64,000 bases of DNA from Aneurinibacillus soli. Lineage in GTDB: Bacteria; Bacillota; Bacilli; Aneurinibacillales; Aneurinibacillaceae. The notes under the pieces are model-generated. The model was not told the origin of the DNA. It searched no databases and worked only from the letters and a program-made list of their open reading frames with translations. Shown here in pieces: positions 1 through 64,000 of the stretch (positions are counted from its first letter, which is position 1; the number at the start of each line of letters is the position of its first letter). A program made the position numbers and the translations under genes. The stretch lies in contig NZ_AP017312.1 of assembly GCF_002355375.1 (NCBI RefSeq), positions 2,311,001 through 2,375,000 of the forward strand, read 5' to 3'.

Positions 1-29
1 GGAGGTGAAATAAAAAAATCAGTTTCCAC

Positions 30-66
30 TAAAATTTATTCTTTGTGCAACGTATAGAGTATGTGA
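30..66 (+). promoter_or_regulatory. ECF-like phage promoter motif, copy P1
   Basis: TAAAAT (30-35), a 15-bp spacer and CGTATA (51-56), then the conserved GAGTATGTGA. It is one of eight copies in the prophage, all with the same 15-bp spacer, and lies just before the gene at 87. The form resembles ECF-sigma promoters (TGAAAC, 16-17 bp, CGTA); transcription from it is inferred. Confidence 0.7.
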
Positions 67-86
67 GCAAGCAAAAAGGAGATGAC

Positions 87-407
87 ATGATGAGAAAAAA
101 GATTTGGTACTGGATTATTCCGTCATATCGTCGATTACATGATGATCGCGAAATGATGCTTGCCCATCTTGAAGCGACTCACCACAACCTGCATTTGTAC
201 GAGCGACTGTATCAGGAGATGGCAGACGTGGTTGTAAAGCAAGATGAATGTATCCGGTTCCTGCGTGATGACCGGGACAAGTCGGGAGAGAAAGTAGATA
301 AGTTGGCAAAGATGATCAATGAGGTGATCGAAGAAGATGGTGTAAGTGAAGTACAGGCAGCTACTGCGCAGGAGATTACCGATGGAATCAGGCAGGTTGG
401 AGTATGA
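87..407 (+). CDS. Hypothetical phage protein, helical
   Basis: A 106-aa protein that I do not recognise. It is rich in charged and heptad-like residues in the middle (about 25-85), which suggests a helical or coiled-coil protein. I place the start at the ATG at 87 because AAAAGGAG lies at the usual distance; the frame is open upstream through promoter motif P1. It overlaps the next gene by 4 bases, so the two are probably cotranscribed. Function unknown. Confidence 0.7.
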   Translation: MMRKKIWYWIIPSYRRLHDDREMMLAHLEATHHNLHLYERLYQEMADVVVKQDECIRFLRDDRDKSGEKVDKLAKMINEVIEEDGVSEVQAATAQEITDGIRQVGV

Positions 408-859
408 AAGCGTACCTGAATCGGCAAGAACGCGAGAACATTGTCACCATGCTGGTGTTCGAGCTGACGATGGACAGCCTACTTCAAGCAAGTCCGCGAG
501 TGCAGAAACTGTTTGGTAAGCATTGGTCTGATATGAAGCGGGCGCGGACGTATATTCACAAAGCGTTGAAGGAGGGGCTTGCCGAATCGCTTGACCAGAA
601 GGAGATTTTACGCATTCACAAAATCGCGCAGAAATGTGACTTCATCGTGCGTGAACGTGCCGGGAAGCCGTTACCGGATAAACGGGTGGTAGCGGTGCCG
701 GATACGTTGATAGCGGATTTGGCTGAGTTGGCGATTGCTAACCATTGTCGGGACTGCAAGCGGTGTGATTGGCAGGAGTGTCGCGTGTTTACGGTGATGC
801 AGGAAGCAGATATTCCGGCAGCACATATGGAGACGGGCGATTGTCCGTATCGGCAGTAA
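404..859 (+). CDS. DUF5651-like phage protein with C-terminal Cys cluster
   Basis: A 151-aa protein. The helical N-terminal part resembles small phage and Bacillus proteins of the DUF5651 type, from memory of the family. The C-terminal 40 residues hold four cysteines (HCRDCKRCDWQEC and a final GDCPYRQ), a likely metal site. The ATG at 404 overlaps the preceding stop. It follows promoter P1 in the first transcription unit. Role unknown; the family name is tentative. Confidence 0.65.
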   Translation: MKAYLNRQERENIVTMLVFELTMDSLLQASPRVQKLFGKHWSDMKRARTYIHKALKEGLAESLDQKEILRIHKIAQKCDFIVRERAGKPLPDKRVVAVPDTLIADLAELAIANHCRDCKRCDWQECRVFTVMQEADIPAAHMETGDCPYRQ

Positions 860-882
860 TCATGATGAATGGCGGTGGATGT

Positions 883-1383
883 GTGAGCCATGAATTTTAC
901 ATTACGCCGGAGGAATACAAAAGAGCACAGCAGAATGGCATTGATGCTGCAAACCTAGAACGGCGTATTCATTTGTTGGGTTGGAAGAAGGAAAGGGCTA
1001 TGAATACCCCTTTGAGAGAAAAGTTGGACCGGGGTGAGTGGGCGAAAATTGCAGAACAAAACGGCATCAAGTACGACACGTTCATGAGCCGTGTGAACGT
1101 CTATGGATGGGATGAGGAACGAGCTGCTACCCAACCGTTACAGGATAGAAAAGCGGCGGCATTGAAAGGTACAGAAAAGAATCGAGTATATGATCCTGCA
1201 CATGTAGAGTTGGCGGCTAAAAACGGAATTGCGTACCATACTTTTGTGCGCAGGATAAAGCGAGGATGGGATTCTGAGAGAGCGGCTACAGAACCAGTCA
1301 TGACAGCGAGTACAGCAGGTAGAAAAGGTAAGGAGAAAACCATAGAGTTGTATGGTGACTGGAATAGATTTTCGTTTAAGTAA
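883..1383 (+). CDS. Protein with three HTH-like repeats
   Basis: About 166 aa from a GTG start at 883, which follows GGCGGTGG; ATGs at 862 and 865 are alternatives without a clear ribosome site. The protein is mostly three copies of a 35-residue unit with the pattern NGI, then TF or NL, then RR or SR, then GW and ERA (for example NGIKYDTFMSRV and YGWDEERAATQPL). Each unit looks like a small helix-turn-helix. I infer DNA binding, since similar repeats occur in phage proteins, but there is no recognised family. The last 30 residues are basic. Confidence 0.6.
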   Translation: MSHEFYITPEEYKRAQQNGIDAANLERRIHLLGWKKERAMNTPLREKLDRGEWAKIAEQNGIKYDTFMSRVNVYGWDEERAATQPLQDRKAAALKGTEKNRVYDPAHVELAAKNGIAYHTFVRRIKRGWDSERAATEPVMTASTAGRKGKEKTIELYGDWNRFSFK

Positions 1384-1397
1384 AGGAGATGTGATGC

Positions 1398-1988
1398 ATG
1401 ACGAGTAAAGAAGAAGTTGCTGTTGCACTACGCTACATGCTGCCCACATTCGATGCAGAAAGCTATGTATTTGCCTGCATAGGGACGGACCGTTCGACAG
1501 GAGATAGTCTGGGGCCGTTAGTTGGCAGTAAGCTAGCGGCGGACGGATATGATGTGATTGGCACATTAGATAAGCCGCTACATGCGGTGAATTTAGAAGA
1601 ACGATTAAGCCAAGTGCCAGCGGGGAAAACGGTGATTGCGATTGATGCCTGCTTAGGGAGTATGAGGAAGGTTGGTACAGTTAGCGTAACGGAGGGACCG
1701 CTCAAGCCAGGTGCCGGAGTTGGCAAGAAGCTAGTAGAAGTAGGAGATTACCATATCAAAGCGTTTGTAAATGTCGGAACACCTAACTACGCAGAAAATT
1801 ATTTTAATTTAGCAAATACCAGATTGTCGATTGTATTTAAACTTGCAAGTGTCATCTGTGATGCCATTATGGAGGTGATTGCACCTGTGGTTTTCGAAGA
1901 AGTTGCGGCGAGTGAAGATACAGACAGATTTTCAGCTGGATTATCCGATCAGCAAGAGCAGAAGATTGTAGATGAATGTATCGGTTGA
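1398..1988 (+). CDS. YyaC-like sporulation protein (GPR peptidase fold, DUF1256)
   Basis: A 196-aa protein whose first 155 residues match the sporulation protein YyaC, a relative of the germination protease GPR and of HybD-type maturation peptidases. Visible signatures are IGTDRSTGDSLGPLVG near residue 28, LDKPLHAVNLEE near 58, IDACLGS near 82 and GPLKPGAGVGKKL near 100. The C-terminal 40 residues are an acidic extension. YyaC is normally a host sporulation gene, so its place inside phage replication genes is unusual. The start is the ATG at 1398, nine bases after AGGAG. Substrate unknown. Confidence 0.85.
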   Translation: MTSKEEVAVALRYMLPTFDAESYVFACIGTDRSTGDSLGPLVGSKLAADGYDVIGTLDKPLHAVNLEERLSQVPAGKTVIAIDACLGSMRKVGTVSVTEGPLKPGAGVGKKLVEVGDYHIKAFVNVGTPNYAENYFNLANTRLSIVFKLASVICDAIMEVIAPVVFEEVAASEDTDRFSAGLSDQQEQKIVDECIG

Positions 1989-2126
1989 GGTGGCGAGATA
2001 TACGCAGGAGAAAGCGTATGGGACGTAAATGGAGATATGCTACATCAGCGCGATGAGTGTGCGGTGAGATACGTGAAAGGGATAGCGTGCGAGAAAATAG
2101 CTGAGTGATGTTGGGAGGATGAACAT

Positions 2127-2399
2127 TTGAATACTGTCACACGCAAAGATATAGCGTTCAGATTGGGCATCGTAACACGAACTAAAAAGCCGCATGTGCC
2201 ACTGATTGAAGCTGTACTGTCTGAATTAGATGTGAGACCACTTAATAGAAGTCGGACAAGGGCAGAGTTTGAGGAAAGCTCTATCCAGCAGGTGCGTCAG
2301 TGGTTTTATGAGCGAGTAGGAATTGAGTTTCCAGAGTTTATAGAAGCAAATAGCCAGCGTTTTCAAGTTCGGTATTTGCCAGAAGAGGATGCATCATAA
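2127..2399 (+). CDS. Hypothetical phage protein
   Basis: A 90-aa protein starting at TTG (2127) after GGGAGGATG. The N-terminal half (RKDIAFRLGI) reads like a helix-turn-helix. I do not recognise the family. The 138 bp before it contain no convincing gene, only two tiny reading frames. A hairpin follows the stop. Confidence 0.6.
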   Translation: MNTVTRKDIAFRLGIVTRTKKPHVPLIEAVLSELDVRPLNRSRTRAEFEESSIQQVRQWFYERVGIEFPEFIEANSQRFQVRYLPEEDAS

Positions 2400-2420
2400 A
2401 AAATGACCTGCCGAAGCAGG
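2400..2420 (-). terminator. Short hairpin, possible minus-strand terminator
   Basis: CCTGC-CGAA-GCAGG stem-loop (2407-2420); read on the minus strand it is followed by a T-rich run. No minus-strand gene precedes it, so it may simply be a structured end of the transcript. Confidence 0.3.
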
Positions 2421-2513
2421 CCGCTCGAAAATCAGTCTATGCCAACATTGTAGCAGGGTTCTTGTTTCAGTAGCAAATAGCCTTGAAATTTGCATACACA
2501 GGAGATGATATGC

Positions 2514-2699
2514 ATGGAATTAACCGAGCAGCAACGAGCTGATATTAAACACCTGCTTACCAATTTATCTGGTAGTTTTTATGATGCTGGATACTTGGCT
2601 GGCATGAAAGATTTAGGAGATGCAGTTGGGATTGATATGAATGAAATCGTGGAAGAAGTCGCGGATCAGTATTACAGGGAGATGGAGGAAATAGTATGA
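2514..2699 (+). CDS. Small hypothetical phage protein
   Basis: A 61-aa acidic helical protein (MELTEQQRADIKHLL...). The start ATG at 2514 is nine bases after CAGGAG, in the stereotyped context AGGAGATGATATGCATG seen before many genes of this phage. The stop overlaps the start of the Rad50-like gene by 4 bases, so the two are probably translationally coupled. No function recognised. Confidence 0.65.
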   Translation: MELTEQQRADIKHLLTNLSGSFYDAGYLAGMKDLGDAVGIDMNEIVEEVADQYYREMEEIV

Positions 2700-4603
2700 T
2701 AATTCGTCAACTGGAAGTGAGAAACTTCAAAGGTGCAAAACATGCCATTTGTGCGTTTGGTGAGCAGGTGAAAATCAGCGGCGACAACTACACAGGCAAG
2801 ACTTCAATTGCGGAAGCCATCGTATTCGCGCTGTACGGCCTGAATCTGGATGGAAGCAGCCGGACAGATTCGCTGGTCAACAAGGATGAGCGTAAAGCAG
2901 AAGTGTCCGTTACGGTAGAAGTAGATGGGCGCACCTTCGAGATTCGACGGGAGCAGACGCGGCAAAAGAAAGTGCTGCTGAATAAGGTGCAGGTTACACA
3001 AGCTGAGATTGAATCTGTCATTGGACCTGCTGAAAATTTCATGGCATCATTCTGGCCGACTCACGTATTAGGCATGAGTGATAAAGAAGCACGAAACTTC
3101 TTCATGAAGTTTGTGCAACTGATTGAACCGGGAGTGGTACTGTCTGAAATGGACCAAGTGTTCCGTGATGCTTTGCAAGGTTTGGAGATGCATGACCCGG
3201 AGAGCCGCAAGAAAGAACTGAACGCTGAGATTAAGGAGATGCAGGCTGACCTATTCTATATTGAGGGTGCGGTTGCTACGCATCAAGTGACAATGCAGAT
3301 GGATGTGCCGGAGAAAGTAGATACACAGGAGATGGAATTACCGCTTGAGCAAGTAGAGAAGCAACTGTTTGCCGTAAGTGAAAAGCCAGCGTTACAGGAT
3401 ACGTCAGGATTAGAAGATAGGATTAAGGAATACGAACGCAATATGTATACCGTTTTACCACCACAACCAGTGTTGCAGGATATGGCACCGTTTGAGCAGG
3501 CTGTACGAGACGCAGAGTGTAAGCTGTATGAAGCAGAACGTATGCCGGAGCCAAAAGCGCCGGATGTGACTGATATTCAGCATAAAATCGCAACGTTACG
3601 TGCAGAGTACAAAGTTGTGAAGCATGAACTTGATCAACTTGCTATACCGCTTCAGGTAGGGGATACATGCCCGACATGCCAGCAGAGCTTTAGTGAGCAG
3701 GCGTATGCATTGGCTATGAAAAAGCTAGATGAGCGCAAGAAAGCGTATGAAGATGAGTTGTCGGAAATGGAAGATGCGGGTGGCAGTCTTCAAGCGCAAC
3801 TAAAAGCAAAACAAGCGGCGTACAAACGCGAAGTAGAAGCTTATCAATCGCAGAAAGAGCAAAAGATTGCAGAAGCAACGCAGGCGATTGAGAAAGCAAA
3901 AGCAGACCTGCAAGCTGTGAAAAAGGCTAATGCTGACGCTATGAGCCAGTATGAGGAGCAAAAGCAACAAGTTGCGGCTGAATGGATGCAGAAGGTAGAG
4001 GAAGCTAAACAAGCGCTGCGTGATGTTCAGGAAGGAAACAATCAGCTCATTGTTGAGTGCGAGAGGGTAGAGAAGCAACGAAAAGCAGATTTACAGCAGC
4101 AACGTACAGAGTTGCAGCAATCGCTCGATGAACGACGCAAAATCAACGCCGAGCGTGAAAGTATTCTTCAGCGTAAGGAAGAAGCGGCGCAGGCGATTGA
4201 GAAGATGCAGGCATCAGCCGAGAATGACAAGTCTGTGATTGAACGGAATGAGCTGGCGATTAAGGCTATCAATGAATATGTTGCCAAACATGCGGAGATG
4301 CAGGCTGGACAGATTGAGCAGTACTTTACGAATGTATCAATCAAGCTGTTTGATGTGACAAAGACAACAGGTGAGATTAAGCCGGTATTCAAGTTGCTGT
4401 ACAATGACAAGCCAATCAATATTCTATCGCTGTCTGAGCGTATTCGGCTGGGGCTAGAAGTGGCCGGTATGGTGAAGCAAGTGACTGGGAAGGTATACCC
4501 TACATTTGTAGATAACGCCGAGAGTATCACGCATTTTGATGCGATACCAGGGCAACTGTTCACAGCCACAGTAGTAGCAGGGCAGTCGTTGCAGGTTGAG
4601 TAA
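2696..4603 (+). CDS. Rad50/SbcC-type AAA ATPase
   Basis: A 635-aa SMC-like ATPase. The Walker A motif GDNYTGKT is near residue 29, there are long coiled coils, and a zinc hook CPTC lies near residue 325 in the middle of the coil. The C-terminal head has LSLSERIRLGLEVAG in the place of the ABC signature and a degenerate Walker B (FVDNAES) in place of LDEP. Rad50/SbcC proteins process DNA ends with an Mre11/SbcD nuclease; no such partner is in the window. It lies just before the annealing protein and SSB genes, so it likely belongs to the recombination module. Confidence 0.85.
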   Translation: MIIRQLEVRNFKGAKHAICAFGEQVKISGDNYTGKTSIAEAIVFALYGLNLDGSSRTDSLVNKDERKAEVSVTVEVDGRTFEIRREQTRQKKVLLNKVQVTQAEIESVIGPAENFMASFWPTHVLGMSDKEARNFFMKFVQLIEPGVVLSEMDQVFRDALQGLEMHDPESRKKELNAEIKEMQADLFYIEGAVATHQVTMQMDVPEKVDTQEMELPLEQVEKQLFAVSEKPALQDTSGLEDRIKEYERNMYTVLPPQPVLQDMAPFEQAVRDAECKLYEAERMPEPKAPDVTDIQHKIATLRAEYKVVKHELDQLAIPLQVGDTCPTCQQSFSEQAYALAMKKLDERKKAYEDELSEMEDAGGSLQAQLKAKQAAYKREVEAYQSQKEQKIAEATQAIEKAKADLQAVKKANADAMSQYEEQKQQVAAEWMQKVEEAKQALRDVQEGNNQLIVECERVEKQRKADLQQQRTELQQSLDERRKINAERESILQRKEEAAQAIEKMQASAENDKSVIERNELAIKAINEYVAKHAEMQAGQIEQYFTNVSIKLFDVTKTTGEIKPVFKLLYNDKPINILSLSERIRLGLEVAGMVKQVTGKVYPTFVDNAESITHFDAIPGQLFTATVVAGQSLQVE

Positions 4604-4731
4604 TGGAAACATGTGTTGTGTGTGGTGATCCAATTGAGCCGGGGGAGAAAACTCTTCCGGTTCATGATGGGGCTACTGGAGAGAAGAAAGACGTAGCGTG
4701 TTCAGGGTGCCGAAGTGAATTTGTGAATTGA
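4603..4731 (+). CDS. 42-aa zinc-ribbon microprotein
   Basis: The ATG overlaps the preceding stop (TAATG). The predicted protein METCVVCGDPIEPGEK... ends in CSGCRSEFVN and has two CxxC pairs (CVVC and CSGC) 28 residues apart, a clear treble-clef or zinc-ribbon pattern. It ends just before the ribosome site of the next gene. Similar tiny zinc proteins recur in this phage (19338, 28478). Function unknown. Confidence 0.6.
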   Translation: METCVVCGDPIEPGEKTLPVHDGATGEKKDVACSGCRSEFVN

Positions 4732-4744
4732 GGAGATGAGATGC

Positions 4745-5302
4745 ATGGGCGAGAAACCACAAAACTTTTACGAGAAGATGGCTTCCGTAGATGTGGGTGA
4801 ATTCATCGAGAAAAAAGCTGGATTTAGCTATCTTTCTTGGTCGTGGGCGGTTGACCAGCTACGCCGTCATGATCCAACAGCTACATGGGAGGTAAAGCGG
4901 TTTGATAGTATGCCGTACTTAAAAACAGACTGCGGGTATTTTGTAGAAGTAGCAGTGACATGCAACGGAGTCGAACTATCTCAAATTCATCCTGTACTTG
5001 ATAACCGTAACAAACCTATCGAAAAACCAAACTCCTTTCAAATCAATACAAGTATCCAGCGGTGCTTAGCTAAAGCAATAGCGCTACACGGCTTAGGTTT
5101 GTACATCTATTCAGGAGAAGATTTACCACCTTCCGAACCACAAGAACCAACACCGTCTATCAAAGAGAATTGGAAAAAACTCATGGGTGATACAGACAAG
5201 TTCGATGCACAGTATCAAAAATGGGTGAGTGAAGGTCGCTCAAATGAATGGATTGAGCAATTTTTAACAGACAAGTTAGCAGATAAGCAGGGAGGACAAT
5301 AG
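4745..5302 (+). CDS. DUF1071 single-strand annealing protein (Sak3-type)
   Basis: A 185-aa protein of the DUF1071 family, seen in the core [17 protein letters not shown], the central YFVEVAV strand and [24 protein letters not shown]. Members are phage recombinases that anneal single strands, and the SSB gene follows immediately, which fits. The start is the ATG at 4745, nine bases after AGGAG; an ATG at 4736 lies too close to the ribosome site. The C-terminal 50 residues are charged and variable. Confidence 0.85.
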
Positions 5303-5303
5303 C

Positions 5304-5768
5304 ATGAACAGATCAATTTTGCTCGGTAGACTTACGAAAGACGTGGAGATGCGTTATACGCAGAACGGAACTGCGATTTGCACGTTCACACTGGCAGTAG
5401 ATCGACGCTTTAAGCGTGATGGTGAACCAGACGCAGACTTCCTTAACATCGTAGTCTGGAGCAAGCTGGCTGAGCTTTGTGCCCAGTATTTGAAGAAAGG
5501 TCGTCAGGCAGCCGTAGAGGGTCGGATTCAGACACGCAACTACGAGAATAACGAAGGCAGGCGCATCTATGTAACCGAGATTGTGGCGGAGAACGTAACA
5601 TTTATCGGTGGTCATGGTGATAGCGGAAATAGTAATGGTAACGGTGGACAAGGGCAGCAACCCAGTGGTAATCAAGGTGGCAGACGTTCAGGTGGTTCGT
5701 TTAACGACAACCCGTTTGCAGATGACCAGCGACCAATCGACATCTCGGATGATGATTTGCCTTTTTAA
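5304..5768 (+). CDS. ssb: Single-stranded DNA-binding protein
   Basis: A 154-aa SSB with an OB fold. It starts [19 protein letters not shown], contains [22 protein letters not shown], has a Gly/Gln/Asn-rich linker and ends in the acidic tip DDDLPF used to recruit partner proteins. It lies 1 base after the annealing protein gene and protects single strands during phage replication and recombination. Confidence 0.97.
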
Positions 5769-5802
5769 TACAGTAAAGTACTAAAGCGAAAGGGGGAGCC
5801 AG

Positions 5803-6021
5803 ATGATTGTTAACCCTGCTGTGTTAAGTTTAGCCGCAGAAATGGTGCTTGATGAAGCGATTCGCAACTATCGAATCGACACCCTGCATAAGAAAATCGA
5901 TCATGCGCTTGAGCATGGCGATCGTCTGATGTTTGATGAAGCGACAAGTAAATTAAAGAGTTTAATTGATGAAAGTTCCGTACGTAGCGATTCGCACAAG
6001 TACTTTATGGAGATGAATTGA
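5803..6021 (+). CDS. IDEAL-domain small protein
   Basis: A 72-aa protein with the IDEAL pattern: a conserved LDEAIRNYR helix followed by IDHALEHGDRLMFDEATSKL. This short domain is known from Bacillota proteins and phages; its function is unclear. The ATG follows AAAGGGGGAGCC. Two more IDEAL proteins occur in the window (37880 and 41278), and those two resemble each other more than this one. Confidence 0.7.
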   Translation: MIVNPAVLSLAAEMVLDEAIRNYRIDTLHKKIDHALEHGDRLMFDEATSKLKSLIDESSVRSDSHKYFMEMN

Positions 6022-6022
6022 T

Positions 6023-6361
6023 TTGGCTAAATTCCCTGATTATCGACTGATTGACTGCTACAAGTCGCGGTATCTGAACAAAACGTTTATCGAGACGCTT
6101 CTCTATTGCGTAACGTGTGATCTGCATTTCTCGGTGAATATTTTGGATGTGAACGGCCATGGTGTCATATGTACCCGGTGCCAAAGTGATGATCTTGTGG
6201 AAGTGGGAACGACTGAGGTAAAACTGGTGGAAATATGGGATGAGGGTTCTGTTGGAGTTTCGTGGGATGATCCGACAGCTATCCGAATGGACGATGGCGA
6301 AGAGATTGAGCCTACATGGGCATATTACGGTGTTCGTCCTCAGTCTGAGTACGATGAATAA
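6023..6361 (+). CDS. Zinc-ribbon protein
   Basis: A 112-aa protein from a TTG start at 6023, one base after the preceding stop. Two pairs, CVTC near residue 29 and CTRC near 50, form a zinc ribbon. The rest is acidic with aromatic residues. Phage protein of unknown role; possibly a nucleic-acid-binding accessory factor. Confidence 0.6.
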   Translation: MAKFPDYRLIDCYKSRYLNKTFIETLLYCVTCDLHFSVNILDVNGHGVICTRCQSDDLVEVGTTEVKLVEIWDEGSVGVSWDDPTAIRMDDGEEIEPTWAYYGVRPQSEYDE

Positions 6362-6365
6362 TAGC

Positions 6366-6404
6366 TTGGCTGTTCAGTCCTACTATATGGGGCTGGACAG
6401 CCAA
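6366..6404 (+). promoter_or_regulatory. 12-bp stem-loop before the initiator gene
   Basis: TTGGCTGTTCAG (6366-6377) pairs with CTGGACAGCCAA (6393-6404), 11 of 12 positions. There is no T-run after it; the ribosome site GGAGG of the next gene starts about 11 bases later. It could affect translation or mRNA stability of the initiator gene. Confidence 0.4.
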
Positions 6405-6424
6405 ATATGCGCGGAGGTCAGCAT

Positions 6425-7357
6425 ATGAGTAAGACCGTTGAAGAAGTAGGGCGCATGAGTTTTACGGGTAATATTATCCCGGCTAATTGGCTGAAAACAT
6501 TACGTCACGATAGCGGAAAGCCAAATATGGTTGCGATCATGGTTCTGTCCGAAATCGTGTACTGGTATCGACCGATGGAAATTCGAGACGAATCAACCGG
6601 AGAATTGCAGAAGCCTCAGAAGAAGTTCAAAGCCGACAAGTTGCAACGCAGCTATCAAAGTTTCGCTGACCAATTTGGCTTTTCCAAACGACAGGTTAAA
6701 GAGTCAATGGATTTTTTAGAGAAGACAGGAGTCATTACACGCGAGTTTCGTACTATCACAGAAGCCGGAACCGTGCTGAACAATGTTCTGTACATCGACA
6801 TAAACGTAGAAATGTTAAAAGCTGTAACGTACCAAACGGAGGAGTCTCCTTCACCAGAATGTACCACCCTCCCACATTCTAACGTACCACCCTCCCACGT
6901 TTCGCTGTCACCCTCTCCTACGTTTGAACGGGGGACAAATACAGAGATTACTACAGAGACTACTACAAAGAGTAAAAGAGAAGAAGAGGAGGACGATCCG
7001 TTCCGGTTCTACCAGGAAAACATCATGTTGAACATCAAGCCATTTGTTGCTGAGGAAATCAGCTACTGGATTGATAGCGGTAAGTTTGATAAGCCGAACA
7101 CAGTGATTGTCGAAGCCATGAAGATAGCGGTACGGAAGGAAGCAGTCAAGAACAAATGGGACTATGCCAACAAACTGCTGATGGATTGGAGTGACAAAGG
7201 GTTGCGAACGATTGAAGTAATTCGCAATGAGATCCAAGATATGAGCAAAACGTACAGCTCACGTAAAAAGGCAAGTAAGCAGGCATCCACGTTTGATGCA
7301 ATAGAGAGTATGAAGCAGCGAATAAAAAACGGGGAGTTCGATAAGGATGACGCTTGA
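6425..7357 (+). CDS. DnaD-domain replication initiator
   Basis: A 310-aa protein. The N-terminal 110 residues form a winged helix (FGFSKRQVKESMDFLEKTGVI), then comes a Pro/Ser/Thr-rich linker, then a DnaD-type domain (FYQENIMLNIKPFVAEEISYW and WDYANKLLMDWSDKG). Such proteins bind the phage origin and recruit the helicase loader. The origin is therefore probably in or near this gene. The start ATG at 6425 follows GCGGAGG. It overlaps the next gene by 11 bases. Confidence 0.88.
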   Translation: MSKTVEEVGRMSFTGNIIPANWLKTLRHDSGKPNMVAIMVLSEIVYWYRPMEIRDESTGELQKPQKKFKADKLQRSYQSFADQFGFSKRQVKESMDFLEKTGVITREFRTITEAGTVLNNVLYIDINVEMLKAVTYQTEESPSPECTTLPHSNVPPSHVSLSPSPTFERGTNTEITTETTTKSKREEEEDDPFRFYQENIMLNIKPFVAEEISYWIDSGKFDKPNTVIVEAMKIAVRKEAVKNKWDYANKLLMDWSDKGLRTIEVIRNEIQDMSKTYSSRKKASKQASTFDAIESMKQRIKNGEFDKDDA

Positions 7358-7601
7358 ACAGACGGTCGATGTTCTCGAAAAAATAGCGGCTGCCTATCAT
7401 AGCTTTGAAGTCACAGAAAAACGTATTATCCTGTGGCATGAATTTCTTGAACCGCACGATATGGAGTTGGTAAACAAAAACCTACGCCGACATATCGAGT
7501 CAAAGCCGTTCCCTCCAGCCATATCAGACCTGGTAAAGCCTGATGAAGATTATGAGCGTGAGTATGTACCGTTAGGAGAGATAGACTTGTTGGGAGAGTG
7601 A
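7347..7601 (+). CDS. G39P-like helicase loader/inhibitor
   Basis: An 84-aa protein matching the N-terminal domain of the phage SPP1 G39P family: MTLEQTVDVLEKIAAAYHSF, a W-H-x-F-L segment, and the end SKPFPPAISDLVKP. G39P-type proteins bind the replicative helicase and deliver it to the initiator-marked origin. It sits between the DnaD-like initiator and DnaB, the expected order. Confidence 0.8.
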   Translation: MTLEQTVDVLEKIAAAYHSFEVTEKRIILWHEFLEPHDMELVNKNLRRHIESKPFPPAISDLVKPDEDYEREYVPLGEIDLLGE

Positions 7602-7607
7602 TGAATC

Positions 7608-8981
7608 TTGAGCATCAAGGATTACAAGACACCTACGGACCAACAAGCGGAAATAGCTGTACTCAGCGCCATGTTGAACAGTGAACAATGTCTGGATGAT
7701 GCATTATCGAGCATAGACGAGAACTATTTCTACTATGACGAGACGAAAAAAGCGTTCAAGGTGATCGTATCCCTCTCTACTGACACGCAGCCGAATGTGC
7801 AGAGCGTGTTAAAGCGTATGGAGACGCAGAGAGAGAAAACGTTAATCAAACGAGCTGATATGTCATTCAAGGGTGTAGAAGCGTTTAGTGCCGCCTTAAA
7901 AGACCTTGCAGACACATACCTAAAGCGAGAACAGTACTATACGGCTATGAAGATTTTGGGGATGACGCAGGATACTAACTCTCACCCAGAAGAAATCCTG
8001 TCGGTCATGGATGCTGGGATGAGTAAGGTATTTTCGAGTGATGCAAAGGACGAGATTATCGAGCCGGAGGTATATGCAACGGAAGCACTGGAACATTTTC
8101 GAGAAGTGTGCCAAGCGCCGGAGGAAGCATACGGAATACGGTTATCTATTGAGTTGCCAAATGGTCAAGTAATCGGGTTCCCGGGCATTGATGAAACGAT
8201 ACTAGGCTTACATGGTGGAGACTTAATCTTCATAGCAGCCCAGACCGGCAAAGGGAAAACAGCGGTTGCTCAGAATATTGCACGTATCGTATCCATCCAC
8301 CAAAAGTACAGGACGTACTATGAGAATACCGAGATGCGAAAACTGGAGATGGCAGCGCGGCTAGCTGCTCAACTTTCGCAGGTGCCGGCGAAGGAGATTA
8401 TGTCCGGCAGGCTTACGGGAACAGCGCAGGAGATTCAGGCAAAGAAGCAAAAGGTTGAGAAGGCGTACCAAAAAATACGAGATTCGCAGCTGTATTTATC
8501 CCGTTTGCCGAATCTTACCGTGGCAAAATCGAGGGGGCTGGCAAAGAAATTCCGTAACAAGTACGGCAGTCTGGATATGCTTGTGATCGACTATGTAGGG
8601 CGTATGAACCTAGATACGCCAGAGTTCAGCAAATTACAGGACTATCAAAAGCTTATTCGGGTAGCGAAGAAAAGCAAGGAATTGGCGATGGAGTTAAACG
8701 CACCCGTCGTTCTCTTGGGACAGTTGAATGATGATGAACAGATTGAGGGTGCAAAGGCGATGGCCAACGAATGTGATGCCGTATATTTCTTCAAACCACT
8801 CAATAGCAAAGATGAGGACCTGTTGCGGAAGTCGTTTCGTGATGAGGAGAAGGCAAAGCGAGTGACGCATAAGATCGAGAAACGGAAGGTCCGTAGAGAC
8901 GACAGTGATATTCCGATATGGTGTCATTTTGATAAGAAGCGGCAGTTTATTACGGAAGTTGTGCCGGAGATAAGGGGATGA
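7608..8981 (+). CDS. DnaB-type replicative helicase
   Basis: A 457-aa hexameric helicase. The N-terminal DnaB domain (QQAEIAVLSAMLNSEQCLDDAL) is followed by a RecA-like core with Walker A AAQTGKGKTAVAQN near residue 212 and Walker B DMLVIDYVGRM. The C-terminal part has HKIEKRKVRRDD. The start is TTG at 7608 after GGGAGAG. It unwinds DNA at the phage fork; the loader gene is immediately upstream and a primase follows at 9748. Confidence 0.95.
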   Translation: MSIKDYKTPTDQQAEIAVLSAMLNSEQCLDDALSSIDENYFYYDETKKAFKVIVSLSTDTQPNVQSVLKRMETQREKTLIKRADMSFKGVEAFSAALKDLADTYLKREQYYTAMKILGMTQDTNSHPEEILSVMDAGMSKVFSSDAKDEIIEPEVYATEALEHFREVCQAPEEAYGIRLSIELPNGQVIGFPGIDETILGLHGGDLIFIAAQTGKGKTAVAQNIARIVSIHQKYRTYYENTEMRKLEMAARLAAQLSQVPAKEIMSGRLTGTAQEIQAKKQKVEKAYQKIRDSQLYLSRLPNLTVAKSRGLAKKFRNKYGSLDMLVIDYVGRMNLDTPEFSKLQDYQKLIRVAKKSKELAMELNAPVVLLGQLNDDEQIEGAKAMANECDAVYFFKPLNSKDEDLLRKSFRDEEKAKRVTHKIEKRKVRRDDSDIPIWCHFDKKRQFITEVVPEIRG

Positions 8982-8988
8982 GATTGAA

Positions 8989-9321
8989 ATGCGAATTGAC
9001 GAAATCGAGGAAGGGATAATGTATCACAACGGAAAAGGACTGATGAGAATAGTAATTCAAGCTCCGAAGCCAGGAGAAGCCGGAAATGTCACATACAGAA
9101 AGTATGGTTCAGATAAGCTGCAGAGCTGCTGGATCACAACATTTGCAGATTGGGCGAAAGGTACTGTGCAGGAAAGAGAATTGTCATTTTCACTGAAATG
9201 CTCATGTGGAATTGAGATGGATGGATTTTTTGGAAAAGTAGGCTCTGAAGAAACGTTGCACTGCGATTGCGGAAACGTATGGAAGATTCAGCGACCGACA
9301 AACAAGCGAGTAGGTGTGTGA
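8989..9321 (+). CDS. Zinc-ribbon protein
   Basis: A 110-aa protein with two CxCG knuckles (CSCG near residue 70 and CDCG near 93) at the C-terminal end. The N-terminal half is beta-rich. Not recognised. It lies 7 bases after the helicase gene and within the replication module. Confidence 0.6.
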   Translation: MRIDEIEEGIMYHNGKGLMRIVIQAPKPGEAGNVTYRKYGSDKLQSCWITTFADWAKGTVQERELSFSLKCSCGIEMDGFFGKVGSEETLHCDCGNVWKIQRPTNKRVGV

Positions 9322-9322
9322 T

Positions 9323-9727
9323 ATGGAAAAATCGTGTGATTATTGCGGTAATAGCATGCATGTGCATTTACGAAAAATCGTTTACATGAATTGCATGGAG
9401 GTTGAGCATGTTCCAGTTTATCGGTGTTCGGGTTGCGATCACAATGAGCTTATGGATCAGGTAAAAGATGAGTTAAAGCGGCTTTTGATTCACTTGCAGC
9501 CGGAGAAAGGAACTGTGTCGTTTGCTGATTATTCTTCGTTTACACGTATGCTTTTGTCTAAATGCAATCAGGAAGCCGAGTTAGGTGTAGATGACTGGTT
9601 AGACATGTATCTGCTTGTTCTTTCGTTGAATGATGTTGAGTGGTTGAATGAAATAAAAATTAAGCTACAAAGATACAGCGCAAGTTTGGTGGTGAAACCA
9701 TCTTATATCCAGAATACAAGTGGGTAG
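9323..9727 (+). CDS. YgiT-type zinc finger protein
   Basis: A 134-aa protein from the ATG at 9323. The N-terminal CDYCGN plus VYRCSGCDHNEL is a YgiT/MqsA-type zinc finger. The C-terminal two thirds are helical. YgiT-type fingers occur in antitoxins and in orphan proteins of Bacillota; no toxin gene is next to it, so a toxin-antitoxin role is not supported. Confidence 0.6.
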   Translation: MEKSCDYCGNSMHVHLRKIVYMNCMEVEHVPVYRCSGCDHNELMDQVKDELKRLLIHLQPEKGTVSFADYSSFTRMLLSKCNQEAELGVDDWLDMYLLVLSLNDVEWLNEIKIKLQRYSASLVVKPSYIQNTSG

Positions 9728-9747
9728 ATGTAGCGGTCAACGGAGCG

Positions 9748-10764
9748 ATGAACCGTAATCGACTATGCGATATAACGAAACTTGGAGATCCAACCGGATA
9801 CCGCGATGCATACATGACATACTTTCGCTACCCAGATGAAATGGCAGTATACTTCCAGAACAATCAGCGAGAGTCGAAGGGTGGACATTGGTATCCGAGC
9901 GTCATGGGCTACAAAGGACCTGCTTACACCGATTGGATACCAATTGATATAGACGCAACAACAATCGAGGAAGCGCAGGACGGTGCTGTTCAAGCGATTG
10001 AAATACTGGAGATGTATGGGATTGACACAAACGCTTGTCGATTCTACTTTTCTGGGGCGAAAGGGTTCCATATTATGATCCCGGCTACGATGGCAGGGTT
10101 GAGGTCGGGTGATGACATTCACAAGCGATTGCTGTATCTGGTTACGAACCTGATGAGTGGTCGAGTTGATATTGACATGAAAATTTATGACAAGGTGCGG
10201 ATATTCCGTTTGCCCAACACGATTAACGGAAAGTCCAGTCTGTATAAAGTAGAGTTGTATGAGTTTGAGTTACGGAATATGAGTGTAGAACAAATTCGGG
10301 AGATGGCAAAAAATCCGCGTGAGGAACTGGATGTTGAAGAAGAGTACGAGCTGAATGAGTACCTGCATGAACTGAATCAGGCATATGAGCAGCTGCAGAA
10401 AGATGGGGCACAGCCATACGCAGGAGTGAATGGTGATAAAGCTACTATTCGTGTAAAGCTGTGCATGCATTCCATCATGCAGGGGATTCCAGAAGGAAGC
10501 AGGGATAATGCGGGGCTACGTGTGGTTACACACCTGAAGCATGCTGGACTCAATCCTAAGATGGTATGGGTTGCTTTCGATGAGTGGAACAACGGTAATA
10601 ATCCACCGTTGGATACAGATGACATGGAGCGCATTTATCGGCAGGGGATGGAGCGGGAATATGACTTCGGTTGCCGGGATGCGGTTTTGCAGGAGCACTG
10701 TGATAAGCGGTGCAAGCTGTGGAAAGAAGAGTATACAATCAATAATGTGAGTAGGAGATGGTAG
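9748..10764 (+). CDS. Archaeo-eukaryotic-type (AEP) DNA primase
   Basis: A 338-aa protein with the AEP primase core: WIPIDID (metal-binding Asp residues, near residue 71), FYFSGAKGFHIMIP near 102 and DKVRIFRLPNTINGKSS near 149. The C-terminal region has a DDMERIYRQGME segment and a Cys cluster C-x8-C-x3-C, possibly a metal site. It would make primers for the phage fork. The ATG at 9748 has only a weak ribosome site (CGGAG five bases away), and the frame is open upstream, so the N-terminus is uncertain. Confidence 0.82.
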   Translation: MNRNRLCDITKLGDPTGYRDAYMTYFRYPDEMAVYFQNNQRESKGGHWYPSVMGYKGPAYTDWIPIDIDATTIEEAQDGAVQAIEILEMYGIDTNACRFYFSGAKGFHIMIPATMAGLRSGDDIHKRLLYLVTNLMSGRVDIDMKIYDKVRIFRLPNTINGKSSLYKVELYEFELRNMSVEQIREMAKNPREELDVEEEYELNEYLHELNQAYEQLQKDGAQPYAGVNGDKATIRVKLCMHSIMQGIPEGSRDNAGLRVVTHLKHAGLNPKMVWVAFDEWNNGNNPPLDTDDMERIYRQGMEREYDFGCRDAVLQEHCDKRCKLWKEEYTINNVSRRW

Positions 10765-10766
10765 TA

Positions 10767-11036
10767 ATGGTAGATGAGAAGAAACCAAGAATACATGAAC
10801 TGAAAACTGAGCCACAGTACTTTCAGGCTGTGCTCGATGGTCACAAGCGATTCGAGATCAGGAAGAATGATCGGGATTTTAAAGTGGGCGACACACTTGT
10901 TTTGAAAGAGTACAACGCCGACGTACACGCTTTTACAGGTCGGAAGGTGGAAGTGACAGTCACATACATGACGGACTATGCACAACAGCAGGGGTATCTG
11001 GTGCTAGGAATCGGGGGGAAAGTAGAAATTGCATGA
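10767..11036 (+). CDS. DUF3850 (ASCH/PUA-like) protein
   Basis: An 89-aa protein with the DUF3850 signature: IHELKTEPQYFQAVLDGHKRFEIRKNDRDF, in pieces HELK, FEIRKNDRDF and GDTLVLKEY. The fold is an RNA- or modified-base-binding PUA/ASCH barrel; its role in phages is unclear. The ATG at 10767 is nine bases after AGGAG. Confidence 0.85.
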   Translation: MVDEKKPRIHELKTEPQYFQAVLDGHKRFEIRKNDRDFKVGDTLVLKEYNADVHAFTGRKVEVTVTYMTDYAQQQGYLVLGIGGKVEIA

Positions 11037-11257
11037 GTGACTTCGGAGACATGCTGATGGATGCTGTACCGCCACAGGAGGAAACGTTACCCGAACCGAT
11101 TGACACATGTACACCTGAGTACAAGGCGACGCTTGAGCGTGTTGTGAAAGGTGCAGAGTTTATTGCTTCACTGCCTACTGGAGATGCGCGGTACAAGCCT
11201 GCGATGGTGAAATATGACAAGCTATGCGAGGAAGCGAGGAGGTTGAGAGATACGTGA
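11033..11257 (+). CDS. Small hypothetical phage protein
   Basis: A 74-aa acidic protein, overlapping the preceding gene by 4 bases and the following gene by 4 bases (GTGA). The C-terminal half is helical (YKPAMVKYDKLCEEARRLRD). No family recognised. It lies in a run of overlapping genes that ends with the RecU-like resolvase. Confidence 0.6.
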   Translation: MSDFGDMLMDAVPPQEETLPEPIDTCTPEYKATLERVVKGAEFIASLPTGDARYKPAMVKYDKLCEEARRLRDT

Positions 11258-11664
11258 CAAAGAAGGAGAAGCGAGCGTTACGCTTGCAGATATGCCGGAT
11301 GCTGGACACAGAATGTGCAAAGTGCAAAAAGGTAGATCAGGCACTGGATGGAAAGAAAAATAGTGAACGGGACAGTGCAAAAAACCAGTTTCAGAACTAT
11401 TGTATTACAGAGTGCTCAACTGGAGAAAGACTCCGATCTATCGCTTCAGAATTAACTGGGGAAAAAATAAAACCACCAAAGAAAAAGTCATTTCTTGCTG
11501 CAACAAGACAGCGTGAAGAGTTAACACCACAAAGCTATGTAGCTGACAAAGAGAAGGGCATGAAAGATTGGCAGATTGCTATGCAGTACGACATTAGCAC
11601 GTCACGCTTTGGCAAGATCAAGAAATGTTGGCGCGAGCAAGGACTGCTGGAGGTAGGAGTATGA
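11254..11664 (+). CDS. Zinc-finger and HTH phage protein
   Basis: A 136-aa protein from a GTG at 11254 that overlaps the preceding stop. The N-terminal part has CAKC near residue 20 and YCITECSTGERL, the pattern of the short zinc-finger family often found in Bacillus phages. The C-terminal 45 residues (GMKDWQIAMQYDISTSRFGK) form a helix-turn-helix. Likely a nucleic-acid-binding protein; role unknown. Confidence 0.6.
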   Translation: MTKKEKRALRLQICRMLDTECAKCKKVDQALDGKKNSERDSAKNQFQNYCITECSTGERLRSIASELTGEKIKPPKKKSFLAATRQREELTPQSYVADKEKGMKDWQIAMQYDISTSRFGKIKKCWREQGLLEVGV

Positions 11665-12179
11665 GTCATGCGAACCGAGGTATGGCCTTCGAAAAACTAC
11701 TCGACTACACCAATAAGATGTATGAAAACGCAGGAATGGCACTGATTAATAAGCGACCAACACCAGTGAAAATTATGGGCCAGAATAGTCGCGGTATGAT
11801 ACATGGTTATCTGGAGAAGCCATCAACCGTTGATTATGATGGCGTGTGCAAAGGCAGAGCTATCGTATTTGAGGCGAAAAGCACGAAGGAGTTAACGCGC
11901 TTTCCGCTGGGTAATATCCATGAGCACCAGGTCGAATATATGAGGAAGTGTCATAAGTGCGGTGCAATTGCTTTTCTGTTAGTAGAGTTTGCTGCGCATC
12001 AAACGGTATATCTACTTCCGTACACACTATTGGCGCAGTATTGGGAAAAGGCGAAGAATGGCAAGCGGGGAACAAAGAGTATTCCGTTACAGGAGATGGA
12101 TGTGTACGCTTATCAGGTGAATAAAGGGCGTGTGCCAGTAGATTATCTGACGGTTGTGGAGAAAGTTTGGAGCATGTAG
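11661..12179 (+). CDS. RecU-like Holliday junction resolvase
   Basis: A 172-aa nuclease of the RecU family. The signature NRGMAFEKLL, HGYLEKPSTVDYDGV and IVFEAKST carries the acidic and Lys catalytic residues of the restriction-like fold. Phage RecU proteins cleave branched DNA formed in replication and recombination. The start overlaps the preceding stop (ATGA). This is the last gene of the first long transcription unit. Confidence 0.88.
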   Translation: MSHANRGMAFEKLLDYTNKMYENAGMALINKRPTPVKIMGQNSRGMIHGYLEKPSTVDYDGVCKGRAIVFEAKSTKELTRFPLGNIHEHQVEYMRKCHKCGAIAFLLVEFAAHQTVYLLPYTLLAQYWEKAKNGKRGTKSIPLQEMDVYAYQVNKGRVPVDYLTVVEKVWSM

Positions 12180-12199
12180 AAAATTTTTTCGAGTTTGGC

Positions 12200-12236
12200 T
12201 GAAAAAATACAAGGATAGCCCGTATAGGGTATGTGA
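12200..12236 (+). promoter_or_regulatory. ECF-like phage promoter motif, copy P2
   Basis: TGAAAA (12200-12205), 15 bp, CGTATA (12221-12226), then GGGTATGTGA. It lies 52 bp before the metallopeptidase gene. Confidence 0.7.
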
Positions 12237-12277
12237 GGGTAAAAACGATACAAACCTCAGAACAGGAGATGACATGC

Positions 12278-12793
12278 ATGAGTGATGTGTATTTTGAAGA
12301 AGCACCGGAAGTACAGGAGATTTCTGGGCGCTTGATTGACCAGCACCATCCACATATGCAGGATGCAAAGGAAGTGATCGGCTACCGTTTTCGCTGCGGT
12401 CAGAGCGATTGGGCAGGTAAAGCAAAGAAATTGACGGCTTTTGAACGGTTTGAGACTGGTTTTATGCTCATGGTATTCATAAACAAAGAAGCATGGACAG
12501 CACTAAGTGAAGCCCAGCAAGTTGCTTTAGTTGACCATGAACTTTGTCACTTCTCGCGTAAAAGTGAACGGATATATGACAAGGAGAAAGAGGAGTGGGT
12601 AGACAAGTGGCTGCCGAAAGAAGATCCGTCTAACTGGGTGATTCGGGAACACGATGTGGAGGAATTCAGCGATATAATTAAGCGGCATGGTCTCTGGGAG
12701 ACGGGGATCGAGAAGTTTGCGTCTGTGGTTCGTAATGCTGAGCATCAAATGGATTTGGATGATATAGAACGAAATTTACGTGTTATTAAATAA
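12278..12793 (+). CDS. Phage metallopeptidase
   Basis: A 171-aa protein with the zinc-protease motif HELCH (HExxH, near residue 87) and a later acidic HDVEEFSDIIKRHGLW. It matches the putative phage metallopeptidase family (PF18894 type). The substrate is unknown. The start is the ATG at 12278, nine bases after CAGGAG, in the phage's stereotyped start context. It is expressed as a short unit between promoter P2 and the hairpin at 12797. Confidence 0.85.
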   Translation: MSDVYFEEAPEVQEISGRLIDQHHPHMQDAKEVIGYRFRCGQSDWAGKAKKLTAFERFETGFMLMVFINKEAWTALSEAQQVALVDHELCHFSRKSERIYDKEKEEWVDKWLPKEDPSNWVIREHDVEEFSDIIKRHGLWETGIEKFASVVRNAEHQMDLDDIERNLRVIK

Positions 12794-12796
12794 TGT

Positions 12797-12837
12797 GTAC
12801 AAGCCTGCTAGCGGTATAAATGTTAGCAGGCTTGTAC
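12797..12837. repeat. 14-bp perfect inverted repeat
   Basis: GTACAAGCCTGCTA (12797-12810) and its exact reverse complement (12824-12837) with a 13-nt loop. No T-run follows in either direction, so this is not a standard terminator; it could be an RNA stem protecting the transcript end or a binding site for a dimeric protein. Confidence 0.7.
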
Positions 12838-12918
12838 TGCGATACGCAGCAAGAGACACCCAAAGAACCTGCTTTGTTAACACAAAAATATTAAATTGTA
12901 AGGCAGGGAGGATATAGG

Positions 12919-13362
12919 ATGAGTCAGTCGTTCTTACCGGAAATTGATAGAAAAGCCACGAAAAAAAGAGTGGAAGAAGTGTTGGAGACAGTACGTATCT
13001 ATAGGCGAGTTGGATTTGTGCGCCGGGAAATAAATAATGTATCGAATTATGAGTCTCAGTTCAGCAGTAAAACCAATAAGATAGATAAACCTGTAGAAAA
13101 TTGTGCGATCTGGAATGTGGAGCATGAAGGTAAAATTGTCGAGTTGTCTAACCGTATCGAGTTTGCTGTAAATAAATTACCACAAAGACAAAAAGAGATT
13201 ATAGAAAAGCGATACCTGGGTGAAGAAAGCAATTTTGACTATCTGGTTGCTAATGAAGTTAGGCTGAGTGAGCGTACATACAGACGTGAGAAATCACGTG
13301 CGATTTATATATTAGCGTTAATGCTAAAGTTAGAGGTTCTAGAAAATGCAGGCGATAAATAG
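12919..13362 (+). CDS. ArpU-family late transcription regulator
   Basis: A 147-aa protein. It opens with LPEIDRKATKKRVEEVLE and has a sigma region 4-like C-terminus (NKLPQRQKEIIEKRYLGE, then LSERTYRREKSRAIYILA). This is the ArpU/autolysin-regulator type that switches on packaging, tail and lysis genes in Bacillota phages. It normally stands just before the terminase genes; here it stands before tail-fibre-like genes. The start follows GGGAGGATATAGG. Confidence 0.88.
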   Translation: MSQSFLPEIDRKATKKRVEEVLETVRIYRRVGFVRREINNVSNYESQFSSKTNKIDKPVENCAIWNVEHEGKIVELSNRIEFAVNKLPQRQKEIIEKRYLGEESNFDYLVANEVRLSERTYRREKSRAIYILALMLKLEVLENAGDK

Positions 13363-13372
13363 ATAGTGCAGC

Positions 13373-13404
13373 ATGACCGGATGTTGACCGAAACATGACC
13401 GGAT
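13373..13404 (+). promoter_or_regulatory. TGACCG repeats at 11-bp spacing (late promoter region)
   Basis: GACCG occurs three times, starting at 13375, 13386 and 13397, so exactly one helical turn apart. The outer two are identical over ATGACCGGAT. Such GACCG arrays are typical after ArpU genes and probably bind the regulator in front of the late promoter. Binding is inferred. Confidence 0.6.
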
Positions 13405-13464
13405 TTTGGCACGCTATTCATGATTTAGCGTGTTAAGATGATATTGTCAGAAGAAAAGCAGAGA

Positions 13465-13494
13465 AGCCGTTCCTAAAAGGGAGCGGCTTTTTTT
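13465..13494 (+). terminator. Rho-independent terminator
   Basis: AGCCGTTCC and GGGAGCGGCT form a stem followed by seven T. It lies between the GACCG array and the tail-fibre-like genes, so it may act as an attenuator for the late transcript. Confidence 0.75.
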
Positions 13495-13575
13495 GCTGGA
13501 AAGGGGATGCGCTACATGTAGTGGGAGATCTGACTTTATCCCAAAACATTAACTTTAAAAAGAGGAGTGAAAAGC

Positions 13576-14271
13576 ATGTGCAAATGCAATTCAAGAGTCA
13601 ATGTCATTATTAATGAATGTTGCGATTGTGGTTCACCAGGTACAGGAAGTGATCCGTCCCATAACCACGATGATCGCTACTACACAAAAGGAGAAACGGA
13701 TACTCTACTTGCTGAAAAAGCACCGTTACATCACACGCATACAGCATCAGAAATCCAAGACTTCGTACCGGCCGTTGAACAGATTGTAAATACGTTGCCA
13801 CAAAAAGGCGCAAATGTTCAAGTAAACGGCGTTCCGGTTATTCCCCCAACGGTAAACTTCAAAAACGGTGACGGCATCGTTCTGAACGTAGAAGAACGGG
13901 GTAACGTAGCTGATATTACAGTATCATCTGACATCGAAACTACTCAGCTTACCAAACTTGGTCAGCGTGCCGGGGATACATTCATCCATCCAATCACTAA
14001 GCCAAGCGCATTACTGGATTACAGCCCGATTGAAGTACTTAAATTCGCACTGACTCAGCAGGGTGCTCAGTTGTACGCAATGGGTTTCAACAACACGGAT
14101 GCTGATCAATTCAATTTTGATCCTCTCTATACGCAATTTACAGGTGTAATGAAGCCGGTGAATCAGAAAGATTACCTGATGGAAAAGACTACATGGTCAG
14201 AATCAGGAGTGTTGTTCCAGGTCGATATTGATTCTAATGTCGCTAAATTAGAAAGCGTATTAAGCGCGTAA
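13576..14271 (+). CDS. Tail-fibre-like protein
   Basis: A 231-aa protein. The N-terminal 30 residues are Cys-rich (CKCNSRVNV, CCDCGSPG). They are followed by tail-fibre repeats HNHDDRYYTKGETDTLL and HHTHTASEIQDF, common in phage fibres and collars. The C-terminal half is beta-rich. The ATG at 13576 follows AGAGGAG. It starts the group of three virion-surface genes. Confidence 0.65.
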   Translation: MCKCNSRVNVIINECCDCGSPGTGSDPSHNHDDRYYTKGETDTLLAEKAPLHHTHTASEIQDFVPAVEQIVNTLPQKGANVQVNGVPVIPPTVNFKNGDGIVLNVEERGNVADITVSSDIETTQLTKLGQRAGDTFIHPITKPSALLDYSPIEVLKFALTQQGAQLYAMGFNNTDADQFNFDPLYTQFTGVMKPVNQKDYLMEKTTWSESGVLFQVDIDSNVAKLESVLSA

Positions 14272-14285
14272 AGGGGGAATAACAT

Positions 14286-14960
14286 ATGCCAATGCCAAAT
14301 ACAAGTGGTCAACTACGTAGTAAAATCCAAGATATGCAAATAGGCGACTATATCAAAACATACTGGACAGTAGGTAGTTGGGATGTCGAGTATTTAAAAA
14401 CAACAGGAATATATACTGAATATCCCGTAACAGGTGTTCCTTGGGCATCCAATGGATTTTTTTATTTCATAAAAGCAGATAAAGGATTATTGATCTCCGA
14501 CAGAGTCATTTTCCATACTAAATCATGGGACTTTTTAAATGGTGAAAAAGTAGTCCAAGGAAGACACTTGGTGAAATCATTTGATGGAATTCAAGGTATT
14601 ATACGCTCTCTCGGTGGAGGAAATGCCTACACAGATGCAAACGGAAATATGAGTCTTACTGATAAAGGATTAGGAGCATGGCCAACAAACAATGAATGGG
14701 ATGAATACATTGTCCGTAAAGATTATGGAACAGGAGCCGGACGAGATGACGTATGGCATTGGAATAATGTAGCTACATGGTGCCAAGAAACGCCTGTAAA
14801 TGGATTTGTTCCTTACAATGGATCATCAGCGCAAAATCCAGCTAATAACGTACGAGTTGGTAGAGGACAAGGGGGTCTAAAACATGTACTGACTCGGCTA
14901 TCAGGCGATAGTTTAAATCTATATGGATTCCGTCCAGTATTTGAATATAAGGAGGTTTAA
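14286..14960 (+). CDS. Tail adhesin-like protein, paralogue of the next gene
   Basis: A 224-aa protein sharing a domain with the protein at 14964: a start with GDYIKTYW or GDRIRCHY, a WDFLN/WDTLN strand, NEWDEYIV or NEWDQIVV, DDVWHWN or NGIWNWN, then RVGRGQGG or RVIRGGTA, and a terminal GFRPVFEY or GFRPVLVM. I infer a receptor-binding or decoration domain. It has more A+T than the replication genes. Specificity unknown. Confidence 0.6.
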   Translation: MPMPNTSGQLRSKIQDMQIGDYIKTYWTVGSWDVEYLKTTGIYTEYPVTGVPWASNGFFYFIKADKGLLISDRVIFHTKSWDFLNGEKVVQGRHLVKSFDGIQGIIRSLGGGNAYTDANGNMSLTDKGLGAWPTNNEWDEYIVRKDYGTGAGRDDVWHWNNVATWCQETPVNGFVPYNGSSAQNPANNVRVGRGQGGLKHVLTRLSGDSLNLYGFRPVFEYKEV

Positions 14961-14963
14961 TAG

Positions 14964-17225
14964 ATGGCTACAATAGGACAACAATTAATAACGCCTGAAA
15001 CAGGATGGAAAAGGTATGATGATACTTGTCCTGCTTTCATGTATAAAGGCACGTGGACTTCTACTCTTCTTGGCGGCGGTCCTTATGGAGGAACCTGTTA
15101 TCAATCTTCTGTATCGACAGATAAAATTAAGTTTAATTTTATAGGAACAAAGATTCGCATTATTGGCTATCAATCATCAAGTAGAACCAATCCGATTTCA
15201 ATTAGCATAGATGGTATTATTGAAACGTTTTCTGAATTAAGTATAGGAACAATCGGTGGATCTGGAGGCTCTATGTTGGTGTATGAAAAAACAGGGTTAT
15301 CTCATTCCACACACCAAGTCGAAATTACTCCGGGTGGGACAACTACCGCTCTTGACGCTATTGATATTGATGATACAGGTCGACTACTCCACCCTCAAGA
15401 AAAACTAGACCCAAAAGACATCGCTGTTATTGGGGATAGAATCCGTTGTCATTATCAAGCAAGCAGTGGAAAAGTAGGGGTATTTAGTGGACTAGGACAA
15501 GAAACAAGCGATTTTATCCCTGCCGCTTCTTCTGCTACTCCAAATGGTGACTTTTACTGGATTTATTCAAAAGATGACCACCTTGGAAACAAGGTATTCG
15601 TGGCCGATCGAAATGTACAACATAGCATTAGTTGGGATACGTTGAACGCCATGGGGATTGCGACACACAGTGGAACACAAACTGCATTTTCTATTTATGG
15701 TGGAACAGCTATAAGTAGTGGAGATGCAAGCGTAAGTCCAGCTACTAATGCTTTTGATGGTAATTATCCTATCCCGCTAAGCGGAAGTGCAAATGGGACT
15801 CGCTGGGTATCCTTGCAAGCAGGTACAACAAAAGGTGTAGCGTGGATTGGTTATGATTTTAAACAACCAAAGAATATTTGTTGTATTCGATTAATACAAC
15901 ATTCTTCAACTATATCATACGGTGTAACCAGTATCATTGTCCAAAGTTCTGATGATGGAGTTGCTTGGACTAATGTTTATCAAAAAGATAATCTATCTCT
16001 TGGATCATACCCGTCTAATGATTATATTGATTTTACATCTACTGGTCCAAAACGATTTTGGAGATTACTAGCTAATTCTGATGCGACAGGTGGTTGGTAT
16101 GTGTATGAAATGCAAATGTTTGAGCAATCCAATGTTAACACAAACTACAAATTCAACACTCGACTTCTTACAGGCGGTATTCTTTCAACAGATACAGACA
16201 ATGAGTGGGATCAAATTGTTGTTAATTCTAACTTAGGAGGAACTATTGCAGCAGGAGATAATGGAATATGGAACTGGAATGGACAGTATTCATTGAGCAG
16301 TTCAACTGTAAATAGTACAAATACACAGCGTGTTATACGTGGAGGTACAGCAGTAAATAGATGGGGTGCATATAATACAGGTGGATATGGAACAGATACC
16401 GGTTTCCGTCCTGTATTAGTAATGAGTGTACTAGGGGAAGAAGAAAAACCACGTACTCCAAAATACGTAGCCCAAATTGGAACAGATATCTATCTACCAA
16501 ATGGAACATTACAAGGTCCACGTGGCACAGATGCAGAATTAAAAGCGCTGATGGAGACAAATGGTGCTGACCTTTCTACAATTGCTTGGGATACATTACG
16601 AGGAATTGCAAAAGAAGCTGGTAAACCATTGAAGGTGTTACGCTTCACAGACGACACTGCAGCTACAGTACCTACATTACGTGTTACGCAAGTGCCAGAT
16701 GCTCAGTTCATTACACCAAAATCAAGTATTCGAATCTCATCTATTTCTGGTATCAGCTCTGTAAAAGTAACCGGCACGAAAACAGGGGCAGCGAATGAAC
16801 GCTATGTAGTGGCCAAGTCCAATGTAGAGACAGGTGCACCAGATTGGTATGTTAAAACAGCAGCGGGATGGGTAAGCCTTGGTAAACTTGACCGTACAAT
16901 CCGTGCTGATGTCGATAAAGTCGCACAACAAGGTATGACACAAGAAGAACTGAACGCCATTACCACTGCGGAATGGGCACAGCTATTTGATAACGGACAT
17001 GGTACTCCGCAATACAATTGGATTGCATTCGGGTACCTACAATCCCAGCAGTCATCTACAGATGTATGCGAGAACGATCAGCTTGTTATGGAAGTAAATA
17101 TGCAAGGAAAATGGGTAAAAGCTGTTCACGGAACTGATTACAACTATGAGTATGACGGTCCAGAAAAACTACAAGTTCATATTCTTGCGGATGGGGATTA
17201 TAAGTTTAACCGAGTCCCTCTGTAA
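14964..17225 (+). CDS. Multidomain tail adhesin with discoidin domain
   Basis: A 753-aa protein. Residues about 1-140 form a carbohydrate-binding-type sandwich (GWKRYDDTCPAFMYKGTW, FIGTKIRIIGYQSS, ALDAIDID). Residues 155-490 are the adhesin domain shared with the preceding gene, interrupted at about 240-390 by an F5/8 type C (discoidin) domain (ATNAFDGN, WIGYDFKQPKNICCIRL, KRFWRLLAN). The C-terminal part is beta-rich and unassigned. Probably the host-surface-binding protein of the tail. A+T-rich like its neighbour. Confidence 0.7.
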   Translation: MATIGQQLITPETGWKRYDDTCPAFMYKGTWTSTLLGGGPYGGTCYQSSVSTDKIKFNFIGTKIRIIGYQSSSRTNPISISIDGIIETFSELSIGTIGGSGGSMLVYEKTGLSHSTHQVEITPGGTTTALDAIDIDDTGRLLHPQEKLDPKDIAVIGDRIRCHYQASSGKVGVFSGLGQETSDFIPAASSATPNGDFYWIYSKDDHLGNKVFVADRNVQHSISWDTLNAMGIATHSGTQTAFSIYGGTAISSGDASVSPATNAFDGNYPIPLSGSANGTRWVSLQAGTTKGVAWIGYDFKQPKNICCIRLIQHSSTISYGVTSIIVQSSDDGVAWTNVYQKDNLSLGSYPSNDYIDFTSTGPKRFWRLLANSDATGGWYVYEMQMFEQSNVNTNYKFNTRLLTGGILSTDTDNEWDQIVVNSNLGGTIAAGDNGIWNWNGQYSLSSSTVNSTNTQRVIRGGTAVNRWGAYNTGGYGTDTGFRPVLVMSVLGEEEKPRTPKYVAQIGTDIYLPNGTLQGPRGTDAELKALMETNGADLSTIAWDTLRGIAKEAGKPLKVLRFTDDTAATVPTLRVTQVPDAQFITPKSSIRISSISGISSVKVTGTKTGAANERYVVAKSNVETGAPDWYVKTAAGWVSLGKLDRTIRADVDKVAQQGMTQEELNAITTAEWAQLFDNGHGTPQYNWIAFGYLQSQQSSTDVCENDQLVMEVNMQGKWVKAVHGTDYNYEYDGPEKLQVHILADGDYKFNRVPL

Positions 17226-17231
17226 ACCAAG

Positions 17232-17253
17232 CGCCGATAAAGGCGTATTTTTT
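17232..17253 (+). terminator. Terminator after the adhesin gene
   Basis: CGCC-GATAAA-GGCG followed by TATTTTTT. A second terminator follows 12 bp later. Confidence 0.75.
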
Positions 17254-17265
17254 ATGCTCACCTTC

Positions 17266-17297
17266 AGGAGTCGCTTAATTGCGGCTCCTATTTTTTT
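17266..17297 (+). terminator. Second tandem terminator
   Basis: AGGAGTCGC and GCGGCTCCT stem, then ATTTTTTT. The two terminators close the late transcript. Confidence 0.8.
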
Positions 17298-17339
17298 ATG
17301 TCTACAATACTGCGGATCACGTATCCCAAGCACGTACGG

Positions 17340-17477
17340 ATGGTGGCGAAACGAGAGATGTCAGATGAGCAGAGGGAAGCGGCGAGTAAAGATTTAAGAA
17401 GATGCATACTAAAAACAACGATAAATAATGGTGATACCATCTTTCTGATAAGAAGGTGGTATTTTATTTCCAATTAA
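17340..17477 (+). pseudogene. Possible gene remnant
   Basis: A 45-codon frame reading MVAKREMSDEQREAASKDLR at the start, which looks like the tail of a phage protein (MSDEQREAASKRL-type C-termini are common). It has no ribosome site, and its 3' part overlaps a terminator. I read it as the remains of a larger gene whose upstream part is lost. Weak call. Confidence 0.25.
17434..17468 (+). terminator. Terminator
   Basis: ATACCATCTT and AAGGTGGTAT pair with one G-U, followed by TTTATTTC. Confidence 0.65.
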
Positions 17478-17545
17478 GACGAAATAATTGGTAAAATGAG
17501 ACATGGGTGGTTCATATTTTGGAAGTTTTAGAGGGAGAATTTAAA

Positions 17546-18166
17546 ATGAAAATAGAGTTCAACTTTCTTGAAGACCTCTTTGGGATTAAAAGGGATAAAT
17601 TTATTCCTCTTAAGATAAAAGGGGATATGGAGTACGAATTACAAATACGAGTACAGGAAATCGAAAATGAAGGTTTTAAAATATTAAGAACAGAAAGGAA
17701 TAAAAATGGGGAAATTGTTATTATCTATCGCCATTTCTTCTATGATGGAAACGATGAAGATATGATCACTATCGAGGCGATTGTTATAACAAAGAAAGGG
17801 ATAATAATTCCTTACCCTGTTATGTATGTGAATCGAAGAGAGGCAGATAAAAGTTTGTATATTGCTGATATTAGAGTATTTGGCGAAAGTATTAACAAAG
17901 GCTATGGATCGCTAATGATGAAGGAGTTACTTCAGATCGCAAGAAGCCAAAAAGAAAAAGTGTTTTTTGTAACTGGTAATATGGATTACGGAGATGAGGA
18001 GCATTATAAGCGCTTAATTCATTTTTATGAAAAGTATGGTTTTACTTGCCGTGACGGAAAAATACTATGGATAAATGATGGAGTTAAATTGTCTGGAGAA
18101 CAGGTTGATGCCATTTTTAGTCGAGTTGTCTTAGAGGATCCAGAGATATTTGAATACGAAAAGTAG
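17546..18166 (+). CDS. GNAT-family N-acetyltransferase
   Basis: A 206-aa protein. The second half has the GNAT acetyl-CoA-binding segment (ADIRVFGESINKGYGSLMMK, then YKRLIHFYEKYGF). The first 90 residues are not part of the family core. It stands alone between terminators with A+T-rich DNA, so it looks like a phage cargo gene. The ATG at 17546 follows GGGAG. Substrate unknown. Confidence 0.75.
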   Translation: MKIEFNFLEDLFGIKRDKFIPLKIKGDMEYELQIRVQEIENEGFKILRTERNKNGEIVIIYRHFFYDGNDEDMITIEAIVITKKGIIIPYPVMYVNRREADKSLYIADIRVFGESINKGYGSLMMKELLQIARSQKEKVFFVTGNMDYGDEEHYKRLIHFYEKYGFTCRDGKILWINDGVKLSGEQVDAIFSRVVLEDPEIFEYEK

Positions 18167-18393
18167 TGGTGTTAAATGGGTGTTTTTTGGCTGAATATTG
18201 GTAGGCTGCTTGGATAGAGTGCTTGATGATAGTAGAAGAAGATGAGTAGTCCTTTTTGATTTTCAATAATATAATCTTTATTAGTTTGTAGATTGAAAAA
18301 GTGACGATTTTCTACAAGTTTCAAGGAAAATAGTTCTTCTTGTCGAAGTTTAGCAGTAGATTAAGAAACACTTTTGATAGGGGGAATTATAAG
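18167..18393 (+). other. A+T-rich gap before the TIR gene
   Basis: I see no gene in this 227-bp stretch. It probably holds the promoter of the TIR gene, but no box pair is convincing. Confidence 0.4.
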
Positions 18394-19242
18394 TTGAAGG
18401 TTTTTTTAAGTTGGTCAGGAGAATTAAGTAGAAGGGTGGCTTTAGTCTTTAGAGAATGGTTACCTTCTGTTATACAGGCTGTAGAACCTTATGTTTCCTC
18501 TGAAGATATTGATAAAGGAGCACGTTGGAGTAGTGATATTGCACAAGAACTAGAAGTTTCATCTTATGGTATTATATGTATTACAAAGGAGAATATCGAG
18601 GCTCCTTGGATTAACTTTGAAGCCGGAGCTTTAGCTAAAACATTTGATAAAGCGTATGTTTCTCCTTTTTTATTTGGGATTAAAAGGTTTGAAGTATCAG
18701 GTCCTCTCTTGCAATTTCAATCTACTCTATATGAGAAAGACGATGTGAAGAAATTAATAGATGGTATTAACAAAGCTTGTGATTTACAAGGGCTAGACAG
18801 TTTGAGATTAGATAAGGTATTTGAAATGTGGTGGCCAGCTTTAAAGGAAGAATTAGACAACCTACTTGTCAATAGTGATGATTATTTAATTTCGGATGAG
18901 AAAGAAAATTCTGGCGAAATAAACAGTATGCTTGAGGAGGTTTTGGAGCTTACACGAAATCAGCAAAAGTTACTTCGTTCTCCTCATGATATATTGCCAC
19001 CGGAGTATTTAGCCAAAGTTATAGGGGAGTTAAGCCCTTCTACAGTTCACCCTGGTGCTATTGCTGATTTAAGAAGAGGCTTAACGATAGGTGAAGCTTT
19101 GATTAAAAAATATGAGGAAACACGAGAAATGGATATTAACGAATTTCAACATATGCTTCGTATGTTGAGAAGACCACTGGTTCATTTAACAAAACGAACA
19201 AAACATATCGAACAACGTATACAACTAGAGCTAGATATGTAA
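18394..19242 (+). CDS. TIR-domain protein (putative defence effector)
   Basis: A 282-aa protein from the TTG at 18394 behind AGGGGGA; an earlier in-frame TTG at 18340 is less likely because family members begin MKVFLSWSG. The TIR domain fills residues 1-140 (KVFLSWSGE, SSEDIDKGARW, and INFEAGALAK with the candidate catalytic Glu near residue 76). TIR domains of this kind hydrolyse NAD+ in phage defence. The C-terminal 140 residues have no recognised sensor. It is flanked by terminators, as expected of a cargo gene. Confidence 0.8.
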   Translation: MKVFLSWSGELSRRVALVFREWLPSVIQAVEPYVSSEDIDKGARWSSDIAQELEVSSYGIICITKENIEAPWINFEAGALAKTFDKAYVSPFLFGIKRFEVSGPLLQFQSTLYEKDDVKKLIDGINKACDLQGLDSLRLDKVFEMWWPALKEELDNLLVNSDDYLISDEKENSGEINSMLEEVLELTRNQQKLLRSPHDILPPEYLAKVIGELSPSTVHPGAIADLRRGLTIGEALIKKYEETREMDINEFQHMLRMLRRPLVHLTKRTKHIEQRIQLELDM

Positions 19243-19281
19243 TGTTAGATTTATATAAAATTATTAAAGAAAATTTAATGT

Positions 19282-19305
19282 CGCTCTTCGGAGTGCCCTT
19301 TTTTC
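19282..19305 (+). terminator. Terminator after the TIR gene
   Basis: CGCTC-TTCG-GAGTG with a tetraloop, then CCCTTTTTTC. Confidence 0.55.
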
Positions 19306-19311
19306 TTTTGC

Positions 19312-19336
19312 AAACAAAAACCCTGCATCTCGCAGG
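19312..19336 (-). terminator. Minus-strand terminator
   Basis: On the minus strand CCTGC-GAGAT-GCAGG is followed by GTTTTTGTTT; it ends the small zinc-ribbon gene at 19338. Confidence 0.7.
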
Positions 19337-19337
19337 A

Positions 19338-19520
19338 TTAAATACTCTTCTTCATGCCGCACTGTCTGCATTCTCTAAGGAAAATCGTATCCTTCACAGA
19401 GCTTTTGAAATGGGCGTTACCACAATTATCACAGCGGCCACTAACCGCATCAGGGTGCTCTTTGTAGTCGTAAACAATGGTTGTGTCATAACCTTTGTAT
19501 TCTTGGTTGATTTCAGTCAA
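19338..19520 (-). CDS. 60-aa zinc-ribbon protein
   Basis: A small minus-strand gene with a TTG start at 19520 after GAAGGTGAT. Two pairs CDNC and CRQC, 21 residues apart, form a zinc ribbon; the segment CGNAHFKSSVKDTIFLREC resembles small phage zinc-ribbon proteins. A clear minus-strand terminator follows. The overlapping plus-strand frame is not coding. Confidence 0.65.
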   Translation of the reverse strand: MTEINQEYKGYDTTIVYDYKEHPDAVSGRCDNCGNAHFKSSVKDTIFLRECRQCGMKKSI

Positions 19521-19608
19521 TGTCGATCACCTTCACGTTGGATTTAACTTTTATATCATATCAGATTAGATCGATATTAAGTAAGAATCAAACACAGCAT
19601 ATTTAGTC

Positions 19609-19639
19609 AAAAGCCTTGCTTATTCGAGCAGGGCTTTTT
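19609..19639 (+). terminator. Terminator
   Basis: AAGCCTTGCT and AGCAGGGCTTTTT with a TATTCG loop. The 200 bp from 19547 to 19744 hold no gene other than this site. Confidence 0.65.
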
Positions 19640-19743
19640 GTAATATTTTACAGATATTAATTACAAATATAGCAGGATATAATGTTTAACAAATAGTAAA
19701 CAAATGACCGAGAGAGGAGGAAAAACTCCACTCTTTTTTGTGC

Positions 19744-19956
19744 CTATTCCCAAGTCCAGTCGTACAGTTGTTCCATCGTGCAGCCGACTATGTGTGCGAT
19801 GGTTCGAGCTGTTTCTAACGACATGGTACGAGTGCCGTTCACGTACTGACTTATTTGTGAACGGCTTTTGTTCATGCGGTGTGCCAGATCCTGCTGAGTC
19901 ATCTTGGCTTCACGCAATCGCTGACGTAATAGGCACTTTCCTGCACGGAAAGCCAT
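19744..19956 (-). CDS. XRE-family DNA-binding protein
   Basis: A 70-aa helix-turn-helix protein (RQRLREAKMTQQDLAHRMNK, SRSQISQYVNGTRTMSLETA). It consists of the Cro/CI fold alone, with no dimerisation or cleavage domain. It probably regulates the accessory region. The start ATG at 19956 follows a G-rich stretch (CTGGGGG). Confidence 0.85.
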   Translation of the reverse strand: MAFRAGKCLLRQRLREAKMTQQDLAHRMNKSRSQISQYVNGTRTMSLETARTIAHIVGCTMEQLYDWTWE

Positions 19957-20038
19957 TTGTTACTATTTACCCCCAGAAATGAGATACCATTATATTACTA
20001 CAATTTTGCGCATATTGACACCAAGAGGCGGTAGCACG

Positions 20039-20245
20039 GTGACTTTTGAAGAACTGTACCGGATAGCAGAAGTATATTTCCTTATCAAGCAAAAAAGAAA
20101 GCGAGCAAGAAGTAGGTTTTTGAAGGTTACAGATTGGAAGGTTACGGATGAGGGATATATCTTTTATGCATTGTTTCAGGGGGGAAATAGGCAAATACAT
20201 CTACATACAGTAACTATTCGATTTGATGGTTTGATTGTCGAATAG
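20039..20245 (+). CDS. Small hypothetical phage protein
   Basis: A 68-aa protein with the start placed at GTG 20039, preceded by AAGAGGCGG; longer forms starting at 19979 have no ribosome site. It contains a helical LYRIAEVYFLIKQKRKRA and a beta-rich end (GYIFYALFQGGNRQIHLH). Not recognised. Confidence 0.5.
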   Translation: MTFEELYRIAEVYFLIKQKRKRARSRFLKVTDWKVTDEGYIFYALFQGGNRQIHLHTVTIRFDGLIVE

Positions 20246-20376
20246 TATTTTTTTATGTCTAATTATGTCGCGCATGTGTAAAAACATATGTCAAATAGTA
20301 TGAAGATTATGTAATTAATGGTAGTATTTTCGAGAATAAGTAGAACAAAGGGAGTGGTTAACATGTACTATAATTG

Positions 20377-20408
20377 AAAAACCTGCACCGCTATTGTATG
20401 GCGCAGGT
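20377..20408 (-). terminator. Minus-strand terminator of the repressor gene
   Basis: On the minus strand CCTGCGCC pairs with GCGGTGCAGG and TTTTTCAA follows, just after the stop of the gene at 20416. Confidence 0.65.
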
Positions 20409-20415
20409 CGCAGAT

Positions 20416-20643
20416 TTAGTTATCAGAATCGTCTTCTTCTAAAACTAACAACTCACTTAACGGAACATTGAAAAAGTCACATAGCGTGATGATTGTTTTA
20501 TAGTCGATGCGATCATTTTTATCATTATAAAATCTAGTAAGAGTAGGGTTGCTTATTCCGGTTAAGCGCGAAAGTTCATTAATACTTTTAATTTTTCGCA
20601 TCCCCATAAGTATATGCAATCTGCTCTTTATTTTTCTAGCCAC
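20416..20643 (-). CDS. CI/Cro-type repressor (minus)
   Basis: A 75-aa XRE-family regulator: MGMRKIKSINELSRLTGISN, then TRFYNDKNDRIDYKTIITLC and DFFNVPLSELL. It is divergent from, and a clear paralogue of, the regulator at 20818. The arrangement is that of a lysogeny switch. The ends of both genes are short and lack a LexA-like cleavage domain. Confidence 0.88.
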   Translation of the reverse strand: MARKIKSRLHILMGMRKIKSINELSRLTGISNPTLTRFYNDKNDRIDYKTIITLCDFFNVPLSELLVLEEDDSDN

Positions 20644-20698
20644 GGTATCACCATCCTTGATTTAAATATATAACAGATCAATACATAATGGAATAATA

Positions 20699-20770
20699 GT
20701 GTTAAAAATTTAACGTTAGTGTTAAATTTTATGAAGTTAGTATTGAAATTTTTAACTAAATAGTTATAAT
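20699..20770 (+). promoter_or_regulatory. Repressor operators and sigma-A promoter
   Basis: The spacer between the divergent regulators holds the palindrome GTTAAAAATTTAAC (20701-20714), a second partial copy GTTAAATTTTA (20721-) and a third GAAATTTTTAAC (20745-). The third overlaps a promoter TTGAAA (20743-20748), 16 bp, TATAAT (20765-20770) that reads into the gene at 20818. Confidence 0.65.
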
Positions 20771-20817
20771 TGGATTTATACAGAAAGTTACCAAGATATT
20801 CAAATGGGGGTGTAAAA

Positions 20818-21036
20818 ATGAACAAAGTGAAAAATAATCTTTCTGTATTGATGGGGAAACGTAAGATTCGTTCTATTAATCAGCTAAGTAAAGAAACGGG
20901 CCTTCGTCATGAAGCGCTAAATAGATTGTACGCGGAAGATCAAGAGTACAACCCAAGTGTAAAAACGCTGATTATTCTGTGTGATTTCTTCGAGTGTGAC
21001 TTGCACGAATTGATAGAGTATACACCAGCGCAGTAG
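20818..21036 (+). CDS. CI/Cro-type regulator (plus)
   Basis: A 72-aa XRE-family protein: MGKRKIRSINQLSKETGLRH, NRLYAEDQEYNPSVKTLIILC and DFFECDLHELIEY. It is similar in every segment to the divergent gene at 20416. It starts at ATG 20818 after GGGGGTG and is driven by the sigma-A promoter at 20743-20770. Confidence 0.88.
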   Translation: MNKVKNNLSVLMGKRKIRSINQLSKETGLRHEALNRLYAEDQEYNPSVKTLIILCDFFECDLHELIEYTPAQ

Positions 21037-21065
21037 TAGCTACGCTTAGGAGATAAAGGAGGGGG

Positions 21066-21245
21066 ATTGGGATTACTTTAGGGAAACATGCAGAGGTAGT
21101 GAAGCAACTAGAAATGAATGTAGATGATAATCCCTTGATTAAGATGACTGAATTATATGTAAAATGCGGTGCGGCACTGGCTGATGTACAGGAAGCCAGA
21201 CAGTTGTTATCCGATTGCTCATTAAACCCTATCGTGCAGCGCTAA
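21066..21245 (+). CDS. Possible small protein with non-ATG start
   Basis: A frame of up to 59 codons follows AAAGGAGGGGG. It reads ITLGKHAEVVKQLEMNVDD, then LYVKCGAALADVQEARQLL. The best-spaced initiators are ATT at 21066 or 21072, so it would use a rare start, or start at the internal ATG 21114. The composition looks coding and the ribosome site is strong. Uncertain. Confidence 0.35.
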   Translation: MGITLGKHAEVVKQLEMNVDDNPLIKMTELYVKCGAALADVQEARQLLSDCSLNPIVQR

Positions 21246-21393
21246 CTTTGGCAGCACGAGTTGTCCAGCTACACCCTAGATTACTACATACTATTCCAAC
21301 TGTTGCGTTTGTATGTGAAAAAAATCTACTTTTAATCTACTTTTGTAAATGGACAGGCTTTGGTTGATATGGATGCAAAAAGGGGTGAGAGTC

Positions 21394-21933
21394 TTGGAGA
21401 CGGACAAGCATTTAATCTATATATTTGCGGGTGGAGATGATGCAAGCGCCTATCAGAAGTTGAAGTCTGATGTGGCAGCGAAGGTGTACAGTTGTAGCAC
21501 GCAAGTAAAAGGTGAGGAACTGGACGATATTATACAGGATGCAGCGTTGAAACTGTATTTATCCATTGATAGATATGACAGTAAAAAAGCGGCAGTATCA
21601 ACGTTTCGTGATCACATTATCACAAATGTTTTGATTGACCGGATACGCCGCTGGCGGGCACATAAAAGCCAGGTGTTGACATGGGATGAAGTAGATGAAA
21701 CAGAAGATGGATGTGAGCAAGTAGATTTTGATATGGATTTTGAGCGATGGTTTCGCACGTTGCTTCCACATGAGAAAAAGATTGTACGTATGCGATTGGA
21801 TGGCAAGAAAAACTGTGTAATTGCAGATGAACTGGGATGTTCGAACGCTTCTATTACGGCATATAGGAAAGTGATTCAGAAGAAGTGGAATAGCTTTTTC
21901 TATTATGGGGGAGATGAGAATCATGCAATATAA
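21394..21933 (+). CDS. ECF-like sigma factor
   Basis: A 179-aa sigma-70-family protein. Region 2 is seen in ELDDIIQDAALKLYLSIDRYD and STFRDHIITNVLIDRIRRW; region 4 in LLPHEKKIVRMRLDGKKNCV and DELGCSNASITAYRKVI. There is no region 3, which is the ECF layout. It is a good candidate for reading the eight TGAAA/CGTATA motifs. TTG 21394 is chosen because AAAAGGGG precedes it. It overlaps the next sigma gene. Confidence 0.8.
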   Translation: METDKHLIYIFAGGDDASAYQKLKSDVAAKVYSCSTQVKGEELDDIIQDAALKLYLSIDRYDSKKAAVSTFRDHIITNVLIDRIRRWRAHKSQVLTWDEVDETEDGCEQVDFDMDFERWFRTLLPHEKKIVRMRLDGKKNCVIADELGCSNASITAYRKVIQKKWNSFFYYGGDENHAI

Positions 21934-22792
21934 CGAGCATTTGGGAGATGTAGAAACGTTTGTAGAGAAGAATCAAAAGTTGGTATGGAAATGTGTGCAG
22001 CAGTATAAGATGGTAGCTCGTACAAAGTGTATCGAGTTAGAAGAACTATTTCAGATCGGTATGATAGGAATGTTAAAAGCGTATGAGAAGTACGATCCAA
22101 GTAAATTTGAGAATGTGAACAACTTTACCACATATGGTGTTCCTATGATTCATGGAGAGATTTTACGTTTCTTACGTGATTTCTATCCTGTTAGGGTTCC
22201 TCGTGGAAAAATGGAACTGCTTAGGAAAATACGATGCGCCGGTATGATGAATTTATCTGCTCAGGAGATTGCGGAACATTTCGATGTTTCGGAGAAGGAG
22301 GTAGAACAAGCGCTAGAGATGCGCTATGTAGAGCAGGTTCAATCTATGGATGCAGAGATTATAGATTATGAAAATAAAGAGATTACGCTGCATGACAAAA
22401 TTTCTGTATCGGCCGATTATACAGGTGTGTTCGTGTATGATTTTTTAAAATCGCTATCCGAGCGCGAGCAAACCATCATAGAAATGCGGACATGGGATGC
22501 TACACAGGTGGAAATCGCACAGGCGGTAGGGATAGGTCAGGTTCAAGTATCACGTATGCTGACCAGAATAAAAAATAAGTATCTCGCGTATTGTAACGGG
22601 GAAACGGTTAGTCCTGCGATTGAGCTGCAACGAAAAGTAACACGTGAGCGGTATGAGATAATGGCAGCCGAAGGGAGGAGTAACAAAGAAATCGCGCAGG
22701 AATTCGGATGCCATATTAAAACGCTGAAGCATCATCAAAGAAAGTGGAAGCAAGCGGAACAGGCGGTGGATCTGTATGAAGCCACTGTTTGA
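21923..22792 (+). CDS. Sigma-70 family factor (SigB/SigF-like) with extra HTH
   Basis: A 289-aa protein. Region 2 is LEELFQIGMIGMLKAYEKYD and FTTYGVPMIHGEILRFLRDF; region 3 is LSAQEIAEHFDVSEKEVEQAL; region 4 is LSEREQTIIEMRTWDATQVE and GIGQVQVSRMLTRIKNKY. A further 60 residues add another HTH (AAEGRSNKEIAQEFGCHIKT). It overlaps the ECF-like gene by 11 bases and the methylase by 17. The order suggests a sigma pair expressed together. Confidence 0.85.
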   Translation: MQYNEHLGDVETFVEKNQKLVWKCVQQYKMVARTKCIELEELFQIGMIGMLKAYEKYDPSKFENVNNFTTYGVPMIHGEILRFLRDFYPVRVPRGKMELLRKIRCAGMMNLSAQEIAEHFDVSEKEVEQALEMRYVEQVQSMDAEIIDYENKEITLHDKISVSADYTGVFVYDFLKSLSEREQTIIEMRTWDATQVEIAQAVGIGQVQVSRMLTRIKNKYLAYCNGETVSPAIELQRKVTRERYEIMAAEGRSNKEIAQEFGCHIKTLKHHQRKWKQAEQAVDLYEATV

Positions 22793-23570
22793 TATAGACG
22801 GCAGGAAGTACCGAAAGGTGGGCTTTGTTAACAGATTAATACGTGGTCAAAGGTATAGTACGGTGTATGACTTGTTCATGGGAAGCGGAAGTATCTTGCT
22901 GAACATGGCGTGCAAGGCAGGTGTGTATGCTGGGGTAGATTCTGACCATTTATTAGCGGAATTATACCGTTATATGCTTGTTTGTTCGCCGTTCTTTACA
23001 ACGGAGTTGGCACATGAACGAGCGGTGGAAATGCGTACAAGCCATTATGCTGAATATATAGCTAGTTCACTTAAGGATCGCAGGTTAGTTAAGATTTGTA
23101 TGCGTGATCAGTCTGTAGCAGAAAAGTTCATATTGAGTGTGGTGTTATTGCTGCAGGGTAGGCAGAAGAAGCGATTAATTTTCATGGAGGAAGAGCTTTT
23201 ACGAATTGTACAGTGGCTAAACGAGTTGGTGCGTAAGCTACAAAGTCGTAAATATGCATTCTTAGTAAGCGATTTGGAGGATTTTGCAGGTTGCGTAGCG
23301 GAAACAGAAAATGATTTGTTAATACTCGATCCACCGTGTATTCTGACTGGTGATTCAGAAAGTTATACCAGCACGCATGAGTTTATTCTGTACGATATGC
23401 TGGCGGCAACGAAGAACGATTTCATTTTGTTCGGCCATCTGGAGAGAGATGGCGTTGCGAATGATAAACTACGATATTTCGTAAGGTATTTCGGGCTGAA
23501 AAGCATACATGTACCTGTTGAGGGACCGAGTGATGGTAGATCGGTAGAGGTCATGGTAACGAATATTTGA
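22776..23570 (+). CDS. Dam-like (D12 class) adenine methyltransferase, atypical motif IV
   Basis: A 264-aa protein with motif I DLFMGSGSILLNMA near residue 32 and motif IV ILDPPC near residue 187 in place of the usual DPPY. The scaffold otherwise fits D12-class N6-adenine methylases, which protect phage DNA. The Tyr-to-Cys change in motif IV may alter activity. Translationally overlapped with the sigma gene before it. Confidence 0.7.
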   Translation: MKPLFDIDGRKYRKVGFVNRLIRGQRYSTVYDLFMGSGSILLNMACKAGVYAGVDSDHLLAELYRYMLVCSPFFTTELAHERAVEMRTSHYAEYIASSLKDRRLVKICMRDQSVAEKFILSVVLLLQGRQKKRLIFMEEELLRIVQWLNELVRKLQSRKYAFLVSDLEDFAGCVAETENDLLILDPPCILTGDSESYTSTHEFILYDMLAATKNDFILFGHLERDGVANDKLRYFVRYFGLKSIHVPVEGPSDGRSVEVMVTNI

Positions 23571-23591
23571 TAAGGAATTTTTCATTGTGGC

Positions 23592-23628
23592 TGAAAAAAC
23601 GTGGAGATGGTTCGTATAGAGTATGTAG
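23592..23628 (+). promoter_or_regulatory. ECF-like phage promoter motif, copy P3
   Basis: TGAAAA (23592-23597), 15 bp, CGTATA (23613-23618), then GAGTATGTAG. It lies directly before the ribosome site AAAGGAG. Confidence 0.7.
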
Positions 23629-23646
23629 AAAGGAGATGTATGCTAA

Positions 23647-24387
23647 GTGAAAATAGTTAAACTTTTGTTCGGAGAAAACGGATATGAGCGCATTTATAAC
23701 GTGCTGGAGCGCACGGCGCGTGATGGAGATATGGTGTTGGTCAATGGGAAGGACTTGCATAAGGTTACAGCGATGGATAGCAGCGGCAATATTTTGACAG
23801 AAGGATGCGCGGCGTTTGTGCCGGAGGATTACCAGGTTGTGGAGTTTAGTGGTCGGGGAGAATTGGATGATGTGAGGTACAGGGAGGAGCAATGGCAGGA
23901 GAACACACACGATTTAATCTTAGTAGTTAACCCGGAAGAACATGTTAGACTTGTGCCGGACTTAACCCGTCAGGAGGTCATCGAGAAGGCGAAGCAGGAT
24001 ATTGAGGAGTTGAAAAAAACAAGCCTAGTCCAGGGTTATTCATATTATCTGCACGATGGGAAAAGATGTGATGCAAAGTTTAGTAGAGAAAATAACAAAG
24101 TTGTGTGCGAGATGTTAGGCATAAATACGTATGCTAAATATGCTCAAGGAGAAGCAACGTTCGGTCCAACTGACTGCTTCAACTGGCATATCGGTTGCGC
24201 CATCGCATTACGCCAAGCATCGGGACTGAGTGTACCACGCTACTATACACATGCGCCACAACCCACAGAGGTACAGGTCGGTGATATTGTGACTCACAAG
24301 ATCGACAACCGGGTATTTGAAGTAGAAAAAGTAGACGGGGAAAAGTGCTCTATCGTACATCATATCCCGTCCGTATATCGTATTTAA
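23647..24387 (+). CDS. Hypothetical phage protein, paralogue of the next gene
   Basis: A 246-aa protein from GTG 23647 behind AAAGGAG. The C-terminal 130 residues share a domain with the C-terminus of the protein at 24345: CDAKFSRENNKVVCEMLGIN, GPTDCFNWHIGCAIALRQA and PQPTEVQVGDIV. The first 110 residues are different. No known family. It is the first gene behind promoter P3. Confidence 0.6.
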   Translation: MKIVKLLFGENGYERIYNVLERTARDGDMVLVNGKDLHKVTAMDSSGNILTEGCAAFVPEDYQVVEFSGRGELDDVRYREEQWQENTHDLILVVNPEEHVRLVPDLTRQEVIEKAKQDIEELKKTSLVQGYSYYLHDGKRCDAKFSRENNKVVCEMLGINTYAKYAQGEATFGPTDCFNWHIGCAIALRQASGLSVPRYYTHAPQPTEVQVGDIVTHKIDNRVFEVEKVDGEKCSIVHHIPSVYRI

Positions 24388-25580
24388 TTGTGCTGGATGA
24401 TTCTCGTCTGGTGCAAGTAAAACAGCATGATGAATCTCCAGCAGATGTAGAAGAATGGATTTCAACCAATGAAATGCTTCAACGAATCCAAGATGGTGAA
24501 GTATACATTTGCTCGAAACATGAGGAACGGAAGGAAACGGGCCGGAGTACAAAGGTTATGAAGAAAGGCTGCAAGATATTCTGGCAGGAATCGAATGTTC
24601 AATTTGTAAACGGCGGATCACTTGTGCGTCCACTCAAATGGAAGAAGATAAGCGAAGAAGTTCCGACTGATATGGACTGGATTTCTACACAAGAGATGTT
24701 TGCACAAAGTCAGGTAGGAGAGCGATATGAAGTCCAGTTTCCAGACACTCATCCAGCGCGAGACTGTTACAACGGTTGGGCAGAGCGATTGGAGAGTGAT
24801 CAAATTGTATGGCAAGGTACGTCATCGTTGACACATCCGGTAAATCCGATAACGTGCAAGTGGAGAAAAGTGAAGGAGAGTGGAATAGAACTCACTACAT
24901 CACAGTTGCTTGAGCAGTTACAAGAGGGGCAACGGGCACAAATGGTGAATGGACAGCCTCACTGGAATGTTTGTGATGTCTGGAAAGAAGAAAATGCTAT
25001 CTGGTATTTAGATGGTGATGGAGAACGCGCGTTACTTCCGATGTCTGACGGGGTGATGGCTGCTAAGTGGAAGTTGATCGAGGTAAAGCAACCGGAGATC
25101 ACAGAGCGCCAGCAGGCTATCAGTTTAGCTAAACAACTACTTGAAAATGAGTTAACCAATGCGAATCAGCGTTATTTTGCGATAAATGGTAGTTTATGCG
25201 ATGCCGAGTTCATTGTGAATCGTGACAAGCGTACTATCGCCTGCCTGATGCGTGGTATCAACACGAAGAAGGTTCATGCGCGAGGAATCGCCAAGTGTAT
25301 GCCGTCTGATTGCTTCAACGTGCATATCGGCAAAGCGATAGCGTTGTGTCGTGCTATTGGTAATGATGTACCTGATTACTTACTGAGTGCGCCCAATCCA
25401 ACAGAACCGCAGGTAGGAGATGTGATAGAGTTTCACACGAGAAAAGGCATGCCATTCAAAAAAGACAAAGTTATAGAAGTTACGGTCACATCAAGCGGGG
25501 TATTCTGTGAGGCTAGTAAAGGTACGATAAAGTTTATCCCTGGATATGGAGACCGTGTTGTAGATGATAGCCGTGAGTAA
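24345..25580 (+). CDS. Hypothetical phage protein with three repeats, paralogue of the preceding gene
   Basis: A frame of 411 codons that overlaps the preceding gene by 43 bases in the -1 frame. Three 60-residue repeats (ISTNEMLQRIQDGE, ISTQEMFAQSQVGE, LTTSQLLEQLQEGQ, each ending in a KWxxI or KWRKV motif) precede the domain shared with 23647. No ribosome site is seen at GTG 24345 or GTG 24391, so translation by coupling or by a -1 frameshift from the preceding gene is possible. Confidence 0.55.
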   Translation: MLYRTSYPVRISYLIVLDDSRLVQVKQHDESPADVEEWISTNEMLQRIQDGEVYICSKHEERKETGRSTKVMKKGCKIFWQESNVQFVNGGSLVRPLKWKKISEEVPTDMDWISTQEMFAQSQVGERYEVQFPDTHPARDCYNGWAERLESDQIVWQGTSSLTHPVNPITCKWRKVKESGIELTTSQLLEQLQEGQRAQMVNGQPHWNVCDVWKEENAIWYLDGDGERALLPMSDGVMAAKWKLIEVKQPEITERQQAISLAKQLLENELTNANQRYFAINGSLCDAEFIVNRDKRTIACLMRGINTKKVHARGIAKCMPSDCFNVHIGKAIALCRAIGNDVPDYLLSAPNPTEPQVGDVIEFHTRKGMPFKKDKVIEVTVTSSGVFCEASKGTIKFIPGYGDRVVDDSRE

Positions 25581-25749
25581 GGAGAGAAATATATCGGGTG
25601 AGTCTGAGCTACGTTACTGCACGCCAGCGGAGTCTTTGAAGCAGGCATTGAAAGAAATGAAACTTATGCGAGAAGGTAAGCTACCGAAAAAGCCATGGGA
25701 TGAGTTTTATAAGGAAATTAAAGAGTGGAAGGAGGAAGAGGGGCTATAA
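25564..25749 (+). CDS. Small hypothetical phage protein
   Basis: A 61-aa protein overlapping the preceding gene by 17 bases. The C-terminal half PAESLKQALKEMKLMREGKL is helical and ends with WDEFYKEIKEWKEEEGL. The start (ATG 25564 or GTG 25573) is unsure. Role unknown. Confidence 0.5.
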   Translation: MIAVSKERNISGESELRYCTPAESLKQALKEMKLMREGKLPKKPWDEFYKEIKEWKEEEGL

Positions 25750-26066
25750 ACCAAAATTTGCAGGGTGATTGGATTGTTTTGGACAAAGAAAAGCTACGGG
25801 CGAAAATAATCAAACTCCCGGTCAAAAACGGAGCGATCATGTTAGATCACAATAACCCGGATCATCGTGATTTGTTTGAAGATGACGAAGAAGGAGATGA
25901 CAGAATGGTAGATGTGATTAAAAAGCGTGTTGTGTACGTAGATATGGCCGGGCTGGAACCACAGCAAGTAGAGGAAGAAGTGACGTTACTCCAGTTTCAG
26001 GGGCTATTGGTAAAGGAGTCGCAGGGGCTTGTGAAGATTGTGGAAGTGCCGGATTTTAGTGGATAA
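25725..26066 (+). CDS. Hypothetical phage protein
   Basis: A frame of 113 codons. The true start is probably internal (TTG 25758 or TTG 25779), since the first residues are glycine-rich and overlap the preceding gene. The centre is acidic (DLFEDDEEGDDRM), and the end is a two-strand unit (KRVVYVDMAGLEPQQVEEEV). Not recognised. A bidirectional terminator follows. Confidence 0.5.
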   Translation: MEGGRGAINQNLQGDWIVLDKEKLRAKIIKLPVKNGAIMLDHNNPDHRDLFEDDEEGDDRMVDVIKKRVVYVDMAGLEPQQVEEEVTLLQFQGLLVKESQGLVKIVEVPDFSG

Positions 26067-26073
26067 TTATATG

Positions 26074-26110
26074 AGGAGCCTGCCTTCTAACAGTTCAGGC
26101 TCCTTGTTCT
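26074..26110. terminator. Bidirectional terminator
   Basis: AGGAGCCTG (26074-26082) and CAGGCTCCT (26096-26104) form a stem between the convergent genes at 25725 and 26111, with T-rich sequence on both sides. Confidence 0.65.
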
Positions 26111-26956
26111 TTATTTAAAAAGCTTGTTGAAGTCCACTTCAAGCCCCGCCTGTGAGAGTTCACGAGCTAGTTCTATTTCCCAGCTTCCCGCCATGGTTGT
26201 ATATACGACTCCCTGAATATCAGACAGTATTTCAAGGTCTCCCTTTATTAAAGCGCAAACTTTGTTACGACCTAAGCGGCCCATAAAAAAGCCTAATTCA
26301 AAGATAACATTTTGCCTTGCACGACTTTTAGCTTCTTCAGGCTGTTCTTTTTTATAACCTATATCGTCAGGGGTTAAAAGCACTATTGCAAATGAGACAT
26401 CTGAGTTAGCTTCAAACTTCTCAATAATAGTTCTCCCCTGATTAGCTTGTTCATGTAGGATAACAGGTTCAAAGTCTAATTTCTCTAGAAACCTAGTTAC
26501 AGTCAGCTTTGTTTCGTTATCTTGTCCATGAACAATGAAGATTTTACGGTTACTGGTTACTGGATTTTGAGGAATGTCACTTTCGTAATCGACCTGGATA
26601 GCTTCAGTATAAAGTTCTAGTCTATGTAAAATAGATTCTAATCTTTCAACTTTTTCGTTAGCATCTTTCCTGAAATCTTTTACTTCATCCTGAAAAGTAT
26701 AATCACCCATTATCATAAAAGGACCAACGTAGTTATATTCTTCTGCTATGGAATCGTCACTAAAAAGAGTGAGTAATAAATCATAATTATAATTGCTCCA
26801 TTTTGTCTTTTCACTTTCTGCTTTTCGGAGGTCTTCTTGACCATATATAGAGAAATCTCCTAGTTGCTTACCTTTTTCAATTTGTTTAAGAATTTTATTA
26901 GCGGCCTCTTCTCTAGAAACATTGAGCGAGGGGAGTTTCCTGCTTTTCTTGGTCAT
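26111..26956 (-). CDS. TIR-like nucleotide-binding protein (PF10137 type)
   Basis: A 281-aa minus-strand protein. The first 130 residues are helical and unassigned. Residues 138-265 form a TIR-like domain: RKIFIVHGQDNETKLTVTRF, ILHEQANQGRTIIEKFE, VSFAIVLLTPDDIG and NVIFELGFFMGRLGR with Glu 220. This family occurs as NAD-degrading effectors of CBASS (Cap12) and Pycsar systems, but no cyclase gene is near. It is flanked by its own terminator and lies against the phage strand, so it is a cargo gene. The start ATG follows AGGGAGG. Confidence 0.8.
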   Translation of the reverse strand: MTKKSRKLPSLNVSREEAANKILKQIEKGKQLGDFSIYGQEDLRKAESEKTKWSNYNYDLLLTLFSDDSIAEEYNYVGPFMIMGDYTFQDEVKDFRKDANEKVERLESILHRLELYTEAIQVDYESDIPQNPVTSNRKIFIVHGQDNETKLTVTRFLEKLDFEPVILHEQANQGRTIIEKFEANSDVSFAIVLLTPDDIGYKKEQPEEAKSRARQNVIFELGFFMGRLGRNKVCALIKGDLEILSDIQGVVYTTMAGSWEIELARELSQAGLEVDFNKLFK

Positions 26957-27050
26957 TGAACTTCCTCCCTATTTAATATTTTAAATCTATCATAAATCGC
27001 TTTCCTTCATATGTAAATTCAGATTGTATTTATATTTTAAATAATTTCAC

Positions 27051-27099
27051 TAAAAAAATCGCTTCGACACTCGTATAGAGTAGTTGAAGCGATTTTTTT
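27051..27099 (+). promoter_or_regulatory. ECF-like motif P7 inside a terminator-like hairpin
   Basis: TAAAAA (27051-27056), 15 bp, CGTATA (27072-27077). The same stretch holds a 14-bp perfect inverted repeat: AAAAAAATCGCTTC (27052-27065) and its complement (27086-27099), ending in seven T. The motif's -35 part lies in the left arm and CGTATA in the loop. Confidence 0.65.
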
Positions 27100-27112
27100 G
27101 TGAGGTGATAAG

Positions 27113-27493
27113 GTGACGGTTAGAAAAAACGTGCTTAAGCTAGTCGAGAACAGCCCACATGTCAGCAAGAATACAGCGCTGTTGGTCATGTGGTACTGGC
27201 GGTTGTTCGATGGCTGGGAAGCGAAAGATGATGTTGTGTTTACATCACCAGAGGAGATTTGCAGGGAGTTTCGACAGCTAGAATCGGACGGTATTATTGA
27301 TGCAGTAACAGGAGAGATTACGCCACTAGAGATCGGACAGGTTGTAAGGTTGGATACGTGGCGAGAAGAGTACGCCAAATACAAAGGCCAGAAAGCAGAA
27401 GTATGCGATGTGTTTGAAACGGAGCCACGATATCTTGTGAAAGTGGAGTCTTGTTCTCGGTTCTTTGTCTACTCAGGGGAGATTGAACGATGA
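27113..27493 (+). CDS. Hypothetical phage protein
   Basis: A 126-aa protein from GTG 27113 behind GAGGTGAT. The N-terminal 60 residues look like a winged helix (NSPHVSKNTALLVMWYWRLF, SPEEICREFRQLESDGIID). The C-terminal part is a short barrel (VVRLDTWREEYAKYKGQKAE). Possibly a small DNA-binding protein. First gene of the unit behind motif P7. Confidence 0.6.
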   Translation: MTVRKNVLKLVENSPHVSKNTALLVMWYWRLFDGWEAKDDVVFTSPEEICREFRQLESDGIIDAVTGEITPLEIGQVVRLDTWREEYAKYKGQKAEVCDVFETEPRYLVKVESCSRFFVYSGEIER

Positions 27494-27753
27494 AACAATC
27501 TGAACGCTTGGTTTTGTTAGAGGAGAATAAACAGGAGATTGAGCGCTTAAACACTGAGTTACAGCGGAGAAAAGGGATTGTGAGTGACTTGCTGGACGGA
27601 TGCAATCATACAGACGGCAATGGGGATAGGCTTACAGATGAAACATTTACACAAGAAGAAGCGATTTCTATGCGAGTAAAATCATGCAAAATATGTGGTG
27701 CGTTACTTGAGCTCAGCACCAGCATTTTTACAAGTATGTTCGAGAGGGTGTAG
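27490..27753 (+). CDS. Coiled-coil zinc-binding phage protein
   Basis: An 87-aa protein. The N-terminal 35 residues are helical (LEENKQEIERLNTELQRRKG). They are followed by CNHTDGNG and a CKIC pair, a zinc-binding site. The start overlaps the preceding stop by 4 bases. Role unknown. Confidence 0.6.
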   Translation: MKQSERLVLLEENKQEIERLNTELQRRKGIVSDLLDGCNHTDGNGDRLTDETFTQEEAISMRVKSCKICGALLELSTSIFTSMFERV

Positions 27754-27757
27754 AAAT

Positions 27758-27940
27758 ATGAAGTTCATCGAGAATCGGAGAACAATCGTGCCGAAACGTG
27801 ATATGTCAGTAAATAAACCGGCAGAGGTCAAAACATATATCTTGCCGCCGGAGGAGTTGAAAAAATACAGATCAATGCCGCAGCCAGAACAGGAACGAAC
27901 GTATCACACATGGGAAAGAAGCTCGAAATGGCAGGGGTGA
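27758..27940 (+). CDS. Small hypothetical phage protein
   Basis: A 60-aa basic, proline-containing protein (KTYILPPEELKKYRSMPQ, then HTWERSSKWQG). The start ATG 27758 follows GAGAGGGTG. No family known. Confidence 0.5.
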   Translation: MKFIENRRTIVPKRDMSVNKPAEVKTYILPPEELKKYRSMPQPEQERTYHTWERSSKWQG

Positions 27941-27944
27941 TAGG

Positions 27945-28478
27945 ATGAGCCGCCAAGAAATTGAAAATCATCTAGCAACCTGGGATGTACGAAAGGAAGT
28001 AGTCGAGCGTATCAAACGTTCCGGACTTCCGATTCCACTGAAGCCAACAGAGCCGGAAGCGATGAGTACAGAATGGAACGAGATGAACCAGCAGCATGGC
28101 GGGCTTAGCAATATTCCATTTGATGAGTTGGGCAATTTTCTCGGCAAGTGGGATGCGCTGACAGCTTATGCTCGGTATGTGGAAGCAGTGGCTGATTTGG
28201 AGCAGACGGCAATCAAAGAACGGAAAGACCACGTAAAAAGTCAATTGTATGTGCTAAGTGAGGGAACACGCGAGATACGGTATGCATCATGCCAGAGTGA
28301 TCCGTTGTATGTAGGATTACAGCATAAGTTTGAGATTGCAGAAGCGACATATACGGCAATGCGGGCGCTACGTGAAGGATATGAGGGTAAAGTCAATGTT
28401 ATTAGTCGGGAGATTACCAGGAGAGGAAATGAATTGCAAGGGACGCGGCTATCAAGTAACCGGGGAGGAGGAGCTTGA
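27945..28478 (+). CDS. Hypothetical phage protein
   Basis: A 177-aa helical protein (EIENHLATWDVRKEVVERIK, ALTAYARYVEAVADLEQTAI). Composition suggests a helical bundle. The stop overlaps the ATG of the next gene. No function recognised. Confidence 0.6.
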   Translation: MSRQEIENHLATWDVRKEVVERIKRSGLPIPLKPTEPEAMSTEWNEMNQQHGGLSNIPFDELGNFLGKWDALTAYARYVEAVADLEQTAIKERKDHVKSQLYVLSEGTREIRYASCQSDPLYVGLQHKFEIAEATYTAMRALREGYEGKVNVISREITRRGNELQGTRLSSNRGGGA

Positions 28479-28633
28479 TGAAGGTGTATCTAGGGCGGGA
28501 GCGCTGCGACGATTGCTTACGTGTGAAAAAAGTTTTGACGTTTGAACGCGGTAATAGCCAGATACATCTTTGTAAGGTGTGCGTAACAAGCTGGTCAAAG
28601 CGATTTCATAATAATTTTCGAGAAGAAAAGTAG
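28478..28633 (+). CDS. 51-aa zinc-ribbon microprotein
   Basis: The ATG overlaps the preceding stop. The protein has CDDC near residue 10 and CKVC near 32 and a basic tail ending FHNNFREEK. The ribosome site is GGGAGGAGG. Two CxxC pairs of this spacing indicate a treble-clef zinc ribbon. Probably binds nucleic acid. Confidence 0.6.
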   Translation: MKVYLGRERCDDCLRVKKVLTFERGNSQIHLCKVCVTSWSKRFHNNFREEK

Positions 28634-28642
28634 ATGTTTGAC

Positions 28643-28679
28643 TGAAATTTTGTTTACCTACTCCGTATAGAGTATGTGA
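28643..28679 (+). promoter_or_regulatory. ECF-like phage promoter motif, copy P4
   Basis: TGAAAT (28643-28648), 15 bp, CGTATA (28664-28669), then GAGTATGTGAA running into the ribosome site AAAGGAG. Confidence 0.7.
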
Positions 28680-28694
28680 AAGGAGATGAAATGC

Positions 28695-29582
28695 ATGAAA
28701 CGTAAGACAATTAAGGCTGTGCTTGCTAAGAAACACGCTGAGTTTGTAGAAAGTATCAAAGATGAGGAAGTTCAGCGTCTGGTCCAGAAAAACGCTATCA
28801 TCACAGGTGGCTGCATTACATCTATGCTGCTGAATGAGAAAGTCAACGACTTTGACTATTACTTTACTAACAAGGAGACAGTGCTGGCAGTCGCACGGTA
28901 CTACGTGGACGAGTTCAACAAGAGAAACGACTACAATGCACGCGTGGAAGAGATGGAGAGTGGTCGAGTACGGGTAGTTGTTCAAAGTCAGGGGATTGCA
29001 GCGGAAGAAGGATTCGAGGATACGGAATCAGAAGATGAACCGGCTACGTTGTTTGAAGATGATGAATCTACGGTGGGAGAGCTTAAGGAGAAGGATGGTG
29101 ACAAGTACCGTCCAGTGTTCTTATCGTCAAATGCGATTACGCTGACAGGCAAAATCCAGTTGGTGTTGCGATTCTATGGGGAGCCGGATGAAATCCACGA
29201 GAATTACGACTACGCCCATACAAAATGCTACTGGCGGGCGGAGAACGGACATCTTGATTTACCTGCATCAGCGTTAGAAGCGATTCTTGCAAAAGAGTTG
29301 ATATACACAGGCTCTAAGTATCCACTGGCTTCTATCATTAGGTCGAAGAAATTTGTGCAGCGGGGATGGAGAATCAATGCTGGACAGTTTGTAAAAATGG
29401 CGCTTCATCTAAATGAAATGGACTTGAAAGACCCGAATGTATTGGAAGAACAGCTTACGGGTGTTGATTTTGCTTACTTTCAAGCAGTGATTAACAGTAT
29501 CAAAAAGCGCATGGAAGAAGATGAGCATTTTAAGTTGGACAATGCTTATCTGTTTGAAGTAATTAACCGCATTTTTGACTAG
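28695..29582 (+). CDS. Nucleotidyltransferase-like phage protein
   Basis: A 295-aa protein. Near residue 35 it has AIITGGCITSMLLN followed by NDFDYYF, the GG...S/T and D-x-D pattern of polymerase-beta-type nucleotidyltransferases. An acidic insert (about 105-135) follows. The rest is helical. Whether it transfers nucleotides to RNA or to a protein cannot be told. The ATG at 28695 is nine bases from AAAGGAG. Confidence 0.6.
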   Translation: MKRKTIKAVLAKKHAEFVESIKDEEVQRLVQKNAIITGGCITSMLLNEKVNDFDYYFTNKETVLAVARYYVDEFNKRNDYNARVEEMESGRVRVVVQSQGIAAEEGFEDTESEDEPATLFEDDESTVGELKEKDGDKYRPVFLSSNAITLTGKIQLVLRFYGEPDEIHENYDYAHTKCYWRAENGHLDLPASALEAILAKELIYTGSKYPLASIIRSKKFVQRGWRINAGQFVKMALHLNEMDLKDPNVLEEQLTGVDFAYFQAVINSIKKRMEEDEHFKLDNAYLFEVINRIFD

Positions 29583-29594
29583 GAGTAGATCGTG

Positions 29595-29651
29595 ATGGGT
29601 ATGGAACCACGCATGACAATCCAGCAGAACGCGAAACAAAATAAAAATTGA
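29595..29651 (+). CDS. Tiny ORF before spoVS
   Basis: An 18-codon frame (MGMEPRMTIQQNAKQNKN) that follows AGGAGTAGATCGTG and ends just before the SpoVS gene. It could be a leader peptide or chance. Low confidence. Confidence 0.25.
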   Translation: MGMEPRMTIQQNAKQNKN

Positions 29652-29665
29652 TGGGGGTAAATAAC

Positions 29666-29926
29666 ATGGAAATCTTAAAAGTTTCAGCAAAGTCGAATCC
29701 GAATTCTGTAGCAGGGGCATTGGCAGGTGTTCTTCGTGAACGTGGTTCTGCTGAGATGCAAGCAATCGGGGCAGGGGCATTGAACCAGGCAGTTAAAGCT
29801 GTCGCCATCGCACGTGGATTTGTAGCACCAAGTGGAGTAGATCTAATCTGCATCCCAGCTTTCGCGGATATTATGATTGATGGGGAAGAACGGACGGCGA
29901 TTAAGCTGATTGTTGAGCCACGGTAA
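29666..29926 (+). CDS. spoVS: Stage V sporulation protein S homologue
   Basis: An 86-aa protein nearly identical, as far as I can recall the sequence, to B. subtilis SpoVS: MEILKVSAKSNPNSVAGALA, then LRERGSAEMQAIGAGALNQ, VAIARGFVAPSGVDLICIP and DGEERTAIKLIVEPR. SpoVS is a small Alba-like protein affecting late sporulation (cortex and coat) and dehydration resistance in Bacillota. A copy inside a prophage is unusual. The start follows GGGGGTAA and the gene ends with its own terminator. Confidence 0.97.
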   Translation: MEILKVSAKSNPNSVAGALAGVLRERGSAEMQAIGAGALNQAVKAVAIARGFVAPSGVDLICIPAFADIMIDGEERTAIKLIVEPR

Positions 29927-29937
29927 TTGATGTTAGG

Positions 29938-29978
29938 GCTGAACCTGTAAGTAGTTTTTTCAAGTTCAGCTCCCTTTT
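29938..29978 (+). terminator. Terminator after spoVS
   Basis: GCTGAAC and GTTCAGC stem with a 19-nt loop, followed by TCCCTTTTT. Confidence 0.65.
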
Positions 29979-30005
29979 TAGATATTCTTAACAGGAGATG
30001 TAGCC

Positions 30006-31370
30006 ATGACAAACGAGGAGATGATTGCAAGGGCTAGAGCAGGAGATGAGTCAATATTTGAGGAATTTTTCACTAAAAACGAGCCTTTCACTTATCACAT
30101 TGCGCGAAAGTTTTCGAATACAGGGTTGGATGTTGAGGATTTAGCGTCAATAGCAAAGGTAGGAATGCTGAAGGCGTACCATTCATTTGATCTGGATAAA
30201 GCCATTAAGTTCGCTACTTATGCGGCACGGTGTATGTCGAATGAGATTCTGATGTTTCTACGGAAGAATAATAAGCATATAGGATTGGTGAGTCTGGATG
30301 CAGCGCTGAACATTGATTTTGATGGCAATGAATTGACACTGGCTGATGTACTGGAAGATACGTCTGCGCTAACACCGGATTCCAGGGTTATGAGTGAAGC
30401 GTTAATGAAGGTGACGGAAGGGTTTCTTCAGACGTTGTCGGAGAGGGATCGAGGAATCTTCTTGTCATGCGTAGTTGAGGAGAAGAAACAGGATCATATC
30501 GCAAGTGAATTTGATATTTCGCAATCGTATATTTCGAGATTAGTTAAACGCTTGATTAAAAAGTTTCAAAAATATGCACGTAGAGTAGGTTTTATTGACG
30601 GTCAGGAGAATATGACAGCGAAGCAAATTGAATTAGGAGATGAAGCACAGGAGGAGACTAACGTGAAAGCGTGGCAATGTGCGGAGTGCGGTTCTGACAA
30701 TAAACCGGCTGGCGCGGGATCAAATACAACACTTTGCAGGTCATGTCGAAGCGAAAAAATGCGGCAAGGTAAAAAAGAATATGAAATCTCCTGTGTCGAA
30801 TGTGGTGAAATATTTATAGCAAGGTCGAAGATAGCAAAGTATTGTACGCAGTGCAAGGAGAACAAGCAAAGTGGAAAAGTAGATGACACGCAAGCAAAAC
30901 AAGTTCCAGTATACGTTCATTCAGATGTAGAAGGAGATGGTAAAGTGGAATATGTACAAGTACCAGCAAATGAAACAGAAAGTGTGATCTATCCTCTGAG
31001 CAAGGTTGCGGAGCAGTTGAGAGTGTCTACAAGCGCATTACGTAAATGGTGCATGGGTTTGGAAAAGCAAGGATATGTATTCAAGGATAATTCTGGAGCT
31101 GGGCGTTTTATGAATAGCCAGGATATTTTCATGCTGCGGCAGATACAGAAGAAGATGGGAAAAGGTACATCTATTGAAGAAGTGGTAACGGATGTGCTAG
31201 CTCGTTACGGTAAAAGAAAAGAGGACGGAGAGACGGCATTTCATCGCTTAATGCGTGGAGATACTCTATACTTGTCAGCGCAAGATGCACGTAAGATATG
31301 CGAAGCGCTGGATGTGCTGGGTGTTTGCTATGATCAGGAGAATGTGACAGCACTAAAAATGCTAGGTTAA
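30006..31370 (+). CDS. SigK/SigE-like sigma factor fused to zinc ribbons and MerR-like domain
   Basis: A 454-aa protein with three parts. Residues 1-190 are a sigma-70 factor like sporulation SigK/SigE: FATYAARCMSNEILMFLRKN and LSERDRGIFLSCVVEEKKQD, with SQSYISRLVKRLIKKFQKY as region 4. Residues 222-282 hold two zinc ribbons (CAEC/CRSC and CVEC/CTQC). Residues 325-405 form a MerR-type helix-turn-helix (LSKVAEQLRVSTSALRKWCM). I know of no sigma factor with this layout. Starts at ATG 30006 after CAGGAG. Confidence 0.75.
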   Translation: MTNEEMIARARAGDESIFEEFFTKNEPFTYHIARKFSNTGLDVEDLASIAKVGMLKAYHSFDLDKAIKFATYAARCMSNEILMFLRKNNKHIGLVSLDAALNIDFDGNELTLADVLEDTSALTPDSRVMSEALMKVTEGFLQTLSERDRGIFLSCVVEEKKQDHIASEFDISQSYISRLVKRLIKKFQKYARRVGFIDGQENMTAKQIELGDEAQEETNVKAWQCAECGSDNKPAGAGSNTTLCRSCRSEKMRQGKKEYEISCVECGEIFIARSKIAKYCTQCKENKQSGKVDDTQAKQVPVYVHSDVEGDGKVEYVQVPANETESVIYPLSKVAEQLRVSTSALRKWCMGLEKQGYVFKDNSGAGRFMNSQDIFMLRQIQKKMGKGTSIEEVVTDVLARYGKRKEDGETAFHRLMRGDTLYLSAQDARKICEALDVLGVCYDQENVTALKMLG

Positions 31371-31371
31371 A

Positions 31372-31402
31372 ACCAAGCCGGGGCCATGCCTCGGTTTTTT
31401 GT
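31372..31402 (+). terminator. Terminator
   Basis: AACCAAGCCGGGG pairs with CCTCGGTTTTTT imperfectly; six T close the unit of the fusion gene. Confidence 0.6.
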
Positions 31403-31438
31403 TTGCCTACCCTATCTATAAAAGGAGATGTATTGTAT

Positions 31439-31678
31439 ATGCCAGATTTAGAAGGAATGTTTACGGAAAAGATCGTCGTGAATGGTGAATATATCAAAGG
31501 TGATATTGTTCGAGCGTCTAACATTGATTTGCGCTATGTCATAGTAAATGGGCAAGGAAGCAAGCTTGTCGGGAACTGGACAAGTCAGCAGTTAATGGAC
31601 ATGTCTGAGGAACTGAAGTGCATCGCACTGAAAATTGGCGTTTTGAATAGTTTAGATTCATCTTTGCCAGAAGCATAG
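31439..31678 (+). CDS. Small hypothetical phage protein
   Basis: A 79-aa protein (FTEKIVVNGEYIKGDIVRAS; NGQGSKLVGNWTSQQLMDMS). A TTG at 31433 is a possible alternative start close to AAAGGAG. Beta-rich, with no family known. Between two sigma-type genes. Confidence 0.5.
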   Translation: MPDLEGMFTEKIVVNGEYIKGDIVRASNIDLRYVIVNGQGSKLVGNWTSQQLMDMSEELKCIALKIGVLNSLDSSLPEA

Positions 31679-31761
31679 AAAGTAGAACATGCATTTCCTT
31701 CTTTATGGGCAAGAGAGTATACTTAAAGTAGATGCTTTCTTGTCCGAAAGGAGATGAGTAG

Positions 31762-32475
31762 ATGAATAAGGAGATTTTTGAACGGTGTAAAGTAGATAAA
31801 TTATATTTAGAACAATTTATGCGGGAGAACGAGAATCTAATCTGGTTCTCGATCCGCAAATATATTGGGGAGCCAGCAGAAGTAGCAGACAAGTATCGAA
31901 TTGATAAAGATGATTTGCTGCAGCTTGGGAGGCTGGCGATGTTGAAGTGTATCAAGCGATTTGACCCGGACCGAAGAGTGAAGTTCAGCTCATTCACGGT
32001 AACGGCCATCGTTAGAGAAGTACGATGTTTCCTGCGTGACAAAACTAGTGTGATTCGACCAACACGTTCGGCCAGTGAGCTGTTGAATCGGATTAAGCAG
32101 ACGATATGCGAGTTGGAATATGTACCATCTACACGCGATATTGCGGAACTGCTGGACGTAGATGAGCAGCGGGTTGTAAAAGCCATGAAAGTAGCAGGAG
32201 ATACCGTATATGCTGAATTTGATATGCCGATACCGAAACGAGCAGAAGATGATGTGATAGACAGTATGTATACGCAGGAAATATTGCAGGATATGGCGTG
32301 TCGTATGACGGATGTAGAGTTTAACATTGTGCTCGGGAGACTGAATGGTATGTCTTATAGGCAGCTATCTGAGAAGTGTAAAGTATCGAAGAAAGCAGTA
32401 GTTCGAACGATGAGGAAGGCTAGGGAGGTGCTACGAGATGTGTATACTCTAATGAATGAGTTGGACAAGGATTGA
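31762..32475 (+). CDS. Sigma-70 family factor (SigF/SigB-like)
   Basis: A 237-aa protein with region 2 (DKDDLLQLGRLAMLKCIKRF, FSSFTVTAIVREVRCFLRDK), region 3 (PSTRDIAELLDVDEQRVVKA) and region 4 (MTDVEFNIVLGRLNGMSYRQ, CKVSKKAVVRTMRKAREVL). It is a third separate sigma gene beside those at 21394 and 21923. ATG 31762 follows AAAGGAG. Directly precedes the lysis module, so it may drive lysis or late genes. Confidence 0.82.
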   Translation: MNKEIFERCKVDKLYLEQFMRENENLIWFSIRKYIGEPAEVADKYRIDKDDLLQLGRLAMLKCIKRFDPDRRVKFSSFTVTAIVREVRCFLRDKTSVIRPTRSASELLNRIKQTICELEYVPSTRDIAELLDVDEQRVVKAMKVAGDTVYAEFDMPIPKRAEDDVIDSMYTQEILQDMACRMTDVEFNIVLGRLNGMSYRQLSEKCKVSKKAVVRTMRKAREVLRDVYTLMNELDKD

Positions 32476-32487
32476 GGTGAACAGGAG

Positions 32488-33018
32488 ATGGCGGTAGATA
32501 ACTGTCCGCAGAAGGAGAGTTTTGACGCACGGTTGCAGGCGCAAAAAGAAGCGCAGGAGAAGTTTGAACGGCAAGTAGAAGTAGATATGCAGCGAATTGA
32601 GAAACAGATGACAGACGGAATGACACGGCTTGAAACTCGCATGGGGGCATTGGAACGTAAACAGGAGGACAGCGCGATAGAAGTGGCCCGGCAGTTTGCG
32701 GAAACATCGAAGCAGATGATTATCATGGAAACAAGAATCAAGGATGTGGGTGAGAAAGTAGATAGTACATCTGCTCAAAACTTTGTCTTGCTCCAGTCCA
32801 TGCAGGAGCAGCTGGCCGCAAACAATGAGTGGCTTAGGACAACGGTGGACCGTGATAAGCAAGTTGATAATGACCTAGTGCAGCAAGGAGTCGAGTCGCA
32901 ACGCCAGCAGGTAAAACATTTTCAAGATTTAAGCATTACGATGCTGGCTAAGCTGGGGGCTGCTGGTGCGGCGATTGCTGCTGCCATTGCGGCAGCGTGG
33001 CAATATTTTACGAAGTAA
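32488..33018 (+). CDS. Coiled-coil protein with C-terminal membrane segment (XhlA-like)
   Basis: A 176-aa protein. Residues 10-150 are a long coiled coil (EKFERQVEVDMQRIEKQMTD). The last 25 residues are an alanine-rich membrane segment (MLAKLGAAGAAIAAAIAAAW). This is the XhlA/hemolysin-like arrangement found next to holin and endolysin genes. Probably helps lysis. Confidence 0.6.
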   Translation: MAVDNCPQKESFDARLQAQKEAQEKFERQVEVDMQRIEKQMTDGMTRLETRMGALERKQEDSAIEVARQFAETSKQMIIMETRIKDVGEKVDSTSAQNFVLLQSMQEQLAANNEWLRTTVDRDKQVDNDLVQQGVESQRQQVKHFQDLSITMLAKLGAAGAAIAAAIAAAWQYFTK

Positions 33019-33035
33019 GAGGGAGGCTGAAATAA

Positions 33036-33839
33036 TTGGCAGTTACATGGGACTGGCTCGTAAAGAAAAACTTTCGCCTAAATGACGCGAACTTGCATCC
33101 GGCTGTCCGACAGAAAGCGTGGGATGTTATTTTTGAATTATGGCAGCAAGGCATCTACGTTCTCATTACACAAGGATACCGCTCAATCGCTGAACAGAAT
33201 GACTTATATGCACAAGGACGGACAAAACCGGGGAAAATTGTGACGAATGCAAGAGGAGGACAATCCTACCACAACTACGGTCTAGCGATTGACTTCGTCT
33301 TGTACACAAAAGACGGGAAAGACGTGACATGGGACGATAGCAGTGCTGAATGGAAGCAAGTGGTGCGGGTGTTTAAGTCGAAAGAATTTGCCTGGGGTGG
33401 TGATTTCAGGACGTTTAAGGATACGCCTCATTTCGAGATGACGTTTGGCTATACGTACAGCCAGTTGCAGAACGGGAAAGGACCGGTACGTCCAGCGACC
33501 GTCGTTGTCATACCGGAACCTGCAAAAGCAGTGTCGAGTGCTGTGCTAAATCAGGAGTCGACCTGTACTATTATTGTAAATGGCGCAAAGCTGGATGCAC
33601 GCGGTATCATGCGTGATAACCTCTCATATTTGCCTGTACGAGCTGTTGGAAATGCGACAGGAGTGACAGTAGGATTTGAAAACGGAAAGGCACTGCTGGG
33701 CAAAGGAGTGCTTCAGACAACGATTCTAATCGGAGATTCAGGCTATGCACATACACGAGAGATCGCAGATGTGCTGGGATATAAAGTTGATTGGGATGGA
33801 AAGACTCAGACAGTCACACTGACGAAGGGTGCTCGATAG
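33036..33839 (+). CDS. Endolysin, M15 peptidase plus copper amine oxidase-like domain
   Basis: A 267-aa protein. Residues 1-150 are a VanY/CwlK-type M15 peptidase with QGYRSIAEQNDLYAQGR, SYHNYGLAIDFVLYT (H and D zinc ligands) and TPHFEMTFG (second His). It cuts peptidoglycan stem peptides. Residues 180-267 are a copper amine oxidase N-terminal-like domain (LSYLPVRAVGNATGV, WDGKTQTVTLTKGA), commonly used as a cell-wall anchor. TTG start after GAGGGAGG. Followed directly by a holin-like gene. Confidence 0.85.
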   Translation: MAVTWDWLVKKNFRLNDANLHPAVRQKAWDVIFELWQQGIYVLITQGYRSIAEQNDLYAQGRTKPGKIVTNARGGQSYHNYGLAIDFVLYTKDGKDVTWDDSSAEWKQVVRVFKSKEFAWGGDFRTFKDTPHFEMTFGYTYSQLQNGKGPVRPATVVVIPEPAKAVSSAVLNQESTCTIIVNGAKLDARGIMRDNLSYLPVRAVGNATGVTVGFENGKALLGKGVLQTTILIGDSGYAHTREIADVLGYKVDWDGKTQTVTLTKGAR

Positions 33840-33840
33840 T

Positions 33841-34041
33841 ATGCGAAAGTTCGAATATGTATTTGCATTCGCCGTACTTGCCGTACTGACAGCTGCCCTG
33901 TTTATCGCTATGCTTGTTCTCAGAGACAAGGATATGACGATGACGATTCTCACGGTGCTGATTGGGGCACTGTCTGCTGTTACAGCATTCTTTTTCACTA
34001 AACATGTGCCAAAACAGAAAGACAACGAGAAAGACATGTAG
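33841..34041 (+). CDS. Holin-like small membrane protein
   Basis: A 66-aa protein with two membrane segments (YVFAFAVLAVLTAALFIAML; ILTVLIGALSAVTAFFFT) and a charged tail (KHVPKQKDNEKDM). It starts one base after the endolysin stop. The size, topology and place fit a holin; the family is not identified. Confidence 0.65.
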   Translation: MRKFEYVFAFAVLAVLTAALFIAMLVLRDKDMTMTILTVLIGALSAVTAFFFTKHVPKQKDNEKDM

Positions 34042-34048
34042 CAATAAT

Positions 34049-34085
34049 AAAATCCCCACTACCCTATTTGGGCGGTGGGGATTTT
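34049..34085. terminator. Bidirectional terminator between lysis genes and spo0E-like gene
   Basis: AAAATCCCCAC pairs with GTGGGGATTTT; a T-run exists on both strands. It separates the + lysis unit from the minus Spo0E-like gene. Confidence 0.8.
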
Positions 34086-34086
34086 A

Positions 34087-34254
34087 CTATTTTTTCTTTC
34101 TCCTGATTAACTTCTCGTATTCATTCAACAAAGCATCTAACATCTGACTCGCCGTCAGAACCTCCGGGTCACTCAGACTCTTTTCTGTCGCTAAAGAATT
34201 TAGTGTTCTTCTTAATTCCTCGATCTGTTTTAAAAGCTCTTCGATTTCATTCAT
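34087..34254 (-). CDS. Spo0E-like aspartyl-phosphate phosphatase
   Basis: A 55-aa minus-strand gene. It starts MNEIEELLKQIEELRRTL and carries SLSDPEVLTASQMLDALLNEY. The SxxxD signature (SQMLD) and the leucines around it are those of Spo0E, YnzD and YisI, small phosphatases that dephosphorylate Spo0A~P and block the start of sporulation. The ribosome site is AGGAGG, six bases before the ATG. It lies next to the lysis genes on the opposite strand and is expected to be expressed in the lysogen. Confidence 0.8.
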   Translation of the reverse strand: MNEIEELLKQIEELRRTLNSLATEKSLSDPEVLTASQMLDALLNEYEKLIRRKKK

Positions 34255-34383
34255 GCTGTATCCTCCTGATTGTGAGTGCTATTACTTTCTCCAACCAAAG
34301 GAAATATAAACAATAAACAGCAAATTAAAACACTGTTTCTCTTTATTGCAGAGTAATTTTTTGTTTTAAAAAACAACCGAACT

Positions 34384-34399
34384 ATTTACTTAAGTAAAT
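34384..34399. promoter_or_regulatory. 16-bp perfect palindrome
   Basis: ATTTACTTAAGTAAAT, followed by another TTTAC. It lies upstream of the sigma-A promoter of the gene at 34491 and between it and the Spo0E-like gene. A likely operator for a dimeric regulator. Confidence 0.5.
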
Positions 34400-34428
34400 G
34401 GTTTACATTTATATTAATTAAAAAAATC

Positions 34429-34456
34429 TTGAAATCTAATATCTTTAGGTTATAAT
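34429..34456 (+). promoter_or_regulatory. Sigma-A promoter
   Basis: TTGAAA (34429-34434), 16 bp, TATAAT (34451-34456), 35 bp before the start of the gene at 34491. Confidence 0.7.
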
Positions 34457-34490
34457 TAATCCAAGGTTTACCATATGGAGGTGGATGAAG

Positions 34491-35606
34491 ATGTCTTTAA
34501 AAGTTTTAGAAACGTTGGGATTTATTAAAAAGAATATTCTAACCACAAGTGAAGTTGCCGAATTATTAGGTGTAACTAGGCAAAGGATCAACGCTATAGT
34601 TAAGACTAAAGATTTAGTCCCTTTCAAAAAGACAGGGGAAACCAGTTTATTTTTACTTGATGACGTAATCAATTATAAAGAAAACAAGAGATCAGGCCCT
34701 CGAACTTCTATCGCTAGCATGGCTCCGGAGCTGTTTGATCGTTCCGGATCTACATATGACAGCATTGATTTTTTCAGAGAGAATCGACATAAGCTTGGCC
34801 AAATTGTTCACGCATATGCTTTCTTTAATCCTATCGATGCAGCAATTCATAACTTCTATGTTCCCTCACAACATTTTAAGAGAGGTGTATTTTTAAATAT
34901 AGAAACACCTCACCTAGTTTTGGTAGATACAGAGGGGAATGAAATGTGGATTAGCGGATGCAACTGCGGTTACGGAGGTACCGGTCCTCACGGTAGTCAA
35001 ACGGTATTACAAGAATGTGGTTTTCCACAAAAAGAAATTGATAACATTTTCAGATATAGGGTTGTGAAGCTGTTCAAAGACCCTGATGGAAATGTAGATG
35101 TTCATGTTGCTAATAGCGATTACGATGGAGGTACATTTGACGAAGGCACAACGTCAATTTATTTCCGTAATGATAATTTGGTTCTAATGCACAAACCTAG
35201 TCGGTGGAGCAAAGAAAAAAATGAAATTAAAACAGCCGAAAGATACCAATCATTTATTCCGAATCCTGTTCGATTCGAAATTTATCCCACTTATGAACAA
35301 GCGAAAGAAATGGGATATGTTCTACCTGGGTTGGACGGAAGCGATTTCAGTAGAGAAGAGGTTTATCGCGTAATTATTAAAGATTCGTCAGGAAGAGAGC
35401 TATGGTTAAATCCACACATTCATACACAAACACCGATCTTAGCTCAAGCTGATTTACGTTCTCTTCTAGAACTTTGCGGTTTTGATGTACCGGAAGAAAG
35501 TGCAAATAAAGGTTGGTTATCATCTTGGTTAAGTACAAATATACGGAGATTTCAACCGAATCCCGTAATCATTTCAAAGAGAAAAGAAGTTAAAATTAAG
35601 ATTTAA
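34491..35606 (+). CDS. HTH protein with large unassigned domain
   Basis: A 371-aa protein. Residues 15-65 are an excisionase/MerR-like helix-turn-helix (LTTSEVAELLGVTRQRINAI). The remaining 300 residues are unassigned and hold two similar segments: NPIDAAIHNFYVPSQ with MWISGCNCGYGG, and NPVRFEIYPTYEQAKEM with LWLNPHIHTQTP. The gene has its own sigma-A promoter and A+T-rich bases. I expect expression in the lysogen. Function unknown. ATG 34491 is chosen for its distance from GGAGGTGG. Confidence 0.55.
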   Translation: MSLKVLETLGFIKKNILTTSEVAELLGVTRQRINAIVKTKDLVPFKKTGETSLFLLDDVINYKENKRSGPRTSIASMAPELFDRSGSTYDSIDFFRENRHKLGQIVHAYAFFNPIDAAIHNFYVPSQHFKRGVFLNIETPHLVLVDTEGNEMWISGCNCGYGGTGPHGSQTVLQECGFPQKEIDNIFRYRVVKLFKDPDGNVDVHVANSDYDGGTFDEGTTSIYFRNDNLVLMHKPSRWSKEKNEIKTAERYQSFIPNPVRFEIYPTYEQAKEMGYVLPGLDGSDFSREEVYRVIIKDSSGRELWLNPHIHTQTPILAQADLRSLLELCGFDVPEESANKGWLSSWLSTNIRRFQPNPVIISKRKEVKIKI

Positions 35607-35634
35607 AACTAAAAGAAACTTTTCGTATAAATTA

Positions 35635-35688
35635 CCTCCTATGCGGAAGATTAAAACTACAAAACACCAAGAATAACCACATAGGAGG
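35635..35688 (+). promoter_or_regulatory. RNA hairpin that can hide the SASP ribosome site
   Basis: CCTCCTATG (35635-35643) is the exact reverse complement of CATAGGAGG (35680-35688), and the latter contains the Shine-Dalgarno sequence of the SASP gene. If transcribed, the 9-bp stem would block translation. Whether the left arm is in the mRNA is not known. Confidence 0.55.
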
Positions 35689-35697
35689 AAATCGTAT

Positions 35698-35907
35698 ATG
35701 TCACAGCAACAAAATAGAAATCGTAATAACAATGAACTGGTTGCTCCACAAGCACTGGATATGATGAAGTATGAAATAGCTTCTGAATTCGGTGTACAAC
35801 TCGGACCGGATACAACTTCTCGCCAGAACGGTTCTGTCGGAGGCGAAATTACAAAGCGCCTGGTTCAGATAGCAGAGCAACAATTAAGTGGTAAATACGT
35901 GCAATAA
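35698..35907 (+). CDS. Alpha/beta-type small acid-soluble spore protein
   Basis: A 69-aa protein with all hallmarks of alpha/beta [21 protein letters not shown] (germination-protease cleavage motif around EIA-SEFG), [18 protein letters not shown] and IAEQQLSG. SASPs coat spore DNA and protect it from UV and heat. The chromosomal genes are usually many; a copy inside a prophage is unusual. The ribosome site AGGAGG lies in a potential hairpin. Terminator follows. Confidence 0.95.
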
Positions 35908-35951
35908 TCTGAGCACACAAACATACGATAAACTATGTAGGATACAGTCAA

Positions 35952-35981
35952 AAGCCTCCCGGATGAGTGGGAGGCTTATTT
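35952..35981 (+). terminator. Terminator after the SASP gene
   Basis: AAGCCTCCC and GGGAGGCTT, then ATTTGC. Confidence 0.7.
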
Positions 35982-36061
35982 GCTGTTAGTCCTTACTTTT
36001 ATGTATTTTATTCCCTTTTTATCCTGTTACTTGTATAATAGGACAAAAGGGGATGATTAAG

Positions 36062-36226
36062 ATGGAATATCGATTACAAGTCGACGAGCAAGGTCGAGTC
36101 CTGATCCCAGAGGAAGTACGTGATAAGCTTGGATACGGTCCGTTGTCGTTTCGAGCGGAAGAAAATAAAATTGTCATTTCAGAAGTGGAGCCAGATGTAA
36201 CGTTTGTTATGATGTCGAAAAGGTAG
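36062..36226 (+). CDS. AbrB/SpoVT-type DNA-binding protein
   Basis: A 54-aa protein with the swapped-hairpin AbrB fold: YRLQVDEQGRVLIPEEVRDK, LGYGPLSFRAEENKIVIS. It is about the length of the DNA-binding domain alone. AbrB, Abh and SpoVT are transition-state and sporulation regulators, but the fold is also used by MazE antitoxins; no toxin gene is adjacent, so a regulator is more likely. Ribosome site AAAGGGGATG. A strong terminator follows. Confidence 0.75.
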   Translation: MEYRLQVDEQGRVLIPEEVRDKLGYGPLSFRAEENKIVISEVEPDVTFVMMSKR

Positions 36227-36240
36227 AGAGTAGGTAGTAA

Positions 36241-36270
36241 AAAGAGGACTCGTGTTGTGAGTCCTCTTTT
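36241..36270 (+). terminator. Terminator
   Basis: AAAGAGGACTC-GTGTTGT-GAGTCCTCTTTTT; symmetric, so it may also terminate the minus-strand methylase gene. Confidence 0.8.
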
Positions 36271-36297
36271 TCGTAAAATGGCCTGTATTGCGAAATC

Positions 36298-37467
36298 CTA
36301 TAATCTTTCAGCAACCTCATAAACGACATTAATGGTCACACTGTTTCCTGACTGCTTATAAAGCTGGCTATCTGAATTTACCTGCTGTGCTTTATCGAAT
36401 GCCCAATCAGGAAAACCTTGTAATCGCCAGCACTCTCGTGGAGTTAGCTTTCTAATCTTCGCACCTTTTAGTAGGTGGTTATTTTGCTCGTAGCTGTTTT
36501 TTGTGAGCGTTGGTGCTATTTCGTGTAAACCACCTTCGTTAAAACCACGCCCTCGTTGTAAAATCCCCGTTCTCGCTCCGTGATTATCCAGTCCTTTGTA
36601 GTACGATGCAGGCAGACAAGTTGACATATTATCATCACGTAATTTCAATTCACCATTCACAACCAAGCATGGAACTTTATCCAATCGCGTAGCTTGTAAT
36701 GTTCCTGTTTCGTCTTCCTTTACAGTAACTGAGCATCCGTGTGTTTTCTGAATCACTACCGCTTTCGATTCGTCTACCATGTACAACCCTGTTTTCGCTC
36801 CCAGTCCTCCACCTTCTGATTTCAGTGTTCTGGCTAATCCGTTTGCATCGTACACCCTATGAGCGTCAGATACACCTTTGGTTAACTCCTTTAATTTCTT
36901 TTCGTTTTGGACAACAGCTTCCCCGTCTGCTCTGATGATAGGAAATACTTCTCTGGTACTTGCTCCTCTAAGATGTCCGATAATGAACACGCGCTCCCTG
37001 TTTTGCGGGACTCCGAAATCTTTGCTGTTAAGCACTTGCCATTCCGCATCGTACCCCAGTTCATCCAACGTGTTGAGGATAACTCGGAAAGTCTCCCCCC
37101 CTGCGTGATTGAGCAAGCCTTTGACGTTTTCAAGAAATAGATATTTGGGTTTAATGATCGATGCGAAACGAGCGATTTCAAAAAAGAGAGTTCCGCGAGT
37201 ATCACTGAATCCCCCACGTTTTCCTGCAATGCTAAAAGCTTGGCAAGGGAATCCGCCGCAGATGACATCGATACCTCTTCCTGCAAGCAATCGAAGATCG
37301 TCATCTGATACACTAGTGATGTCATGTGCTGTCCACTCCCCTTCTGTATCATGTATAGCTTCGTAAGACTTACGGGCGAATTTGTCTATTTCTACATAGC
37401 CAACGCAACTATGTCCTGCCATTTCCATCCCGAGTCTAAATCCACCGATTCCAGCAAATAAGTCCAA
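36298..37467 (-). CDS. C5-cytosine DNA methyltransferase
   Basis: A 389-aa enzyme with all conserved motifs: DLFAGIGGFRLG (I), GGFPCQAFSIAG with the catalytic Cys (IV), LFLENVKG (VI), QNRERVFIIG (VIII) and the final YKQSGNSVTINVV (X). It methylates cytosines in a sequence set by the region around residues 230-330. The listed start is TTG 37467, but that lies far from GGGGGGTG; an AUA at 37476 would give the usual MKFLDLFAG and a good spacing. No restriction enzyme gene is adjacent. Confidence 0.95.
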   Translation of the reverse strand: MDLFAGIGGFRLGMEMAGHSCVGYVEIDKFARKSYEAIHDTEGEWTAHDITSVSDDDLRLLAGRGIDVICGGFPCQAFSIAGKRGGFSDTRGTLFFEIARFASIIKPKYLFLENVKGLLNHAGGETFRVILNTLDELGYDAEWQVLNSKDFGVPQNRERVFIIGHLRGASTREVFPIIRADGEAVVQNEKKLKELTKGVSDAHRVYDANGLARTLKSEGGGLGAKTGLYMVDESKAVVIQKTHGCSVTVKEDETGTLQATRLDKVPCLVVNGELKLRDDNMSTCLPASYYKGLDNHGARTGILQRGRGFNEGGLHEIAPTLTKNSYEQNNHLLKGAKIRKLTPRECWRLQGFPDWAFDKAQQVNSDSQLYKQSGNSVTINVVYEVAERL

Positions 37468-37520
37468 GAATTTTATTCGTTACACCCCCCTCAACCTTTC
37501 GCTTTATCGCCGAATGGTAA

Positions 37521-37649
37521 CTATCTACTCTTTTGATCGACTTTCAATTCTGTGTAGATAGTTAAGCGTGGTGGTAATCCCATATCCTCACGAACTACTT
37601 GACGCTGAAACTCGATTTGCGCGGCATCTCCCGATCTAGTTTTGCGCAT
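37521..37649 (-). CDS. Small hypothetical phage protein
   Basis: A 42-aa minus-strand frame overlapping the end of hfq: MRKTRSGDAAQIEFQRQVVR and LPPRLTIYTELKVDQKS. The ribosome site GGAGAAG lies 10 bases upstream. Coding composition looks fair, but the size makes this uncertain. Confidence 0.4.
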   Translation of the reverse strand: MRKTRSGDAAQIEFQRQVVREDMGLPPRLTIYTELKVDQKSR

Positions 37650-37860
37650 TCGTATTCATATTCTTCTCCGGGATGATGGTGGAAACAACGTGTTTGTAGA
37701 TAAGCACCTGCTGCTTGTTTTCTTTCTCAAACAGGATGCAGAAAGTATCAAACGAAACGATGCGGCCTTTCATCGGTACACCGTTTGTCAGAAAAATTGT
37801 GACCGTTATTTTCTCTTTACGAGCGTTGTTCAGGAATGTGTCCTGTAATTTATTTTCCAT
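37636..37860 (-). CDS. hfq: Phage-encoded Hfq-like RNA chaperone
   Basis: A 74-aa protein aligned with B. subtilis Hfq over its length: LQDTFLNNARKEKITVTIFL, TNGVPMKGRIVSFDTFCILF and KQQVLIYKHVVSTIIPEKN. The Sm1 and Sm2 motifs, including YKH, are kept. Hfq forms a hexamer that binds small RNAs and mRNAs. A phage copy is unusual. It lies in a minus-strand run with an IDEAL protein, driven by motif P6. ATG 37860 is nine bases from AGGAG. Confidence 0.88.
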   Translation of the reverse strand: MENKLQDTFLNNARKEKITVTIFLTNGVPMKGRIVSFDTFCILFEKENKQQVLIYKHVVSTIIPEKNMNTNAQN

Positions 37861-37879
37861 ACATATCATCTCCTCATGG

Positions 37880-38206
37880 TCATTTCAGCCGGCCACTCAA
37901 TTCCTCGAACCATTCCCGGTCATTTGTAGCTAGTGCCAGATCAACCAGTTGTAGAAGCCAGTCGCGCTTTCTCCTGCGCAACTCTGCTTCCGTGATCGGT
38001 TTCAGAACGGTGAGTCTATCGGTTTCTACCTTTACACTTCCTTTATGCAGCGGACGAAGATTTACTTGGGCGGCGTTCTTTCCGCATTTTTCAACTACGC
38101 CGACGTACTCTTCTCCTTTGTACTTCCACGTCACAACATCTCCCTTTTGAATCGGGCGCTTCTGCAAAAGATAGCATGTCCCGTTCAATTCCATGTACTG
38201 TTTCAA
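37880..38206 (-). CDS. KOW/SH3-like and IDEAL-domain protein
   Basis: A 108-aa protein from TTG 38206 behind GAGGAGGTG. The N-terminal half is a small barrel (KGDVVTWKYKGEEYVGVVEK), the C-terminal half an IDEAL domain (LLQLVDLALATNDREWFEEL). Its C-terminus is strikingly like that of the IDEAL protein at 41278, which lies just outside the phage. First gene of the minus-strand unit. Confidence 0.75.
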   Translation of the reverse strand: MKQYMELNGTCYLLQKRPIQKGDVVTWKYKGEEYVGVVEKCGKNAAQVNLRPLHKGSVKVETDRLTVLKPITEAELRRRKRDWLLQLVDLALATNDREWFEELSGRLK

Positions 38207-38229
38207 CGTTTCACCTCCTCACTTTCTGT

Positions 38230-38266
38230 TCACATACTCTATACGGAGTAGGTAGGTGGAATTTCA
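38230..38266 (-). promoter_or_regulatory. ECF-like phage promoter motif, copy P6 (minus)
   Basis: On the minus strand: TGAAAT (38266-38261), 15 bp, CGTATA (38245-38240), then GAGTATGTGAA. It reads into the gene at 38206 and is divergent from P5. Confidence 0.7.
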
Positions 38267-38322
38267 GCCGAAACAAAAGAAAATATAAAAATTCAAATCC
38301 CTGATCTAATTTTCGATTCGAC

Positions 38323-38359
38323 TAAAATTTCATCTTCATGCTGCGTATGGAGTAGGTAG
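38323..38359 (+). promoter_or_regulatory. ECF-like phage promoter motif, copy P5
   Basis: TAAAAT (38323-38328), 15 bp, CGTATG (38344-38349), then GAGTAGGTAG. It reads into the antirepressor gene. Confidence 0.65.
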
Positions 38360-38396
38360 GAGGAAAAATAGTCCTTCGAGAAAGGAGATGATATGC

Positions 38397-39176
38397 ATGG
38401 ACAAGTTGCAGATTATCAATCGTGATGGTCAATTGTTGGTAGATAGTCGGGAAGTGGCGGAGATGGTTGGAAAGGAACATGGTCACTTATTGCGTGATAT
38501 TAAAAATTACATGGAAGTATTAGGTAAATCCAATTTTGGATTGGCTGATTTTTTCATCGAGGATACGTACACTGACGGTCAAGGAAAGCCAAGGCCGTGT
38601 TATCTTATCACCCGCAAAGGCTGCGACATGGTAGCGAACAAGATGACGGGGGAGAAGGGGGTTCTTTTCACGGCGGCCTATGTTACTCGGTTTGAGGAGA
38701 TGGAGAAAAAGTTATACCAAGTACACGTACCCCAAACGCTACCAGAAGCGTTACGCGCATATGCTGATGAAGTGGAGCGGCGTGAACTGGCAGAGAATAA
38801 GCTCGCCATCGCTGAACCGAAAGCGGAGAAGCACGACAAATTTATCAATGCTAGCAGCTTGCAGGGAATCAAGGAAGTTGGCAAGGTACTGGGCATTGGA
38901 CAAAAGAAGTTCTTCGAGTTTCTGCGCCAGGTTAAGATTCTGGATGGAAAGAACTTGCCGATGCAGGATTATCTGAACCGTGGATGGTTCGAGGTAAAGG
39001 AAGCAACTATTGGACATGGAGAAGATGATGCAGCGTTTAATGTGGTAGTTACAAAAGTAACACCGATCGGATTATCAGCGCTGAGTGACGTAGTGGAGAA
39101 ATACGGCGGCGCTGATACGCTGAATGATCTGAAAGTAAAAGAAGTAGCTGGATACGTGAGAGCAAAGCAAATGTAG
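38397..39176 (+). CDS. Rha/antirepressor-type phage regulator
   Basis: A 259-aa protein. The N-terminal 100 residues are a Rha-type domain (LLVDSREVAEMVGKEHGHLL, YLITRKGCDMVANKMTGEKG); the C-terminal 120 residues are a KilAC/ANT-type domain (GIGQKKFFEFLRQVKIL, YLNRGWFEVKEA). Such proteins act as antirepressors in temperate phages. Start at ATG 38397, nine bases after AAAGGAG. Confidence 0.85.
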   Translation: MDKLQIINRDGQLLVDSREVAEMVGKEHGHLLRDIKNYMEVLGKSNFGLADFFIEDTYTDGQGKPRPCYLITRKGCDMVANKMTGEKGVLFTAAYVTRFEEMEKKLYQVHVPQTLPEALRAYADEVERRELAENKLAIAEPKAEKHDKFINASSLQGIKEVGKVLGIGQKKFFEFLRQVKILDGKNLPMQDYLNRGWFEVKEATIGHGEDDAAFNVVVTKVTPIGLSALSDVVEKYGGADTLNDLKVKEVAGYVRAKQM

Positions 39177-39540
39177 AAGTAAACGGCAGGAGACAAGCCG
39201 GAGGAGATGGATAACTCAGACTGGACGTTTAGTTCGGTCTTTTTTTGTTTCATCAAAACAAAGGAATAAATTGGACCGATACGAAAAAATACGATTACCT
39301 TATAATGTACGGTGTATCCATGTAACAAGAGAAAATGAGATTGTTTTAAATAAAAATAGAATCGTTTTACGATCCTGTACAAATATAACCAATAGATATA
39401 CATGCAGTACATACATGATTTTCAAATCATGCCAAAAAGTTGTGATGTTCTTTAAAAAAATCGTGATATGCCTCGTATAGAGTATGTGAATGGAAATAGT
39501 ACAATCCGAAAACCGCATACGATGTATCGAGGTGAAGCCT
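39177..39540 (+). other. Intergenic stretch before the recombinase unit
   Basis: A 364-bp stretch with a terminator-like hairpin (AGAC...GTCT then seven T, 39218-39247), a small palindrome CATGATTTTCAAATCATG near 39413, and promoter motif P8. I see no gene. Its A+T-rich sequence could also hold phage attachment-related sequence, but nothing marks it. Confidence 0.4.
39453..39489 (+). promoter_or_regulatory. ECF-like phage promoter motif, copy P8
   Basis: TAAAAA (39453-39458), 15 bp, CGTATA (39474-39479), then GAGTATGTGAA. It precedes the small gene at 39541. Confidence 0.65.
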
Positions 39541-39666
39541 ATGCAAATCTTGCAAGAGGAGTTCGGTGAACAAAGCATCTACGAATGGCTGGCTTATCGC
39601 TTAAAACAAATGCACAGAGAAGTGTACGGGGATGAAGATATCACAATTGTTTGGACCAAAGAATAG
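39541..39666 (+). CDS. 41-aa phage protein
   Basis: The protein MQILQEEFGEQSIYEWLAYR has a short acidic, Trp-containing tail (DEDITIVWTKE). The ribosome site is GAGGTGAAG. It is the only gene between P8 and a terminator and directly precedes the recombinase. Function unknown; the position suggests an integrase accessory factor, but there is no sequence evidence for that. Confidence 0.5.
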   Translation: MQILQEEFGEQSIYEWLAYRLKQMHREVYGDEDITIVWTKE

Positions 39667-39679
39667 TTTGTTTTACTTT

Positions 39680-39707
39680 AGCCATCCGATGAGATGGCTT
39701 TCTTTTT
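39680..39707 (+). terminator. Terminator before the recombinase gene
   Basis: AGCCATC-CGAT-GAGATGGCT then TTCTTTTTC. Confidence 0.7.
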
Positions 39708-39731
39708 CAAAACCTGGAGGATAAATCAATC

Positions 39732-41285
39732 ATGAAAAATATTCCGGTTGCTATCTATGCACGTGTCTCAACAGGAAAAGTTGAGCAAAGTGAATCGACA
39801 GAGCATCAGATTAGTCAGTTGACGGCTCATTTGAAAAGTATGGGAGAAGAGTATTACACAGAGCCTGCATTACATTATGTAGATGAAGCGCTTAGTGGAT
39901 ATTATACAAAAATGGAAGAACGCCCCGCCTTTAAACGAATGATGGAAGATGCGAAAGAGGGGAAGTTTAAAGTGCTTTTACTGCGGGAGATATCTCGGGT
40001 AGGGCGCGACGACGAAGAGAATTTACGATTTGTGAATCGTTTTGCATCGTTAAGTATTCGAATTAAATCATTGCATGACGGTTTCGATTCCAGCGTACCT
40101 GGATCTGAACTTGGATTTAAAGTTAAAAATATGATTGCGCAGATTGAATCAGAGCGTATTAGCGCTCGTGTAAGTGCGGGAATGCGTGAAAAGTCAAAAA
40201 AAGGTGTTTGGGTAAGTTCTATGGTCCCTATTGGATATGTACGGGATAAGGAGACTAAGAAGCTAATTATAGATGAAGCGTATGCGCCAATTATACGAGA
40301 TATTTTTCATTGGTATGTAATTGAAAAGCGCGGTACGCCAACCATTTGTGAGTTGCTTAACCAGCGGGGAGATCGAACCAAGAATGGGAAGCTTTTTGTT
40401 CGTTCTCATATTCGGCAAATCATTCAAAATCCTGTCTATATTGGGTGCGTTGTGTACGGTAGCAAACGTGCAAAGTTAAATCGTGAGTATGATGAAAAGG
40501 GGAACCTTATCCGTAAAAACCAAAAATTTGTCAAAACGAATGATCCAATTGTTGTAGAAGATGCACATTCATCTATCATTGATAAAAGTATTTTTTATAA
40601 GGCACAAGAAATTATGAAAACGCGAGGTAGTATCATTGACCGAACTACGCCACGACGAGCTACATATCCTCTTATTGGAATCGTGAAATGCGGAAAATGT
40701 GGAATAGGGATGGTAACGTCAAAAGCACTTAAATCAAAAAAAAGTGATGTGTACCTGCGTTATTACCGATGCGGTAATTACCACAAAGGGGGAAAGGCAG
40801 CCTGTACAGGTGTTGCTATTCGTGCTGATAAATTAGAGAATGAGCTTTTTACTCGGTTATTCCATCATCTGTCTGCCCTTGATATGCAACATATGAAATC
40901 GCAAGGTAAGGCAGAAATAAGAACTCTGGAATCCAAAGTAAAGAGAATGGAGACGGATAAAAAGAAACTGGAAAAAAAGCAGACCGATATAGCGCTACGT
41001 GCTGATTTATTTGCTGGGGAAGTATTCGAAAATACAATGTTGGCCCTTAAAAGGCAAATCGAAAATTTAGACCAACGAATACTTGCTGTTCGTGGTCAAC
41101 TAAATGAAATGTGCAGCAAGGGCGAAAACACATTGTTATTATCTCAGTTGTTGGAACGTATGAAGCAAGCAAGTTTAGATGACTTGCAGGCGCTTCGAGC
41201 CATTTTTGATGAGTTGATCGAAAAAGTCGTTGTAGCAGACTCGCAAACCATCGCATTAGTGAACTATAAGTATAGATTTGAATAA
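39732..41285 (+). CDS. Large serine recombinase (phage integrase)
   Basis: A 517-aa integrase. The resolvase domain has YARVSTGK with the catalytic Ser near residue 13 and REISRVGRDDEENLRF. A recombinase domain follows (GTPTICELLNQRGDRTKNG). The zinc ribbon begins CGKCGIG near residue 319 and ends KAACTGVAI. A coiled coil (residues 380-490) ends the protein. Such integrases insert the phage between attB and attP without a host factor. The stop sits where the truncated host gene begins. Start at ATG 39732 after TGGAGG. Confidence 0.97.
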   Translation: MKNIPVAIYARVSTGKVEQSESTEHQISQLTAHLKSMGEEYYTEPALHYVDEALSGYYTKMEERPAFKRMMEDAKEGKFKVLLLREISRVGRDDEENLRFVNRFASLSIRIKSLHDGFDSSVPGSELGFKVKNMIAQIESERISARVSAGMREKSKKGVWVSSMVPIGYVRDKETKKLIIDEAYAPIIRDIFHWYVIEKRGTPTICELLNQRGDRTKNGKLFVRSHIRQIIQNPVYIGCVVYGSKRAKLNREYDEKGNLIRKNQKFVKTNDPIVVEDAHSSIIDKSIFYKAQEIMKTRGSIIDRTTPRRATYPLIGIVKCGKCGIGMVTSKALKSKKSDVYLRYYRCGNYHKGGKAACTGVAIRADKLENELFTRLFHHLSALDMQHMKSQGKAEIRTLESKVKRMETDKKKLEKKQTDIALRADLFAGEVFENTMLALKRQIENLDQRILAVRGQLNEMCSKGENTLLLSQLLERMKQASLDDLQALRAIFDELIEKVVVADSQTIALVNYKYRFE

Positions 41286-41574
41286 AAAATTTTTCAGTTA
41301 TGCACATAAGGGAAAAACATTGCTTCTTACCGGCTATGTCAAAGAAATGAACAAAGCGCAGTTGATGATGACGGTATTCGTGCCTACCGTGCGGGACTCA
41401 GCAGCAGCTGCCGCCGTACGCAGCGGTCATTTCCGTGTTCCGCTGGATGTCGCAGAATGCATAAGCGATATGCAGTTGAAACGGGAAGATTTTGATACGC
41501 TTGTCGATATGGCACTCGATAGTAAGGATCGGAACTGGTTTGAAGAGCTGGCAGATAGACGGAAACAGGTGTAG
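41278..41574 (+). CDS. IDEAL-domain protein, probably 5'-truncated by the prophage
   Basis: A 98-codon frame opening at TTG 41278 inside the last codons of the integrase, without a ribosome site. The C-terminus is an IDEAL domain (DTLVDMALDSKDRNWFEEL). The N-terminal part SYAHKGKTLLLTGYVKEMN resembles the barrel of the phage IDEAL protein at 37880, but its first strand is missing. I infer that the integration point lies near 41280-41295 and that the gene's 5' end lies at the left end of the prophage. Confidence 0.6.
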   Translation: MNKKFFSYAHKGKTLLLTGYVKEMNKAQLMMTVFVPTVRDSAAAAAVRSGHFRVPLDVAECISDMQLKREDFDTLVDMALDSKDRNWFEELADRRKQV

Positions 41575-41596
41575 CGGCTAATGAGCCGCTGCACTT
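41573..41596. terminator. Terminator, bidirectional
   Basis: AGCGGCT-AATG-AGCCGCT, then GCACTTTTATTTT. It lies between convergent genes at 41278 and 41597. Confidence 0.65.
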
Positions 41597-41824
41597 TTAT
41601 TTTGCCTCCCGAGTGAACAATCGCTCGAGCTGGGAGGTATAGGTGACAAATGCCGCGTGAGACAGCATGCCGAGCTGGTAGTAGCGGCATAACTCTTCGA
41701 ATTCGGGACTGTGGCACATGCGCTGCCATGACAGGCGCGGGATATGTCCCCGGACAAGTCGGGCAAGCTGACGCTGTAAAAGCGGGAGTGGGGTGCTCGT
41801 ATGAGGGAAGGAATCGTGCAGCAT
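41597..41824 (-). CDS. Small hypothetical protein
   Basis: A 75-aa minus-strand gene with a good ribosome site (GGAGG). The C-terminal half (FEELCRYYQLGMLSHAAFVT) is helical. It is the first clearly chromosomal gene outside the prophage. I do not recognise it. Confidence 0.55.
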   Translation of the reverse strand: MLHDSFPHTSTPLPLLQRQLARLVRGHIPRLSWQRMCHSPEFEELCRYYQLGMLSHAAFVTYTSQLERLFTREAK

Positions 41825-41962
41825 GGGAAAACCTCCGTAGCTATGTCAGATGCTCTCCAGTTTGTCCGATTTGTTGATTGTTCATACGATTTGGTATAGT
41901 AAAGAGGAAGATGCCCGCAAAGCGGGAAAGCAGCTTACGGGCTTAAGTGGGGCAAAAAACAG

Positions 41963-42169
41963 CTATTTTGCTTTGAAATGAACGACTGCGGTGTACAGCG
42001 GGCGACCTGTTTCCGGATGGAACGCGATCTGATGGGTAACAGAATACACGTGCAGCAGAAGCACCTTGTTATTTTCAATTTGTTCCTCGATTTTTCGCTC
42101 AAGCGTGCGCAGGTTACTGGCTTCAAAAAATTCGACTTTATCTTCAATACGTTCAAGAGTAAGCTTCAT
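41963..42169 (-). CDS. DUF2536 family protein
   Basis: A 68-aa protein, start placed at ATG 42169 behind GAAGGAGT; the frame extends further upstream but without a ribosome site. It matches B. subtilis YrzA-type DUF2536: RIEDKVEFFEASNLRTLERK, IEEQIENNKVLLLHVYSVTH, and TAVVHFKAK. Function unknown. Confidence 0.8.
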   Translation of the reverse strand: MKLTLERIEDKVEFFEASNLRTLERKIEEQIENNKVLLLHVYSVTHQIAFHPETGRPLYTAVVHFKAK

Positions 42170-42299
42170 ATGGACGAGACTCCTTCTGTCTACAAAATTT
42201 TCTTTTCGTTCATTATAAAAAACATGAAACTTTTGTACAACCTGCCCGTATGGAATAGTATAACTCATCAAGAATAGTAGAGAGGGGACATACGAATAC

Positions 42300-42740
42300 A
42301 TGAAGAAAGTAATAGCAATGATGCTGGCTGTTGCAGTAATGTTTGGAGCAGGCGGCTTTGTGGCGGTTGATCATGCTGATGCGAAAGGGTACAAATCAGG
42401 CAAAAGTTCATTCCAGCCGAGCAAGAGCTCGACGCCTCAGACACCGGCTTACTCCAATCAATCGCAGTTTAAGAATTCTACTAATACGAGCACACCAACG
42501 AAAAATACTGCTCCGGCAGCAACACCGAGCAAGGGTGGCTTTATGAAAGGTCTCATCGCGGGTGGTCTGGCAGGACTGCTTCTTGGTGGCCTGATCGGAA
42601 ACATGGGCACACTCGGTTCTATTCTTGGTCTACTTGTGAATGTTCTGGCGATTGTGCTGATCATCGGTATTGTACGTAAGCTATATACGGCATACAAAGA
42701 ACGTAAACGCGAGAAGGAAGCGAATGCATGGAGACCATAA
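42300..42740 (+). CDS. Exported or membrane protein with glycine-rich segment
   Basis: A 146-aa protein. It has a signal peptide (MKKVIAMMLAVAVMFGAGGF, ending HADA), a Ser/Thr/Pro-rich linker, then a glycine-rich membrane segment (IAGGLAGLLLGGLIGNMG, LLVNVLAIVLIIGIV) and a basic tail. The layout resembles the N-terminal part of Tim44-like proteins. It overlaps the next gene by 13 bases. Confidence 0.65.
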   Translation: MKKVIAMMLAVAVMFGAGGFVAVDHADAKGYKSGKSSFQPSKSSTPQTPAYSNQSQFKNSTNTSTPTKNTAPAATPSKGGFMKGLIAGGLAGLLLGGLIGNMGTLGSILGLLVNVLAIVLIIGIVRKLYTAYKERKREKEANAWRP

Positions 42741-43027
42741 CCCTGTACGAGCAAGATTTAGTTAATGCGCTCTGCTTGCTAGAAGCAGAAAAAAAGCAAA
42801 AAGATCCATCCTCGTTTGAAGTGGAATTAATGTGGGATGAGGAATATGGATTTTCGGCGGAAGTGACAGAAGACGACCGTAGCCGTATCTTAATTGAGGC
42901 CAATCTGATTGAAGCGGTACGTTTTTGGCTCCGTTATCAGCATGGACGTGACCCGTTTTCGGCCCGTCTGGAACTGAAACTTGAAGAAGAGCGCGGCATT
43001 GTGGCCTATGCCACATATGGTGCGTAA
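42728..43027 (+). CDS. DUF2653 family protein (YxcD-like)
   Basis: A 99-aa protein matching YxcD/DUF2653: LYEQDLVNALCLLEAEKKQK, VELMWDEEYGFSAEV, NLIEAVRFWLRYQHGRDPFS. Function unknown. It starts inside the end of the preceding gene, so the two are coupled. Confidence 0.85.
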   Translation: METITLYEQDLVNALCLLEAEKKQKDPSSFEVELMWDEEYGFSAEVTEDDRSRILIEANLIEAVRFWLRYQHGRDPFSARLELKLEEERGIVAYATYGA

Positions 43028-43033
43028 ATGAAG

Positions 43034-43077
43034 AAGAGGCTGTCTCTCTAGTCATTTGACTTTGAGACAGCCTCTTT
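43034..43077. terminator. GGCTGTCTC-stem terminator
   Basis: AAGAGGCTGTCTC pairs with GAGACAGCCTCTT; T-rich on both sides and between convergent genes. The same stem core occurs at 55125 and 60837. Confidence 0.8.
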
Positions 43078-43102
43078 CTGTTTTCATACCAGGTCTCGAT
43101 AG

Positions 43103-44272
43103 CTAAGCCTGTGCTTGCGTCTGCGTATCGCGCCCGGCGTATACACGGTACAAGATGAACGCTACAACTGTCAGCAGTGCACCAGCCATATACGGCAGGC
43201 CAATCTGAATGGAGTATAAGGCGCCACCAATGGGCGGGCCGGCAATACGGCCTAATGAATCTACAGATGACAGTAGACCGGACGCACTACCTTGGCCGAC
43301 TGTTGTCCGTTTCGTAACAAGTGCAGATACGCTCGGACGAATGACACCGTTACCGAGTGCGAAGATTGTCAAATACAGCGCTGCCGTTGCAAAGCTATGC
43401 GTAAGCAAAATAAGGGCGAAGCCAATCGCGGATACGATAAGCCCCATCTGAATGACGGTACCTTCTCCGTATTTCTTCGTTAGTCTGCCAATGAGTCCGC
43501 CCTGTACAAGTGCCCCGGCGAAGCCCATAATCATAAAAATGTAGCCCAGATGTTTCGAATCAATACCCGCCTGCTTCGCTGCGAAATACGCAAACGTTGT
43601 TTCCAAACCTGCCATCGAAAATGTGATAAAAAACTGCAACACATACAGCATCGTAACCGGACCACTAAACGCTTTCCAAACTGATTCTTTTTTGGCGGCC
43701 TGATCGGTGCGTTTCTCTGGTGGAAGCGACTCTTTGAGGAAAACTCCTACAAAGAGTATCGTAGCGGCAGACACGCAGCCTGCGATGAGAAACGGCATGC
43801 TCAAGCTGTAGCTCGAGAAAATTCCGCCGATTGCCGGACCGAAAATAAAACCAAGTCCGACAGCCGCCCCCACTACGCCCATTCCCTTGCTTCGGTTCTC
43901 TGGCGTCGTTACATCCGCAACGTAGGCCGTAACAGTTGGCATGTTGGCAGACGATAGCGTACCGGCCAGAATACGTGCGGCAAACAGCATCCATAATTGA
44001 GACGAGAATGCGAACAGAAAGAACGACAGAGAGAGTCCGGCAATCCCGACCAGCATGACCGGCTTACGTCCAATTCGGTCGGATAGGCGTCCCCACATCG
44101 GAGCAAATAAAAACTGCATGATGGAGTACACTGCCATGAGCCAGCCAAGCTGTCCCGGTGTTGCCCCTAGTTTTTCCGCATAAAACGGAAGAACCGGGAT
44201 AATGATGCCGAAGCCGACCATGACAAGAAACATGACGGCGAACAAAATCGGCAACGCTTTTTTATTTTCCAT
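43103..44272 (-). CDS. MFS drug-efflux-type transporter
   Basis: A 389-aa membrane protein with 12 segments. The motif GRLSDRIGRKPVMLVGI between segments 2 and 3 and RILAGTLSSANMPTVTAYVA mark the DHA1 family of drug:proton antiporters (TetA/NorA-like). The substrate is not known. It stands alone and starts at ATG 44272 after GAGGTG. Confidence 0.88.
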   Translation of the reverse strand: MENKKALPILFAVMFLVMVGFGIIIPVLPFYAEKLGATPGQLGWLMAVYSIMQFLFAPMWGRLSDRIGRKPVMLVGIAGLSLSFFLFAFSSQLWMLFAARILAGTLSSANMPTVTAYVADVTTPENRSKGMGVVGAAVGLGFIFGPAIGGIFSSYSLSMPFLIAGCVSAATILFVGVFLKESLPPEKRTDQAAKKESVWKAFSGPVTMLYVLQFFITFSMAGLETTFAYFAAKQAGIDSKHLGYIFMIMGFAGALVQGGLIGRLTKKYGEGTVIQMGLIVSAIGFALILLTHSFATAALYLTIFALGNGVIRPSVSALVTKRTTVGQGSASGLLSSVDSLGRIAGPPIGGALYSIQIGLPYMAGALLTVVAFILYRVYAGRDTQTQAQA

Positions 44273-44452
44273 ACGTACACCTCATTTATGAAAGCATTGA
44301 TCCATGTTGAGTAGTCTGTGACTGATTATAGTTCCGTGAAAACATGGAGTCAAGCGGGAAAGCGTCTAAAGACGGCTGACAAAAAAGGAATGACCAGGAT
44401 TTCCCCGAATACATTCTTGTGAGAGAACAAGAGAAGACAGGAGTAGGGGGAA

Positions 44453-45619
44453 ATGGGGAAACTTCAGAAAAAAATGGCGATCAGTCTTGGTATGATGTTG
44501 CTGATCGCTTTTAACATCGGCTTGTGGAGCTATCTGGCTCGGGAATACCGTACGTATGATACCGTGCAGGATTCTGGCGTTGTAATGGCAGCTTCCCCAT
44601 CGGAGGCTGAATCGCCCGCTGCTTTGGCAGAGGCGAAGAAAGGTGAGCAGACATCACCTGTGCGCTCGGATGATGTGCGAATTGTCGTCAGTGCGGCCGG
44701 AGATGTTACGCTTGGCATGGATGAATCGTTTTCGTATGCCAGAAGCTTTCCGCAGGAAGTGCAGCGAAGCGGCTATGATTATTTTGTGAAGAATATCCGC
44801 CCGATTTTTACGAAAGATGACCTGACCATGGTCAATCTTGAAGGAACGCTTACGAATGCGACGGCCAAAGCGCAAAAAACGTTTCGCTTTAAGGGGAAGC
44901 CTGACTATGCAACGATCCTGGTGCGGGGCGGGATAGACGCGGTCAATGTCGCAAATAATCACAGTCATGATTATTTGCAGCGTGGATTCAATGATACGCT
45001 TACCGCCTTACAAAAGTACAAAGTTGGCTATTTTGGCTACACGAAAGCGTACACAAAAACAATCAAAGGCGTTACTGTGGGCGTACTTGGTTATGAAGGA
45101 TGGAAAAATGACCAGGGTCTACGTGACCAGATTAAACGTGATATTATCGCACTGCGCAAGCAAGGCGTGAAAATCGTTGTGGTTAACTTTCACTGGGGTA
45201 TAGAGCGGAGCTATGCTCCGAATGCGACCCAGCAAGCACTTGGCAAGTGGGCGATTGATGCCGGAGCCGATCTTATCGTTGGGCATCATCCACATGTCGT
45301 ACAGGGCATTCAGGAATACAAAGGAAAGTACATTGTATATAGCCTCGGTAATTTTATGTTTGGCGGCAATCAAAATCCGTCCGATAAGGATACATTTATT
45401 TTTCAGCAGGCGTTTCATCTGATGGATGGAAAGCTTACCGCACAAAAAGAAATCGCGGTGCTTCCAATGTCTGTGTCATCGGTGCCTGTGCGCAACAACT
45501 ATCAGCCGACGCCTTTGTCCGGTAAAGAAGCTATGCGCGTATGGAATAAAATACAGACAGCAAGTAAGCCACTCGGTTCACTTGACTGGAAACAGATTCA
45601 GCAAACACATCTTCCTTAG
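44453..45619 (+). CDS. CapA family protein (PGA_cap metallophosphatase-like)
   Basis: A 388-aa protein with an N-terminal membrane anchor (MAISLGMMLLIAFNIGLWSY), then the CapA fold: SAAGDVTLGMD, VNLEGTLTN, VNVANNHSHDY, WGIERSYAPN, GHHPHVVQGI and YSLGNFMFGG. Residues D, N and H of these motifs bind metal. The family is linked to poly-gamma-glutamate production or export, but no other pgs genes lie nearby, so the substrate is open. Confidence 0.9.
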   Translation: MGKLQKKMAISLGMMLLIAFNIGLWSYLAREYRTYDTVQDSGVVMAASPSEAESPAALAEAKKGEQTSPVRSDDVRIVVSAAGDVTLGMDESFSYARSFPQEVQRSGYDYFVKNIRPIFTKDDLTMVNLEGTLTNATAKAQKTFRFKGKPDYATILVRGGIDAVNVANNHSHDYLQRGFNDTLTALQKYKVGYFGYTKAYTKTIKGVTVGVLGYEGWKNDQGLRDQIKRDIIALRKQGVKIVVVNFHWGIERSYAPNATQQALGKWAIDAGADLIVGHHPHVVQGIQEYKGKYIVYSLGNFMFGGNQNPSDKDTFIFQQAFHLMDGKLTAQKEIAVLPMSVSSVPVRNNYQPTPLSGKEAMRVWNKIQTASKPLGSLDWKQIQQTHLP

Positions 45620-45635
45620 TAAGATACGATAAAAT

Positions 45636-45680
45636 GCTACAAAAGCCGCCTTTCTTCGTAGAAAGTGCGGCTTTTGTATT
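45636..45680 (+). terminator. Terminator
   Basis: ACAAAAGCCGC pairs with GCGGCTTTTGT, a strong 11-bp stem after the CapA gene. Confidence 0.75.
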
Positions 45681-45770
45681 CCATTTTTGGCGGGCAGTGC
45701 TATACTACAGATTGGAACCAATTGGAACTGTGTGTTCCGTACATAATCATATAGACAGGAGGAGAAAAAA

Positions 45771-47510
45771 GTGAGGATCGGGAATTGTTTATCCCGCCTG
45801 AACCAGCTGGCGTGGAGTGTATGCTTGTTGGTTGTGCTACTGGCTGTCGGTAGCGGTGATGCACGAGCGGCATCGTCCGAGTCGTATGAAGCATATATAT
45901 GGAAGGATATACCGTATTACGCAACGCCGCTTCCACCTGGGCCTGCGGTACAACAAGCTAAAGCACAACCTACCGCGCTACCCGTACAGCCCCTCGGAAT
46001 CGTCAAACAAAAACCGGGAGCGTATCCAATACTAGATCGGCAAGGCGAATGGCTCAAACTGCAGATTCGTGAAGGACAGGAAGAGAAGGAAGGCTGGGTT
46101 CGAATCCAGCAGGATGCTCTTCATATTCGTACACTTCCGGCTAAGTCAGGGGAGGATCAGACGCCTTTGCAAGTGTATAAATTCCTTCATCATCCGGTCA
46201 CGGTATATAAGGAAGCAGATTCGCGTCTTGGAAAATTGATGGAGATTTTGCCACAGCGTATTCAGGTGCTGAAGCAAAATAATGGTTGGTATCAAATTCG
46301 GACAGACGTAGGCCCTGGTTGGTTGTATGGCGGGCCGGAATATGTAACAGACAAGCTCGGTGTCCATAAAATTGCCGTTGTGAAACCAGCTACGCTGTAT
46401 CCGTATGCGGCTACATTTTGGCCGTCGACTGGGAAGGTGACCGAAGTACCATTTGAGACGGTGGCTTATGCGAGTTTTGGGAAATGGTATTTAATTGATT
46501 ACAAAGGTGTAAATCAGTGGCTGTACGCACCGAACGGGGAAGTAACGTCTGTCCCAGCTGAGTTTACGAATCGGAAAACAGAGGCGAATGGCTACGTGGG
46601 GAATGCGACGTTTATGACAGACCCAAAAACGACGCGTCCGGCTGATTTGCTGCGCCGTCTTACGATTGAGTTTGAAGGGAAGCAGCAGCCATTTCTTGAA
46701 ACGTTTATTGTACGTCCGGCTGGGCAGGCAGAACGTGGATTTACATTCGAGACATATAATGCAGCTGACCCCGATGGACAGGCTAAGCTGACTGCGTATG
46801 CTTCTGCTTTATTTGCTCCGGGAGACCAGATGGATCAGCTGGAGAAAGCAGCCATGAAAGCACGTATCTTGCTAAATGACCCTGATTATAAAGTGAATGT
46901 GATCATTGGTCTACCAAATCCAGTGGGCAATGGCGTTGATGCATCCGCCCGGTTACGTATGGTCCGAGTGTTTGAAGATACGCTTCTGAAGCAGTGGAAC
47001 AAAGCAAATCCACAGGCACTTCGTTTTGTCGGATTTTACTGGACACATGAGATGGTAGCGGATGCGGACCGCAAGCTTGTGCAGGAAGTGGCCGCCTCTA
47101 TTCATGCAAAAGGATATAAGTTTTACTGGGCGCCGTATTATCAGGCAGCCAATGCGGAGCAGTGGAAGGTACTTGGTTTTGACTTTGCCTGGTTGCAACC
47201 GAATCATTATTTTGCTAGCGAAAAGCATCCGGGTGAAGATCTGCTCGGCGAAACGTACAATCTGTCGCGTCAGACTGGGGCTGGCACAATGCTCGAATGG
47301 AACTGGGCATTTCTTAGCACTCCGGAAAATGTAAGCTCGTTGAATGCGTACCTGGATCGAGGACGGCTCATTGGTGCGCATCGGACAAGTTTGCTTTTGT
47401 ATGATGGGGAAGGAGCGATTGACGCGTTTTTTAGCAGTTATAACAAATCGCTTGATGGGATTCGGAAGAAGTTTTTCACCTATATGTTAAATCCGAACGC
47501 TCCGTATTAA
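45771..47510 (+). CDS. Exported SH3 and DUF4855 protein
   Basis: A 579-aa protein. A signal peptide ends near residue 34 (DARA, then ASSES). Two or three bacterial SH3-type modules follow (GEWLKLQI, NGWYQIRTD, GKWYLIDYKG, residues 80-265). The C-terminal 300 residues are a DUF4855 domain (RRLTIEFEGKQQPFLETFIV, YKFYWAPYYQA, FDFAWLQPNHYF, GTMLEWNWAFL). The DUF4855 fold resembles a TIM barrel, so a glycan-acting enzyme is likely but unproven. GTG start after GGAGGAG. Confidence 0.85.
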   Translation: MRIGNCLSRLNQLAWSVCLLVVLLAVGSGDARAASSESYEAYIWKDIPYYATPLPPGPAVQQAKAQPTALPVQPLGIVKQKPGAYPILDRQGEWLKLQIREGQEEKEGWVRIQQDALHIRTLPAKSGEDQTPLQVYKFLHHPVTVYKEADSRLGKLMEILPQRIQVLKQNNGWYQIRTDVGPGWLYGGPEYVTDKLGVHKIAVVKPATLYPYAATFWPSTGKVTEVPFETVAYASFGKWYLIDYKGVNQWLYAPNGEVTSVPAEFTNRKTEANGYVGNATFMTDPKTTRPADLLRRLTIEFEGKQQPFLETFIVRPAGQAERGFTFETYNAADPDGQAKLTAYASALFAPGDQMDQLEKAAMKARILLNDPDYKVNVIIGLPNPVGNGVDASARLRMVRVFEDTLLKQWNKANPQALRFVGFYWTHEMVADADRKLVQEVAASIHAKGYKFYWAPYYQAANAEQWKVLGFDFAWLQPNHYFASEKHPGEDLLGETYNLSRQTGAGTMLEWNWAFLSTPENVSSLNAYLDRGRLIGAHRTSLLLYDGEGAIDAFFSSYNKSLDGIRKKFFTYMLNPNAPY

Positions 47511-47525
47511 ATAAAGCTAGCAAAA

Positions 47526-47561
47526 AAGCAGAGGATGCACAGGCACCTCTGCTTTTTTCAT
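47526..47561. terminator. Bidirectional terminator
   Basis: AAAAAGCAGAGG and CCTCTGCTTTTTT between the convergent genes at 45771 and 47566. Confidence 0.85.
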
Positions 47562-47565
47562 ACGG

Positions 47566-48561
47566 TTATTTTGTTTTCTCGATCAAGGTACTATTAATTT
47601 CAATCGCATGATTAGCTGAGTTCAGTGACAGGTCGCCAAGAATGCGATTGCCTTGTGATACGATCAGTGTGACGCTCCAATTCCCGGATGACGGGAATTT
47701 CAGTGTATCTGCACCGGATGTGTATGTACCACTGTGCCACGTATCGGCTATCACATGATAGGTGATCGTTTCATCTTTGCTTAGAGGCGGCAGTGGGATC
47801 GTAAGTGTATGATCGGGTACGCTTGTCTGTTTGGCGATCCGGTACAACGTATCGGTCCAGTAGCCGGAATCACTTGTGGAATAGGCTGTTTTGGCCCGAC
47901 GTAAGTTGTCCTGAATCGTGCCGATCTGGGTACGGCGGTAACTGTCGAGAGCAGGATGCGTGCTTTCAGTTTGCGGGCATATACTGATCGTGCCATCCAG
48001 CTTACGGTCTGCCATTCCTCTGAGCAGTTGGATGAATTCGACCCGGCTGATCACGCTTCCTGCATCAAATCCTTCAATGGTTTTTTCTGTTTTACCCTGG
48101 GACAAGCCTTTTTCATAGAGAAATGCAATGGCGCTGTCTGTCTGATAGTTATATCCTTTGGCAGCAGCAAGCAGACGGGCAGCCTGTCCACGTGTTAGCG
48201 GTTTTGTATGGTCATTTGGATCGACTGCGACTGGAAGATTGTAGCGTTTGGCCAGCTCGTACGGATGCTCTCCGGTTAGATCCTCATTTTGTGTGTCGGT
48301 AAAGAAATGGAAAAGCATATCGAGTGCTTCTGCTTCCGTAACGGCAGCGGCAGGTCGGATGGGTGTATCATCTGTGGCAGAACCAAGAATATGAGCATCC
48401 AGCGCCCAGGGCAGGGTGCTGTTTTTCCAGGCCCAGTGTTCAGCCGGCACATCGGACGGACGAGTTGCCGCAAAAGCGGCAGAAGGGAAGATGGTACCGA
48501 CTGTTCCGATGCCTAGACATGTAGCGATCCAGATTGATTTCCAGTTAAAAGATAAATTCAT
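47566..48561 (-). CDS. S-layer homology domain protein
   Basis: A 331-aa exported protein. A signal peptide ends near residue 31 (AAFA). Two or three SLH-like units follow: DVPAEHWAWKNSTLPWALDA, LTRGQAARLLAAAKGYN, and VISRVEFIQLLRGMADR. The C-terminal 120 residues are beta-rich. SLH units tether proteins to cell-wall polymer. Role of the rest unknown. Confidence 0.85.
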   Translation of the reverse strand: MNLSFNWKSIWIATCLGIGTVGTIFPSAAFAATRPSDVPAEHWAWKNSTLPWALDAHILGSATDDTPIRPAAAVTEAEALDMLFHFFTDTQNEDLTGEHPYELAKRYNLPVAVDPNDHTKPLTRGQAARLLAAAKGYNYQTDSAIAFLYEKGLSQGKTEKTIEGFDAGSVISRVEFIQLLRGMADRKLDGTISICPQTESTHPALDSYRRTQIGTIQDNLRRAKTAYSTSDSGYWTDTLYRIAKQTSVPDHTLTIPLPPLSKDETITYHVIADTWHSGTYTSGADTLKFPSSGNWSVTLIVSQGNRILGDLSLNSANHAIEINSTLIEKTK

Positions 48562-48686
48562 CGTTTATTCTCTCCTAAGCAGTTTGCTAGTTTCATTGTA
48601 CTGTTTGATTAAAATTTTGTAAAAACATTCATGTAGACAAGTAAAAAGACTTATAATATGAAGAAAAAGAAAAAGGTGAGGCTTGT

Positions 48687-50090
48687 ATGCTGTCTGCTTT
48701 TTTAAAACGGGACCGTCATCTACATGATAATACTATAAAAATAAAGGAAATAGCAGGGAAAATTGACCAGGCTGTCTCCGGGAATTTAACGGTTCGTCTA
48801 TCTTTATCTGAACACGATGAATGGTATGAGATGGGGCAGGCCGTAGATCGGCTTCTAGCAGCCTATGAAAAAACGATCATTGATCTTGCCGTTTCTCTTA
48901 CGGATGTCGTATCGACTAGCATTGAGGAGAATAGCTTTGTAAATCGGATTTCTGGTGTAACCCGTGTGCTACATGACGATATTACAAATGTGGTTGCTTC
49001 ATCAGAAGAACTTGCTGCGTCGGTTACGCATATCTCGGAATCAGCTTCAAGCGCTACCTCATCGTTGGAAGAGGCGGGGCGGAACATGACAGGCGGGCAG
49101 ACACTGCTTAAGAGATCACATACAGAGATGGAAGCGGTTGAATGTGGTTTTGATACCCTTCACAATCAGGTGGTTACATTACATGATCAGGTAGACGCGA
49201 TCGGAGATATGGTCGGGCTGATTAGTGATATTGCTGAGCAGACGAACTTGCTGGCATTGAATGCTGCCATTGAAGCGGCGCGTGCTGGAGATAACGGGCG
49301 GGGCTTTGGTGTAGTGGCCGACGAGGTGCGCAAGTTGGCAGACCGTACCCAGAAGTCTGTAAACGGCATTACCGATAAAGTACAAGGCATCCAGCAGGAA
49401 ACAAGAGTAACAGCAGCTCACATCGAAACATTGTCACGTTCATCCGAGACCGGAGCTCGACTATCAGCGGAAGCGAATGAGATGCTTGAGTGTATCATCG
49501 ACGGCATGACGAAAACAATTGATGACATTACGGGCATTGTACCGGTCCTTGAAGAACAGTCCGCTACATTCGAGGAAGTAACGGCAACGATGACACATAT
49601 GAACCAGATTACTGCAGATACAGCAGGAGGTGTCGAACAAAGTGCGGATAATCTGTATCATCTCGGTACCATCACTGAGCACATTCGGCAAAAGCTTAGC
49701 CAGTTCACGGCTGGATTTCTGCCAGATCAACTAATTGAGCTGGCCAAAACCGACCACCTGTTATGGAAATGGCGGCTGGAAAGTATGCTTGCCGGTCGGC
49801 TTAAACTTGATAGTGAAACAGTGCGTAACCATCGCATTTGCCGCCTGGGCAAATGGTATTTTGGTTCCGGGAGTGAAATGTTTGCTGATAATATAAACTT
49901 CAAACAGATTGATCGGCCGCATGCTGCGTTTCATCAAGCGTGCAGCGAAGCGATTCAGAAGTTTAACAGTGGTGATGTGAAGGGGGCAGAGAAGTCATAT
50001 CGACAAGTTGGAGTACTATCACGTGAGGTGCTAAATGCACTTGATAAATTGCGAGACAGTGTGGGTACACATGTGAATGTTGTACGATAA
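48687..50090 (+). CDS. Soluble methyl-accepting chemoreceptor with CZB domain
   Basis: A 467-aa protein without membrane segments. A HAMP-like region (residues 25-65) leads to the signalling tip [20 protein letters not shown] near residue 190 and the flanking coiled coils. The C-terminus is a chemoreceptor zinc-binding (CZB) domain: [23 protein letters not shown] and [12 protein letters not shown] with the H, C, H, H zinc ligands. CZB domains sense zinc or hypochlorous acid; a cytoplasmic input is inferred. Confidence 0.93.
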
Positions 50091-50199
50091 GAATAGTAAA
50101 TTGAATTATTTATAAATTAAAACAATGCTGATTCGTCTTCCTTTTTTACGGTTTTGCTGCTATGCTTTTGTGTAATAAAGAGTAAAGGGGAAGCGTTTG

Positions 50200-51525
50200 A
50201 TGCAGCAAGATTCATTACAAAAAGGACTGCTCCCGCGCCATCTGCGCATGATGGCGATTGGCGGTATGATCGGCGCCGGGATGTTTAAGGGAAGTGCGGA
50301 AACAGTCGCACTTGCCGGTCCAGGCGTTGTGCTTGCGTATTTATTCGGCGGAGCGCTCATGCTGATTGTTATGGCTGCGCTGGCCGAGATGGCAGGAGTA
50401 TTTCCCAAATCAGATATTCGTGACTTGATCGCACGTGCATTCGGTACGCGGGCTGCGTTTGTCGTCGGTTGGCTGTATTGGATCAACTGGGTGCTGGTCA
50501 TGGCGGTTGAGATCGTGGCAGCGGGCTCGTTTTTGCAGTTCTGGTTTGCGTCCGCCCCGCTTTGGGTGCTCAGTTCGCTCGTCGCATTGGTCATTATTTT
50601 TATCAACTTGTTACACGTAAAATATTATGGAGAAATGGAATTCTGGCTGGCTAGCATAAAAGTCGCGACCCTGCTTGTTTTTATCGCACTGGGTGGTGCG
50701 ATGATGTTTGGTGCTTTCTCAGCGGAACCAGCTCCGTATTTCACTCATTATACGGCACATGGTGGATTTTTTCCGCAGGGGATGAGCGGTGTATTCGCGT
50801 CGCTGCTTGTCGTCATGTTTTCGTATGGTGGGGCTGAATTGATCGGTATTACGATTGCAGAAACAAAAGATGCGGATAAGGTATTGCCGAAAGTCATCAA
50901 AGGAGTAATCGGGCGTGTGGTCGTTTTTTATACGCTGCCGCTGCTTGTGATTTGCGGTTTGATGCCGTGGAATGAGATTGCGCAAAAGGGAAGTCCGTTC
51001 GTACAGGTGTTATCAAGTGCCGGACTTTCAAGTGCTGCGCACGTTATGAATTTCATTATGCTAACAGCTGTATTTTCGGCGGCGAATTCGGGCATGTATG
51101 CCACATCGCGCATGCTGTACTCGCTTGCAAAAGGAGGGGAAGCGCCGCGAGCGTTCCTTACATTATCCAAAAATGGGGTGCCGATTCTTGGCTTGATTGT
51201 AAGTGCATGTTCGCTATTTATTGGCGCACTTGTTGCCTATGCGACACCAGAAAATGTGTTTAACTATTTGATGGGGATTCCAGGCTTTACGGTTATGCTC
51301 GTCTGGATTAGTATCTGTCTGGCTCAATTGAAGCTGCGCCCTCAATATCCAGATATGCCGGGATTTACGGTCGTTCTGTTTCCGTATACAACATGGTTTG
51401 CGATGCTAGCGCTTTGTGGCATTTTTATAAGCATTGTATGTAATCCGGCTAACCTTATTAGTACACTTATTTGCGTGGGTACTATGGTCATTCTATTTAT
51501 TTGCGCCAGGTTTAAGCTGGTATAA
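50200..51525 (+). CDS. AAT-family amino-acid permease
   Basis: A 441-aa transporter of the APC superfamily with 12 segments. It has GMIGAGMFKGSAETVALAGPG and GWLYWINWVLVMAVEIVAAG. The relation to GabP-like permeases is clear, but the substrate is not. ATG 50200 is nine bases after AAAGGGG. It lies just upstream of the lysine-riboswitch-controlled permease, but has no riboswitch itself. Confidence 0.85.
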   Translation: MQQDSLQKGLLPRHLRMMAIGGMIGAGMFKGSAETVALAGPGVVLAYLFGGALMLIVMAALAEMAGVFPKSDIRDLIARAFGTRAAFVVGWLYWINWVLVMAVEIVAAGSFLQFWFASAPLWVLSSLVALVIIFINLLHVKYYGEMEFWLASIKVATLLVFIALGGAMMFGAFSAEPAPYFTHYTAHGGFFPQGMSGVFASLLVVMFSYGGAELIGITIAETKDADKVLPKVIKGVIGRVVVFYTLPLLVICGLMPWNEIAQKGSPFVQVLSSAGLSSAAHVMNFIMLTAVFSAANSGMYATSRMLYSLAKGGEAPRAFLTLSKNGVPILGLIVSACSLFIGALVAYATPENVFNYLMGIPGFTVMLVWISICLAQLKLRPQYPDMPGFTVVLFPYTTWFAMLALCGIFISIVCNPANLISTLICVGTMVILFICARFKLV

Positions 51526-51595
51526 AAATTATATTGTTCCTGTTTATTTATTTATGTATAATTTAAAGAGTATATAAAATAACTGAATGATAATA

Positions 51596-51800
51596 AATCC
51601 TCATCATCACGGTGGGGTAGAGGTCGCGGCTTTTATGAGTAGGACAGACGAGATGGGAGAACATCGAAGACTCTGTGTGAAAGGAGAGGCTGCCGAAGTT
51701 TGCGCGGGATTCTCCAGCGCGTGGACTGGGACTGTTTCCGAACAGGAGCAGAACTGTCACCTTTTGCTGTCCGGCAAGAGGTGGAGTGCTATCTTCATGG
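51596..51800 (+). ncRNA. Lysine riboswitch (L box)
   Basis: The sequence GGTAGAGGTCGCG, then GAGTA, GGAGAGGCTGCCGAAG (51684-), GGACTGGGACTGTTTCCGA and CAGAACTGTCACC with GGTGGAGTGCTAT matches the lysine-box consensus in order. Boundaries are by eye. It lies between two permease genes and before an intrinsic terminator, so high lysine should stop transcription of the permease at 51918. Confidence 0.92.
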
Positions 51801-51827
51801 AAGGTATGATGCGGGTAATAACGGATG

Positions 51828-51857
51828 CCGTAGGATATTTTCCTGCGGTATTTTTTA
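51828..51857 (+). terminator. Riboswitch-controlled terminator
   Basis: CCGTAGGA and TCCTGCGG stem followed by TATTTTTTAT, between the lysine box and the permease gene. Confidence 0.82.
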
Positions 51858-51917
51858 TGTCCCGTCCTTCCGGGCACATAGCAAACGATCGAGACATATA
51901 CAAAGAAGGTGGGTTGC

Positions 51918-53363
51918 ATGATGCAAAAACAAGGACAACAGCAAGACGGCTTACGCCGGGGATTAAAAGCACGTCATATGACAATGATCTCGCTTGGCGG
52001 ATCAATTGGAACCGGATTGTTCTTAGCGAGCGGTGGCGCGATTCATAGTGCAGGACCAGGGGGAGCTCTTGCCGCGTATGTGGCAATTGGAATTATGGTC
52101 TATTTTTTGATGACAAGCCTTGGAGAGATGGCAGCTTATATGCCGGTATCGGGCTCGTTTAGCACATACGCGACACGATTTGTCGATCCGGCGCTTGGTT
52201 TTGCGCTTGGGTGGAACTACTGGTACAACTGGGCGATTACGATTGCGGCTGAACTGTCAGCGGCCACGCTGATTGTGAAATTCTGGCTTCCGGAAACATC
52301 GTCTTTATTATGGAGCGCTTTGTTCCTTCTTCTTATGTTTGGCTTTAACTATTTGTCCGTTAAAGGGTATGGGGAATCCGAATACTGGTTTGCGATTATT
52401 AAAGTCATAACTGTTATTGTCTTCATTATTATTGGTTTGCTTATGATTATCGGGATTATCGGCGGCGAAGCTGTTGGATTCCGGAACTTGACAATCGGAA
52501 ATGCGCCGTTTAATGGCGGCTTTATGGCGATGCTAGGTGTATTCATGGCGGCGGGATTCTCATTCCAGGGCACAGAGCTGTTAGGCATTGCAGCCGGAGA
52601 GAGTGAGGAGCCGGAGAAAAACGTACCGCTTGCGATTCGTCAAGTGTTCTGGCGCATTTTGCTGTTTTATGTATTTGCGATTATCGTCATTGGCTTATTG
52701 ATTCCATACACAACAGAAAGTCTGGCAAGTGATAGTGTTATGACAAGTCCATTTACGCTTGTATTTGAGAAAGCGGGCCTCGCATTTGCTGCATCTGTGA
52801 TGAATGCCGTCATCCTGTCATCCGTGCTCTCAGCGGGTAACTCCGGGATGTATGCGTCAACTCGGATGCTATGGGTGCTGGCGAAGGAAGGAAAAGCGCC
52901 GAAGTTTCTTGCAAAATTGGACAGTCGTGGCGTTCCGGTCGCAGCGCTGTGCGTAACAGCAGCTGTTGGTATCGTGGCGTTCTTTGCCTCACTTTTTGGC
53001 GATGGGGTAGTATATGTATGGCTCTTGAATGCATCGGGTATGTCCGGGTTTATTGCCTGGCTTGGCATTGCGGTTTGTCATTACCGCTTCCGCCGCGCGT
53101 ATGTCGCGCAGGGGAAAAATCTGGCGGATCTGCCATATCGGGCGAAATGGTTCCCGTTTGGACCGCTTTTTGCTTTCTTTATTTGTATGGTCGTCATCAT
53201 CGGTCAGAACTATCAGGCAGTGCTGGGGGATAAGGTAGACTGGAACGGTATCATTGTGTCCTACATTGGGATTCCACTGTTCCTAGCATTATGGTTTGGG
53301 TATAAGAGGAAGCATGGTACCAAAGTTGTTCCACTTGAGGATTGTGATTTTCGACGTGAATAA
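51918..53363 (+). CDS. lysP: Lysine-regulated amino-acid permease (LysP-like)
   Basis: A 481-aa AAT-family permease with 12 segments: HMTMISLGGSIGTGLFLASG, GEMAAYMPVSGSFSTYATRF and ALGWNYWYNWAITIAAELSA match LysP/AAT transporters. The lysine riboswitch directly upstream is the main evidence for lysine as substrate. ATG 51918 is chosen because AAGGTGG precedes it; a GTG nine bases earlier is too close to the ribosome site. Confidence 0.88.
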   Translation: MMQKQGQQQDGLRRGLKARHMTMISLGGSIGTGLFLASGGAIHSAGPGGALAAYVAIGIMVYFLMTSLGEMAAYMPVSGSFSTYATRFVDPALGFALGWNYWYNWAITIAAELSAATLIVKFWLPETSSLLWSALFLLLMFGFNYLSVKGYGESEYWFAIIKVITVIVFIIIGLLMIIGIIGGEAVGFRNLTIGNAPFNGGFMAMLGVFMAAGFSFQGTELLGIAAGESEEPEKNVPLAIRQVFWRILLFYVFAIIVIGLLIPYTTESLASDSVMTSPFTLVFEKAGLAFAASVMNAVILSSVLSAGNSGMYASTRMLWVLAKEGKAPKFLAKLDSRGVPVAALCVTAAVGIVAFFASLFGDGVVYVWLLNASGMSGFIAWLGIAVCHYRFRRAYVAQGKNLADLPYRAKWFPFGPLFAFFICMVVIIGQNYQAVLGDKVDWNGIIVSYIGIPLFLALWFGYKRKHGTKVVPLEDCDFRRE

Positions 53364-53380
53364 GTAAGGAAATGATTAGG

Positions 53381-53430
53381 AGCTCTCTTAAAAGTCATAC
53401 TTTGACGATTGAGAGAGCTCCTTTTTTGCT
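53381..53430 (+). terminator. Terminator
   Basis: GGAGCTCTC pairs with GAGAGCTCC, then TTTTTTGC. Confidence 0.8.
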
Positions 53431-53708
53431 TTAGGTGTACAGCAGTGAGAGGTTCTTGAAAGCGATGCCAAAATGCATTTTTAGATGTTTTTACGCATCG
53501 CGCTGTTCGACAGACTTTTTTAGGTGTTTTACGCTTCCTGTGAAAAATGTGCATGTCGTTTTGCATTTACTTATATTAAATTGCATTGTGAATACATTGT
53601 TTTTACTATAAAAATAATTTGGCAAACAAATTGCAAGAAGATTATAATGTTTAGAAAATATATAGATAGAATAGAAAAACAGCAAGTAGATTAGATTGGA
53701 GTGGTGGT
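53431..53708 (+). other. A+T-rich gap before gabP
   Basis: No gene seen. The A+T-rich stretch 53570-53700 probably carries the gabP promoter, but I cannot fix its boxes. Confidence 0.4.
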
Positions 53709-55094
53709 ATGGCACAGAATAATGGACTGCATGGTGGATTGAAAGCGCGTCACCTGAAAATGATTTCACTTGGGGGCGTTATTGGAGCAGGACTATTCGT
53801 AGGAAGTGGAGCGGTTATCGGTTCGACCGGACCGGGGGCAATTGTATCGTATTCCCTGGCTGGCCTGATCGTTATTCTCGTTATGCGTATGCTGGGTGAG
53901 ATGGCAACAGTTAAACAAGAAAGCGGTTCTTTTGCAGCGTATGCACGCGAGATGCTTGGACCGTGGGCTGGGTTTTCAATTGGTTGGTTGTATTGGTTTT
54001 TCTGGGTGATTGTAATTGCAATCGAAGCCATTGCCGGAGCGGCGATTGTTCATCAATGGATTCCGTCCATTCCAGTATGGGCGTTAAGCCTGATTCTCAC
54101 AACATTGTTAACGCTCACAAACTTATACTCGGTTAAATCGTTTGGGGAATTTGAATACTGGTTCTCTTTAATTAAAGTCGTAACAATTGTTGTATTTCTT
54201 GCAGTCGGTGCGGTTATTATCGCAGGATTCTTCCCGGGAATTGAAGCACCGGGTATGAAAAACTTAACGCAAAACGGTGGCTTTATGCCGTTCGGTGTTC
54301 AATCGATTCTTCTTGGTATTGTTATTGTTATTTTCTCCTTCTTTGGAACAGAGATTGCGGCGATTGCAGCAGGTGAGTCCGATAATCCAGAAAAAGGCGT
54401 TATGACAGCAATTAATAGTGTAGTATGGCGAATTCTTCTGTTCTTTATTGGTTCCGTTGCAATCCTAGTAACACTTCTTCCATGGAATTCAGCGAACTTG
54501 TTAAAAAGCCCGTTTGTTACAGTATTTGATATGATTGGCATTCCGGCGGCAGCTCAGATTATGAATGTTGTCGTGCTGACATCCGTTCTGTCTTGCTTGA
54601 ACTCAGCACTGTATACAAACTCTCGTATGCTGTATGCGCTTGCGCAGAAAGGTGACGCACCAAAATCGTTGTTGAAGTTGAGTGCGCGCGGTATTCCGAG
54701 TCGTGCTGTATGGGCAAGTACTGCGTTTGCGTTTCTCGTTTCGTTTTTTAACTTTGTATCACCGGACAAGCTCTTCTTGTTCCTTGTAAACGCATCCGGC
54801 GCGATTGCCCTGCTTGTATACATTGTTATTGCATTCTCGCACATTAGTTTCCGTAAGCAGATGGAACGTGAAAATCCAAGCGGTTTGAAAATCAGAATGT
54901 GGTTCTTCCCGTATCTGTCGTATGCAACGATTGTTGTTCTGTTTGGCATTTTAATTGCGATGGCATTCGTTGAATCCATGCGTTCACAATTTTATCTTAC
55001 GATGCTCATTACAGTCTGTACATTAGCCTATTATTTCTTCTTCCATCGTAAAAAAGTACAGGCGGCTGATAAAGCTGCGTCACTGAAAGTTTAG
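53709..55094 (+). CDS. gabP: GABA permease
   Basis: A 461-aa AAT-family permease very similar throughout to B. subtilis GabP: MISLGGVIGAGLFVGSGAVI, GWLYWFFWVIVIAIEAIAGA, YSVKSFGEFEYWFSLIKVVT and VFSFFGTEI-type segments. It imports 4-aminobutyrate. Neighbours are other amino-acid permeases. No gabT or gabD gene is near. Confidence 0.9.
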   Translation: MAQNNGLHGGLKARHLKMISLGGVIGAGLFVGSGAVIGSTGPGAIVSYSLAGLIVILVMRMLGEMATVKQESGSFAAYAREMLGPWAGFSIGWLYWFFWVIVIAIEAIAGAAIVHQWIPSIPVWALSLILTTLLTLTNLYSVKSFGEFEYWFSLIKVVTIVVFLAVGAVIIAGFFPGIEAPGMKNLTQNGGFMPFGVQSILLGIVIVIFSFFGTEIAAIAAGESDNPEKGVMTAINSVVWRILLFFIGSVAILVTLLPWNSANLLKSPFVTVFDMIGIPAAAQIMNVVVLTSVLSCLNSALYTNSRMLYALAQKGDAPKSLLKLSARGIPSRAVWASTAFAFLVSFFNFVSPDKLFLFLVNASGAIALLVYIVIAFSHISFRKQMERENPSGLKIRMWFFPYLSYATIVVLFGILIAMAFVESMRSQFYLTMLITVCTLAYYFFFHRKKVQAADKAASLKV

Positions 55095-55124
55095 ATTATA
55101 CTAAAGAAGAATAAGCGAGTAGAG

Positions 55125-55174
55125 GAGGCTGTCTCAAACGCTGTAACACAGTGAATGAGACAGCCTCTTTTTTC
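55125..55174 (+). terminator. GGCTGTCTC-stem terminator
   Basis: GAGGCTGTCTCA pairs with TGAGACAGCCTC, followed by TTTTTTC. It is the same stem as at 43034 and 60837. Confidence 0.8.
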
Positions 55175-55207
55175 TTGGTGGAGGGTTTTTCCAACGTGTG
55201 GGGTGAA

Positions 55208-55412
55208 GGAGCGGGATCGGGCGGGGCCTCGTCACTTTGGTACGCTTACGAAGAAGTTGGGACTGTTCGCTCCAGGTGCCAGGCGAACTCGCCCACAAAA
55301 GGTGCCCGCGATGTATTTACAGCGAAGCATTGTGGGCAAAAACCCGTTCGCCTGGCCCCTTCCGCTGGGGAGTCGCGTACAGGCGTTCCGTTCCCCCGCC
55401 CGATCCCGCTCC
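55208..55412. repeat. Long nested inverted repeat
   Basis: GGAGCGGGATCGGGCGGGG (55208-55226) has its exact complement at 55394-55412. Inside, CCAGGCGAAC (55279-55288) pairs with GTTCGCCTGG (55346-55355) and GCCCAC with GTGGGC. The small reading frames here have no ribosome site. G+C-rich structured RNA or a non-coding element. Confidence 0.75.
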
Positions 55413-55567
55413 TAGCACACTTTGGTTAAACATCATCAAGCAATATCAAGAAGTTGAGCTCTGCTATGCAGGTAAAAAATTAAGAAAGCGATCTTTCTAA
55501 AAGCTAGTCGCGATCAAGCAAATCCATTCTGGCGGCGAGAGTTTTTTGTAAACCAAAACGTTGTGTG

Positions 55568-55642
55568 GGGAGTGGGAGAAGGGAGGAGCATGAGCGCCTG
55601 CAAGTGTACCGAAGCGAACGGCTCCTCCCTTCTCCCACTCCC
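55568..55642. repeat. 22-bp perfect inverted repeat
   Basis: A 22-bp arm (55568-55589, starting GGGAGTGGGAGAAGGG) has its exact complement at 55621-55642, with a 31-nt loop. It is flanked by the near-direct repeats CCAAAACGTTGTG and CCAAACGTTGTC. No T-run follows. Confidence 0.75.
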
Positions 55643-55671
55643 TCACCACCAAACGTTGTCGATATCACAAA

Positions 55672-55715
55672 AAGCTGTCCAGTTCGCCATGTTCTGGCTA
55701 TGAGGACAGCCTCTT
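55672..55715. terminator. Hairpin at the end of the palindromic region
   Basis: AAGCTGTCC pairs with GGACAGCCT, then CTTATTT; between the palindromic element and the minus-strand hydrolase gene. It shares the GACAGCCTCTT end with the other terminators. Confidence 0.55.
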
Positions 55716-55717
55716 AT

Positions 55718-57109
55718 TTAATACGGTTCGATTTCTTGTCCGGTTTTTATGTCGATTACATGTGTCCGCGTCTGAGGTGTGCCAATGGTGCTGCTTGCAG
55801 GTGGTTCAATTCCATGTTCAACCCACTTCACGAGAAGATCAAATGCCTGATGTGCATATGGAAGCAGGGGCTGAAGCTCGTCATGCACATCAATGTCCGG
55901 TGCCTGTACAAGCCCATCAATGTGATTCCCTTTTTCAATGATGTACATCCGATGTCGCTTGCTTTTTCCAGCCTGGCGAACCAGCTCGGTGTATGGAGTA
56001 GCGTGAACCGCAGGGAAGACCAAAGTGTCGAGTGACCCGGTGAAGCTGATTAATGGGGCATGAAGGTCCCCGGTATTGGCGATACGTTTTACTTTATCCT
56101 GAACGCTAGCTGGACGAGTGAAATAATCATATCCGGAAAATATCGCGTCATGTGTTCGGTCGCGTACCATGTTATTCAGTTGCAAATAATCAGGCCAGTT
56201 CAGACGATGAGGGGCATAGGGATCGAACGCATCCCGATAAATGTTAAGGGTAATAAACCAGTAGTACTGGTCATGGAACGGCCAGAGCACTTCTGAGCCA
56301 TACGGCACGCCTGCCTGGTATAGTGCTTTCTGTGCTGCTTGTTGCACGTCTCCTGTCGCAAAAATAGCGTTTACGGCATAATTGACGACATCGTTCAGGG
56401 AGGAGATCAAATTTGGCTTATCGGCACGCCAGAGTACGCCTTCCCAATCAACACCACCATCAAACAGGGCAGGCTCACCCGTTTGTTCAGGATGATCATG
56501 TTCCAGTGCATAGCGTACAACATAGCCGCCATTTGAGATGCCAATTGCATAGGTTGGGATGCGGGCAGGGTCATGCTGCGCATAGTTTGTGCGCAAATAG
56601 TGTTGCGCAGCTTTTGTGAGTTCGCGGAATCGCAGATGCCATTCCGCTAGCCCGTCATCTTTAGTCACCAGCGCATTTTTGATGGAAGCAAACGGGTCGA
56701 GTGGGTCAACAGTACCGCGAGTGCCTTTGTCGGTTGCCGCGAACGCATAGCCTTTTTTCAGTACATAATCGCTGAACAGCAGATCGGTTGATGTTTCCTC
56801 ACGTGTTGCCGGAGTGGCTGATATCACCAGTTTTCCGTTCCAATTGTCAGGGACGCGAATGACAAAGTGTGCATCTTCGAATTGTCCGTTCACTTGTGTC
56901 CCTGTTATAGCTGCCGGCTGGTACATATGATACCAGCCGGTTTTTTGTTTCGCATCTCCCCACAAGTGAGGAGTGAGCCCGAGATTGCCGTTTGCAATCG
57001 CCGTCTTATATTGCAGCGGATTCCGCGTTGTCAGCCAGCCATCGTTCTGTCCGTCAAATACTGTCACACGTACGTTCTGTGCGCCTGGAATAAGAGTATG
57101 GTTGCTCAT
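55718..57109 (-). CDS. Tannase/feruloyl-esterase-like alpha/beta hydrolase
   Basis: A 463-aa protein of alpha/beta-hydrolase type. The nucleophile elbow is GISNGGY (GxSxG). [47 protein letters not shown] and KGNHIDGL hold oxyanion, Asp and His positions. The closest families I recall are tannase/feruloyl esterase and 3-hydroxybutyrate-oligomer hydrolase. No signal peptide is seen. The start ATG follows AGGGGGAG. Confidence 0.65.
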
Positions 57110-57188
57110 AATCTCCCCCTATGTATGATGGTTCTTTCTATATGTATCATATTTCCATAGGGGATAGCGTACAAGTAGGAAAATAAAA

Positions 57189-57218
57189 GAAGCTGCCTAT
57201 ACACATAGACAGCTCTTT
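57189..57218 (-). terminator. Minus-strand terminator
   Basis: On the minus strand AGCTGTCTAT-GTGT-ATAGGCAGCT is followed by TCTTTTATTTT; it ends the small membrane-protein gene. Confidence 0.7.
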
Positions 57219-57273
57219 TCTGCGAATGGGTATGGGCTTTATGTAGGAGGAAGGGAACTTGGAGAGAGTGCAG

Positions 57274-57444
57274 CTACACCCGTTCTTTGCGACGCATGCG
57301 CACAATGTATTGAATTACAGCTAGGACAATGGCCCAGACGACGGTCGCTTCTATAGCAACAAGCAGCCAATGCGTTGTTCCGAGGAATAAATACAATGCG
57401 GCATGTGCGAAAAAAATAATGGCAATCCAGATTAATAAGTTCAT
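57274..57444 (-). CDS. 56-aa membrane protein
   Basis: The protein starts MNLLIWIAIIFFAHAALYLF and has a second membrane segment (VVWAIVLAVIQYIV) and a basic tail (RMRRKERV). The ribosome site is AAGGTGG. Small two-segment proteins of this kind are common; its function is unknown. Confidence 0.6.
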   Translation of the reverse strand: MNLLIWIAIIFFAHAALYLFLGTTHWLLVAIEATVVWAIVLAVIQYIVRMRRKERV

Positions 57445-57735
57445 TGTTTCCACCTTCCTGATTGGTAGTTATTGCGTAGTGTAAACAAACTGTGGAGAGA
57501 GTATACATTGAGGTTTTGAACAGACAATAGGGAGAAGCAATAGGGTGCGATGTAGGTGTCGGTTCCTTCTTTTCACGGCTTAGGCAGAAAGTAAGCACAC
57601 TTTTTCACAAAGATATCGTGACTTTGTTGACAATCAGGGGTAAAATGATAAAGGAACGTAATTTGTAATATATACATTATTCTAATATATGTAGAACCAA
57701 TGTATGTGACTTGTTGGTGGAAAGGAAGAGAACAA

Positions 57736-58341
57736 ATGGAAGTTGAAACAAAACAACAAAATGCGCAGGCAATTCCACAGTGGATGGAACAATTGGAAAA
57801 ACCGGAAGTGCAGAATGCGCTTGCGATGCTCGTTGAGAAACTGCCGCAAATTAGTGACGCTGTAGCAAAAGCTGAGCAAGGTATCGACCTGGCTGCCTCT
57901 TTTGCAAGCGATACAGAATCACTTAATTATCTTGCTGACCGCGCAAGCAGTCTGTCAAAATTCGCATTAAACAAAGAGAATCTTGAAGCACTTGGCACGA
58001 TCATGGAGAGCCTGCCGCGCTTAGCCAAAATGGTTGGAGCGCTTGACCGTCTCTACACTACACTTGAGCCGGTTCTTACGGATAAAGATATCCTTGTTGA
58101 CGTAGCGGGCATGATTCAGGTGGTAACAGCACCGGTGACAGAGCGCGTTCAGGAAGGGGTATCCATGGCGAAAGAAGGCATGTCCATGGTACAGGAAGCG
58201 AAAGCACGTGCTGCTCGCAATCACGATACATTGTCTATTTTTGGCGTTATGAAAATGCTGAAAGAACCAGCTGTTCAGGATGGCCTGAAATTTGCACAGG
58301 CGATGTTTGCTGTAATGGCAGAGCGCAAAGTGCTGAAATAG
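57736..58341 (+). CDS. DUF1641 family protein (YrhD/YjlC-like)
   Basis: A 201-aa helical protein from ATG 57736 behind AAAGGAAGAG. The C-terminal LSIFGVMKMLKEPAVQDGLK is the DUF1641 signature. Family members often lie beside formate dehydrogenase or NADH dehydrogenase genes; here it stands alone. The partner is unknown. Confidence 0.82.
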   Translation: MEVETKQQNAQAIPQWMEQLEKPEVQNALAMLVEKLPQISDAVAKAEQGIDLAASFASDTESLNYLADRASSLSKFALNKENLEALGTIMESLPRLAKMVGALDRLYTTLEPVLTDKDILVDVAGMIQVVTAPVTERVQEGVSMAKEGMSMVQEAKARAARNHDTLSIFGVMKMLKEPAVQDGLKFAQAMFAVMAERKVLK

Positions 58342-58353
58342 TATGAACGAGAA

Positions 58354-58394
58354 AAAGGAGCCGGTCCCATCAAAGGGAGCACCGGCTCTTTTTT
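58354..58394. terminator. Bidirectional terminator
   Basis: AAAGGAGCCGGT and ACCGGCTCTTTTTTT between convergent genes. Confidence 0.8.
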
Positions 58395-58720
58395 TATACG
58401 GCAAGTGCAACCTGATTAAAATGATCCAGGCGTTTTTGGAGCAGTTTACGCTGGAAATCGTCAATCACCAGCCACTCAAAATCAGCAAAAGCCCAAATAA
58501 ATGTGTCAATGTCATTTGCTTCACGGCGATCCAGGGCAATAAATTCGCGATTGTCCCGCTGCTTCCAGTACACTTCTAACATGGTGCCGCTTGAACCAAG
58601 CTCGTACAACGTGGCGGCAATTTCTTTTGTTTCATACAGAGGGAACACTTTTTTTGCCTGCTGGATTAGCCCTTCTTGTACGAGTGAGCTAAAAAACTCA
58701 TTTATTTCGATGCGTTGCAT
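58394..58720 (-). CDS. Hypothetical protein
   Basis: A 108-aa acidic helical protein (INEFFSSLVQEGLIQQAKKV, DFEWLVIDDFQRKLLQKRLD). It starts at ATG 58720 with AAGGAG 12 bases upstream. It lies between the DUF1641 gene and the phenol regulator. I do not recognise it. Confidence 0.55.
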   Translation of the reverse strand: MQRIEINEFFSSLVQEGLIQQAKKVFPLYETKEIAATLYELGSSGTMLEVYWKQRDNREFIALDRREANDIDTFIWAFADFEWLVIDDFQRKLLQKRLDHFNQVALAV

Positions 58721-58825
58721 TTGTAAGATCAACTCCTTGCATAATGAATTACAAAAGATTATAGTCAAAATATATATAAAAAGTCAAATATTCTAATATT
58801 TAAAAGTGTGAAGGGGAGCAAGTAG

Positions 58826-60808
58826 ATGACAAGTATGGGCAGGATGGACACAACGAAGGCTAACGAATTATCGCTTCGGCATTTGCTTCGTTTCTATCCC
58901 CAGCAGGGCGAAATTTTTCTAAAAGATCGTCGGATGGTCATCTCGAGTGCAGATGCATGGGGCGTGCTACGTCATGATTTGATCGCTGCGCTGGGCACTG
59001 AGCGGGCAAAGCGTTTTTTGCTTCGGTATGGATGGCACTGCGGGCGCAATGATGCTCGTAATTTGAAAGAAATGTTTGACTGGGAGAGTGACATTGAATG
59101 GCTTTTGGCCGGACCGCAGATGCACACGATTTCAGGCAACGTATTCTCGCGTGCGACAAGTGTCGAAGTAAATCGCGAGCAAGGAAGCTTTTATTTGGAA
59201 GGTACATGGGAAAATTCATACGAGGCTGAGCAACATCTCCTGCATTTTCCGAAGCACCATGAACCAGTGTGTTATATGCTGGCCGGGTACGCAGGCGGAT
59301 ACTCGACGGAATATTTCGGGAAGAAGGTTGTGTACAAGGAAGTCGAGTGTGTCGGAAAAGGGGATAAAGTATGTCGCTTCATCGGGAAAACAGTGGAGGA
59401 ATGGGGCGATGAGATTCTTGAGGAGCTGGCTGACTACGAAGATGAGAATCTGGCAGATGAACTCGATCTAGCCTATCAGCGCATCGAAAAGCAGCAGCAC
59501 ATCATGAGCATCGGGATGAGCCTCAGTCAGAAGCTGACACAAGTTGTACTGCAAGGTAAGGGACTGAGCACGATTGCCCAGGTGTTAGGGGAGAGCCTTT
59601 CCTGTTCGGTCGTTGTGGAAAGCCCTGAATTTGAAACGATTGCTGGCTATGGTCGGGTGCCGCATGGGGCTGTTCGGGCGCTGCGCTGTGGAGAAATCGG
59701 GGGGGCAAGAGAGAGGGCTGTGATCCAGCGGTTGTTTGATGAGCAGCAAACGATACAAGTGGACATGCCTGCTTGCGGCGGGTTGTATGCTCATAGGCGT
59801 GTGATCGCCCCAATTATGGTAAAAAATCAGGTACGCGGCTTTATTTCTTTGTTAAAGGAAGAAGGAAGCTTCGGTCAGATCGAGCTGATGTCACTGGAGC
59901 GAGCCGCCAGTGTGTGTGCACTGCAAAAGTTAAATGAGCAAACAGTAATTGAAACGGAACAGCGGATAAAAGGGGAGTTGTTAGCGGAACTGTTAAACAA
60001 AGATGCAGATATGTCGGTTGTCATGAAGCGGTTTCAGTATCTCGGCTATCAAGTGGACACTCCGCACTATGTATTTGTGTTTCAGATGGACCCGTGCGAA
60101 AGAGAAGGAACGTATGAAGAAATCGTGTACATGGAGAGGCGCACTCACCTCATTGATTTTCTGTCAAGCAAGCTGGAGCGGGCCGGGTATCGGGCGCTTG
60201 TTTCCACCCAGTTGAATCGGGTGTATGGACTTATCCCCGCGGCGTACATTGAACAACAAAAGCTAAGCGTGGAAGCATACGGAGGGTATCTGATTACACA
60301 ATTGAATGAGTTGCTGGATAGCCGGGATGTTGTTCTTGGGATTAGTAACGTATGCCAAACGCTAGCCATGTTTGCACGCGGATATCAAGAAGCGATCCAG
60401 GCGATTGAGATCGCACGCCTGAAAAAACAAACGTGCCCGGTCGTTCGTTTTGCAGAACTAGGGCACTTGACATTGCTGCTAAATGCCCGCCATCCGGAAG
60501 AGTTGGAAGCGTTCGCGTATGGAAAGCTAGGCATGCTGCATACGTATGACGAGAAAAATGAAAGCGAATTGATAAAAACGCTTTATTACTATATTGAGAA
60601 TGAATGCAATCTCCATAAAACAGCTCGAGTTATGAATGTATCCATCAGCGGCATGCGTTACCGGCTTCGCCGCATTCAGGAACTAACGGGTACGGATTTG
60701 ACCATTTCCTGTAATCGTTTCGAAACCCAGTTGGCGCTGGAGATTTTGTTTGTTCTTGGTAAGATTTCGCTGAGTCCTACTGAACCAGCTACTACATCTG
60801 ACTGGTAG
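58826..60808 (+). CDS. XylR_N-V4R-PucR aromatic-responsive regulator
   Basis: A 660-aa regulator. Residues 15-120 are a XylR/DmpR N-terminal aromatic-sensing domain (LRFYPQQGEIFLKDRRMVIS, HDLIAALGTERAKRFLLRYG). Residues 130-195 are a V4R domain with Cys ligands (HHEPVCYMLAGYAGG, CVGKGDKVCRF). A linker of about 170 residues with GAF-like elements follows. The C-terminal PucR/CdaR helix-turn-helix is NECNLHKTARVMNVSISGMR. The usual sigma-54 AAA+ module is missing. It directly precedes the phenol hydroxylase operon and probably activates it. Confidence 0.9.
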   Translation: MTSMGRMDTTKANELSLRHLLRFYPQQGEIFLKDRRMVISSADAWGVLRHDLIAALGTERAKRFLLRYGWHCGRNDARNLKEMFDWESDIEWLLAGPQMHTISGNVFSRATSVEVNREQGSFYLEGTWENSYEAEQHLLHFPKHHEPVCYMLAGYAGGYSTEYFGKKVVYKEVECVGKGDKVCRFIGKTVEEWGDEILEELADYEDENLADELDLAYQRIEKQQHIMSIGMSLSQKLTQVVLQGKGLSTIAQVLGESLSCSVVVESPEFETIAGYGRVPHGAVRALRCGEIGGARERAVIQRLFDEQQTIQVDMPACGGLYAHRRVIAPIMVKNQVRGFISLLKEEGSFGQIELMSLERAASVCALQKLNEQTVIETEQRIKGELLAELLNKDADMSVVMKRFQYLGYQVDTPHYVFVFQMDPCEREGTYEEIVYMERRTHLIDFLSSKLERAGYRALVSTQLNRVYGLIPAAYIEQQKLSVEAYGGYLITQLNELLDSRDVVLGISNVCQTLAMFARGYQEAIQAIEIARLKKQTCPVVRFAELGHLTLLLNARHPEELEAFAYGKLGMLHTYDEKNESELIKTLYYYIENECNLHKTARVMNVSISGMRYRLRRIQELTGTDLTISCNRFETQLALEILFVLGKISLSPTEPATTSDW

Positions 60809-60834
60809 CGCTATACATTTTCTTGCTTTACCAG

Positions 60835-60887
60835 GGGCTGTCTCTATCGTTCGATCCTGACGATGGAGACAGCCCCTTTTTGTGTGA
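60835..60887 (+). terminator. GGCTGTCTC-stem terminator
   Basis: GGGGCTGTCTC pairs with GAGACAGCCCC, then TTTTTGTG. It ends the regulator gene. Confidence 0.8.
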
Positions 60888-60889
60888 AA

Positions 60890-60935
60890 CCGATTCATAC
60901 AAAAATAGCGGCCTCGTTTTGTATGAATCGGTTGC
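60890..60935. promoter_or_regulatory. 17-bp perfect inverted repeat before the phenol operon
   Basis: AACCGATTCATACAAAA (60890-60906) has its exact complement at 60919-60935 with a 12-bp spacer. It lies about 165 bp before the first phenol hydroxylase gene. There is no T-run. A binding site for the PucR-type regulator is the most likely role. Confidence 0.6.
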
Positions 60936-61097
60936 GATGATTTGGACAATAAAGAAAATAATTTAGAACATTTTGAGTTATATGAAAATGACAGAAAATA
61001 CTTTATTCTTTATTCTAGTACAGCGGGTTACACATGGTTTTCGTGTACAACAGTGAAAGCGCATACTTGCTTGTATTTTCTGCAAGGGGGGATATGA

Positions 61098-62150
61098 ATG
61101 ACTCACCAATTTCAACCAGGATCAGAATTGATTAAGCCGCTGCGCCAGACGTACAAATATATGTCTGGGCTAAAAGTAAAGCGGCCAACTACATACGACG
61201 AGGCAACATACAATTTGCAGCCGTATGAGAATTTTCACTACCGTCCGATCTGGAATCCAGACATTCAGATTTACGATGAGAAGATTACAAAACTTGTCTG
61301 CACGGACTGGGAACAGTTCCGTGATCCGGCACGCTTGTATTATGCAACGTTCTGCTACGACCGTGCCGAATTACAAACACGTAGTAAAGGCCAGTTCAAT
61401 GCGTGTGAACGACTTGGCGTGTTCCGTACGATGGACGATTCATTTGTTCGTACAGTAAGCGAGTTTTTCCCGGCACTGCGCCACCTGTTCTTTGGTGAAT
61501 CGGTTGTGTATATGTATGTAGGCCGCTTTTCGGTTGGTACTGCAATTGAGCAGTGTGCGACGTATCAATCATTTGATTTGCTTGGTTCGGCTCAACTGGT
61601 TACAAAAATCTGTGCGGAGCTGGAAAGTCGGAATCCAGCGATCCTGTCAGCTGGGAAGCAGAAGTGGCTGGAAGATGAGAAATTCCAGAAACTGCGTGCC
61701 CTGACTGAAAAACTGATGGTGACATGGGATTGGGGCGAAGCGGTTGTTGCGGTTAACTTGCTGTTGAATTTGATTGTGTATCCGCTTTTCTTTGAGGAGA
61801 TGTCTGAGAGTGCCCTTGATAATGGCGGTGCAGGTTATGCAATGTTTAGTGAATTCTTCTGGCATATGTTTGACTACGAGCGCAATTGGGCTACTGCACT
61901 TGTGAAAATGCTGATTGCTGACACGCCAGCTAATCAGGCTGTTATTCAGTCATTCGTGGATGAGTGGCTGCCGCAGGTGATCGAAGCTGTAAAACCAGTG
62001 TTATCGGTATTTGCGATGCCTGCGCAAGCGAAAGATGGGGAAGTTGTCTTGCAAAATGTGATCGCCAAGCATGTACGCCCATTGCTGGAAACAGAACTGG
62101 GACTGATTATGCCGCCGCTGTCTAGCGAATTGCATGTGACGAAGGTATAG
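61098..62150 (+). CDS. dmpL: Phenol hydroxylase beta subunit (P1, DmpL-like)
   Basis: A 350-aa protein of the soluble diiron monooxygenase beta-subunit family: YKYMSGLKVKRPTTYDEATY, ENFHYRPIWNPDIQIYD, and RTMDDSFVRTVSEFFPALRH. It pairs with the alpha subunit without binding iron. First gene of the operon; there is no DmpK-like gene before it. Ribosome site AAGGGGGG. Confidence 0.9.
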   Translation: MTHQFQPGSELIKPLRQTYKYMSGLKVKRPTTYDEATYNLQPYENFHYRPIWNPDIQIYDEKITKLVCTDWEQFRDPARLYYATFCYDRAELQTRSKGQFNACERLGVFRTMDDSFVRTVSEFFPALRHLFFGESVVYMYVGRFSVGTAIEQCATYQSFDLLGSAQLVTKICAELESRNPAILSAGKQKWLEDEKFQKLRALTEKLMVTWDWGEAVVAVNLLLNLIVYPLFFEEMSESALDNGGAGYAMFSEFFWHMFDYERNWATALVKMLIADTPANQAVIQSFVDEWLPQVIEAVKPVLSVFAMPAQAKDGEVVLQNVIAKHVRPLLETELGLIMPPLSSELHVTKV

Positions 62151-62166
62151 AAGGGAAGGGATATGG

Positions 62167-62463
62167 ATGGCAGTGGTAGGAGAGCGCAGTCGGTATGTTG
62201 GCGTTGATCTGACGAACGGACATGTAACAGATGCCGTGATCGAATCAGTCGAGCAGGATAATCCGAGCGCAAAAATTACCCGGTTTCCAGGGTATGCGAA
62301 AGTCGAGGCGATTGAGAAGCTTGTTATCAATCGCGAGACCGTAGAAGAGGCGCTCGGGGAAGAGTGGGATACAGAGGATTTGCAACTCATTGTAACGTCG
62401 TATTACGGATTTATTCGCGAATGGGACGATGACCAGATTATTATTCAATGGGATAACGTGTAA
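62167..62463 (+). CDS. dmpM: Phenol hydroxylase regulatory protein (P2, DmpM-like)
   Basis: A 98-aa coupling protein of the MmoB/DmpM family: GHVTDAVIESVEQDNPSAK, FPGYAKVEAIEKLVI, YGFIREWDDDQIIIQWD. It binds the hydroxylase and allows efficient oxygen and substrate turnover. It lies 16 bases after dmpL. Confidence 0.95.
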   Translation: MAVVGERSRYVGVDLTNGHVTDAVIESVEQDNPSAKITRFPGYAKVEAIEKLVINRETVEEALGEEWDTEDLQLIVTSYYGFIREWDDDQIIIQWDNV

Positions 62464-62475
62464 GGGGGGAGAAGC

Positions 62476-63975
62476 ATGAGCAAAAAGAAAAAGCGCGGAT
62501 TAAAAGAAGAATACAACCTGTTTACCCGTGACCTGGATTGGGAACCGAGCTATGTGTCCTGGGATGAGATGTATCCGTATGCGAAGATGGAAGGCATCAA
62601 AATTCATGATTGGTCGCGCTGGGAAGATCCATTTCGCGTGACGATTGAGAACTATGTTCGCATCCAGGCCGAGAAAGAGCGGAAATTCCAGGCAATTCGC
62701 GAAAACATCGACATGATGCAAAGCCAGCTCGATATTAGTGATGCCCGCTGGCTGGAAGCGATGAAGCTGTTTATGGGTGCTGCTGCCCCGTCCGAATACA
62801 ATGCCCACCGCCTGTTTCAATTCGTGGCCCGTCATGTGCCAAGCCCGGCGATTCGCTTCGCGGCTCTGACACAATCGGTTGATGAACTGCGCCACGTGCA
62901 GGATCAAGTTCTGATGTTTAATAACTACAACAAATACTACCAGGGCTTCCACAGCTGGCGCCAGGTGGCAAGCCGCCACTGGTTGATGTCAGTGCCGAAG
63001 TCATTCTTTGAAGATGCCCTGACTGCTGGACCGTTTGAAGCACTGGCTGCGATCTCGTTCGGATTTGAAGTCGTGTTCACGAACATTTTGTTCGTCACCG
63101 TTGGTTCGATGGCGGTGAAAAACGGCGACCAGACGTATACCGGGGTCGGCTTCACCTCACAGTCTGATGAGTCACGCCATATGACGCTTGGTATGATGGC
63201 GATTCGTGCCATGCTCGAAGAAGATCCGGATAATGTGCCGATCGTGCAGCGCTGGCTGGACAAGTGGTACTGGCGTGCATACAAAGGGTTTGCGGTTGTA
63301 CCGTACATGCTCGACTACATCGCGCCGCGCAAGCTGATGTCATGGAAAGAAGCATTCGAGATGTACATTGAGGATCAGGTGTTTAACGGTCTGTTTAAGG
63401 ACCTGGAGCCGTATGGCATTCGCCTTCCGCTTCATGCCCAGGACAGCATCAAGGAAAAGGATCATCTGACCCACCAGGTTGCGCTGTTATTGAATCGTCT
63501 GCCACATGTAACGTTCTTCCATCCGTTCGCACCAAACGAGCAGGATAAAGCATTTCTCGCTGAAAAATACGGCAGTGCATGGGAAGATATCTGGGCGAAA
63601 AAATGGGAGCAGCAGACCGATCCAGACCACGATCACATCTATCCGGGCTTGCCACAGTTGTGCCAGACGTGTCAGATTCCGATGATTTTCAGCGAGCCGG
63701 ATAACCCGGAAGAGACATGCTTCCGCCACTCTGTACACGAAGGGGAGACGTATCACTTCTGTTCGGATGGATGTCAGTGGATTTTTGACAACGAACCGGA
63801 CAAATACAAACAGGCATGGCTGCCCGTACATGAAATTCTTTCCGGTAACTGTGGACCGGCGGATAAACTGCATGAGTACTGGGGCGTTGAACCGGAAGAT
63901 ACAGGTGATTATTACGAGTCTCTTAACTATAAAAACTTTACGAAATGGAAGGAAATTCGTGCCCAGGGCATATAA
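62476..63975 (+). CDS. dmpN: Phenol hydroxylase alpha subunit (P3, DmpN-like)
   Basis: A 499-aa diiron hydroxylase subunit. The iron ligands are visible as E107 (SEYNAH), E137-x-x-H140 (DELRH) and the second pair ExxH in SDESRHMTLG. The C-terminal region has CQTC and CSDGC with HFCSD (YHS domain) typical of DmpN. It hydroxylates phenol to catechol with O2. Ribosome site GGGGGGAG. Confidence 0.93.
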   Translation: MSKKKKRGLKEEYNLFTRDLDWEPSYVSWDEMYPYAKMEGIKIHDWSRWEDPFRVTIENYVRIQAEKERKFQAIRENIDMMQSQLDISDARWLEAMKLFMGAAAPSEYNAHRLFQFVARHVPSPAIRFAALTQSVDELRHVQDQVLMFNNYNKYYQGFHSWRQVASRHWLMSVPKSFFEDALTAGPFEALAAISFGFEVVFTNILFVTVGSMAVKNGDQTYTGVGFTSQSDESRHMTLGMMAIRAMLEEDPDNVPIVQRWLDKWYWRAYKGFAVVPYMLDYIAPRKLMSWKEAFEMYIEDQVFNGLFKDLEPYGIRLPLHAQDSIKEKDHLTHQVALLLNRLPHVTFFHPFAPNEQDKAFLAEKYGSAWEDIWAKKWEQQTDPDHDHIYPGLPQLCQTCQIPMIFSEPDNPEETCFRHSVHEGETYHFCSDGCQWIFDNEPDKYKQAWLPVHEILSGNCGPADKLHEYWGVEPEDTGDYYESLNYKNFTKWKEIRAQGI

Positions 63976-63987
63976 GGGGGAGATAGC

Positions 63988-64000
63988 ATGATATTTGTAT
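63988..64000 (+). CDS. Start of the next phenol hydroxylase gene (probably DmpO, P4)
   Basis: An ATG at 63988 behind AAGGGGGAG, 12 bases after dmpN, continuing MIFV to the end of the window. The position suggests the gamma subunit DmpO, but only four codons are visible. Confidence 0.4.

Follow-up and report, generated by a model that had tools for sequence, protein, structure and literature searches.

Sigma factors are usually viewed as single polypeptides that read two promoter elements. In the type I-D CRISPR effector protein Cas10d, which is unrelated to the sigma factor described here, an internal start gives extra copies of the C-terminal domain (the small subunit) that join the complex. 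A parallel established by experiment is that of the two-polypeptide endolysins, lysis enzymes in which an in-frame internal Shine-Dalgarno (SD) sequence and a start codon at the domain border are used to make a free C-terminal domain; both products have been demonstrated, and long and short forms can associate, in one case at 1:5 (PMC9430671). Phages also carry sporulation-type sigma factors (Eldridge g168/g169, Goe3, and SP10), of which Eldridge g169 switches on sporulation genes in Bacillus subtilis, acts there much like SigF, and cuts spore yield by 99% (PMC9429907). We take g169 to be Eldridge_0172, a 506-aa protein with an extension, from gene order and identity to SigF. A text search of PMC9429907 showed that the words "C-terminal" and "extension" do not occur in it, and no report of internal starts in phage sigma genes was found in the literature, our coverage of which was incomplete. 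Here we describe a gene in a 64,000-nucleotide stretch of the Aneurinibacillus soli genome (the window, i.e. the whole stretch of DNA that was analyzed) that resembles both systems. Like the phage sigmas it is phage-borne and of sporulation type, and, as in the endolysin genes, a domain border in it is marked by an internal SD and an in-frame start codon, but the protein is a sigma factor instead of a lysis enzyme and the second product is a prediction instead of an experimental result. With Eldridge g169 it shares the long C-terminal extension and the border internal SD, the DNA-binding domain of the extension being different. Phage sigma factors and genes with two in-frame products are already known kinds; new is the exact layout of this gene in its detail. 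The association between extension and internal start across phage sigmas, which we report below, is the more general and more interesting result than this layout alone.

The gene, which we refer to by its first position in the window as the 30006 gene, forms one stop-free frame, the other two frames of the same strand containing 37 and 41 stops, and its GC3 is similar between the sigma and C-terminal parts; the genome that contains it was assembled as a single contig of 4.12 Mb. An earlier note, made from the letters of the DNA and their open reading frames, had read here a sporulation-type sigma factor joined in one frame to two zinc ribbons and a MerR-like domain, and had named a frameshift or assembly error joining two genes, or failure of the first part to match the sigma region 2 and 4 profiles, as what would speak against this. 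Its coordinates and sigma-fusion layout were right. The coding signal is continuous and the genome a single contig, and an erroneous join does not apply as far as testable; both regions score above the curated Pfam cut-offs (Table 1), and TIGR02937 gives 96.9 bits (cut-off 42.9), which places the protein in the sigma-70 family. Further, Foldseek aligned region 2 with the N-terminal domain of SigE (8b3z) at an rmsd of 1.8 over 78 columns, and the AlphaFold model of the protein has a pLDDT mostly of 90-98 in the sigma domains. The sigma part shares 45-47% identity with the SigE encoded in this genome, has the region 4 stretch SQSYISRL in identical form, resembles SigE in the promoter-reading segments, and, as in SigE and SigK, region 3 is absent. 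It differs from the sporulation sigma factors SigE and SigK (TIGR02835 and TIGR02846) in having no pro-sequence and in carrying about 260 (259) extra C-terminal residues. We rejected SigE proper and SigK proper as assignments because the NCBIfam scores were too low (161.9 vs 339 and 151.1 vs 348.6 for SigE; 136 vs 252 and 134 vs 298.65 for SigK). One motif search of the window for the SigE/K-like -10 element gave 2 matches against 2.2 expected. By homology, we conclude that the 30006 product is a prophage-encoded sigma factor of the SigE/SigK type.

Table 1. Features of the 30006 gene and its neighborhood (positions in the window)
Feature	Position	Strand	Basis or remark
Whole sigma-fusion gene, 454 aa, including stop codon	30006..31370	+	ORF; own SD AGGAG at 29993-29997
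Sigma region 2, aa 22-90	30069..30275	+	Pfam PF04542 (Sigma70_r2), 7.7e-17, 61.3 bits, cut-off 24
Sigma region 4, aa 141-186	30426..30563	+	Pfam PF04545 (Sigma70_r4), 3e-6, 27.1 bits, cut-off 24.1
Internal SD 1, AGGAGG, -10.3 kcal/mol	30649..30654	+	SD scoring
Putative internal start GTG, aa 220; predicted product 235 aa (zinc ribbons, MerR-like domain, tail)	30663..30665	+	inferred
Predicted zinc-ribbon motif 1 (C225, C228, C244, C247)	30678..30746	+	CxxC...CxxC motif
Predicted zinc-ribbon motif 2 (C263, C266, C280, C283)	30792..30854	+	CxxC...CxxC motif
Internal SD 2, AAGGAG, -9.3 kcal/mol	30931..30936	+	SD scoring
Putative internal start GTG, aa 314; predicted product 141 aa (MerR-like domain, tail)	30945..30947	+	inferred
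MerR/RacA-like DNA-binding domain, aa 325-411	30978..31238	+	phrog_3470, 1.9e-11; alignment with stand-alone relatives; RacA by profile
C-terminal tail module, about aa 410-452 (last ~45 aa)	31233..31361	+	common to phage sigma-HTH protein of viral contig L154
Terminator-like hairpin behind the 30006 gene	31375..31397	+	count of such sites in region not above chance
SpoVS-like gene, just upstream of the 30006 gene	29648..29926	+	Pfam SpoVS, 2e-39
Second sigma gene, SigF/B-like	31762..32475	+	domain/profile matches
Small sigma-like gene	21349..21933	+	Sigma70_r2, 7e-10
SigF/G-type sigma gene, short C-terminal HTH extension, no border SD	21905..22792	+	internal contrast

The domains that follow the sigma part were read by the earlier note as two zinc ribbons and a MerR/RacA-type domain. 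For the former, the two CxxC-pair motifs are indeed present, but no zinc-ribbon profile matched the protein at its cut-off, and we describe them as predicted zinc ribbons with two CxxC pairs each. For the latter, Pfam MerR_1 reached 18.0 bits and stayed below its cut-off of 21.6, but phrog_3470 matched, and a profile of the stand-alone MerR-like relatives matched RacA (5i41) at 4.5e-5. RacA and the MerR-like/DUF3967 proteins of phrog_3470 belong to the same winged HTH family as the 30006 domain, but the known phrog_3470 relatives are stand-alone genes, often with DUF3967, whereas the 30006 domain is fused behind a sigma factor and zinc ribbons. In the AlphaFold model, pLDDT is 60-82 in the MerR-like domain and below 50 at aa 212-220 and 292-325, and it is these low-confidence linkers that hold both putative internal starts. 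A structure prediction of the MerR-like part by itself, run with no alignment, was poor (pLDDT 46) and was discarded. The tail module, which together with the internal start sites is an addition to the earlier description, is 40% identical over 43 aa to the tail of the L154 protein (3e-10 in a pairwise comparison), and no convincing further relatives of it were found in the genomes or phages searched. We also note a similar short strand-helix-strand-like stretch in the last 50 aa of other sigma extensions (L065, L068, L070, L072, L100, L103, L125, L126, L127, L159, and the Eldridge protein), which is perhaps an assembly module; its profile was built from those same sequences, which leaves a common origin unproven, and does not match the 30006 tail.

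The earlier note knew of no described sigma factor with this layout and proposed a search for the same architecture in other phages. For the exact layout the claim held. No fusion with the C-terminal half of the 30006 protein was found in genomes of the genus and the order, in 400 genomes of the class, or in phage records; the same layout was not found in viral contigs searched with the whole protein; a viral scan with the MerR-like domain returned no relative; and the data searched contained no 30006 orthologue. What the searches with the C-terminal half and the whole protein brought up was limited to MerR-like proteins that stand alone and to unrelated zinc ribbons, and the one genome-contig match (L009) turned out to be an ordinary SigE-SigG gene pair and not a fusion. 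For the general kind the claim did not hold, because phages of Bacillota commonly encode sigmas to which further C-terminal domains, mostly DNA-binding ones, are attached (35 genes in 20 clusters), the extension usually having at least one HTH domain (Goe8, f2b1, Eldridge, Moonbeam, P59, LysYB2, Hayley, and metagenomic contigs). This set was gathered by scans with sigma alignments and from phage records, with selection by sigma similarity and not by SD, and the long-extension class comprises genes with at least 100 aa after region 4, grouped at 45% identity. With its prophage setting, its sigma domain, and its 259-aa extension, the 30006 gene falls into this class. In viral contig L137 (1895-3790), a 632-aa frame holds two complete sigmas (one of SigE/K type and one of SigF/G type) and two HTH modules, with an SD and ATG before each later module. 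In L131 (3224-3592), L160, L162, L164, and L177, an extension of ~125 aa of the type found in Paenibacillus phage sigmas has no Pfam match and is preceded by a near-perfect internal SD (GGGAGG).

In the 30006 gene itself, each of the two internal SDs listed in Table 1 precedes an in-frame GTG at a spacing of 8 nt. When SD strength is expressed as a simple duplex energy, which is not a full initiation model, both outscore the SD of the gene's own start (-7.4) and occupy ranks 1 and 2 among 29 internal sites. The gene accordingly has what in sequence terms would mark in-frame internal initiation, namely a strong SD and a start at a domain border. GTG is the putative start codon at both sites, the local fold around the first is more stable than that at 85% of codons, and a synonymous shuffle of this gene alone gave p values of 0.089 and 0.116 for its two sites. 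Taken alone, the 30006 gene makes a suggestive case for internal initiation.

Among the 20 long-extension clusters, 16 have their best internal site at the sigma/extension border, compared with 3.98 expected (Poisson-binomial P = 3e-9), and the remaining 4 have it elsewhere; the combined synonymous-codon shuffle gave P = 1.2e-4. Border sites of -9 kcal/mol or stronger occur in 60% of long-extension genes compared with 3.1% of random windows in control ORFs, and in 12 of the 20 clusters when scored in frame compared with 2 of 20 and 0 of 20 in the shifted frames. Sigmas that have no extension or one of less than 100 aa lack such border sites. We note that, in a first small set in which short- and long-extension genes were mixed, the synonymous shuffle was not significant (Fisher p = 0.11, 13 tests); the sample was then enlarged by two scans, and the split at 100 aa was made after the first set had been seen. 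Further, the border interval was initially set at -5 to +60 codons relative to the end of region 4, and its lower bound was moved to -8 once L159 had been seen; starting from -5, the border holds the best site in 15 of 20 clusters instead of 16. With an interval of 0 to +60 the excess is smaller (0.40 vs 0.16), other bounds give similar results, and the upper bound is not decisive. We conclude that long C-terminal extensions of phage sigmas go together with a predicted internal translation start and that the genes of this class probably encode both the sigma fusion and a free copy of the C-terminal domains.

For the 30006 gene, we favor on balance a reading in which both the protein and its translation are modular, giving a SigE/SigK-type sigma fusion as well as free C-terminal forms. 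The 454-aa product would associate with the RNA polymerase of the host and guide it to promoters that are presumably SigE/SigK-like. The border SDs with their in-frame GTGs would also yield free C-terminal proteins of 235 and 141 aa, as suggested by the DNA signals and by their recurrence in phage sigma genes. These free forms would most probably recognize the same DNA sites as the sigma-tethered copy and pair with it and, more speculatively, might anchor the sigma at phage promoters or compete with it. Because MerR-type domains act as dimers and only one sigma is present per RNA polymerase, the tethered domain could form its dimer with a free copy at a phage operator. In its widest form, which we hold with slightly less than even confidence, the proposal is that a widespread class of phage sigma genes encodes a sigma-DNA-binding fusion and the same module free, that the free module assembles with the tethered copy to build or switch off phage-specific promoter complexes, and that the 30006 gene is a three-product version with two internal starts. 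If true, phages would have a compact means of producing, from one mRNA and hence in a fixed ratio, a promoter-choosing factor and the protein that partners or competes with it. Further, the earlier expression of Eldridge g169 (PMC9429907), the gene having an internal site, may then have made two proteins.

The model of the earlier note corresponds to a single product of 454 aa, in which the zinc ribbons and MerR-like domain provide a second DNA contact and the sigma is active solely, or most strongly, at phage promoters that have an additional site; the internal SDs would then be unused. The frame that is open throughout, the complete domains joined by flexible linkers in the AlphaFold model, and the weak p values of the 30006 gene itself are all consistent with it, and plain fusions do exist, namely the short-extension phage sigmas, in which an additional HTH comes with no internal SD. 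We nevertheless think a single product rather unlikely, as the border SDs are stronger than that of the gene's own start and the family-wide border excess is very improbable by chance. In particular, the notion that the sigma acts only at promoters with an extra site is weakened by the internal start sites, which suggest separate production of the DNA-binding part as well.

Conservation of the sites bears on a second alternative, which is that adjacent sigma, zinc ribbon, and MerR cistrons recently lost their stop codons and that the ribosome-binding sites are functionless leftovers of this fusion. The sites do stand where the cistron starts would have been, the MerR-like domain has its relatives in genes of their own, and the L137 fusion, with an SD before each module, is in line with such a history. 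However, Goe8 and f2b1 both keep AGGGAGGAAAAnAAnATG though their C-terminal proteins are only 27.5% identical, and, in spite of strong divergence, Eldridge, L123, and Moonbeam keep the SD and start with a changed linker, the start codon going from ATG to GTG in Moonbeam. Further, the site is lost where the tail is lost. The gene order of the L154 contig resembles window positions 21349-23570, and its sigma-HTH-tail gene and the 21905 gene of the window share 49% identity; the L154 gene has both tail and border site and the 21905 gene has neither, so that in this comparison tail and internal start are present or absent together, and the tail module is present on the 30006 gene. We therefore regard functionless leftovers as improbable. 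That an assembly or sequencing error (a missed stop or a frameshift) joined separate genes is hardly credible, because, although no orthologue of the same layout was found, the coding signal is continuous, the genome consists of one contig, and fusions of a similar kind are present in many phage assemblies that are independent of each other.

The surroundings of the 30006 gene are a prophage, with genes for virion structural proteins upstream and with genes for a DnaB-like helicase, a Holliday junction resolvase, an ArpU-like late regulator, an endolysin, and a serine integrase among its content. It contains three further sigma-like genes (at 21349, 21905, and 31762), the first two of which overlap and form a cluster at 21349-22792; in the related viral contig L154 (1305-4170), four sigma-like genes lie within 3 kb. 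The SpoVS-like gene is a second sporulation-related prophage gene beside the sporulation-type sigma gene. SigE, SigG, and SigK-like genes are present in the host, which marks it as a spore former. A second, truncated host sigE copy is found at G000:C1 about 3742278 (L063 3723-4085); it encodes 124 aa, has its own SD, and ends at a TAG inside the gene. The prophage also has a DNA cytosine methyltransferase gene (window 36298-37467, minus strand) and two TIR-domain genes (26111-26956 on the minus strand and 18340-19242), which match the anti-phage defense models PDC-S35 and TIR-TM.
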